Assembly: GCA_012841935.1 (NCBI GenBank)
Contig: DUTS01000073.1
Span: 1 to 36,082, forward strand
Direction: 5' to 3'
DNA from: Clostridia bacterium
Lineage (GTDB): Bacteria; Bacillota; Peptococcia; DRI-13; DTU073
DNA length: 36,082 bases
Shown: positions 1-36,082 of the stretch, in pieces
Numbering within the stretch: position 1 is the stretch's first letter
How the letters are laid out: each line of letters opens with the position of its first letter
Made by a program: the position numbers and the translations under genes
Notes under the pieces: model-generated
What the model was told of the DNA's origin: nothing
What the model saw: the letters and a program-made list of their open reading frames with translations, nothing else
Database searches by the model: none

Positions 1-142
1 AAAAAATAGGCTTATCTTCAACTTTTGCTTTTTGAAAAGCCGCTTCACTCCATGGAAACCAGTCTACAGGATTACGTGCATGCTGCAATAAATAAGGACT
101 TTTTTCCCGGGCTAATCTATTGGGTATTTTTAACTTAGTCAT
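1..142 (-). CDS. DUF255/YyaL-family thioredoxin-domain protein, 5' end only
   Basis: Only the first 47 codons lie in the window; the gene runs off the left edge. The start begins [11 protein letters not shown] and continues [19 protein letters not shown], then a stretch ending EDKPIF. This is the characteristic N-terminus of the YyaL/spermatogenesis-associated protein 20 family, in which a thioredoxin-like domain (its CxxC lies just beyond the edge) is followed by a large alpha/alpha barrel. The cellular role of the family is poorly defined. The ATG at 140-142 is preceded by a strong GAGGAGGTGG ribosome-binding site at 147-156 and by a sigma-A-like promoter at 199-226. The family assignment is firm from the motif; function is not. 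Confidence 0.85.
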
Positions 143-198
143 AAAACCACCTCCTCAAATTAAACTTATCTTTCTTATAATATATCCAAAAATCAAAA

Positions 199-226
199 AT
201 TATATTGAGAAGGAAGTTTTGATCAA
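199..226 (-). promoter_or_regulatory. sigma-A promoter for the YyaL-family gene
   Basis: Read on the minus strand, a -35 box TTGATC (221-226) and a -10 box TATAAT (199-204) are separated by 16 bases. Transcription would start near 192, giving a leader of about 50 bases before the ATG at 142. The site lies downstream of the speB stop, so it separates the polyamine genes from the next gene. Confidence 0.55.
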
Positions 227-281
227 CCTTGAAATCCGGTAATTTTACACTAACTAAAGATTCTTTAAGTTTTTAGCGAAA

Positions 282-1145
282 TTATTTCACAAACGCAAGT
301 AAGGCCTCTCTTAATATTTTAGCCGCCAAAATTGCCGTTCTTTCGGATTGATCATAAGCTGGGGCCACTTCTACCAAATCTAGACCTACTATGTTTAAAT
401 CGCGCATTAACAAAATAGCTTGAAAAACTTCCCTGGGTGTACAGCCACCAGGTTCGGGTGTCCCAGTACCAGGTGCAAAAGCCGGATCCAAAACATCAAT
501 ATCAAAAGTTATATAAATAGGCTTATCTTTAATTTCTTTAATTATCTGTTCCAATGCAGGAAAAATTTCATCTATAAACAGGTACGTGTTTTCACGAGCA
601 TAAGCAAATTCTTCTTTTATACCTGAACGAATTCCTAATTGATATAATTTTTTCTTGCCTAAAATATCTACTACGTTTCGCATTACAGTAGCATGAGAAT
701 ATTTTTCACCAAAAAACTCTTCCCGTAAATCAGTATGTGCATCAAAATGTAAAACTACCAATTCCGGGAAAAACTTTTTACAGCTTTTTAAAATAGGTAA
801 AGAAACAAGATGTTCTCCACCTAAAAAAAAAGGTATTTTTCCAGAAGCAAAAACTTTTTCAGCTATACCTTCGATACGCTGTAAACTACCAATAGTATTA
901 CCAAAAGGCAGCTCCACATCTCCAGCATCATAATAAATTATTTCACTTAAATCTTTATCTTGATAAGGACTATAGGTTTCTAAACCTATTGATATATTTC
1001 TAATCTGCTGAGGACCAAAACGTGCACCAGGCCGCAAACTAACCGTATAATCCATCGGCAAACCAATAATTACTGCTTTAGCTTCTCGAGAATCTGCAGC
1101 TGCACCTAAAAATCCAAGACAGGGCTGTAAATAAGGCATCAACAT
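282..1145 (-). CDS. speB: agmatinase (ureohydrolase family)
   Basis: Hydrolyses agmatine to putrescine and urea in the cytoplasm. The 287-residue length is normal for the family. The manganese ligands of the arginase/agmatinase fold are all visible: GGEH at 109-112, DAHTD at 135-139, and TFDIDVLDP at 213-221 followed by PGTGTPEPGG. ATG at 1145 is preceded by AGGAGGTAGAAAA, a well-placed ribosome-binding site. The gene overlaps the end of speE by 7 bases, so the two are translationally coupled: putrescine made here feeds spermidine synthase. No arginine decarboxylase gene is in the window, so the agmatine source must be elsewhere. Other ureohydrolases such as guanidinobutyrase share the fold, but the speE linkage favours agmatinase. 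Confidence 0.93.
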   Translation of the reverse strand: MLMPYLQPCLGFLGAAADSREAKAVIIGLPMDYTVSLRPGARFGPQQIRNISIGLETYSPYQDKDLSEIIYYDAGDVELPFGNTIGSLQRIEGIAEKVFASGKIPFFLGGEHLVSLPILKSCKKFFPELVVLHFDAHTDLREEFFGEKYSHATVMRNVVDILGKKKLYQLGIRSGIKEEFAYARENTYLFIDEIFPALEQIIKEIKDKPIYITFDIDVLDPAFAPGTGTPEPGGCTPREVFQAILLMRDLNIVGLDLVEVAPAYDQSERTAILAAKILREALLAFVK

Positions 1146-1993
1146 TTTTCTACCTCCTGCAAGAACTCTTGCACAAAACTGGGTAATACAAAAGCAGCAT
1201 GATGAATAGCCGAATTATAGTATCTTGTTGCTGGTGCTATAATTTCCTGCTTGTTTACTTTTAAAGGATCATATTTTTTAGAAGCTAACGAAAAACTCCA
1301 CATACCTGTCGGATAAATTGGCACATAAGCCAAATATAATCTAACCAAGGAATATATTTTGCGTAAATCTGCTTGAATACGCTTAATTAACTTTCGATCT
1401 TTGGGCAAAAAAGGAGATTCAGTTTGGGCTACCATAATCCCGTCCTCCCTTAAAGCCTGATAAACAGCGTGGTAAAAATCGGCTGAAAAAAGTCCCTCAG
1501 CAGGTCCTATCGGATCAGTAGAATCTATAATTATTAGATTATATTCATTTTGCCGTTCTTGTACATGTTTGATACCATCAGCTATTAATACTTTAGCTTT
1601 AGGGTGTTCAAAAGCTGAACCTATTTCCGGTAAATATTTTTGTGAATTTATAATGACACGTTCATCTATTTCAACCAAAGTAGCACTCTTAACTCGAGGG
1701 TGTTTGACGACTTCACGTAAAGCTCCCCCATCCCCTCCACCGATAATTAAAACATTTTGAGGACAAGGGTGAGTATTTAAAGCTACCCAAGTAATCATCT
1801 CGTGGTAAACAAACTCTTCTTTGATACTAGTCATCACACAATGATCTAAAAAAAGCATTCTTCCATAAGTATAAGTATCGACTAAGGAAAGATGTTGAAA
1901 ATCGGTTTTTTCTTCATGTAATTTTTCTTTGACTCGAAAAGAAATTAACAAATCCTCAGTTTGCTGTTCAGTAATCCATAAATCACTTTTCAA
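1139..1993 (-). CDS. speE: spermidine synthase (polyamine aminopropyltransferase)
   Basis: Transfers the aminopropyl group of decarboxylated S-adenosylmethionine to putrescine. The protein is 284 residues with the normal domain order: an N-terminal beta domain followed by a Rossmann-like methyltransferase fold. Visible motifs are YHEM (63-66), the nucleotide loop GGGDGG (85-90), VEID (107-110) and the catalytic DSTDPIGPAEGLF segment (157-169). The start is TTG at 1993, chosen because AGGGGGC lies about 8 bases upstream and no better start is nearby. It is first in a two-gene unit with speB. Upstream at 2010-2038 is an inverted repeat that could be an operator, followed by the terminator of the preceding gene. 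Confidence 0.94.
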   Translation of the reverse strand: MKSDLWITEQQTEDLLISFRVKEKLHEEKTDFQHLSLVDTYTYGRMLFLDHCVMTSIKEEFVYHEMITWVALNTHPCPQNVLIIGGGDGGALREVVKHPRVKSATLVEIDERVIINSQKYLPEIGSAFEHPKAKVLIADGIKHVQERQNEYNLIIIDSTDPIGPAEGLFSADFYHAVYQALREDGIMVAQTESPFLPKDRKLIKRIQADLRKIYSLVRLYLAYVPIYPTGMWSFSLASKKYDPLKVNKQEIIAPATRYYNSAIHHAAFVLPSFVQEFLQEVEKC

Positions 1994-2009
1994 AATAATG
2001 CCCCCTTTA

Positions 2010-2038
2010 TTTTGATAATATCTATTATTATATCAAAA
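2010..2038. promoter_or_regulatory. inverted repeat upstream of speE, possible operator
   Basis: Eight-base arms TTTTGATA and TATCAAAA surround an AT-rich 13-base centre. The repeat sits between the terminator of the Nudix gene and the speE ribosome-binding site, where the speE promoter must lie; a TATAAT-like hexamer is embedded in it. A regulator site is inferred only from position and symmetry; chance symmetry in AT-rich DNA is possible. Confidence 0.3.
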
Positions 2039-2068
2039 GCACCGGCGGAAAAATCCCCCGGTGCTTTT
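2035..2068 (-). terminator. intrinsic terminator after the Nudix-like gene
   Basis: On the minus strand AAAAGCACCGG pairs with CCGGTGCTTTT around a short loop, ending in a T-rich stretch. It lies 24 bases after the stop of the gene at 2092-2532 and separates it from speE-speB. Confidence 0.7.
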
Positions 2069-2091
2069 ATTTATCTAGAAAGAGATTGCTT

Positions 2092-2532
2092 TTAACTAAC
2101 GGTTTCCGCCAATTCTTGATTACGATAAAAATTATAACGACGGAAAGCTAAACGAACTAGGGATTTGTCCTGACTATAAGTTATTTTTTCTAAAGCTTCA
2201 TCTATGGAGAAAAAACCGCCGTCTGTAAAACCTTCATCACTATTCACCTGAAAAGATTCATTTACTGCTTCCATAATGAACCAATCAATTTTATTACACA
2301 CTGGTCTTTTCCTGGTAAAAGAATAAAACTCATAACTAGTTTCACCAGCTGGTGAAATAACATTAGCCTTGACACCACCTTCATATTTCACTCTTTCCAA
2401 GGCAACGTCCAAGGCTAATTGTTTATTACGAACCACACCTTTAGGTAAAACCCATTCTCCTTTGTCATTTTTCAGGATAAACACTTTGTTGTCAGTGAAA
2501 ACCACACCACCTGCACACTCCCTAGTTAACAT
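2092..2532 (-). CDS. Nudix-fold protein with degenerate catalytic box
   Basis: A 146-residue single-domain protein whose N-terminal strand pattern (AGGVVF..VFILKNDKGEWVLPKG) is typical of Nudix hydrolases, which cleave nucleoside diphosphate linked compounds using a metal bound by the GX5EX7REUXEEXGU box. Here the box (residues 32-54) reads GVVRNKQ..ALERVKYEGGV. The expected Glu at 38 is Gln, the RE pair at 46-47 is inverted to ER, and the first Glu of EE is Tyr at 50; only Glu51 and the glycines are kept. Metal binding is therefore doubtful, and the protein may be a non-catalytic member. The ATG at 2532 has GGGAGG about 8 bases upstream. It stands alone, bounded by a terminator downstream. 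Confidence 0.8.
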   Translation of the reverse strand: MLTRECAGGVVFTDNKVFILKNDKGEWVLPKGVVRNKQLALDVALERVKYEGGVKANVISPAGETSYEFYSFTRKRPVCNKIDWFIMEAVNESFQVNSDEGFTDGGFFSIDEALEKITYSQDKSLVRLAFRRYNFYRNQELAETVS

Positions 2533-2616
2533 AGCAGATCCTCCCTTTGACTTCTATAGTTTAATATTATGTTCGACAAAAGCAAGGTGTTCTCCTGCCG
2601 GGAAAAATATCAATAT

Positions 2617-2790
2617 TTACCTTTTAGCCAAAAAAAGCTCACAACATCCCTTTCGCCAATGATTACAGTAATTACACTTTAAGTTTAAATTACGGGAAGA
2701 AACATTACCTAATACAATCCCTTGCACAAATCTTACTGATTCAAAACTTGGACAACCAACCGCAATTCGAAAAGTCTTTTTTTCTGTCAT
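2617..2790 (-). CDS. small cysteine-rich protein, function unknown
   Basis: A 57-residue reading frame starting MTEKKTFRIAVGCPSFE and ending FLAKR. It holds five cysteines: Cys13, then a KCNYC pair (39 and 42) and adjacent Cys49-Cys50. CxxC followed by CC suggests bound zinc or a small iron-sulfur site. The ATG at 2790 is preceded by a GGGGGG ribosome-binding site at normal distance. It fills the gap between the YchF-like gene and the Nudix-like gene on the same strand. No family was recognised. The coding call rests on start signal, composition and fit to the gap. Confidence 0.6.
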   Translation of the reverse strand: MTEKKTFRIAVGCPSFESVRFVQGIVLGNVSSRNLNLKCNYCNHWRKGCCELFLAKR

Positions 2791-2830
2791 AAAAACCCCC
2801 CGTTTAGGAATTAACTTTTCCGATTACTTT

Positions 2831-3910
2831 TTAAACATTAAAACGGAAGTTAATAATATCACCATCCTCAACTAAATAATTTTTACCTTCTAGACGGAAA
2901 AGCCCCTTTTCCTTTACTTGACTCATCTGCCCTAATCTCTTCAGGTCATTAAATTTTACCACTTCCGCTCGAATAAAACCACGTTCAATATCAGAATGAA
3001 TTTTTCCAGCTGCTACTTTAGCTGTAGTGCCTTTAGCTATTGTCCAGGCCCTTACTTCATCCTCACCTACCGTGAAAAAAGGAATTAAACCTAAATGTTC
3101 ATAGGCATGACGTGCCAAAAGCTCAATCCCCGTCTCGGTTAAACCTAGGTCTTCCATGAACAATTTTTTATCTGTAGTACTTAATTCACTAATTTCCCAT
3201 TCCATTTGAGCACAAATTTCCAAAAGACGTATTCCCTTTTCCTGACATATTTCCATCAATTTTTGACGCTGAGGATACTCCTTTTTCCTAAATTGTTCCT
3301 CATCCAAATTAACTACAGCCAAACGAGGTTTTTCCGTAAGAAAAGCATAATTTTTTAGAGCAGCCCGCTCCTCTAAAGATAAATCTGAATCACCAATAAA
3401 TTCTCCTGTTTCCAAAAAAGCATAACATTTATCTAAGTATTCCAATTCTAATTTTTCCGCTTCTTTGATTTTTTTACCAGCCAAGATTCTAGCTTTCCTT
3501 TTTTCTATTAATTCCATATCAGCAAACAAAAGTTCCATTTCTACTGTTTCTAAATCACGCTGTGGATTAATTTCACCGGCCACATGTACTACTTCTCGAT
3601 TAGTAAAGGTTCTTAAAACATGTACCAAAGCATCACAGGAACGCACATCATGTAAAAACTTTGCTGCACTTGATTTTTGCTGTTCACCACTAATCATTAA
3701 ACCAGCCAAATCGACTACATCAATTTGAGCATAAATTGTTTTACGCGGTTGATATAATTTACTTAAAAAATCTATTCTTGGATCAGGTACCCTTGCCGTA
3801 CCCAAATTGGTAACCATTTTTCCCGCAGCTGTTTCCGCTTGACTATTTGTTAAAAGATTAAAAAAGGTCGTTTTACCTGTTAAAGGCAATCCTACCAAAC
3901 CTATTTTCAC
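2831..3910 (-). CDS. YchF/Obg-family P-loop NTPase with TGS-like C-terminus
   Basis: A 359-residue protein of the YchF (COG0012) group, which prefers ATP and associates with ribosomes. The P-loop GLPLTGKT (7-14) replaces the usual GLPNVGKS. The DVVDLAGL segment corresponds to the G3 region, and VVNLDEE matches the NxxE form of G4 that marks YchF. A central coiled-coil insert precedes a C-terminal TGS/DUF933-type beta domain (EEDGDIINFRF-like ending). The altered P-loop suggests a divergent paralogue and not necessarily the housekeeping YchF, so no gene symbol is given. It follows the S-component gene by 38 bases with no visible terminator and could be cotranscribed with the B12 operon. Confidence 0.85.
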   Translation of the reverse strand: MKIGLVGLPLTGKTTFFNLLTNSQAETAAGKMVTNLGTARVPDPRIDFLSKLYQPRKTIYAQIDVVDLAGLMISGEQQKSSAAKFLHDVRSCDALVHVLRTFTNREVVHVAGEINPQRDLETVEMELLFADMELIEKRKARILAGKKIKEAEKLELEYLDKCYAFLETGEFIGDSDLSLEERAALKNYAFLTEKPRLAVVNLDEEQFRKKEYPQRQKLMEICQEKGIRLLEICAQMEWEISELSTTDKKLFMEDLGLTETGIELLARHAYEHLGLIPFFTVGEDEVRAWTIAKGTTAKVAAGKIHSDIERGFIRAEVVKFNDLKRLGQMSQVKEKGLFRLEGKNYLVEDGDIINFRFNV

Positions 3911-3948
3911 TGCTCACGCCCCCTTATATAAACATATTATCACAGTTG

Positions 3949-4554
3949 TTAAAGAAATTCGATTTTAAATTTTTGCCGAAATCGTTTTAAAATTGGATAA
4001 AATAATGGTCCCAAAATTATAGAAAACATTAAATTTCCCAAAGCATGGATAGTATCAAACGGAAAACTGGCCAAACAAACCACTAACCAAGTTTTTAAAT
4101 TTAATGGATAAATAAAAGCCAACCAGTGCCAAAAATTAATCAACCAACCAAATAAATAACCACAAAAGAAAGCTAACCAAGCAAACTTTTTTGAATTATA
4201 ATCTACCGCTTTTCTTCCCAAAATTCCGGCCAAAGCACCACATAAACCCCAAGCTAACATTTGCCATGGAGTCCAAGGGCCTTGTCCCAGAAAAAAATTA
4301 GAAACTAGTGCAGCCAAAGCACCTACTAAAAATCCTTTTTGACTGCCCCAAACATAACCTGTAATCATTACTAAGAAAGTTGTAGGTTGTAGGTTAGGAA
4401 AAAAGGCAAACGGCAGGCGAAAAAGAGCCGCTAAAGTAGTCATTGTAGCCAATAGTGCAATTTCCTGAGCTGTAACCACTTTTTTTTCAAAATTATAGAA
4501 AACCGTGCCCAGACAAAAAAGTAAACATACTAAAGCAATAATGGCCCCACTCAT
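3949..4554 (-). CDS. ECF transporter S component, probably for cobalamin or a corrinoid
   Basis: A 201-residue hydrophobic protein with about six membrane segments. It is the substrate-binding S subunit of an energy-coupling factor vitamin importer. The segment NLQPTTFLVMITGYVWG, a glycine/alanine-rich helix (FLVGALAALVSNFFLGQGP) and the following TPWQM are typical of a Clostridial S-component family. ATG at 4554 overlaps the stop of the preceding gene as ATGA, a coupled start; a GTG at 4578 in the same frame would add eight residues but lacks a clear ribosome-binding site. It is last in a cobalamin-riboswitch operon with its own EcfT and fused EcfA. The substrate is inferred from that context. 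It might be a CbrT-like protein, but I cannot confirm this without alignment. Confidence 0.82.
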   Translation of the reverse strand: MSGAIIALVCLLFCLGTVFYNFEKKVVTAQEIALLATMTTLAALFRLPFAFFPNLQPTTFLVMITGYVWGSQKGFLVGALAALVSNFFLGQGPWTPWQMLAWGLCGALAGILGRKAVDYNSKKFAWLAFFCGYLFGWLINFWHWLAFIYPLNLKTWLVVCLASFPFDTIHALGNLMFSIILGPLFYPILKRFRQKFKIEFL

Positions 4555-5564
4555 CCTAAATTCAACCCTTTTTTCCACACCTGAAAAGTGTGCAAAAGAA
4601 ATTCCTTAAAATTTGCTAACGAAAAAGTCTTTTTCGTCAACTCCACATTAACCGGATAAAAATTATCGGTTAATCCTACTAAGGCATATGCCGTCATTAA
4701 TACTGTAGAAGAATTAACCCCTTCCATCCATTGGAAAGAACCATCTTCATTTTGTAAAGCAATTAAATGATCCCTAGGGCTTTTTCCTGCAGCTAACCAT
4801 TTGTCCCCAATAGGATTTTCACCAATAGCAATTAAACCTTGAATTACCCAAGCATTAGTAGCTGTATTAGGTTCCTCCCCCCACCAAGCAAACCCTCCAG
4901 TCAGGGTTTGCCGACTTTTTAAATATTCCAAAGCCCGCTGCACTACAATTGCCTCCTTCTCCACACCTAATATGGCTAAAGCACTCAAAGCTATTCCGGT
5001 ACTATCGGGATCACTGTCCCCTCCCACAGCCCAAGCAAAACCACCATCTTCATTTTGCTGTGCCACTAACCAGTTTAAAGCCTTTTCTTTTTCCGGAATT
5101 GCTTTCCCAGCACTAACCAAAGCCAAAACTGACCATAAATGCCCATTGACTAATTCTGTTTCTGCAAATTCCTTTCTAGCAAATTGCCCACTAGACAATT
5201 GCCAACATCTAAGCTCTTCACTTAATTCTTCCTTTTCACCTATAGCCGTTAAAGCCAATATAGTTCTGGCATAATCAGTTATTGATGTCAAAGGCCTCTC
5301 CTTAGCTAAATAAGTTAAAGTTTTACTGTCAATTTCTTCACCAGCCGCTGCCAAAGCCATTACTACCCAATCAGTCACTTCCGGACTACTAGGCAATCCC
5401 TTTTCCAAGGGAAAACCCCCATCAGAATTCTGTAGTGCAGTTAAATAATTAATCCCCATTTCAACTTGTTGACAGACCCCTTCAGTTTTACTCGGAAAAA
5501 TTAATAATAATCCTAAAAGGCCCCAAAAAAAGATTGTCCTAAATGTTTTTTTCGTGAACAGCAT
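4551..5564 (-). CDS. secreted alpha/alpha-barrel protein, intrinsic-factor/terpene-cyclase-like fold
   Basis: A 337-residue exported protein. Residues 1-29 form a signal peptide (TKK, then a hydrophobic run ending near KTEG) with no lipobox. The rest is a series of helix-pair repeats marked by turns such as QNSDGGF, QQNEDGGFAW, LTGGFAWW and QNEDGSFQW, the hallmark of squalene/prenyltransferase-type alpha6/alpha6 barrels. The same barrel forms the N-terminal half of mammalian intrinsic factor and transcobalamin. The DXDD acid motif of true cyclases is not evident, so binding is more likely than catalysis. The gene overlaps its upstream and downstream neighbours in the B12 operon. I infer a role in capturing cobalamin or presenting it to the membrane transporter. 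Confidence 0.82.
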   Translation of the reverse strand: MLFTKKTFRTIFFWGLLGLLLIFPSKTEGVCQQVEMGINYLTALQNSDGGFPLEKGLPSSPEVTDWVVMALAAAGEEIDSKTLTYLAKERPLTSITDYARTILALTAIGEKEELSEELRCWQLSSGQFARKEFAETELVNGHLWSVLALVSAGKAIPEKEKALNWLVAQQNEDGGFAWAVGGDSDPDSTGIALSALAILGVEKEAIVVQRALEYLKSRQTLTGGFAWWGEEPNTATNAWVIQGLIAIGENPIGDKWLAAGKSPRDHLIALQNEDGSFQWMEGVNSSTVLMTAYALVGLTDNFYPVNVELTKKTFSLANFKEFLLHTFQVWKKGLNLG

Positions 5565-7221
5565 TTTTCAATCCCTCCAATAACTGATAACCCTGCTGAA
5601 AGGTAAGTGGTGGTTCTGATACCATATTACGAAATAATTTTATCAATTGAGGTGTAAAAAAAAGCATTTCTTTAAATACTGCTGCTTTCTCACCCCAACT
5701 AACTATTTTACCCTGTGATAACAAAGCAATTTTTGTAGCATATTCAGCAGCAAATTCTAAATCATGGGTTACCATAAAGATAGTTTTTCCCTCCGCGGAT
5801 AATTCCCAAAGCAATTTACCCAAAACTGCCTTTGCCTGATAATCAAGTCCCCGCGTGGGTTCATCTAACAAAATTAAATTAGGCTCACTGACCAAAACGG
5901 TTCCTATAGCAGTTAACTGTCTTTCCCCCACACTTAAATCACGGGGATAACCATCGGCAAATTTACTAAGACCCAATTTTTCCAAATAAAAATCTACTTT
6001 ATCCCCTAATGACTTTCGTAAATTAAACAAAGAAAACTCAAACTCCTCACGTACTGTTGACTGAAAAAGATAATCCCCTGGATATTGTGATAGATAACCA
6101 ATTTCAGCAGCCCATTTTTCCAATGCTCGAGTCCCAATTTCCTCTTCTAAATAATAAATTTTACCTTGGGTAGGTGTTAACAAACCGCGAATTAGTTTTA
6201 AAAGTGTCGTTTTCCCGGCAGCATTTTCCCCTAATAAAACCCAAAAATCCCCGGGAAACAAATCTAAATTAACATTATTTAATACCTGTAGACCATGATC
6301 ATAATGATAAGACAGATTTTCAATCCTTAAAAGCGGCTTCTCAGCGGTGACCATCTTTTTTTTAACACTTTCCTTAGGGAATAAAGGTGCAGTTTCTGTT
6401 AATAAGGGACTTAATAATTGTCTTCCGGCTTTTACACTTAAGGGGATTTCCCAAAAACCACATTTGGCAAATAAATGTGGTATGATTGGCAAAAATAATT
6501 TTTTATGCTTTACTGACCACTGGGCTAACCTTTGCCCACAGGTTTCATTTTGAATAATTTCACCTTTTTCCATAATTAAAATTCGGTCTGCCAAATGATA
6601 ACATCTTTCCGGTTTTTGTTCGATTAAAATAATGGTCATACCCAATTCCTCATTTAACTTACGGATAAAAGTTAAAATCTGTTCAGCGGCTAAAGAGTCC
6701 AATTGTGAGGTAGGTTCATCTAAAATTAAAATTTCCGGTTGAACGGCTAAAACAGAAGCCAAAACTAGCTTTTGTTTTAAACCACCGGATAAAACGGTGG
6801 TTTTCCGATTTAAATAATCAGTAAGTGAAAAAAAGGTGCTTAACTCCCAAAGCCGTTTTCGCATTTGCTCTACACTTAATCCCAAATTTTCCATGCCAAA
6901 AACAAATTCCTGTTCCACCTGACTAAAAATCAATTGACTTTCCGGATCCTGATTAACCAGCCCTATTTTAGAAAGTAGGGCTTTTCTTTTCCAAGTACTT
7001 AACCTTTGACCTTCCAAATAAACATCCCCTTTAATACTACCCCCATAAAACTTAGGTACCAAACCAGCTAGAGCACGAACCAGCGTCGACTTTCCACTTC
7101 CTGAACTACCCAATAAAAGCACAAATTCCCCAGTCATAATGTCCAAATTTATTTTCTTCAAAGCCGCCTCTTGGGCCTCTGGATAATAATAGGTTAAATC
7201 TACTACTTGATAACTGACCAT
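5539..7221 (-). CDS. energy-coupling factor ATPase, fused EcfA-EcfA'
   Basis: A single 560-residue chain holding two ABC ATPase domains that power the ECF importer. Domain 1 has Walker A GSSGSGKST (38-46), signature LSGGLKQ (about 144-150) and Walker B LILDEPTSQLD. Domain 2 has Walker A GENAAGKTT (331-339), signature LSVGERQ, Walker B LILLDEPTRGLD and the H-loop VTHD. In domain 1 the H-loop reads LIEQKPE, with Gln where the switch His is expected, so the two sites may be unequal. ATG at 7221 was preferred over an upstream in-frame start at 7263 because GGGGGTGG lies about 7 bases before it. It overlaps ecfT by 19 bases and the barrel gene by 26. Confidence 0.92.
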   Translation of the reverse strand: MVSYQVVDLTYYYPEAQEAALKKINLDIMTGEFVLLLGSSGSGKSTLVRALAGLVPKFYGGSIKGDVYLEGQRLSTWKRKALLSKIGLVNQDPESQLIFSQVEQEFVFGMENLGLSVEQMRKRLWELSTFFSLTDYLNRKTTVLSGGLKQKLVLASVLAVQPEILILDEPTSQLDSLAAEQILTFIRKLNEELGMTIILIEQKPERCYHLADRILIMEKGEIIQNETCGQRLAQWSVKHKKLFLPIIPHLFAKCGFWEIPLSVKAGRQLLSPLLTETAPLFPKESVKKKMVTAEKPLLRIENLSYHYDHGLQVLNNVNLDLFPGDFWVLLGENAAGKTTLLKLIRGLLTPTQGKIYYLEEEIGTRALEKWAAEIGYLSQYPGDYLFQSTVREEFEFSLFNLRKSLGDKVDFYLEKLGLSKFADGYPRDLSVGERQLTAIGTVLVSEPNLILLDEPTRGLDYQAKAVLGKLLWELSAEGKTIFMVTHDLEFAAEYATKIALLSQGKIVSWGEKAAVFKEMLFFTPQLIKLFRNMVSEPPLTFQQGYQLLEGLKNAVHEKNI

Positions 7222-8096
7222 TTTTTCCACCCCCAATTTAACAACCCCGGAATTAAAAAACAAAAGCCTAAAATTAAGGCTCCCCCTATTTCTATCTTAC
7301 CAATACTTTGCAAAGTGGGATAATAGTGATAAAGAGCTTGCCCGCTAGCAATTAACCATAAACTAAAAACTAACCCCCCAAACATAAAAAAGAACATAAT
7401 TTTATCCTCTTTCCTCCATTTAGGAACTCGATAATTGCTTCTTTTACCTAAACCATAACCTCTCATTTGCAGAGATTCAGCCAATTGAAAAGCTCTTTCC
7501 AAACTAGATAACAAAAAAATTTTTAAACTGGGCAGTAATTGTCTTATTTTTTCCCTTTTTTTTCCTTTTTGCAGTTCCTGTCCGCGTGTACGCTGTACTT
7601 CAATAATTCGCAGCCAATCAGCATACATTAACGGAAATAAACGCAGAGCCAGTCCCAAAATAAGGGCAATTTTTAAATGTCCCATTCCCAAATATTGTAC
7701 CAAGCGGTCAGTTTCCAAAACAAAGATAAACCAACAAAAAACACTAATCATAATTAATAATCTTAGTCCCATCCCAATTCCATAAACAAATGCTTCCCAA
7801 GTAATAAACAGTTTTCCCCAACCAGGTAGACGCGGACCCATCCATAATACCGTACTACCAGTACGCACCAAAAACAAATTAAAAAGCACAATTAAAAAAA
7901 AGAGTCCCCCACTTAATTTTAAATAATTCAGACAGGCTTTTCCCCAACCGAAAAAACAGCTGACACCAACTATACTAAAAAAAAGAACCAATAAAAATAA
8001 AGGGTGATTAAAGAGAAGTGCCAAAAAAATGACACTAATTAAGTAAAGCAAAATAACCAAAGGATGAAATTCAAAATTTGCCGTTGGTTTTAACAT
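7203..8096 (-). CDS. ecfT: energy-coupling factor transmembrane component T
   Basis: A 297-residue membrane protein that links the S component to the ATPases. There are hydrophobic segments at about 12-60, 62-80, 100-125 and 240-290, and a cytoplasmic coupling region in between. The two coupling-helix signatures of EcfT are recognisable as QRTRG and LQMRGYG, both variants of the Ala-Arg-Gly motif that contacts the ATPases. ATG at 8096 has AGGG seven bases upstream. It lies 9 bases after the lipoprotein gene and overlaps the ATPase gene, which indicates one operon. Its dedicated position with both A and S subunits marks this as a group I ECF system and not a shared housekeeping module. Confidence 0.9.
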   Translation of the reverse strand: MLKPTANFEFHPLVILLYLISVIFLALLFNHPLFLLVLFFSIVGVSCFFGWGKACLNYLKLSGGLFFLIVLFNLFLVRTGSTVLWMGPRLPGWGKLFITWEAFVYGIGMGLRLLIMISVFCWFIFVLETDRLVQYLGMGHLKIALILGLALRLFPLMYADWLRIIEVQRTRGQELQKGKKREKIRQLLPSLKIFLLSSLERAFQLAESLQMRGYGLGKRSNYRVPKWRKEDKIMFFFMFGGLVFSLWLIASGQALYHYYPTLQSIGKIEIGGALILGFCFLIPGLLNWGWKKWSVIK

Positions 8097-8105
8097 TCTT
8101 TTACC

Positions 8106-9092
8106 CTAATTTAAAAGAGGTAAAGACAGGAGTCCATCATCAAAAAGAACGACTCCCCCCCAACCCTTAATTTTTTCTGGTGTATTAATTAATAAATTAC
8201 AAGCTTTTTCTACACCCTTTTCATTAAGACCACTAATTAACCATAGTGGTGCCCAATCAGCTGCTTTGGCAGCAAAAGCCACAATTACCCCCACCTCTCC
8301 ACTTAATTCTTTTAATTTTTCGCCCTGATAATCATACAAATGGAGACTTGCCCCTGTAAAATGTAGAAAACCATTTTTTTGAAAACCTTGATTTAATTGC
8401 TGTAAATAATTATTATTTTCTAAATCAGACCACTTACCAATAACTAGCCGCGGTCCTTGATGAGGAGTAAATTCAGCAGCAAATATTTCACTATCTATTT
8501 CTTGAACTCCTAATGATTTTAAAGAATCCAGCAATTCAAAGGCTTTTGCCTTTTGGGTGGGGGTATAAACTATTTTCGTCGGCTTTATTTTGCCCTGATA
8601 ACCATGTAAAAAAGGTTCAGGATAACAGCCAATTAGGGCATTAGCACTGTGCTGTATTTGCCATTGGTGATAATCCCACCATATTTTTTCACCCACAGTG
8701 GGAAAATAGTCTAAAGCCCCCACATCGGCAAAAAGACCATTAACATAAAAAAACCAATCATATCCCCTAGTGGCTTTTAAATCTTTAATACCGCATAAAT
8801 AGCTGCCCCCATAAGCTGTTTCAATTTCACCAGGGAAAATTTCATGTAGTATATTTAACACTGCCTTATTTTCCGCACATACTTCCCGCTCCTCCAAAAT
8901 AGTACGACCATAATCACGTGTAATTAACAAAGTAAAAAAATCTGCAGATGGCTCTACTTCCTCTTTTTTTGGTTCCTCCACAACTATTATTTTTTCTTCT
9001 TCAATTAAAACTGGTTCTGCTTTAGGCGTACAGGCCGTAAATAAAAACAAAAGTATTAAGAGCAGCAAAGCAAATATTCGTTTATTAGACAT
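8106..9092 (-). CDS. lipoprotein with DUF4430 (transcobalamin-C-like) domain plus a C-terminal domain of unknown type
   Basis: A 328-residue exported lipoprotein. A hydrophobic leader ends in the lipobox FTAC (Cys21), followed by an acidic Glu/Lys-rich spacer to about residue 50. Residues 52-145 match the DUF4430/transcobalamin-like C-terminal domain: a beta segment TLLITRDYG, then YGGSYLCGIKDL, the hallmark WFFYVNGLFA, and GEKIWWDYHQW. In transcobalamin this beta domain forms half of the B12 clamp. Residues 150-328 form a second domain that I do not recognise. ATG at 9092 (or TTG at 9095) follows GGGGG at 9101-9105. It is second in the riboswitch operon and is likely a membrane-anchored corrinoid binder. 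Direct B12 contact is inference. Confidence 0.85.
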   Translation of the reverse strand: MSNKRIFALLLLILLFLFTACTPKAEPVLIEEEKIIVVEEPKKEEVEPSADFFTLLITRDYGRTILEEREVCAENKAVLNILHEIFPGEIETAYGGSYLCGIKDLKATRGYDWFFYVNGLFADVGALDYFPTVGEKIWWDYHQWQIQHSANALIGCYPEPFLHGYQGKIKPTKIVYTPTQKAKAFELLDSLKSLGVQEIDSEIFAAEFTPHQGPRLVIGKWSDLENNNYLQQLNQGFQKNGFLHFTGASLHLYDYQGEKLKELSGEVGVIVAFAAKAADWAPLWLISGLNEKGVEKACNLLINTPEKIKGWGGVVLFDDGLLSLPLLN

Positions 9093-9104
9093 CAAACATT
9101 CCCC

Positions 9105-11873
9105 CTATGCTACCAACTCAATTTTAGCTTCCTCAGGCCAACAAAGCACCCGGATACCCCAATAATTTGCAAAATAGTCTAGCGGAACAAACGTTCTGCC
9201 CTCTTTAATTTCCGCAGCTATAGGGAGGCGCTCACTTGTTTTGCCTACCACTAAGCGAAACGACTCCTCAGCAAAATGCATTTCAACCATTTTGGTCTCT
9301 GCTTGCCAAACCACCTCAGCACCCATTTTTTCCGCTATAAAACGCAGGGGTAGAAAAAAAGTACCTTTTGCCTGATAAAAGGAGACCTCTATCTCTTCTT
9401 CCTGATTATTCACTATCACTACCGCTTTTTCCCCCTCAATAACTATTTCCCGTAATTCAGACACTTCAACCAGACTATAAATTCCCGGTTTATCGATTAA
9501 AAAAAGAAAGCTTTTCCGAACAGAATCATATACTCCCCCCAATTTTACCGGATACCAATTACCCCTGACATCCTTTTCATACCTAATACCGCAAAGCAGG
9601 GCTCCTTCGCTAATCTTTAATTCATCCCGGGCTAAATCAATTGTTAGGGCCACTGGTTTCGTAAAACTTGTATTTTCCCCACTTACTTTAATTTGGGGAA
9701 ATCCAATTGCTTTAAAAGCACCACTAACCTCTTTCTCCAAAACTTCTATTACCAAGGGCACCTCTGTATGCCAAATCTGGCTAATTTCTTCTTGTGGTGG
9801 TAATTTCTTTTCTGGCTTTATTTTGTTTTCAGGTGTCAAACTATATAACCATTCAACAAAATCACCCTCTTTTAAATAATAGCTCCCAATGGAAGTAAGA
9901 ATAAAATCTCCATTTACTTTTACCATCCAACCATTTAAACCTTGGTTCCTTTGTCCAGCTATAGAAGTAATAAAAGTATAGTCACCTTCATAAGGAAGTT
10001 TTGTTTTAAGTAAAGCCTCAAAAACCGATGTTTCTCCTTTATTCAAAGTCACTTTTCCGAAAAAAAGACATTCTCGATTTTTTCCCGTAATCAGCATCTT
10101 TACTGTTATCTGATCTTCACGCGGCTTACTTTGACTTTTTTCCTCAACCAGTAATTGCACAGGAGGCGTCCTTACCAAACCACTATCCGCAACAAAATCA
10201 ACATTAGGTTTTTCAGCCGTTATAAAATAAGTACCTTTATTTTTAATTTTGAATTCAATTACACCCACCTGATCCGTATAACCAGCAGTTACTACCTCGA
10301 AAGGCTTTTCGGCGGAATAATAAGTTACCAAGGCTTCCTTTACCGGTTCACCATCCTCATAAATAACCCTTAACTTTACCCGGTTATTTGCTTTAATTTC
10401 CGCGGTCTCCAAAATTATTTCACCTAAATTTGTGGAACCATTCCCCGAAAGAACCAAACTATCACCAGTTTGATAAATTTCTCGATAAGGCACTATTAAC
10501 CAATAAAAATCAGGACTGCCTTGGCCATTAATTTTTTCCAAAAAACCACTTTCACCAATCTCTATTTGATAACCGAATTCCTCAGCACCACTATGTAAAA
10601 TATCTAAATAATTGGCATCTGCCGGTACCGTAATTTCTTTAGTGGGTAAAATGGTAGTCTGAGGACCTTCAATCCGCAGAAAAACGTTAATCAATTTTAC
10701 TCCACAATTTTTACTTAAACTTTGATAAACTACTTTAATTTGAAAATAGCCAGGGGCTGTTCTAGTTACCCATACACCCTCACTTGTTTTTTCCAAGTGA
10801 GCAATTTCCTTTTGTTCAAGGAACCATTCCGCCTCTTGAGTAACCTCCTTTTTAGTTCCATCAATAAAAATAGCTTCTACGACAAATAAAGCTTTCTCCC
10901 CTACAGCCAATTGAATATTCTCTTGTGACATGTTTAAACCAAGTGCCATTTCCGAAGCAGGCTCTACACCTAATGAAAGTGCTGCCTCCAGTGCCCAAGT
11001 ATTACTAGCCATAGTATTAATCCCTTGTAATGCTTGTTCCCGTAAAAAATCCAAGACATTATATCCAGCAACACTTAACCAAGGCTCAAGATCTAGCTGC
11101 TGCAAAGTTAAAAGTACTTCCACACTATCAATTAAAGGATCATCAAATCCAGCTTCATCCAAAAAACTGCCATTAGGTTTTTGCCTTTCTTTTAACCAAA
11201 AAAGACCTGTAGTGATGGCCTCTTTTACCCTTAACTTTAATTCTTCATCTTCAGTAAATTCCCCAAAATAACCCAAGGCCTGTATAGCTTGGGCGGTAGC
11301 CTGTAAATCCTGAAAAGCACCTTCCGGCCAAGCCTTTACTTGCGAGTCTTGTGTTTCAAGTAGATAAACAAGTATTTTTTCCACTTCTAATTCTGTACCT
11401 AGCCCAGCCCGGCTTAAATAAGCAAAAGCAGCTAAATCACTATAAACCTGATTATCGAAAGAGCCATTGGCCTGTTCTACTTGTTTTTTTTGTAAAAGCC
11501 CCCATAATTGCTCAGCCAATTCCTCCTCAGCCCATTCCTTAGCTAATAAATATCCTTCGACAATTTTTTTCGCTGCTGCAGATTTTTCATTTAATGATTC
11601 CGCAATTAATTCTTGTAATTCTTTTTTAAAATTTGTATCTTCCCGCTCCCAAGCCTCAATATTTACACCTGCCTTAGAAAGTAAATAACCATCAAAAGCA
11701 GTAAAATTACCCCAGGTGCCATCTACTGCTTTCCCTTCCTGATAAAAACTATAATTATTACTAATCGCCTGCTGAGCCAAATTATCAAAAGCCAAAGTAA
11801 TTTGGTTCATCCCTAAAAATAACAACCCACAAAGTAGTATAAAGATAATTTTTTTGCTGTATTTTTTCTGCAT
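9105..11873 (-). CDS. large exported multidomain barrel/DUF4430 protein, candidate B12-binding surface protein
   Basis: A 922-residue exported protein, first gene of the cobalamin-riboswitch operon. In order: signal peptide (1-29); alpha/alpha-barrel repeats (30-310) with turns such as QANGSFD and KPNGSFLDE; an Ig-like BIG2-type domain (315-395); a DUF4430-like domain (398-490, FYWLIVPYRE); a carboxypeptidase-regulatory-like beta domain (495-577); a second DUF4430-like domain (588-680, GWMVKVNGD); a beta-rich region (700-805); and a C-terminal copper-amine-oxidase-N-like domain (810-922, FLPLRFIAEKMGAEVVW and RTFVPLDYFA), a common surface module in Clostridia. Barrel plus DUF4430 mirrors intrinsic factor and transcobalamin. 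ATG at 11873 follows AAGGAGGG. No lipobox or LPXTG is seen, so the C-terminal domain may hold it at the wall. Confidence 0.85.
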   Translation of the reverse strand: MQKKYSKKIIFILLCGLLFLGMNQITLAFDNLAQQAISNNYSFYQEGKAVDGTWGNFTAFDGYLLSKAGVNIEAWEREDTNFKKELQELIAESLNEKSAAAKKIVEGYLLAKEWAEEELAEQLWGLLQKKQVEQANGSFDNQVYSDLAAFAYLSRAGLGTELEVEKILVYLLETQDSQVKAWPEGAFQDLQATAQAIQALGYFGEFTEDEELKLRVKEAITTGLFWLKERQKPNGSFLDEAGFDDPLIDSVEVLLTLQQLDLEPWLSVAGYNVLDFLREQALQGINTMASNTWALEAALSLGVEPASEMALGLNMSQENIQLAVGEKALFVVEAIFIDGTKKEVTQEAEWFLEQKEIAHLEKTSEGVWVTRTAPGYFQIKVVYQSLSKNCGVKLINVFLRIEGPQTTILPTKEITVPADANYLDILHSGAEEFGYQIEIGESGFLEKINGQGSPDFYWLIVPYREIYQTGDSLVLSGNGSTNLGEIILETAEIKANNRVKLRVIYEDGEPVKEALVTYYSAEKPFEVVTAGYTDQVGVIEFKIKNKGTYFITAEKPNVDFVADSGLVRTPPVQLLVEEKSQSKPREDQITVKMLITGKNRECLFFGKVTLNKGETSVFEALLKTKLPYEGDYTFITSIAGQRNQGLNGWMVKVNGDFILTSIGSYYLKEGDFVEWLYSLTPENKIKPEKKLPPQEEISQIWHTEVPLVIEVLEKEVSGAFKAIGFPQIKVSGENTSFTKPVALTIDLARDELKISEGALLCGIRYEKDVRGNWYPVKLGGVYDSVRKSFLFLIDKPGIYSLVEVSELREIVIEGEKAVVIVNNQEEEIEVSFYQAKGTFFLPLRFIAEKMGAEVVWQAETKMVEMHFAEESFRLVVGKTSERLPIAAEIKEGRTFVPLDYFANYWGIRVLCWPEEAKIELVA

Positions 11874-11892
11874 TTTTTACCCTCCTTAATTG

Positions 11893-11933
11893 TAAAAAAA
11901 AGCCTTAGTACTTCATGAAAGAAATACTAAGGC
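11893..11933 (-). terminator. riboswitch-controlled intrinsic terminator
   Basis: On the minus strand GCCTTAGTA and TACTAAGGC form a strong stem with further pairing (TTC/GAA) inside, followed by eight T. It lies between the cobalamin aptamer and the ribosome-binding site of the first operon gene. It is therefore the expected OFF structure when B12 is bound. Confidence 0.85.
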
Positions 11934-11975
11934 ATACTTATATTTTAACCTCTTTCGCGAAGGTTTTTAGTGGCT

Positions 11976-12130
11976 GTAATAGGCAGGTCTCCTGACTTGT
12001 GGCTGCTTACTTTTCTTACCTTCCCGAGATTAACCAGTGGTAAGAAAACTTTATTCCCACTTACAGTGGCGCGTCCGTTCGAGATTTGCACTCGCTTCCC
12101 TATTCTCCCTTTTTAAAGGGCACCTATTAC
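11976..12130 (-). promoter_or_regulatory. cobalamin riboswitch aptamer
   Basis: The minus strand shows the conserved B12-box AGTCAGGAGACCTGCCT (plus positions 11981-11997), the GCGCCACTGTAA core segment and the upstream GGTGCC element. The outer stem is formed by GTAATAGG with CCTATTAC. These are the defining elements of the adenosylcobalamin/cobalamin aptamer. It is followed about 45 bases downstream by an intrinsic terminator and then the 922-residue barrel protein gene. Cobalamin binding should therefore repress the whole ECF operon, by knowledge of the class. Confidence 0.95.
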
Positions 12131-12179
12131 CTATTAAATTTTATGTTGCACCTTAAGTTAACATGCCTAACAAATTCCG

Positions 12180-12716
12180 TCAAGCCTCTTCAACGAAAAA
12201 TCTCTTAGTACGTTTATAAATTAAAAAGGTAACTAGTGAAGAAATGCTATACTTCACCAAATTAAACGGAAAAACTACTTTAACAATTAAGGTCAAAGCA
12301 CCAGTTGTGGGAAAACCCCATAATGGAAAAAAGACAAAATAATTAGCCAAGGCCATTATCAAGGCTGCGGCAACGGCCCCACAAACTAAAGCTAAAATCG
12401 CCCTTTTTAATGTTTTATGCTGTTGATAAACCATACCGGCAATTAAAACCATGGTTCCCCCAGAAACAAAGTTAGCCGCCATACCAATAGCACCTGCCTT
12501 GGAGGCTCCCAAAAAATAACCAAGTGTGCATTTTAAAAATTGTACCAAGAGCCCACCCAATGGTCCCCAAGCAAAAGTAGCCAACAGTCCCGGAATATCA
12601 CCAGGATCATAGGTTAAAAAGTTGGGAAAAGGGGGTATGGGAAAAAAGATAGTGTGCATTAATAATATTGCCGCAGCTGTTAACACGGCAATCCGAACTA
12701 GTTTTTTTGTATTCAT
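12180..12716 (-). CDS. ribU: riboflavin ECF transporter S component
   Basis: A 178-residue membrane protein with about five to six helices. The PFPNFLTYDPGDIPGLLA segment after the first helix is characteristic of RibU, the riboflavin-binding S subunit of ECF importers. It lies directly behind an FMN riboswitch, which independently supports riboflavin or FMN as the substrate. ATG at 12716 has GGAGGAG about 9 bases upstream. No A or T subunits accompany it, so it must borrow an energizing module; in many Firmicutes that is a shared ecfAA'T. The module in the adjacent B12 operon is one candidate. Between its stop and the B12 aptamer (50 bases) I see no terminator. Confidence 0.95.
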   Translation of the reverse strand: MNTKKLVRIAVLTAAAILLMHTIFFPIPPFPNFLTYDPGDIPGLLATFAWGPLGGLLVQFLKCTLGYFLGASKAGAIGMAANFVSGGTMVLIAGMVYQQHKTLKRAILALVCGAVAAALIMALANYFVFFPLWGFPTTGALTLIVKVVFPFNLVKYSISSLVTFLIYKRTKRFFVEEA

Positions 12717-12746
12717 TAGTCTTTCTCCTCCTTCTTTTTTAAGACA

Positions 12747-12776
12747 ACAAAAAACCCAAGGGATATCCCTCGGGTT
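12747..12776 (-). terminator. intrinsic terminator of the FMN riboswitch
   Basis: On the minus strand AACCCGAGGG pairs with CCCTTGGGTT around ATAT and is followed by a T run. It lies between the RFN aptamer and the ribU ribosome-binding site, as expected for transcription attenuation by FMN. Confidence 0.85.
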
Positions 12777-12805
12777 AATTAATAATAAACATCATCAGAT
12801 CCCCC

Positions 12806-12916
12806 TCCTTCTCCCCTCCAGACTATAACTGTCGGCTTCGGAATTACACCGAATCAACCTTAAAAGGCTCGCGGGCTTTTACCGCCGGTAAGGAATTTCA
12901 CCTCTCCCCGAAGGAA
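12806..12916 (-). promoter_or_regulatory. FMN riboswitch (RFN element)
   Basis: The minus strand holds the RFN signature segments in order: TTCCTTCGGGG, GGTGAAATTCC, TACCGGCGGT, AGCCCGCGAGC, GATTCGGTGTAATTCC, AAGCCGACAGT, then AGTCTGG and GGGAGAAGGA closing the outer stem. FMN binding would favour the terminator just downstream and reduce ribU expression. The next gene is the riboflavin S component, which fits. Confidence 0.96.
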
Positions 12917-12932
12917 CTATTAAATTATTTTA

Positions 12933-12961
12933 ATTATAAAACAAAGTTTCAACAAAATCAA
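12933..12961 (-). promoter_or_regulatory. sigma-A promoter for the RFN-ribU transcript
   Basis: On the minus strand a -35 box TTGATT (12956-12961) and a perfect -10 box TATAAT (12933-12938) are 17 bases apart. Initiation would be near 12926, just before the RFN aptamer. The -35 box overlaps the last codons of the upstream gene. Confidence 0.7.
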
Positions 12962-13632
12962 CGCTCATCGCGTTCTTCTATAGTACTTTCTCTTTCTCCT
13001 TTTTCACTTCTTACATTTTCGATTCCTTGGTAATAATCTTGAACACGTGGTTGTATATTTTTTTCAATTTCATCTATAGCCCGTTTAAGAGCTTTTAATC
13101 CACCATCATTATTATGAACACTATACTTTTCTTCCAACTCATATAATCTTGATAATTGCTTCTCAAATGTTTCAGTAATGGGTGTACCATGATATTCACT
13201 ACTGATTAACTGTTCACCCAACTCCTGCCATGCATTTACTCTTTTTTCGTAGTCATCCCTAACCTGACGCACTTTTTCATAAACTTCTACCAATTTTTCC
13301 GCCTTCTGTTGATCTGGTTCATTAGCAATAACACCCCTAATTTCCGATAATAGAGGATTAAATTCATGATCAATTTCCCAAATTTTATCCCGGGCAATAT
13401 GTTTATTACCCATAGTTCTATCTTTTTCTGCAGCTTCTTTTAATTTTTCCTTGTCAGCAAGTGGTCGCTGAATAAGTGCGGCGATATCTGTAAAATTTCC
13501 TCCCCGAAAATCATGTTCACTGAAATAAATGGGTAGGCCTTCCATTTTTTTAATAACCTCTTTTAATCGCAAATCATAATTATTCTTTTCCGTCCCCGTC
13601 AATTTTGATTTAATATTTTCCCACAACCCCAC
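12958..13632 (-). CDS. predicted helical cytoplasmic protein, family unknown, paralogue of the broken gene at 22983-23867
   Basis: A soluble, charged protein of 224 residues with no signal peptide or membrane segment. It is mostly helical, with coiled-coil-like stretches (AEKLVEVYEKVRQVRDDYEKR). I do not recognise a family. It resembles the disrupted gene at 22983-23867 in three places: KLTGTEKNNYDL against KLTGSEEINYGL near the N-terminus, EKRVNAWQELG against QKRVEKWLALG, and GGLKALKRAIDEI against RGLKALEEIKGEI. GTG at 13632 (MGLWENIKSKL) was chosen because GGGGGG lies 9 bases upstream. A GTG at 13662 has its purine run touching the start. A promoter with TATAAT lies at 13731-13759. The last residues overlap the ribU promoter. 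Confidence 0.65.
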   Translation of the reverse strand: MGLWENIKSKLTGTEKNNYDLRLKEVIKKMEGLPIYFSEHDFRGGNFTDIAALIQRPLADKEKLKEAAEKDRTMGNKHIARDKIWEIDHEFNPLLSEIRGVIANEPDQQKAEKLVEVYEKVRQVRDDYEKRVNAWQELGEQLISSEYHGTPITETFEKQLSRLYELEEKYSVHNNDGGLKALKRAIDEIEKNIQPRVQDYYQGIENVRSEKGERESTIEERDER

Positions 13633-13730
13633 TCCTAATTTCCCCCCTTTATTTTTATCCACCTTTTCAAATCTTGCCCTTTTTACAGGCCCCCCGATAT
13701 GTTTTCACAACCTCATCCTATTCTCCAATA

Positions 13731-13759
13731 ATTATAACATATTGTCCCAATTCAGTAAA
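13731..13759 (-). promoter_or_regulatory. sigma-A-like promoter for the helical-protein gene
   Basis: On the minus strand a -10 box TATAAT (13731-13736) lies 17 bases from a -35 box TTTACT (13754-13759). Transcription would start near 13724, leaving a leader of roughly 90 bases before the GTG at 13632. Position just after addA suggests a separate transcript. Confidence 0.5.
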
Positions 13760-13774
13760 CTTAAATACATAAAT

Positions 13775-16700
13775 TTATATTTTTAAAGGGGTTTGTAAAT
13801 AAAAGGAATACAATATTTTTTCCTTAATAGGCAATTCCAAAATAACACTTAAAGCCCGGGCATACAGATCCATTTGTACTTGATAACGTTTACATAAAAC
13901 CTCTTTTTCAACTCGATCAGTTTTATAATCCACCAAAACAAGTTGATTTCCTTCTTTAAAAAGACAATCAACAGTTCCCTGTACGGTTATTGTTTTCCCG
14001 GGAAATGGCCGGGCCTCTGGATACAATTCCTCGGCAGGCAGAGTAAACATAAAAGGCACTTCCCTTTGCAGTTTCTCAGCCTGCTTTATTCTTTTACCTA
14101 AAGGTGAATATACAAATTCGAGAATTGCTTTTTTATCTACCGCCTTTGCCTGTAGGTCAGTTAGCAACTGCCGCTCCACCATTTCTTTTATTTGTGTCGT
14201 GATTAAAGACAAAGTAGTCGCCCTTGCAAAATCCAAATAACGCATTACTAAATGTAAAGCAGTACCTTTTTCACGCCGGGTAAGCCCTTCTTTCTGTAAA
14301 AAACGGGGCCGCTGAGCAAAAGAATATTGCGTAAACAATGAATCACAATGTTCTTGTTCCCCAATTAATAAATAATAGCGATTCTTGATTTCCGTTACCG
14401 ACAATTTACTAGGTAAATTCGCTAAAACAGGTTCAGGATAAACCCAATTTAAACGACTTGCCACCGTTTTACCAACAAAACCCTTATTCAACGGAAGTAA
14501 TTTTTTTACCTGGTTTAATTCTACTTGATAATCAACCTTTTTTTCTTTTTCCGGTATATCCAAATCAAAAAGTGACCAGCATTTAAGCTGCCAATGTGAA
14601 GCATCATTTAATTGACAGGTACTAATTTTTTTAGCAACCGGATGTCTAAGTAAAGAGGGACCTAACCAATCCAAAGGTGTACGTGCTTGCAAAATAGTGT
14701 TAACCGGCAAAGACTTTTGCCTAGGATTAATTAACCGCTGCCATTTACGTATCATCTCTTTTTGATCCTTGACTACACCCACTAAAATTAAATTATCCCT
14801 TGCTCTAGTCATGGCTACATAAAGAATACGCATTTCTTCAGCTAGCATTTCTGCTTTAATTTTATCGGCAAGTACCAATTTTGCTAGTGTAGGATATTTT
14901 AATCTTGCTTCCGGATTAACCCAAACCGGACCCAAACCCAAATCACGATCTATTAAAAGATCCTCATTTAAATCTCTAAAATTAAATTGTTTTCCCAAAC
15001 AGCCCAAAAAAACTATAGGGAATTCTAAACCTTTACTTTGATGAATACTCATTAAACGCACTACATTTTCATTTTCCCCCAAAGCCTTAGCTGTTCCCAA
15101 ATCACTACCCGAATCAGCCAATCGTTTTAAAAAACGCAAAAAATTAAACAATCCTTTTAATGTGGTTTGCTCAAATTGTTTGGCCCGTTCCAAAAGGGCC
15201 CGCAAATTTGCCTGTCTCTGTTTTCCACCTGGTAAACTACCCACATAATCATAATAACCGGTTTCTTGATATAAAAGACCTAATAATTCCACCACAGAAT
15301 TACGCCGAGCAAAGGTACGCCATTTTTCCAACCTTTCTAAAAAAACCTCAGCCTTATTTCCCAATTCTCCTCTTACCCGCTCCCGGGCGAGATTTAAAGC
15401 CGTGAAAAGACACTGCTCCTCCACGGTACGCAAACTTACCATTTCTTCAGCATTTAAACCTACTAGAGGAGAAAACAAAACTGCAGCTAAAGGAATTTCT
15501 TGATAGGGATTATCAATAATTTTTAATAAGGCCATCATTATTTGCACTTCTCGAGCAGCAAAATAACCACTGCCGATTTCAGCATAAACGGGAATACCCA
15601 ATTTTTGAAATTCTTCTAAAAAAACAGGAGCAGTATTATGCATCATTCTTAATAAAATAACTATATCACGAAATTCAGGTTGGCGATATTCTTGTTTGCT
15701 TTGATCCCAGATTAAAGCTTCATCTTGTAATTCAAGCAAACGGCGACCAATTAAACGGGCCTCAGCTTGCAAAGCAGTAATTTCTTCATCTGCTTCATCC
15801 CCCGAAGCATCTATCTGTCGTGTCTCCAGTAGATGAAACTCCAAGGGTAAGGCAGACTTTTCATCCTCTGTCATCCAATGGGCCCCAAAAACCAACTCAT
15901 TTTTTTGGTCATATGTTTGCCCACTCAAATGTTTACTCATTAATTGACGAAAAATGAAATTTACTCCTTTAACAATATTAATTCTACTGCGAAAGTTTTT
16001 GGACAAATTAATTTTTCTTTCTTTTTTCCCCACCTGTTCACTATAAGTATTATATTTATTCAAAAACAAACTAGGTTCAGCAGAACGAAATCCATAAATA
16101 CTTTGTTTTACATCACCAACCATAAATAAATTACTTTTTTCACGAGCCAGCAAAGTTAAAATAGTTTCCTGTAACCCATTAATATCTTGATATTCATCAA
16201 TTAAAACTTCCTCAAATCTTTTTTGCAAATCTAAAGCTAAAGGAGTAGGTTCCCAACCTTTTGGTGTTTTTTTACCCAATAAATTCAAAGCTAAAAATTC
16301 AAGATCAGCAAAATCCAAAACATTTAAAGCTATTTTTTTTCGAAAGTAGCGTTTTTCAAATTCAATTGTTAATTCAGCCAAACATTTCATTAAAGGATAC
16401 ATTTCATTTTGTTCCTCAATGAGTTCCGACAAAGGGGCCCGCAAATATTCCCCCTGAATATTTTGAATTAATCCTTTGGCCTGATCCCGCAAAGCCTTTA
16501 CTTCTTCCTTCAAAAACTCATCAGCCTCACTACGGCAAGCTTTTAATCTGGGGAATTTAAAAGCTGCTAAATATTTTAAAAAATCATCCCCTGCTTGCTT
16601 AATTTTCTTAAGAGTATTTAATTCCTCTTCAATAGTTAAAGCATATTCCTGAGGACCGTCAGGTAATAAAGCTAAAGCTAAGGCTCTTTCTTCTAAAATT

Positions 16701-17401
16701 ATGGCTTCTTCCAAATCCAAAATTATTTTATCCATAAATTGATCTTTTAATCCCTTTAATTCGGGATCTGTTATTGCCGCTTGAAAAACTGCTACCGCCT
16801 GCCTTAACCATAATTTGGGCTCTGGCAAACTGGTTAAAAAGCTATTTATTTTTAAAATTAGTTCCCGCAAATTACGGTCATCTCTTTCTCCCCCCAGCCC
16901 CTCTACCAAAGCTAAAAAAGTGGGTTCACCAATTTTATATTTTTCCTCAAAAAGATTTTCCAAAACCTCAATTTTCAGCAGGGCACTCTCGACATCATCA
17001 CTAATGCAAAAAGCCGGATCCAAAGCCAAACCATCAGGTAGTGTAAGTCGATAATAATTTTGACGAATTAAATCTAAACAAAAAGCATGAATTGTAGAGA
17101 TAAAAGCTTTATTTAAAAGTAAACGCTGTTTTTGCAGCCATTCATTGGTCGGATCCTCCCGTAAACATTTAGTTAAAGCTAGATCAATTCTCTCTTTCAT
17201 TTCCCGGGCAGCCGCATTTGTAAAGGTAACCACTAATAAACGATCCACAGCTAGTGGTTGCTGTTCATCCAAAATACGCCTAACTATTCTTTCTACTAAA
17301 ACTGCCGTCTTACCAGAACCAGCTGCTGCCGAAACCAATAAATTGCAGTCTTTAGTTTGAATTGCCGCTTCTTGTTCTTTCGTCCACTTAACTTTACTCA
17401 T
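13775..17401 (-). CDS. addA: ATP-dependent helicase/nuclease subunit A (AddA)
   Basis: The motor and nuclease subunit of the AddAB complex, the Firmicute counterpart of RecBCD that resects double-strand breaks for RecA loading. The protein has 1208 residues, normal for the family. The UvrD-type helicase begins with SAAAGSGKTAVLVER (Walker A, Lys31); later motifs include DEYQDIN, GDVKQSIYGFR and VRLMSIHQSKGLEFP. The C-terminal RecB-like PDDEXK nuclease shows VDYKTD near residue 1160. ATG lies at 17399-17401. It overlaps the end of addB by 8 bases, so the two are translated together. No terminator is obvious after its stop. Confidence 0.97.
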   Translation of the reverse strand: MSKVKWTKEQEAAIQTKDCNLLVSAAAGSGKTAVLVERIVRRILDEQQPLAVDRLLVVTFTNAAAREMKERIDLALTKCLREDPTNEWLQKQRLLLNKAFISTIHAFCLDLIRQNYYRLTLPDGLALDPAFCISDDVESALLKIEVLENLFEEKYKIGEPTFLALVEGLGGERDDRNLRELILKINSFLTSLPEPKLWLRQAVAVFQAAITDPELKGLKDQFMDKIILDLEEAIILEERALALALLPDGPQEYALTIEEELNTLKKIKQAGDDFLKYLAAFKFPRLKACRSEADEFLKEEVKALRDQAKGLIQNIQGEYLRAPLSELIEEQNEMYPLMKCLAELTIEFEKRYFRKKIALNVLDFADLEFLALNLLGKKTPKGWEPTPLALDLQKRFEEVLIDEYQDINGLQETILTLLAREKSNLFMVGDVKQSIYGFRSAEPSLFLNKYNTYSEQVGKKERKINLSKNFRSRINIVKGVNFIFRQLMSKHLSGQTYDQKNELVFGAHWMTEDEKSALPLEFHLLETRQIDASGDEADEEITALQAEARLIGRRLLELQDEALIWDQSKQEYRQPEFRDIVILLRMMHNTAPVFLEEFQKLGIPVYAEIGSGYFAAREVQIMMALLKIIDNPYQEIPLAAVLFSPLVGLNAEEMVSLRTVEEQCLFTALNLARERVRGELGNKAEVFLERLEKWRTFARRNSVVELLGLLYQETGYYDYVGSLPGGKQRQANLRALLERAKQFEQTTLKGLFNFLRFLKRLADSGSDLGTAKALGENENVVRLMSIHQSKGLEFPIVFLGCLGKQFNFRDLNEDLLIDRDLGLGPVWVNPEARLKYPTLAKLVLADKIKAEMLAEEMRILYVAMTRARDNLILVGVVKDQKEMIRKWQRLINPRQKSLPVNTILQARTPLDWLGPSLLRHPVAKKISTCQLNDASHWQLKCWSLFDLDIPEKEKKVDYQVELNQVKKLLPLNKGFVGKTVASRLNWVYPEPVLANLPSKLSVTEIKNRYYLLIGEQEHCDSLFTQYSFAQRPRFLQKEGLTRREKGTALHLVMRYLDFARATTLSLITTQIKEMVERQLLTDLQAKAVDKKAILEFVYSPLGKRIKQAEKLQREVPFMFTLPAEELYPEARPFPGKTITVQGTVDCLFKEGNQLVLVDYKTDRVEKEVLCKRYQVQMDLYARALSVILELPIKEKILYSFYLQTPLKI

Positions 17402-20400
17402 TTTCCTCTCCCGTTTCTAGACTAATTTGCGACCAAATCTCCGCGGTTGTTTTTGACCATAAATAACGATAACTATAACCAGGCAATAAAGGATCAAATC
17501 CGCAGACCGCGGGATAAGGACAATAATTACATGGCTTATGCCCCCGATAATAATATGGTTGAACCCCTATTTTTCCGGATAAGATTTCTTTACTAATTTT
17601 CTTCACTAAAGATTCAGCATAACTAATTAATGCTTTCCAAGCCTTCTCATTTAAAACATTTTTTTGGTTGCGATAAAACTCACCTTTTTTATTAATGGCA
17701 ACAGGCAGTAGTTCAGAGTAACCACTAATTTCCTGATCCATTAATTTTACCACAGGCAGATTTTCTAATAAATAACCGCGCAGCTTTAAGTTTTTTAAGA
17801 TTTCCTGCTCTAAATTCTGCTTATCCAAAGGTCCTCTAGTATTAATTAAAGGGTCTTTAACGGGAAAATAAAACATACCAGCAGGTTCAGTAACCCTCTT
17901 TAATTTTTGGGAAATTTCCTGTAGGGCAACTAATAAATAAATCGGTAATTGTAATTTCAAACCATAATAAATTTCTTCTAAATTAAGTCCTAATTCCCCG
18001 GATTTATAATCTATTACCCGTACATAAACATTTCCATCATTTTCAGCTAAATCAATACGATCAATACGCCCCACTACTTCAACCTTTGTACCACCAATTT
18101 GTAGATGTAAACCTGACCAAGAGGCTTGTTTACCAAAAGAAATTTCAACACCCCAAGGTCGAAAATTACTTCTGCGGTGATGTTCACCTAAAACTATTAC
18201 TGCCCGCAAAAGAATTCTAGCCAATTTATTGATCAAATAACGATAACGAGCAGTACTATAAAAAATCTTATTTTGCATAACAGGTGCTAATTCAACCACA
18301 ATTTTGTCCACAATTTCTTTTAATTCTGCCGCACTGAGTTCACCATGCTCTAAATCATGTGTTTTTAAATAGTAATAAAATTCTTCCAAACCTCGGTGAA
18401 AAAAATGTCCTAAATCCAAAGCACTAACTAAATATTCATTTTGTTCTTTTAAACGTAAACCATATGTTAAAAAATGCTGAAAAGGACAAGCCTGAAAGAT
18501 TTCTAAACGTGATACACTTACTTGCAATTCCTTTCCATATAATTTAAGCCTGCTTTTCACCGCTAAATCTGCCTGCCGAGCTTTATAAAAAAGCCCCTCA
18601 ATCATCTTGGTTAAAAAAGTTCGACTCTTTTCCTCCTTTAAATACCAATTATAAACCTCCCACCATAAAGGGTCAATTTCCTGTCCATCCTTGGCTTGCC
18701 GTAAATTAATCACTAAATGACTAAAAGTAGGTTTAGGCAAAGTTATCAGTTGTAAAGCACTTTCTTGCTCCTTAAACTGCTTATCCGGAAAAAGCAATTG
18801 TAAACACTGCAGGAAAGGAGAAGGGCCCAAAGCCCTGCCTTCTTCATCTGCTAAAGCATAACTAAGAACCAAATATTCACTAGGAGTAGTCAAAGCCCGA
18901 TAGAACAGAAATTGTTCATCAAACAGTTTCTGTTCTGTGCTAGGAGCCAAAACAAGTTCCCGTTCAGCTAAATCCTGACGATCTTGATCATTAAAAATAC
19001 TGCTTTCCGTTATTTTAGCTGGAAAAACTCCTTCATTAATACCTAGAATAAGGACAGCTTTTAAATCTGGATGACGAGAACGCTCAACCGAGCCAATTAA
19101 TACCTGATCCAATCCCGGAGGAATCAGAGCCAATTCCAAGGTCTCCATACCACTAATCATTAATTGAGTAAATTCTTGTAAATCTAAAGGTTCATCTCCC
19201 AAAATTTCTACTAAGTGATCTAATAATTCCAATATTTTTTGCCAAACTTGCAGCTGAATCCTAGCTTCTTCCAATTGGCCTTCTGCCTCAGCCTGCAGAC
19301 TCCATTTTTCTAGTTTTTGGGGGACCCCCATTTCCACCAAAAAAACAAATAAAGCCTGACAATATTCACGAGCAGTTTTGGCTTCTAGTAACTTAGCCTG
19401 TAAAAAAGTAAGTAGCTTTACTACAGTACTACCAGCTTGCAAAACTTGAGCATCTGTTTCCTCATTTTTCTTTTCTTCAAATTTCCGCAGCCACCACTGT
19501 CTGCCTTTGATCCCCTGCTGCAAACAATAGTTTTCCAAAAGATCACTTTCGGAACGAGTTATTGGCCATAAATCTGTTTTTAAACTGCGAAATAGGGAAT
19601 CATAATCCCATTCATTAATAATTGCCTCCAAAACACTTTGTATTAAATTAGGCAAAGGATGATTATTCATAGCCTTTTTCTTGTCTAAAAAAAAGGGAAT
19701 CCCATAGTCCCGCAAAACATGAATTAATAAATTTTCATAATTACTAAAATCACGTACTAAAATAGCTATATCGCGATAGTGCAGCCCTTTTTCACGACAA
19801 AGAAAAACAATTTCACGGGCTGCCTGTTCTACCTCCTCTTGTCGCTTGGCACTTGCCTGTATCTTTAAAGCCTCAGCTTTCCCCTTAAACACCGGCATGG
19901 TTTCCAGAAAACTACGTTCCAAAAAAGCTAATTCCTCACAATTTTTAAACCTACGCTGTCCTGGTATAGGTAGAATAACACTTTCAGCTAATGGACACTG
20001 AATTTCCGCAGCTATTTTTAATAAATATTGATAGGTTTCCCAGGGCTTAAAAAAAAGATGAGTAGTTGGGAGCCATTTTTGTAAATATTTTGGTTCTAAA
20101 CATAAAGTCAAATTAACCTGTGGACAATACTGCAGTAATTCCCTGAGCACAGCAAATTCCAAAGGTGTAAAACCATGAAAACCGTCAATCCAAATTTGTG
20201 TATTTTTTATGAAATCTGCCTGATAAAGTCTTGCCGCCAATAATTCCAAAGGTTCATTGACATCTAAATATTTTTCCGCAGTATATTTTTCAAATTCCCG
20301 ATAAATAAAAACAAATTCCGCGAGTCTTTGTTTCAAATCCCCAGATAATTCCCCCAAACATTCCTCTAATTCCTCCACACTTAAACAATAGTTTTTCATT

Positions 20401-20780
20401 TCCAAAAGATCACGATTTAATTGCTCTAAAAAACCGGATTTAGAGAGTACTGGAGCGAATACTTCAAACTGTTCTTGATGTTTAGTTAAAAGATGTTTTA
20501 AAATTAAAATCCTGCCGATTTCATCTAAAGGTGTTAAGGTACCTCCACCTGTTTCCTGCAATACACGCCAAGCCAAACGGCGAAAACTAAGTACCTGAGC
20601 ACGCATAATCCCGCTTCTTTTACTATATTTTAAAAGACTTTTTTCCGCATAAAAAGATCCCTGTTCCGGAACCAAATAAATGCAATTCGCTTCCGGATTA
20701 TTTTCCAATTCTTTAATTATTTCACGCAGACATTGTTCCGTTTTTCCGGAACCAGAACGCCCCACTATAAATCGCAGCAC
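17394..20780 (-). CDS. addB: ATP-dependent helicase/nuclease subunit B (AddB)
   Basis: The second subunit of AddAB. It has a helicase-like fold that scans for Chi and a nuclease that cuts the opposite strand. It has 1128 residues. The N-terminus carries GRSGSGKT (7-14). The C-terminal nuclease includes VIDYKSG near residue 925. The four cysteines of the family's iron-sulfur staple are present: one in ACPFQHF (about 763) and three in PCNYCPYPAVC (about 1084-1092). The start is GTG at 20780, preceded by AGGGGAGG. It is the first gene of the addB-addA pair. A promoter divergent from the rnpB promoter lies at 20817-20845. Confidence 0.96.
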   Translation of the reverse strand: MLRFIVGRSGSGKTEQCLREIIKELENNPEANCIYLVPEQGSFYAEKSLLKYSKRSGIMRAQVLSFRRLAWRVLQETGGGTLTPLDEIGRILILKHLLTKHQEQFEVFAPVLSKSGFLEQLNRDLLEMKNYCLSVEELEECLGELSGDLKQRLAEFVFIYREFEKYTAEKYLDVNEPLELLAARLYQADFIKNTQIWIDGFHGFTPLEFAVLRELLQYCPQVNLTLCLEPKYLQKWLPTTHLFFKPWETYQYLLKIAAEIQCPLAESVILPIPGQRRFKNCEELAFLERSFLETMPVFKGKAEALKIQASAKRQEEVEQAAREIVFLCREKGLHYRDIAILVRDFSNYENLLIHVLRDYGIPFFLDKKKAMNNHPLPNLIQSVLEAIINEWDYDSLFRSLKTDLWPITRSESDLLENYCLQQGIKGRQWWLRKFEEKKNEETDAQVLQAGSTVVKLLTFLQAKLLEAKTAREYCQALFVFLVEMGVPQKLEKWSLQAEAEGQLEEARIQLQVWQKILELLDHLVEILGDEPLDLQEFTQLMISGMETLELALIPPGLDQVLIGSVERSRHPDLKAVLILGINEGVFPAKITESSIFNDQDRQDLAERELVLAPSTEQKLFDEQFLFYRALTTPSEYLVLSYALADEEGRALGPSPFLQCLQLLFPDKQFKEQESALQLITLPKPTFSHLVINLRQAKDGQEIDPLWWEVYNWYLKEEKSRTFLTKMIEGLFYKARQADLAVKSRLKLYGKELQVSVSRLEIFQACPFQHFLTYGLRLKEQNEYLVSALDLGHFFHRGLEEFYYYLKTHDLEHGELSAAELKEIVDKIVVELAPVMQNKIFYSTARYRYLINKLARILLRAVIVLGEHHRRSNFRPWGVEISFGKQASWSGLHLQIGGTKVEVVGRIDRIDLAENDGNVYVRVIDYKSGELGLNLEEIYYGLKLQLPIYLLVALQEISQKLKRVTEPAGMFYFPVKDPLINTRGPLDKQNLEQEILKNLKLRGYLLENLPVVKLMDQEISGYSELLPVAINKKGEFYRNQKNVLNEKAWKALISYAESLVKKISKEILSGKIGVQPYYYRGHKPCNYCPYPAVCGFDPLLPGYSYRYLWSKTTAEIWSQISLETGEENE

Positions 20781-20816
20781 TATTTTTCCTCCCCTAAAAA
20801 GGACTATTTACTTTCC

Positions 20817-20845
20817 ATCATAACAAAAAATAAGTTTTTTCTCAC
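20817..20845 (-). promoter_or_regulatory. possible addB promoter
   Basis: On the minus strand a -10 box TATGAT (20817-20822) is 17 bases from GTGAGA (20840-20845), a four-of-six match to the -35 consensus. Its -35 box almost touches the rnpB -35 box on the other strand. Confidence 0.4.
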
Positions 20846-20846
20846 C

Positions 20847-20875
20847 TTGCAACTTTTTATAGAATATGCTAAAAT
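20847..20875 (+). promoter_or_regulatory. sigma-A promoter for rnpB
   Basis: TTGCAA (20847-20852) and TAAAAT (20870-20875) are 17 bases apart. Initiation near 20882 would place the 5' end about 22 bases before the first paired segment of RNase P RNA. Confidence 0.65.
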
Positions 20876-20903
20876 TAAAATTCCCATTAAAACTTTTAAA
20901 TAC

Positions 20904-21270
20904 TGAGTAAGCCGGATGACCGCGGATACAAGTACCGAAAGGTAGTATCTGAGGAAAGTCCGAGCTCCAAAGGGCAAAGTGCTGGATAACATCCAGTGGA
21001 GGTGACTCCGAGGATAGTGCCACAGAAACATACCGCCGATGGTGAGTTTTTCACACAGGTAAGGGTGGAATGGTGAGGTAAGAGCTCACCGGCAATCAGG
21101 CGACTGATTGGCCGGGTAAACCCCACTTGGAGCAAGACCGAATAGAGGAGCCATGAAACGGCCCGTTTCGCTCCCGGGTAAGGTCGCTAGAACCGGTGAG
21201 TAATCACCGGTCCAGACAGATGGTCATCACCTCATTTTGAGGTACAGAACTCGGCTTATAGGCTTACTCA
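20904..21270 (+). ncRNA. rnpB: RNase P RNA, bacterial class A
   Basis: The catalytic RNA that trims tRNA 5' leaders. The ends pair as TGAGTAAGCC with GGCTTACTCA (helix P1). Universally conserved segments are visible: GAGGAAAGTCCGAGCTCC, GGGTAAACCCC, GAGCAAGACCGAATAGAGGAG and ACAGAACTCGGCTTA. The ACAGAAACATACCGCC and GGTAAGGGTGGAAxGGTG segments fit the class A layout. The length of 367 bases is normal. A promoter lies upstream and a strong terminator immediately downstream. Short reading frames antisense to it are incidental. Confidence 0.96.
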
Positions 21271-21274
21271 TTAA

Positions 21275-21307
21275 AAAACACTACGCTAAAAACGTAGTGT
21301 TTTTTTA
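21275..21307. terminator. bidirectional terminator between rnpB and the zinc-ribbon gene
   Basis: AAAACACTACG pairs with CGTAGTGTTTT around TAAAAA or its complement, with a T run on both strands. It ends rnpB on the plus strand and the converging zinc-ribbon/trmK transcript on the minus strand; its edge overlaps the stop codon at 21305. Confidence 0.85.
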
Positions 21308-22021
21308 AAAATAATTTATTAGAATCCGTCCACAATGATCACAATACTGAACTTTTTTAGCTTCCACAACTGATCTTTTTAATACCGCGGAAACACCAAT
21401 ATAACAGCCTAAACAAGATCCTTGATGTAATTTAGCCACAAAATCAAAAGGATACTGTTTTTCTACCTCTTGATAAGCTACTCTAATTTCCGGCCACAGT
21501 TGTTCGCAAATTTCCTCTTGCTTACTTTTAATTTCCGCAATTTTTAAACCAGCCTGATTTTTAACTGCCTGATATTCGTTAACACCATCCTGAAACTCCT
21601 CCTGCCAAACTTTAACCATTTCTTGATATTGTTCTTTTTTAGATTTACAAGCCTCAATCTTTTTTAAAAGCTGCCAATATTTTTCTTCGGTTTCTTCTCC
21701 CTCAGTTTCCAAATTTAAAACCGATTGCTGCAAAGAAAGAAGTTCCTTTAAAGAACTGCCCTTAGCCTGATAAAGTTTTTCCTTATTTATTTCGATTTGC
21801 CTAGCTAAATTACCACTTTTCTCCTCTAAAACATGTACCTCTTTTTCAGTCCTTTCAATCATTTGTAAAAGTGTTTGCAGTTCTTTTTCGCCCTCTTTCA
21901 CTTTTTCCTGCAGTTCCTTTAATTTACCCACTACTGCTTTTAATTCCCCAGATTGCCAAAGTTTATTTTCCGCTATTTTCAACTCCTGTAATTTCCATAA
22001 CAGCCTTTCTTGTCTAAGCAT
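21305..22021 (-). CDS. C4-type zinc-ribbon coiled-coil protein (COG1579 family)
   Basis: A 238-residue protein with a long antiparallel coiled coil (about 5-185) and a C-terminal zinc ribbon built from Cys203/Cys206 (GSCLGC) and Cys227/Cys230 (YCDHCG). This matches the COG1579/DUF164 family, whose structures show a helical hairpin on a zinc knuckle. Proposed roles include nucleic-acid binding or chaperone activity, but no general function is settled. ATG at 22021 follows GGGGGTG. It lies 12 bases after trmK, so the pair is an operon. In many Firmicutes trmK is followed by a Nif3-type gene; none is here. Confidence 0.88.
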   Translation of the reverse strand: MLRQERLLWKLQELKIAENKLWQSGELKAVVGKLKELQEKVKEGEKELQTLLQMIERTEKEVHVLEEKSGNLARQIEINKEKLYQAKGSSLKELLSLQQSVLNLETEGEETEEKYWQLLKKIEACKSKKEQYQEMVKVWQEEFQDGVNEYQAVKNQAGLKIAEIKSKQEEICEQLWPEIRVAYQEVEKQYPFDFVAKLHQGSCLGCYIGVSAVLKRSVVEAKKVQYCDHCGRILINYF

Positions 22022-22033
22022 AAAACACCCCCA

Positions 22034-22732
22034 TTAGGCTTTTAAACAGTCTAGTAATTTCTTTAATTGCTGTATCCTTTTTTGGTACACTTGAGCCCGT
22101 TTTTTTGCCACTTTGCTATTAGCTTTCGCCAATTCCCCAACAATCTCCTGCCATCTTTTTAAATCTGTTTCAATTAAATTAATTAAAAGAGGATGTTTTT
22201 TTGTTAATAATAAAGGGCCATAAGCAGCCGTTAAATTACTTAAATTTATTTCCGCTCCCTTTTTACCAACCTTAATAATTTGGTAAAAATGATTATTCTC
22301 CTCAAGCAAATCCTCTGCCTCAAAAAACCAGCCCTCTTTAGCTAACCAAAAACGTACCAATTTAGCCCTATTCATTGGCTGCACAATAATCTGTTTTAAC
22401 CCAGTTACTATTTGCGGTGCTGCTTCCAAGAGGCGACAAATAAGTGAACCTCCCATTCCTGCTAGAATAACCGTATCTACTTCCCTAGGTTTTAAAACCG
22501 TTAAACCATCACCTAATCTCAACTCAATTTCTGAACTTAAATTATAATTACTAATATTTAAATTAGCCCTTTGATAAGGCCCTTTTTTTATTTCCACCCC
22601 AATTACCCGTGCAGCTATTTTTTCCCGAATTAAATAACAAGGCAATAAAGCATGATCAGTACCAATATCAGCTACTTGAGCCCCTTGGGGTACCATTTTC
22701 GCTATACCTAAAAGCCGTTTGGAAAGTTTCAA
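22034..22732 (-). CDS. trmK: tRNA (adenine22-N1)-methyltransferase
   Basis: Methylates N1 of A22 in the tRNA D-loop with S-adenosylmethionine. The protein has 232 residues. A Rossmann methyltransferase domain shows VADIGTDHALLP (about 20-31), VIGVEIK, LRLGDGL, ILAGMGG and the catalytic-region IVQPMN, followed by a helical C-terminal coil typical of TrmK. TTG at 22732 (LKLSKRL) was chosen because AGGGGGTG lies 6 bases upstream; a GTG at 22741 would overlap that same Shine-Dalgarno sequence. The gene sits next to two tRNA genes and forms an operon with the zinc-ribbon gene. The rpoD-trmK linkage common in Firmicutes is interrupted here by tRNAs and decayed genes. Confidence 0.92.
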   Translation of the reverse strand: MKLSKRLLGIAKMVPQGAQVADIGTDHALLPCYLIREKIAARVIGVEIKKGPYQRANLNISNYNLSSEIELRLGDGLTVLKPREVDTVILAGMGGSLICRLLEAAPQIVTGLKQIIVQPMNRAKLVRFWLAKEGWFFEAEDLLEENNHFYQIIKVGKKGAEINLSNLTAAYGPLLLTKKHPLLINLIETDLKRWQEIVGELAKANSKVAKKRAQVYQKRIQQLKKLLDCLKA

Positions 22733-22750
22733 AATACACACCCCCTAAAA

Positions 22751-22784
22751 CACAAAAGGAGTCGACTAAGGTGTCAACTCCTTT
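22751..22784 (-). terminator. hairpin after the tRNA genes
   Basis: On the minus strand AAAGGAGTTGACACC and the following AGTCGACTCCTTTT form a long stem, followed by a T-rich stretch. It lies between tRNA-Val and trmK. The T tract is interrupted, so termination may be partial. Confidence 0.6.
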
Positions 22785-22797
22785 AAGAAGACATTTC

Positions 22798-22873
<76 letters not shown>

Positions 22874-22878
22874 TTTAA

Positions 22879-22953
22879 TGGTGGGCCCACCTGGGATCGA
22901 ACCAGGGACCAACCGGTTATGAGCCGGTGGCTCTACCGCTGAGCTATAGGCCC
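22879..22953 (-). tRNA. tRNA with CAT anticodon (Met, or Ile2)
   Basis: Seventy-five bases with encoded CCA. The arms are GGGCCTA with the T-G tolerant partner TGGGCCC, the D arm is GCTCAGCGGTAGAGC, and the anticodon stem ACCGG/CCGGT surrounds CTCATAA. The T arm CCTGG TTCGATC CCAGG is complete. It lacks the three G-C pairs below the anticodon that mark initiator tRNA, so it is elongator Met or, if modified by TilS, Ile2. The sequence alone does not decide. Confidence 0.92.
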
Positions 22954-22982
22954 ATGAAGCCTTTACAGAAGCACTTATTATT

Positions 22983-23867
22983 TTACAACAACTTTTCTCC
23001 TAGGTCAAGGTTAATTTTACACCTATCTGTAGCATCTTCAATCTGTTCAAGACGTTCTTGCATAGATTCTCTATTTTCCCCGGATATTTCCTTAAATCCC
23101 GAAAATTCTACCGGGGCTACTCCCCGAACTTGCAGCCAATGATTAATTTCTCCTTTAATTTCTTCCAAGGCTTTTAGACCACGGCCTCCATTATATTTTT
23201 CATAAGGTTTTTCCAACTCAGACAATTCTTTAATAACTTGGCGAATACTCTCTTGATTATGATGCTGAAAATAATAAATTTTATTTACATTAGTTAGTTC
23301 AGTAAGTAACTGTCGTGCAGGAATATTATGTTGTGCATAAAGTACCACCCAACCAAGAGCAAGCCATTTTTCTACTCTCTTTTGCAATTCAACTTTTGAC
23401 GCTTGCATCCGCTGATATTCAGCAAATAGTTTTGCCGCTTTTTCCGGCTCTTTTTCCCATTCATAATCACGCTTTATTTTTTTTAAAATAGGATCAAAAA
23501 CTTTATTTATTTGTTGAATTTTATCCTGAGCTATTTTCTCATTCAGCTCAATTTTCCCTTGTATTTTATAAAGATTAAAGCGATGGTTTAACCAACCCCA
23601 ACTTAATTTTTCTTCCTTTAAATTAAGGTACCGCGAATCACATCCTTCATACCAGGCTTCTTCAACCTTAGGCATTAACATTAAATGACTAAAAACATCA
23701 GAAAGAAGATTTCCATGAAATTTCCTTTCCACAACCCTTCGTAAAGGTTTCCAAAAACTATTTTTTTATAAATCCTTTACCTCTAAATAAACAGGCAATT
23801 CTTCCACATTTCTGATTAAATTTTCTAACCCATAATTTATTTCCTCAGATCCGGTTAATTTTTTCAT
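22983..23867 (-). pseudogene. helical-protein paralogue interrupted by an in-frame stop
   Basis: An ATG at 23867 with GAGGTAG upstream opens a frame reading MKKLTGSEEINYGLENL..ELPVYLEVKDL, then meets TAA at 23766-23768. The same frame continues without another stop for 261 codons to 22983 (KNSFWKPLRRVVERKF onward). The N-terminal piece and the C-terminal piece both resemble the intact protein at 12958-13632 (KLTGSEEINYGL, QKRVEKWLALG, RGLKALEEIKGEI), so they appear to be one gene split by a single nonsense codon. A GTG at 23732 could restart translation of a 249-residue product, but its ribosome-binding site is poor. The protein is helical and soluble; its function is unknown. Confidence 0.6.
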
Positions 23868-23883
23868 TAAACTACCTCATTTC

Positions 23884-24357
23884 TTATTCACGTTCACGTT
23901 CTACTGAATCTAACTGAACACGCTCACGAGATTCGCCAATATTAGCTAATTTCGCGGCCAAGATTGTCCGCACCGTAGATGGTATGGCTACATACATTTT
24001 TCAGCCAATTCGCCCATTAACTGTGACTCACCGCGTACCATAAATCCCTTCTAGTTTTACCGCTTTTTCCAGTAACTCCAACGAATAATTACCGGCCCTA
24101 AAATGACAAATACAATTTGCTAAACTAACTTCATCCTCTGCTAACTGCTTACTATCCGGTGTCTGATCATATTTAGCCCTAATTTTTTCTAAAGCACCAA
24201 CAAATTTAGTCAGATTAGCCTTTAAATCAGGTGTGGATTCGTAATAATCCGCAGGAAACTCAATACTTTCATTTATAAAATCATTAAATCCGAAAACAAC
24301 CTTATAAACCGACTTCTTCAATGCTTTTATACCTCTCTTCTTTTCATCAGTCACCAA
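23884..24357 (-). pseudogene. unknown gene with out-and-back frameshifts near its 3' end
   Basis: A TTG (24357) or GTG (24354) start follows GGGGG and opens a 109-residue helical frame ending LEGIYGTR at the TGA 24028-24030. A neighbouring frame continues MVRGESQLMGELAEK to a stop at 23991-23993, and the original frame then resumes as MYVAIPSTVRTILAAKLANI and ends SVERERE at 23884. The coding-like text moving out of frame and back suggests two compensating indels near a run of five A. A real 109-residue protein plus chance reading is the alternative. It ends 16 bases before the next broken gene, with which it was probably an operon. No family was recognised. Confidence 0.45.
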
Positions 24358-24435
24358 CTTAACCCCCTTATCTAAAATTTTATCGTTTAACTCAAATCCT
24401 TTCTAAAATATATTGGTTACTAACTATTATAATCT

Positions 24436-24464
24436 ATTGTACCACTTTATGAGTATTCGCACAA
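24436..24464 (-). promoter_or_regulatory. promoter for the decayed gene pair
   Basis: On the minus strand TTGTGC (24459-24464) and TACAAT (24436-24441) are 17 bases apart, just after the rpoD terminator. It would drive the two disrupted genes at 22983-24357. Confidence 0.5.
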
Positions 24465-24465
24465 T

Positions 24466-24500
24466 AGAAAAAAAATATCGGCTAGTATTCTGCCGATATT
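24466..24500 (-). terminator. intrinsic terminator after rpoD
   Basis: On the minus strand AATATCGGC pairs with GCCGATATT around a nine-base loop, followed by eight T. It lies 9 bases after the rpoD stop and closes the dgt-dnaG-rpoD unit. Confidence 0.88.
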
Positions 24501-24508
24501 TCCCATTT

Positions 24509-25642
24509 TTAATCTAAATAATCCTTTAACTTGCGACTGCGGCTGGGATGCCGCAATTTGCGTAAAGCCTTAGCTTCGATTTGTCTAATTCTTTCTCTAG
24601 TTACCCCGAATTGCTGCCCTACTTCTTCTAAAGTACGGGTTCGACCATCATCTAAACCAAAACGTAATCGCAAAACCTTTTCCTCACGCGGACTTAATGA
24701 TTCCAAAACCTCTTCCAATTGTTCTTTTAAAAGTATAAAAGAAGCCGCTTCGGCCGGGGCAGGTGCATCTTCATCTTCAATAAAATCACCTAAATGACTA
24801 TCTTCTTCTTCACCAATTGGAGTTTCCAAAGAAACAGGTTCTTGAGCAATTTTAATAATTTCTCTAACTCTTTCCACAGTAATACCCATTTCTTCTGCTA
24901 TTTCTTCCGGTGTAGGGTCGCGTCCCAATTCCTGAAGAAGTTGACGAGATACCCTTACCCATTTATTAATCGTCTCCACCATATGCACTGGGATACGTAT
25001 TGTACGTGCCTGATCAGCAATAGCCCGAGTGATAGCTTGACGAATCCACCAAGTGGCATAAGTACTAAATTTATAGCCTTTACGGTAATCAAATTTTTCC
25101 ACAGCTTTAATTAAACCCAAATTACCTTCCTGAATCAAATCAAGAAAGAGCATACCGCGGCCTACATAACGTTTGGCAATACTAACCACCAATCTTAAAT
25201 TTGCTTCCGCTAACTGTCTTTTGGCTTCCTCTTCCCCGGCTTCCATTCGTTTAGCTAATTCTACCTCCTCCTCAGCAGTCAACAGATCAACTCTTCCTAT
25301 TTCTTTTAAATACATACGCACAGGATCATCTATGCCCACCCCTTCGGGTACGGAAAGGTCTATTTTTTCATCATCATCATCTTCTTCTTCTTTTTCCGCA
25401 GTTTCATCAGCATCTAAATCCTCAATATCGGTATTATCCGGAATAATTTCAATACCAAGTGAATTGAGGTGCTCATATAATTCATCAATCTGATCGGAAT
25501 CTAATTCTACATCTTCCAGGATCTCCATAATGGTTTTATAAGTAAGTACTCCCTTTTTTTTGCCCTCCTCAATTAACTGTTCAACTTCATCCAATTTTAA
25601 ATCCGCTATTTTTAATTCTACAAATTCATGTTCATTCTTCAA
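24509..25642 (-). CDS. rpoD: primary sigma factor of RNA polymerase (sigma-70/sigma-A)
   Basis: The housekeeping sigma subunit. It has 377 residues. Region 1.1 is at the N-terminus, an acidic linker ([11 protein letters not shown], about 82-92) follows, then region 1.2 ([12 protein letters not shown]), region 2 including the -10 reading helix ([19 protein letters not shown]), region 3 ([12 protein letters not shown]) and region 4 with the -35 helix-turn-helix ([21 protein letters not shown]). The start is TTG at 25642, with AAGGGGGG about 9 bases upstream. It overlaps the end of dnaG by 11 bases. The -35/-10 boxes reported elsewhere in the window fit this sigma type. A strong terminator follows. 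Confidence 0.97.
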
Positions 25643-27443
25643 GAATATTCCCCCCCTTCGCCAGGGTTGACACCATTTTTTGTCTTTCTTTAATCATTTT
25701 TTGAATCACAGCCATTAATTCCAGAGATTTTGTCACTTCACCTTGTTTTTCATAACCAACCATTAAAGACTGTTTTTCCTGTATTTTTTGATTAACCAAC
25801 TCTATTTTTAAAGTTAGTAAACAATCCTTTAAAAACTTTTGTTCATTTTGCAGAGGTTCATCTGACAACATAATCTCGGCAACTAATTCCTGGGCTGCTT
25901 TGTTTTTCAAGTGAGTAATTAAATCCTCAACTTTTATATTATGACCAGCCTGACGTAATAAATAATTTAACTTATAGATTTCCTTATAAAGCGGTTTAAA
26001 AAACAATTCCGCTCCACCAAACTTTTCTACTTCATTAAGTAGTTCCGGTTTATTTAAAACCAAGCGCAATAATCCCCACTGAGCTTTTTCCTTTCCCGAA
26101 ATTTCTCTTTTTTCTTCAGCTGCTTCTTCGTCCTTTTGAAAAAGACCCTGCTGATATTTCTTAATTTCCGCATAAATTGCTTTTTCCGAAAAAGAAAACC
26201 GTTCAGCTAATAAACGCAGATAACCTTCCCTTTCAATGGGACTTTTTATTTTTAAAAGTACGGGGATCAAAGCCTGCATAATTTGAATTTTATTTTCCAA
26301 CGTATCTTGCTTATATTTTTCCGTTAATTTTAATAATCTATATTCAAAAGCTGGCAAAGCCTGCTCAATTAATTGATTAAATTTAGTCTGCCCCTCTTTA
26401 CGTAAAAAATCATCGGGATCTAATCCCTGTGGCATGATTATTACAGCTGCTTTAACACCTAACTGTTGAACAATATCTAAACCACGTAAAGTAGCCTGAC
26501 TGCCGGCGGAATCAGCATCAAAACAAAAAATAAAGTTATAAGTATAACGCATTAATAATCTTGCTTGTTTTTCCGTTAAAGCAGTACCTAATATTCCTAC
26601 AACCTGTGAAAAACCATATTGATGAGCAGTTATAACATCCAAATAACCTTCTGTTAAAATAACTTGATTTTTATTGCGTAAAAAACCGCGTGCCTGATGT
26701 AAACCATATAATTGCTCACCTTTATTAAACAAAGGTGTTTCCGGAGAATTAAAGTATTTGGGTAGAGAATCATCTAATGCTCTTCCTCCAAAACCAATAA
26801 TTCTGCCCCCTGCATCCCCTATAGGAAAAATTAAACGATTTCTAAAACGGTCATAAAGATGACCTTGAGGATTTCGCACAGCTAAACCCAAACTGATTAA
26901 ATCTTGGGGAGCAATTTTTTTGCTTAATAAATAATTTGTTAATTCTCCCCAGTCATCTGGGGCATATCCCAATAAAAAATCTTGACAAACTGATTTTTTT
27001 AGACCGCGTTTTTTTAAATAATCCTGGACTCCCTTCGCCTTTTTTTGCCACAACTGTTGTTGAAAAAACTTTGCCGCTAATTCATTTATCCCTACTAACT
27101 TTTCCCTAAGTTCTCTTTGTTTCCTTTGCTGAGGTGTTAAATTACTACTTGGTACTTCCAAACCACAAGTTTTAGCTAAATAAGCCACGGCCTCTGGAAA
27201 ACTAAGACCAAGCTGTTCCATTACAAAAATATATACATTGCCCCCTTTACCACAACCAAAACAATGAAAAATTTGTTTATGGGGTGAAACAACAAAAGAA
27301 GGTGTTTTTTCGGTATGGAAAGGACAAAGTCCCACATAGTTTTGCCCCTGTTTTTTTAAAGGCACAAAACCCTTAATAAAACTAACTATTTCTATCTGAT
27401 CGCGTAAATTATCAATAAAATCCTCCGGAATCAACCCAGGCAC
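25632..27443 (-). CDS. dnaG: DNA primase
   Basis: Makes RNA primers for replication. It has 603 residues from the chosen start. The N-terminal CHC2 zinc-binding domain has Cys40, His43, Cys61 and Cys64 ([21 protein letters not shown]). The catalytic core includes the RNA-polymerase basic region ([12 protein letters not shown]) and the TOPRIM motifs EGYLDVI (about 265) and DADSAG (about 310). The C-terminal helicase-binding domain is helical. GTG at 27443 ([11 protein letters not shown]) was preferred because AAGGTG lies 9 bases upstream and the family normally starts a few residues before IPEDFI; an in-frame TTG at 27491 would add 16 unusual residues. It is part of the dgt-dnaG-rpoD cluster. 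Confidence 0.96.
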
Positions 27444-27558
27444 GACTCTCAACACCTTATAATCAAAATATTTTCGGCACACAATTACCAACTATTCGTG
27501 ATTTGTGCCCTACTTCCTTCTTTTTTCGCTAAACTTTTTAGCGGCTTCGTCCCCTAAG

Positions 27559-28602
27559 CTATTTTAACGGAATATAAGAACGGGGTATTACCAGTTTTTT
27601 AAACATCATTATACAATAATTATCTGTCATTCCCGAAATGTAATCAGCTACCCCCCTTTCCAGTCCCTCAGTCTCCGCAATTTCTAAATAGAACTGAGGT
27701 AATTGTTCATAATACCGTAAATAATGATTAAACAAAAATTCAATTACATAAATAGCCCTTTGCCTTTCGGCTAAACAAAGTGGACCAAAATATATTGTAG
27801 AAAACATAAATTCACGTAATCCTGATAAAGCTTGATAAACATCAGGGCTCAAACTTATTTTTAATTTACCTTGGGCTATGTTTTTCTTACTATAATGGAC
27901 TAGATCCTGTACTAAAGTGGCAATTCGCTCACCATGTCCTTCTCCCAAAACCTCTAAATATTCACGAGGAATATCGCTTAATTTCAAAATACCCGCTCGC
28001 ATACTATCATCTATATCATGCTGAATATAAGCAATTTTATCTGCATAACGAACTACTTGACCTTCCAAAGTATTATAACCACTATCATCTTTTTCCAATC
28101 CACTATGCTGCAAAATTCCAATTAATGTCTCTTCACATAAATTAAGTCCGCGGCCTTTAGGCCCTTGTTCAAGATGAGTTAAAACTCGTACACTATTTTC
28201 ACTATGTTTAAAACCACCAGGCAGAAGCTTATTTAAAATTTCCTCACCAGCATGAGCAAAAGGTGTATGACCAACATCATGTCCCAGTGCAATAGCTTCA
28301 ATCAAATCAGTATTTAAACCTAAAGCCTTTCCAATTGTTCGCGATATTTGACTTACTTCTAAAGTATGTGTTAAGCGGGTACGATAATGATCATTTCCCG
28401 GAGAAATATAAACTTGAGTTTTATGCTTCAAACGACGAAATGATTTAGAATGAATAATGCGATCCCGATCACGCATATAATCAGTCCTAATACAATCTTC
28501 TGCTTCCGGAATCGCCCTACCTTTACTTGCAGCGGCTTTTTGAGCATAAGGTGCCAAATACTCAGCTTCCCTTTTAATTAACCATTGATAAATAGTTGTC
28601 AT
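27559..28602 (-). CDS. dgt: deoxyguanosinetriphosphate triphosphohydrolase-like HD protein
   Basis: Hydrolyses dNTPs to nucleoside and triphosphate, controlling the dNTP pool. It has 347 residues, the short form of the family common in Firmicutes. The HD-domain ligands are seen in RTRLTHTLEVSQISR and in AIALGHDVGHTPFAHAGEE, and the later VRYADKIAYIQHDIDD gives the remaining Asp. The N-terminal DRDRIIHSKSFRRLKHKTQV segment is typical. The start ATG at 28602 overlaps the flavoprotein stop as ATGA. It lies 115 bases before the chosen dnaG start. Substrate preference among dNTPs cannot be read from sequence. Confidence 0.93.
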   Translation of the reverse strand: MTTIYQWLIKREAEYLAPYAQKAAASKGRAIPEAEDCIRTDYMRDRDRIIHSKSFRRLKHKTQVYISPGNDHYRTRLTHTLEVSQISRTIGKALGLNTDLIEAIALGHDVGHTPFAHAGEEILNKLLPGGFKHSENSVRVLTHLEQGPKGRGLNLCEETLIGILQHSGLEKDDSGYNTLEGQVVRYADKIAYIQHDIDDSMRAGILKLSDIPREYLEVLGEGHGERIATLVQDLVHYSKKNIAQGKLKISLSPDVYQALSGLREFMFSTIYFGPLCLAERQRAIYVIEFLFNHYLRYYEQLPQFYLEIAETEGLERGVADYISGMTDNYCIMMFKKLVIPRSYIPLK

Positions 28603-29210
28603 TCTTTAGCCCCCGAAAAACGCAGCTTGCGTGTTGCCTGAGCCACTTCAAATAAACGTCGAGCCAAAATAACTATTCGCTCCTGGGCAGCGGCATCCTC
28701 TTGGACCGGCCGTTGTGCGGCTACACCATAATGCCCACAATCAAATTCCTTTTGACCACCACCTACCAAGGTCATACCCTGTACCAACATCATTTGCTGC
28801 ATGGTCGATAAAGTACCCTCCTGACCACCAAAACGTGAAGCCCCTACAGCAACCGCACCACCTACTACATTTAATAAACTTTTTTCAGTTCTTAAACAGC
28901 GAATTTTATCCCAAAATGCCTTTAATTGTGCACTAATTGTACCGAAATAAACAGGAGAGCCCAATAAAAGTCCATCTGCTTTTCTCAAGATATGCAAAAC
29001 TTCGGCTAAACGTGTTCCTTCAGAACATTTCCCTTGACAAGGAGAAGAACATGCCGTGCAAAAGGGCACCGGCAAATTCCTTAAAATATCGGCAGCATGA
29101 ATAGTTTCAACTTTTCCGCCTAAAGATTCAAGTTCCGCAAGCCCTTTGTTTAACAAAAACATTGTATTACCATCATGATGCGGACTACCATTTATTACGA
29201 CAAAAAACAT
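28599..29210 (-). CDS. flavodoxin-fold NAD(P)H-dependent oxidoreductase / iron-sulfur-flavoprotein-like
   Basis: A 203-residue flavoprotein. The FMN phosphate loop is GSPHHDGNT (8-16), and GSPVYFGTISAQLKAFWD (about 89-106) is the second FMN-binding motif of the NADPH-dependent FMN reductase fold. Between them a four-cysteine cluster, Cys51, Cys54, Cys58 and Cys62 (CTACSSPCQGKC), resembles the site that holds an iron-sulfur cluster in Isf-type flavoproteins, though the spacing CX2CX3CX3C is not the classical one. The electron partner is unknown. It overlaps dgt by 4 bases and is therefore probably cotranscribed with the replication genes, an unusual partner for them. Confidence 0.85.
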   Translation of the reverse strand: MFFVVINGSPHHDGNTMFLLNKGLAELESLGGKVETIHAADILRNLPVPFCTACSSPCQGKCSEGTRLAEVLHILRKADGLLLGSPVYFGTISAQLKAFWDKIRCLRTEKSLLNVVGGAVAVGASRFGGQEGTLSTMQQMMLVQGMTLVGGGQKEFDCGHYGVAAQRPVQEDAAAQERIVILARRLFEVAQATRKLRFSGAKE

Positions 29211-29369
29211 TATTTGACAACTCCTGACGGAGTTTCCACCACCTCTCTAGAATTAATCTACAAATTCAAGCCTCATTATAATTAATACTCCTTAAAAGGA
29301 AAAATTCCTGCTTTTCTTTTTTTCGAGTCAAGAAAAGAACTTTCGACAGCTTTTTAAATTACAAAAATA

Positions 29370-29513
29370 TCACATCTCTTTTTTCCACAAAATACCTTCA
29401 GCAGCCAATTCCTTAATTGCATTTTTAATCGCAAATTTAACAATTAGATAAAAAATATAAATCGGCACGACAAGAAAAATTAAATACAAAAAAATCGCCA
29501 ACGACCTACCCAT
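29370..29513 (-). CDS. small single-span membrane protein, function unknown
   Basis: A 47-residue frame starting MGRSLAIFLYLIFLVVPIYI, with one long hydrophobic segment (5-27) followed by a basic amphipathic tail (KFAIKNAIKELAAEG..WKKEM). The start ATG at 29513 has AGGGGATG about 7 bases upstream. It lies alone between the flavoprotein gene and the divergent beta-helix gene. The hydrophobic-then-charged pattern and good start signal support coding. No family was recognised. Confidence 0.55.
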   Translation of the reverse strand: MGRSLAIFLYLIFLVVPIYIFYLIVKFAIKNAIKELAAEGILWKKEM

Positions 29514-29583
29514 TTTTTCATCCCCTACACTGTCCCCTCACTACAACCTGTTTCATATAATAAACAAAGTGAGGTGACAAAAA

Positions 29584-31167
29584 ATGAGTTTACAAGAACT
29601 TATCAATCAAGCAGACCCAGGCAGCATTCTAGAAATACCCGCGGGTACTTATCATGAACAAATTAATAAACCTCTCACCCTACAAGGTACTGATATAGTA
29701 ATTATTGACGGTGAGGGCCTAGAAGAAAAACCTATGGTTCATATTTTAAGTAATGATGTAATCCTGCAAAATCTTATTATTCAAAATGGACCTTTATTCG
29801 GCATTCAAATCGCTGATTCTGCCACACCAGAACTTACCGGAATTGTAATTACTCAAAATACGATCAGAAAAAATACTAATACCGGAATAATTAGTACTCA
29901 GCAAGCCGCCATGACCATTAGCGACAACTTAATAAGCCAAAATGGACAAGGAAGCGGTTTTAACCGCGGTGGAATAGGCCTTTTTTCACATGGACCAACA
30001 ACAATAATTAATAATATCATTGACCAAAATGCCCTTGACGGCATTTTTGCTCAAGATAGCAGTACCAGTTTACGGATCGAAAACAATAAAATCACCAATC
30101 ATATTATAAGTGGAATCACCTTAGCCTGGGATCAGCGCAACACCCAAATTATTAATAATCAAATTAGCACCTGTGGTTCTGGCTTAAATGATGAACAAGG
30201 CGGTATCGTGCTTATTCAAGCCTTAGCCGAAATAATTAAAAATAATCTCCTGGAAAATTGCAATTTCTCCGGCCTTTTTTGGGGTTGGGTACCTAGCCAA
30301 GGTCCCATTCCCACGGAAATATTAATCGAAAACAATCTTATTAAAAATTGTTCTCGCGACGGAATTTACCTTTTTAGCCAGGGCCCCGGCGGTTTTATAT
30401 CCCCAGATTTATTCCCCTTAGAACCCCTCATCACTAATAATACCATAAATAATAATGCTCGTGCCGGCGTTTTTGTCAGTAATCTTTATTACTACAGTCC
30501 CGGTAATGCCAAACCAACCCTACTTGAAAACAAAATTGTTGATAATGGTTGGGGAGCAATTAACAATACCTCTCAAATTGTTGAAGCCCCCTATAACTGG
30601 TGGGGCAGTAATAGTGGACCCTACCACCCCGAACTTAACCCAGCGGGAATCGGAAATCCGGTAAGTAATAACATCGATTTTATTCCTTGGCTAACTAAAA
30701 CACCAGTTATAGAAAAATGCAAAATTTCCGCCATAACTTTAGAAGATTATCAAACCGCCCCTCCTACCAATAATGTTTATCCTTTAGATTTAACCTTTAA
30801 AATCACCGGTGAAATTAAACTAAAAATCAACCAAGAAGAAAAAATCTCTACCTTTGCACACTGGTTTACCAGTAGGGTAAATTTAGCTTCTCCACTAGAC
30901 GACACTTTAGAACCTACTATAGAATATCAGGGACACTGTTATGGTACTTTACAAAATCAATCCATACAACTAGAAATAGAAATCGGTCTTTGGCTTCTGC
31001 TCCAAACCAGACAAAGTATTTTAATTCCTACCTTTGGTCCAGCCCACCAAAATACAAAATGTGCACCCCCTAAACCAATATCCCTTAATTGTATAGCTGC
31101 CAATCTCATCCAAGATTCCTATTGGATAGAAAAATCCCTACTTCATTATCTTGATCTAAAACCCTGA
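29584..31167 (+). CDS. right-handed beta-helix protein (NosD/pectate-lyase-like fold), possibly spore-associated
   Basis: A 527-residue protein. Residues 1-370 are a parallel beta-helix with asparagine ladders (ENNKI, INNQI, KNNLL, ENNLI, TNNTI) and the APYNWWGSNSGP motif (335-346) that ends many such domains. There is no signal peptide, so it acts in the cytoplasm or on a structure built from inside. Residues 400-490 form a beta-rich domain whose pattern (LTFKITGEIKL.. to LWLLLQTRQSILIP) faintly recalls the SPOCS/DUF3794 domain of spore-coat proteins; this is a weak visual match. GAGGTG lies 6 bases before the ATG, and CATATAATA, fitting a sigma-K/E-type -10, lies upstream. No catalytic residues were identified. 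Function is inferred only. Confidence 0.75.
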   Translation: MSLQELINQADPGSILEIPAGTYHEQINKPLTLQGTDIVIIDGEGLEEKPMVHILSNDVILQNLIIQNGPLFGIQIADSATPELTGIVITQNTIRKNTNTGIISTQQAAMTISDNLISQNGQGSGFNRGGIGLFSHGPTTIINNIIDQNALDGIFAQDSSTSLRIENNKITNHIISGITLAWDQRNTQIINNQISTCGSGLNDEQGGIVLIQALAEIIKNNLLENCNFSGLFWGWVPSQGPIPTEILIENNLIKNCSRDGIYLFSQGPGGFISPDLFPLEPLITNNTINNNARAGVFVSNLYYYSPGNAKPTLLENKIVDNGWGAINNTSQIVEAPYNWWGSNSGPYHPELNPAGIGNPVSNNIDFIPWLTKTPVIEKCKISAITLEDYQTAPPTNNVYPLDLTFKITGEIKLKINQEEKISTFAHWFTSRVNLASPLDDTLEPTIEYQGHCYGTLQNQSIQLEIEIGLWLLLQTRQSILIPTFGPAHQNTKCAPPKPISLNCIAANLIQDSYWIEKSLLHYLDLKP

Positions 31168-31214
31168 CAAACCATCCCTAAATAGATATAATAAATCCCG
31201 GGAGGGAAAATAAT

Positions 31215-31529
31215 ATGTTTTTTGTAGGAATATTTGGAGCCGAGAAAAAAGCTAAAATAATTAAAGAGTTTAGTAATATTATTTGTCCTTGTGGTGCTTT
31301 GTCGCGTATGCAACTTTACGAAACCTACCTACAGTTTCACTTCTTTTTTATCCCCCTTTATAAAGGGAAGCGTAAATACTATTTAAAAACAAGATGCTGC
31401 CAAAAAACTTACCAAGTGCCCCGAGAGCTGCTGCCAGAACTTTTACAAAGCGAAGAACCGGATTTTACACATTTACAAACACATACTGCTCAGGTCCAAA
31501 CCTGTCCATATTGCGGAAAAAAACTATAA
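31215..31529 (+). CDS. zinc-ribbon domain protein
   Basis: A 104-residue protein beginning MFFVGIFGAEKKAK, followed by a zinc-ribbon core: CPCGA near residue 24, the aromatic LQFHFFFIPLYKGKRKYYL segment, RCCQ (about 61), and a terminal CPYCGKK. The pattern matches small zinc-ribbon proteins of the zinc_ribbon_15 type found in many Firmicutes, whose role is unknown. ATG at 31215 follows GGGAGGG. It lies 47 bases after the beta-helix gene on the same strand and is probably cotranscribed, ending at the hairpin at 31537-31563. Confidence 0.75.
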   Translation: MFFVGIFGAEKKAKIIKEFSNIICPCGALSRMQLYETYLQFHFFFIPLYKGKRKYYLKTRCCQKTYQVPRELLPELLQSEEPDFTHLQTHTAQVQTCPYCGKKL

Positions 31530-31536
31530 TAATTTT

Positions 31537-31563
31537 AAACGGGGTAACAAATACCCCGTTTTT
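31537..31563. terminator. bidirectional terminator between converging genes
   Basis: AAACGGGGTA pairs with TACCCCGTTT around a short loop, with T-rich ends on both sides. It ends the zinc-ribbon gene on the plus strand and the lipoprotein pair on the minus strand. Confidence 0.8.
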
Positions 31564-32182
31564 AAATAGTCCATTGACTGTGAATGATACCTACCAACAA
31601 CCATTCCCCTTTAACTTGCTCAAAAACTAATCTTAAGCCTTTCCAGTCCATATCACCATATTCGGGATGCTCACCGGGGAAATAATATTCCACCACAATC
31701 GGTTTTTCGTATACTTCAAATTGATTTTCCACTGCATTACCCTGACTTAATACTTCATTGTAGGCGACCTCTTCGGCATTTTTAAAATCTCGTGAATAAA
31801 TAAATTCTTGATAATACTCACTAGGGGTTAAAAGTATTTCACTACCAATACCATCATAAAGCCCCCAAAAATAAACTTTCTGATCTTCAAAAAAATCCCG
31901 CATTTCTACTTTAGTAAAAACAAGATCCCCTTCCAAATCAACTGATGTATAAGGTGTAAACCTTACCCCTTTAGAAGGATGAACAAACTCGGAAATGGTT
32001 TGAGCATCCTGCTCAGCAATAGCGGTAATTAAAGTTTTTGCTTTTTGAGCAATGACCTTTTCCGCTACCTCTGGTTTAATAATACCAGCCTCATTTAACT
32101 CATATTCCACCTTTCCGACCAAACAACCCGTAAAACTGACCAACAACAAAAAAATTAAACCAATTAACAAAATTCGTTTCAT
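31562..32182 (-). CDS. predicted lipoprotein, function unknown
   Basis: A 206-residue exported lipoprotein: MKRILLIGLIFLLLVSFTGC, with the modified Cys at 20. The mature part begins with a helical region (EVAEKVIAQKAKTLITAIAEQD) and continues into a mixed alpha/beta domain ending LRLVFEQVKGEWLLVGIIHSQW. A C-terminal curved-sheet pattern of this kind is common in NTF2/DUF-type small lipoproteins that bind ligands or other proteins. No family is certain. ATG at 32182 was chosen over the ATG six bases upstream because GGAGG ends right at the first ATG and is 6 bases from the second. It lies 16 bases after the propeller-like lipoprotein gene. Confidence 0.7.
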   Translation of the reverse strand: MKRILLIGLIFLLLVSFTGCLVGKVEYELNEAGIIKPEVAEKVIAQKAKTLITAIAEQDAQTISEFVHPSKGVRFTPYTSVDLEGDLVFTKVEMRDFFEDQKVYFWGLYDGIGSEILLTPSEYYQEFIYSRDFKNAEEVAYNEVLSQGNAVENQFEVYEKPIVVEYYFPGEHPEYGDMDWKGLRLVFEQVKGEWLLVGIIHSQWTI

Positions 32183-32198
32183 TACCATCCTCCTTTTT

Positions 32199-33140
32199 TT
32201 AAAATAGTTTTTGGAAAGGGAAAACCGTTAAACCATCAGTTTCAAAACGCAGCACATAACTGTTGCCCTGATAACCTCTAATTAAATCATCACTTTTTAA
32301 TACACCTTTCCCCATTGCTATAATTTCTCCCTGCCGATTAAGCACAACCAATCTTTCCTGAAAAATATCCCCAGGCAAATATTCCGATAAATTAGCAAAA
32401 TAAGTATCCTCCGCTGATATTCCCAAAATCCGCAAACCGACCACAAAATTATGGGGTCTTCGTACTTCAAATTCATTTTCCACCTGACCATTTTTATAGA
32501 TGGTTACCTTGGTACTATCTGTTACTCCCCCATTTTCATTCAACAACAATATATTTTCATAAGAATAACCATTACCCAAAACTGTTCCCCCATTTGAAGC
32601 CAAACAAACAGCCTCCTCCCCAGAAACATCCACCTCATAAGTATAAGTTAAATAATCACTAGGTGAGATAGCTGTAATCGCCAGCAGGTTTTCATCTAAT
32701 GCAGAGATAGCTCTAATTAATCCTGGTTCCTTAATAATCGCCTTATCCCCCAAAGCAGCCGTACCTAATATCCCCTTTTTATTAGCCCTAATAATTAAAC
32801 AATTATGACCATCTACAAAATAAAAATTTCCCGACTGATCAACAGTCATCAGATAAGCGGTTAAACCTTTTTCGGCAAAACCAAAATCATAAGTAGCCAG
32901 CAATTCGCCCTTAGCGGAATACTCATAAACCTGAGCAGATAGTTCTAATAGTAACAAATTACCTTCTCGATTCAAAGCAAAATCCCTAATTGTCCTTTGA
33001 CCATCATGTTCCGCCAAACCAAAATCTAATTCAGGGTGTTCAGCCTCCAATAAACTAAGAGTCTCAAAAGGCAACCAAGTCCCCTGCTGTTGACAGCCAC
33101 AAAGCAGTAAAATCAATAAAACGACCATTCCTCTTTTCAT
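32199..33140 (-). CDS. predicted beta-propeller-like lipoprotein, function unknown
   Basis: A 313-residue exported lipoprotein with a short leader ending LLLCGC (Cys16). The mature part has repeated four-strand units such as GNLLLLELSAQVYEYSAKGELLATYDF, GNFYFVDGHNCLII and QERLVVLNRQGEII, the pattern of a six-bladed beta-propeller. Such proteins bind ligands or partners; here neither is known. The gene is followed after 16 bases by the second lipoprotein, and the two probably work together. ATG at 33140 follows GGAGGT at a distance of 8 bases; an ATG at 33155 would lie inside that ribosome-binding site. Confidence 0.7.
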   Translation of the reverse strand: MKRGMVVLLILLLCGCQQQGTWLPFETLSLLEAEHPELDFGLAEHDGQRTIRDFALNREGNLLLLELSAQVYEYSAKGELLATYDFGFAEKGLTAYLMTVDQSGNFYFVDGHNCLIIRANKKGILGTAALGDKAIIKEPGLIRAISALDENLLAITAISPSDYLTYTYEVDVSGEEAVCLASNGGTVLGNGYSYENILLLNENGGVTDSTKVTIYKNGQVENEFEVRRPHNFVVGLRILGISAEDTYFANLSEYLPGDIFQERLVVLNRQGEIIAMGKGVLKSDDLIRGYQGNSYVLRFETDGLTVFPFQKLF

Positions 33141-33170
33141 TTTTCTTACCTCCATTAATAGAATATCATT

Positions 33171-33197
33171 AAAAAAAGCACATACCCGAGTGTGTAC
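33171..33197 (-). terminator. terminator-like hairpin upstream of the lipoprotein pair
   Basis: On the minus strand GTACACAC and GTATGTGC form an eight-base stem with one mismatch and one wobble around TCGG, followed by seven T. It could end the truncated gene at 33220-33309 or act as a leader attenuator for the lipoprotein genes. Confidence 0.5.
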
Positions 33198-33219
33198 TTA
33201 TTTAAAAATAAAGATCTCC

Positions 33220-33309
33220 TTAAGCGGCACTTTTACCACCAAGTGCCAATCTTAAAGAAGGATTATATTTACCAGCCTCCAATCTAACAATTATTTCCCG
33301 GCGAACCCA
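33220..33309 (-). pseudogene. 3' remnant of an unidentified gene
   Basis: On the minus strand a frame without a usable start reads WVRREIIVRLEAGKY, continues NPSLRLALGGKSAA and stops at TAA (33220-33222); the upstream codon is already TAG. A terminator-like hairpin follows at the right distance. Coding-like composition plus terminator suggests the tail of a lost gene. At 29 codons it is too short to identify. Confidence 0.3.
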
Positions 33310-33579
33310 CTAAAATTCCTGCCTGTAATCTTATTTCATTGTAGTTTTTTCCTTGTGGAAAATATAAATCTCTTATATAATTTTCATAAGTAATTGTCAA
33401 CACGTCCTTTTCTACTCCCTAAAAGTTTAGCCACTAATAGGGTATATTATTGAAATGGTGCTGGCAATTACTTTTTTATTTATCTTTATGCAGATTGTAT
33501 TTTTGGCTGCCAAAAGTTGTATTTATATATTACCATAAACAGACCCAAATAAAGTAAGAATTTCATACCCGATTAATGT
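33310..33579. other. AT-rich gap between the gene remnant and IS21
   Basis: No convincing gene. A 27-codon hydrophobic frame (33455-33538, plus strand, starting MVLAITFLFIF) lacks a clear ribosome-binding site and may be the trimmed start of a membrane protein. TTGTCA near 33397 and TATATT near 33443 are not spaced as a promoter. Confidence 0.3.
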
Positions 33580-33619
33580 TGTAACTGCTAAACTAAACTC
33601 AACAAATTTTGCTAAATAA
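33580..33619 (+). repeat. left terminal inverted repeat of the IS21 element
   Basis: Begins TGTAACTG and ends with AACAAATTTTGCTAAATAA. It matches the right end over the outer 8 bases (one mismatch) and perfectly over the inner 19. Confidence 0.85.
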
Positions 33620-33695
33620 GAATGAACAGTATTTACCACAAAACTCCTTTCCTGTATGATTGAACTGGAAATTAAATCAGCGGGGAGGGGAGCAA

Positions 33696-35282
33696 ATGAA
33701 GCTCACGGAAAGGTGGAATATGTATTCGGAAATAATACGCTTAAAGGAGTTGGGCTTAAACATTTCTCAAATAGCAAGACATCTGGATATATCCCGAAAT
33801 ACGGTATATCAGTATGGGAATTTAAACCCAGATGAATACAACCAGGTACTTGAAGACATGCAAACCCGTCAAAAAAAGCTGGACCACAAAAGGGAAAAAA
33901 TTTTGTCATGGTTAAAAGAATACCCCGATTTATCTGGGGCCCAGGTATTTGACTGGTTGAAGGAACGGTATCCGGAAATTGATATCTCAGAAAGTACAGT
34001 CAGAAATTATGTTTCTTACCTGAGAAAGGAGTACGATATCCCAAAAACTATTCACAAAAGGGACCATGAAGCTATAGAGGACCCGCCACAAGGACATCAA
34101 ATGCAGGTTGATTTTGGTGAAGAGAAACTCAAAAATGCCCAAGGAAATTTGGTCAGACTCTGGTTTATCGCTTTCGTTCTGTCCAATTCTAGGCAAAAAT
34201 ATGTAGAGTGGCTGGACAGACCCTTTACTACTGAGGATGTAATCAAAATGCATGAAAACGCTTTTTTCTTCTACGGCGGGAGAACAAAAGAAATCGTTTA
34301 CGACCAAGACCATCTAATTCTGACTAGTGAAAATAGCGGAGATTTAATTCTTACTCATGAATTTGCAAACTACACTAGAAAAAGAGGCTTTCTAATTTAT
34401 ATGTGTAGAAAACAGGACCCCCAAAGCAAGGGGCGCATTGAAAATGTTGTGGGCTTTGTGAAAAAGAATTTTGCCAAACACCGAACTTTTTTTAACTTGG
34501 AGAGGCTTAACGAAGATTGTTTAGCTTGGCTTGAGCGAACAGGTAATGGGAAAAAACACAATACAACAAAGAAAATACCGGCAGAAATGTTCGCCCTGGA
34601 AAAGCCCCATCTCCTGCCGGTCTACGAAAAATTAAATAGCACTTGTAAAAACAGTATAACAAGAACGGTAAGAAAAGACAATACCATCTGGTTTATGGGT
34701 AATAGATATTCCGTACCCCTTGGGACCTATGATGGGACGGAAAAAGTAGTAGAAGTGATGAAGGTCCAGGAAAACATTCTTGTAATCAGCGACTTGGAGA
34801 CTAAACAGGAATTAGCCCGACACACTATTAGTCTTGAAAAAGGTAAACTTGTCAAAAACAACAACCACGGCCGGGATCGTTCCAAAGGTATTGACAAATA
34901 TATTGAAACGGTAGCAGTATTTTTTAATCAGCCATCACAGGCAAAAGAATGGCTGAAGAAAATCAGAGCACAAAAACCAAGATACATACGCGATCAGCTG
35001 CAAATGCTTCAAAGAAGTATTGAGGATGTCGATGTCCTAATTACCGAAAAAGCGTTAAATTATTGTCTGAAACATAACCTTTTTAGTGCTACTGATTTCA
35101 ATGATGCAATAGATTATTTTGGCAAAATGCAGCCTAAAGAGAGAATAACAAGATTCGGTGAAGCTGATTTTATAGAGATTAAACCTTTGAATGAAATGGA
35201 CCGTAGCAAATTTGAAACAAAACCGATGACTAGGGATTTTAATTATTACAAAGAAATTCTGGAAAGGGGACATATATGTTAG
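33696..35282 (+). CDS. istA: IS21 transposase IstA
   Basis: The DDE recombinase of IS21. It has 528 residues from ATG 33696, which follows GGGGAGGGGAG; a TTG at 33660 in the same frame has no such signal. An N-terminal helix-turn-helix (KELGLNISQIARHLDISRNTVYQY) is followed by a second DNA-binding region and the RNase-H-like core: Asp in QVDFGEE, Asp in IVYDQDHL and the Glu in SKGRIENVVGFVK. A C-terminal beta domain (WFMGNRYSVPLGTYDG) completes the family layout. The stop overlaps istB by 7 bases. The gene is intact. Confidence 0.95.
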   Translation: MKLTERWNMYSEIIRLKELGLNISQIARHLDISRNTVYQYGNLNPDEYNQVLEDMQTRQKKLDHKREKILSWLKEYPDLSGAQVFDWLKERYPEIDISESTVRNYVSYLRKEYDIPKTIHKRDHEAIEDPPQGHQMQVDFGEEKLKNAQGNLVRLWFIAFVLSNSRQKYVEWLDRPFTTEDVIKMHENAFFFYGGRTKEIVYDQDHLILTSENSGDLILTHEFANYTRKRGFLIYMCRKQDPQSKGRIENVVGFVKKNFAKHRTFFNLERLNEDCLAWLERTGNGKKHNTTKKIPAEMFALEKPHLLPVYEKLNSTCKNSITRTVRKDNTIWFMGNRYSVPLGTYDGTEKVVEVMKVQENILVISDLETKQELARHTISLEKGKLVKNNNHGRDRSKGIDKYIETVAVFFNQPSQAKEWLKKIRAQKPRYIRDQLQMLQRSIEDVDVLITEKALNYCLKHNLFSATDFNDAIDYFGKMQPKERITRFGEADFIEIKPLNEMDRSKFETKPMTRDFNYYKEILERGHIC

Positions 35283-36031
35283 AAACCACAAGTGAATTAA
35301 AACAGCAAATGAAGGCATTAAAGATAACTGAAATGGCTAAGGCCTTAGATGATCTTTTGTTGGAGGCGGAAGCCAAGGAACTTAGCTATCAACAATTTTT
35401 ATCTAAACTTGTTAGTTATGAATTATCGAAACGGGGGGAAAAACAAAGGGACAAGTGGCTCAAATGGGCCGCTTTCCCGGAATACAAGACCCTGGACGAG
35501 TTTAACCTTGCGGAACAACAATCTCTCAGCAAAAAGCAATTTCAGCATCTAAGGGAACTTTTATGGGTTGAACAAGTTTACAATTTACTGCTATTGGGGC
35601 CTCCCGGGGTCGGGAAAACCTTTTTGGCTATAGGCCTAGGTATTGACGCAATAGACAAGGGATATAAGGTCAGCTTTGTCCAAATGGATACCTTGATAAA
35701 TCTCTTTAAGACCCAAGAAATAAGCAAGGGTAGTCGATTAAGGATGAAAAGAATAACTACATCCGATTTGGTCATCATTGATGACTTGATGTTTATGGCA
35801 ATGAACAAAAATGAGGCCAATATGTTCTTTCAACTTATAAATAAGCTTTATGGGCAAACTTCAATCATAATTACATCAAATAAGGGTCCTAAGGATTGGG
35901 GGGAACTTTTGGGGGATCCTGCAATAACCACGGCCATTTTGGACCGAATAATTCATAAAAGTGAGGTAATTCATTTAAGTGGTGATAGTTACAGAATTAA
36001 ACATCGAAAAACCATATTTGGGAATATCTAG
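35276..36031 (+). CDS. istB: IS21 helper ATPase IstB
   Basis: The AAA+ partner that selects targets and assembles with IstA. It has 251 residues. A helical N-terminal domain (TEMAKALDDLLLEAEAKELSYQQFL) precedes the ATPase with Walker A LLGPPGVGKT, Walker B DLVIIDDLMFM and sensor ITSNKGP. The ATG at 35276 lies inside the end of istA, and GGAAAGGGG is about 8 bases upstream. The length is normal and no disruption is seen. Confidence 0.95.
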   Translation: MLETTSELKQQMKALKITEMAKALDDLLLEAEAKELSYQQFLSKLVSYELSKRGEKQRDKWLKWAAFPEYKTLDEFNLAEQQSLSKKQFQHLRELLWVEQVYNLLLLGPPGVGKTFLAIGLGIDAIDKGYKVSFVQMDTLINLFKTQEISKGSRLRMKRITTSDLVIIDDLMFMAMNKNEANMFFQLINKLYGQTSIIITSNKGPKDWGELLGDPAITTAILDRIIHKSEVIHLSGDSYRIKHRKTIFGNI

Positions 36032-36041
36032 GTGTTAAAAG

Positions 36042-36081
36042 TTATTTAGCAAAATTTGTTTAAAAGTACTTGACAGTCACA
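36042..36081 (-). repeat. right terminal inverted repeat of the IS21 element
   Basis: The reverse complement of the left end: TGTGACTG at the outer tip and the same 19-base inner segment. It lies 10 bases after the istB stop; the window ends one base beyond it. Confidence 0.85.
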
Positions 36082-36082
36082 A

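Follow-up and report, generated by a model that had tools for sequence, protein, structure and literature searches.

A minus-strand operon of six genes behind a cobalamin riboswitch very likely encodes a cobalamin-repressed system for corrinoid scavenging, in which exported proteins built from alpha/alpha barrel and DUF4430 domains would capture the corrinoid and an ECF transporter of the CbrT type would import it, in a monoderm host with a MetH demand. The operon lies in a 36,082-nucleotide stretch of contig DUTS01000073.1 from a Clostridia bacterium, which we call the window. The evidence is the gene content, the riboswitch, the homology of the S component to CbrT, the kinship of domains and folds to known B12 carriers, and wide conservation. 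We also consider it fairly probable that this is a widespread Bacillota apparatus in which intrinsic-factor/transcobalamin domains, split between chains or fused in one, feed ECF-CbrT, and that the animal carriers are its homologues and may even derive from it. The apparatus is also seen in some Actinomycetota and in Thermoplasmatota-type archaeal MAGs.

The riboswitch-controlled locus and its ECF importer

The features of the locus, in the direction of transcription, are as follows.

11965–12142, minus strand: cobalamin riboswitch aptamer (RF00174, 107.2 bits where the gathering score is 31.5; covers the full model, 1–189)
11933–11902, minus strand: intrinsic terminator (13 bp stem, loop of 6, T8 tail)
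9105–11873, minus strand: D922, exported protein of 922 aa (DUF4430 E = 3.5e-11, structure model); signal peptide, alpha/alpha barrel at about residues 30–300, Ig-like domain at about 310–390, DUF4430 at 616–678 and Cu-amine-oxidase-N-like domain at 821–909 (the last two above threshold)
8106–9095, minus strand: D329, predicted lipoprotein of 329 aa (DUF4430 at residues 79–143, E = 1.7e-10)
7203–8096, minus strand: ECF-T (EcfT/CbrV; PF02361 CbiQ, E = 4e-16)
5539–7263, minus strand: fused ECF ATPases A-A' of the CbrU type (TIGR04520, 342 bits; TIGR04521, 334.5 bits)
4551–5564, minus strand: TOR337, exported alpha/alpha toroid of 337 aa (PF00432, E = 1.7e-13; PF13243, E = 2.3e-12)
3949–4578, minus strand: ECF-S of the CbrT (cobalamin) family (PDB 6FNP chain A, CbrT of L. 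delbrueckii, E = 1.2e-14 in a single-sequence search)

The first-pass annotation had described a cobalamin aptamer followed by six close-packed genes, and every element was found where it had been placed, on the minus strand and tightly packed in the order D922, D329, ECF-T, fused ECF A-A', TOR337 and ECF-S. The aptamer is the only cobalamin riboswitch in the 1.32 Mb genome. The strongest of the region's terminator-like sites lies between it and the D922 gene; this hairpin is also present in the MFE fold and is the probable expression platform, acting by transcriptional attenuation. A good Shine-Dalgarno sequence precedes the 922-aa gene. A second riboswitch (FMN) with a RibU-like ECF-S, at 12180–12919, forms an operon of its own.

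The full ECF importer read from the sequence at first pass (S, T and fused A-A') was confirmed, with an S component of the CbrT family, a PF02361 T component and an A-A' protein that has two ABC domains and exceeds the cut-off of both ATPase models. The A-A' gene probably starts at the ATG near 7221. A profile of 14 sequences of the ECF-S family matched PDB 6FNP at E = 1.7e-37, and the runner-up S components were far weaker (4hzu, 0.0065; riboflavin 3p5n, 0.015). By sequence, then, the operon's S component is a CbrT homologue. Transport of cobalamin and cobinamide by CbrT has been demonstrated for the L. delbrueckii homologue (PMC5997447). Since the S component belongs to this family, the case for B12 import rests on more than the riboswitch, and the analogy suggests that this operon's ECF module transports cobalamin. 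E. coli regains B12 uptake when given L. delbrueckii CbrT and its ECF module, with no exported partners present (PMC5997447), so the exported proteins are not essential for transport. A different, second ECF-T is encoded elsewhere in the genome; therefore, the ECF module of the operon is probably dedicated to it. The importer itself is already catalogued, as the B12 transporter CbrUVT (PMC6593275, PMC8123684), and is not new.

We also looked at the B12 need of the host. The draft genome (1.32 Mb, 95% complete) encodes one clear B12-binding protein, MetH, with a separate activation protein, and CbiC was not found in it. The B12-binding domain of MetH and the lack of CbiC together point to a B12 auxotroph, probably unable to make the corrin ring, a reading drawn from a single marker enzyme in a draft assembly.

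Exported proteins and their kinship to animal B12 carriers

The first-pass annotation had proposed three exported proteins assembled from barrels and DUF4430 domains. Both folds are present; only D922 has the two together. Its N-terminal barrel, revealed by the structure model, is followed in the same chain by a C-terminal DUF4430 domain after about 280 residues of extra domains, and in the Paenibacillus homologue modeled below (L194) the two are contiguous. The Cu-amine-oxidase-N-like domain of D922 perhaps serves envelope attachment. D329 (329 residues, previously given as 328) has DUF4430 without a barrel, and TOR337 has a barrel without DUF4430, so the two-domain architecture is in part distributed over separate chains. 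The signal peptide of D329 ends in a lipobox-like FTAC (N-terminus ...LFLFTAC), where orthologues read ...LAGC, and its C-terminal domain at about residues 165–329 is without family assignment. TOR337 also has a signal peptide, and carries DPDS at the place of the catalytic DXDD.

Single-sequence searches of the PDB with D922 and D329 gave nothing useful, and a domain profile was needed. We built one from 42 bacterial DUF4430 domains of these operons and searched all PDB chains. The E-values are modest, and the top three matches were haptocorrin (2.9e-4), 3u7z (9e-4) and the beta domain of transcobalamin-2 (4e-3). With a full-length D329 profile the signal was diluted, and transcobalamin-2 came at E = 0.28.

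In the AlphaFold model of D922, both the barrel (pLDDT near 90) and the DUF4430 domain (about 80) are predicted with confidence. In a Foldseek search of the PDB with this model, transcobalamin and haptocorrin took ranks 1–12 and intrinsic factor ranks 15–16; most of these alignments run to about 670–700 columns, enough to span both domains. Bacillus fusions of the form DUF4430-DUF4430-barrel were set aside for modeling, as they have the reverse domain order, and a barrel-DUF4430 homologue from a CbrT operon of Paenibacillus tengchongensis was modeled instead. Its Foldseek ranks 1–15 were all transcobalamin, haptocorrin or intrinsic factor (best 5.6e-9), ahead of any terpene cyclase. The suggestion that these are the folds of intrinsic factor and transcobalamin thus held for both the DUF4430 profile and the two models, whose nearest solved structures are the carriers.

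The modeled orientation of barrel and DUF4430 is unlike that of holo-transcobalamin, with an rmsd of about 17–29 Å over both domains. Such an arrangement would be expected if assembly needs the ligand, though it is no proof of that. Separately made alpha and beta domains of transcobalamin assemble only with cobalamin (PMC5599065), which makes a split carrier formed by TOR337 and D329 plausible by analogy. Neither D922 nor TOR337 matched PF01122, the eukaryotic cobalamin-binding protein family, up to E = 1. The D922 barrel (residues 30–300) contains no cysteine and therefore lacks the disulfides of the animal carriers, such as Cys65–Cys78 in the alpha domain of transcobalamin (PMC5599065). Without a PF01122 match and barrel cysteines, the bacterial proteins are outside the eukaryotic intrinsic-factor family as defined, despite the common folds. 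By this structural analogy, the system has the folds of intrinsic factor and probably functions in a similar way.

Conservation of the arrangement and alternative readings

The six-gene order is also complete in four order-level relatives (G001, G013, G014 and G024) and is cut by contig ends in four more (G003, G004, G006 and G010); this recurrence indicates that the arrangement is not due to chance. In the phylum sample, 121 of 399 genomes carry DUF4430. Among 40 genomes drawn from these carriers, the best DUF4430 locus had a same-strand RF00174 match within 10 kb upstream in 24, where random placement predicts 0.4 (P about 2e-40, a guide only, as the 40 include related genomes and score mainly decided which loci were taken). 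Across the phylum sample, the per-genome counts of DUF4430 and of riboswitches show a weak correlation (rho 0.44), and within the order they show none; this comparison was left out of the evidence.

A scan of genome contigs with the single D329 protein found no relatives, and a profile of the S component was used instead. Considering the best 80 of at least 590 CbrT-family S loci, DUF4430 adjoins 72 and ECF-T adjoins 73; at several of the loci lacking such a neighbor, the S gene lies near a contig end. Searching with a covariance model built for the core of the aptamer, we found a same-strand cobalamin riboswitch upstream of S at 58 of 72 loci within these best 80. Together with the 24 of 40 DUF4430 loci, this answers the concern, raised in the first-pass annotation, that homologous operons might lie mainly under another riboswitch. 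The same covariance model gave no match at four archaeal MAG loci (L143, L145, L152 and L195), where the proteins are present. The arrangement of DUF4430 beside CbrT is widespread and varies in complexity. Minimal forms have a small DUF4430 protein adjoining CbrT and nothing more (L083, L094, L099 and L111); elaborate forms have several barrels and DUF4430 domains, LPxT-like or SLH ends, and A-A'-S fusions.

We weighed these results against other readings of the operon. ECF-CbrT might take up free B12 alone, as the uptake by CbrT and its ECF module in E. coli (PMC5997447) would allow, with the exported proteins pirating bound corrinoid, binding corrinoid-carrying surfaces, or having adhesion or wall roles under B12 control, and not delivering free ligand. 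The big proteins do bear surface modules (Ig-like, Cu-amine-oxidase-N, SLH or LPxT-like), and Bacteroides BtuG takes B12 off intrinsic factor (PMC6143338). However, both domains specifically match B12 carriers, and the minimal systems reduce to the small DUF4430 protein next to CbrT, so we regard this account as unlikely. It is very improbable that the barrel proteins are squalene-cyclase or prenyltransferase enzymes present in the operon by accident. The Pfam names for TOR337 (Prenyltrans, SQHop_cyclase) and its PDB sequence matches, which are prenyltransferases and cyclases, would fit such enzymes, but the barrel proteins are exported, and to our knowledge enzymes of this class are not expected outside the membrane. 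Furthermore, D922 matches transcobalamin ahead of any cyclase, and the enzyme reading was dropped after a test of the catalytic DXDD(T) motif, which only 14 of 143 barrel proteins retain and which TOR337 lacks.

The imported ligand could also be cobinamide, cobyrinate diamide or cobalt, not B12 itself. A cobalamin riboswitch can control cobalt transporters as well, a review places cbrUVT under "cobyrinate diamide uptake" (PMC8123684), and CbrT also takes cobinamide (PMC5997447). Against this, the S component is CbrT-like, and cobalt alone would not serve a genome without CbiC. We judge a different ligand improbable; the one difference of this reading from the scavenging account lies in the preferred corrinoid.

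Proposed mechanism and comparison with known systems

Under the favored account, corrinoid scavenging by exported carriers and ECF-CbrT, scarcity of B12 would cause the riboswitch to let transcription proceed past the terminator. D922 on the cell-wall side, TOR337 and the lipoprotein D329 would then bind corrinoid outside the membrane, clamping it between the barrel (alpha) and DUF4430 (beta) domains in the manner of transcobalamin and intrinsic factor. The corrinoid would be handed to the CbrT-type S component, and the T and A-A' proteins of the same operon would import it by ATP hydrolysis. The corrinoid-import proposal made at first pass is supported by three independent tests, on the CbrT-family S component, the folds and the riboswitch genomics; corrinoid binding by the exported proteins, the pairing of their domains and the hand-over to CbrT are steps that we infer.

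The capture of trace B12 outside Gram-positive membranes is poorly understood, and according to a large survey (PMC6593275), identifying the transporters for B12 is still an open problem. Our results suggest that extracellular capture of B12, similar to that by the human carriers, occurs in many Gram-positive bacteria. If corrinoid binding by the exported proteins holds, one two-domain B12 clamp serves bacteria and mammals alike, animal transcobalamin and intrinsic factor gain plausible prokaryotic relatives, and the DUF4430 and "squalene-cyclase-like" surface proteins, a large family without an assigned role, become directly testable. In a search of mainly open-access literature, we found no paper on the capture system or on its kinship to animal B12 carriers, and those consulted on DUF4430 assigned it no bacterial B12 role. 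The DUF4430-type component already carries an automatic annotation in lactobacilli, "additional lipoprotein component of putative cobalamin ECF transporter" (PMC9963975), and a cbrS gene adjoining cbrT has been mentioned without description (PMC5997447).

Among known systems, ECF-CbrT of L. delbrueckii (CbrUVT, PDB 6FNP) has a homologous S component, EcfT and two ATPases, and a linkage to B12 genes or a riboswitch. In contrast, the operon described here carries a probably dedicated module in which A and A' are fused, and it adds three exported proteins resembling intrinsic factor. BtuFCD likewise joins an extracytoplasmic binding protein to an ATP-driven importer, but homologues of BtuF, BtuC and BtuD and the periplasmic-binding-protein fold were absent among the six genes. 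BtuG/BtuB of Bacteroides offers another parallel, a surface lipoprotein that catches B12 before the transporter and is encoded beside B12 transport genes; BtuG, however, belongs to diderm Bacteroidetes and has the outer-membrane BtuB as its partner, and the operon here has no such partner. A bacterial structure of the DUF4430 type exists in RUMGNA_00854 (PDB 3u7z, "putative metal binding protein"), which ranked high in the profile and Foldseek searches. Animal intrinsic factor, transcobalamin and haptocorrin show the same order of an N-terminal alpha6/alpha6 barrel and a C-terminal DUF4430 beta domain. Unlike these carriers, the bacterial proteins are surface proteins with extra Ig or wall domains, have their domains partly on separate chains, and would feed an ECF transporter, not endocytosis.

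Neighbours of the B12 operon

At 12180-12919, directly upstream of the B12 operon, an FMN riboswitch precedes a solitary RibU-like ECF S component; this unit and the B12 operon form a back-to-back pair of riboswitch-controlled vitamin importers. We also annotated the following features elsewhere in the window.

12958-13662: 234-aa protein of no clear family, flanked by the FMN riboswitch and addA
20904-21274, plus strand: class A RNase P RNA, adjoining the addB gene
33660-36031: paired IS21-type transposase and IstB, at the end of the contig

Additional segments of the exported proteins

The predicted lipoprotein D329 has a C-terminal domain without a Pfam match.

8106-8600: D329 C-terminal domain, residues about 165-329

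This domain is common to D329 homologues of the Syntrophomonas/Desulfotomaculum type and to some actinobacterial and archaeal ones, and is absent from most Bacilli homologues. Visual inspection of the barrel protein D922 shows that residues about 395-490 (10400-10690) have the look of a second, degenerate DUF4430 domain; Pfam detected none in this segment.

Variants in other genomes

The CbrT-type S component and the A-A' ATPases form a single fused chain of about 830-940 aa at loci L035, L037, L082, L085, L096, and L100. DUF4430-T-AA'-S operons were observed on MAG contigs L143, L145, L152, and L195, labelled Thermoplasmatota, Aciduliprofundum, Euryarchaeota, and DHVE2, with no cobalamin riboswitch match at these operons. 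The 2.9 Mb genome G336 (L101) carries 26 cobalamin riboswitches along with 13 DUF4430 domains. At L204 (G000:C23), MetH lacks its own activation domain, and a separate Met_synt_B12-like protein is encoded directly downstream.

At L036 and L050 (G013), large barrel and DUF4430 genes follow a cobalamin riboswitch, with no ECF genes detected nearby. It is possible that these gene sets are stand-alone capture operons.
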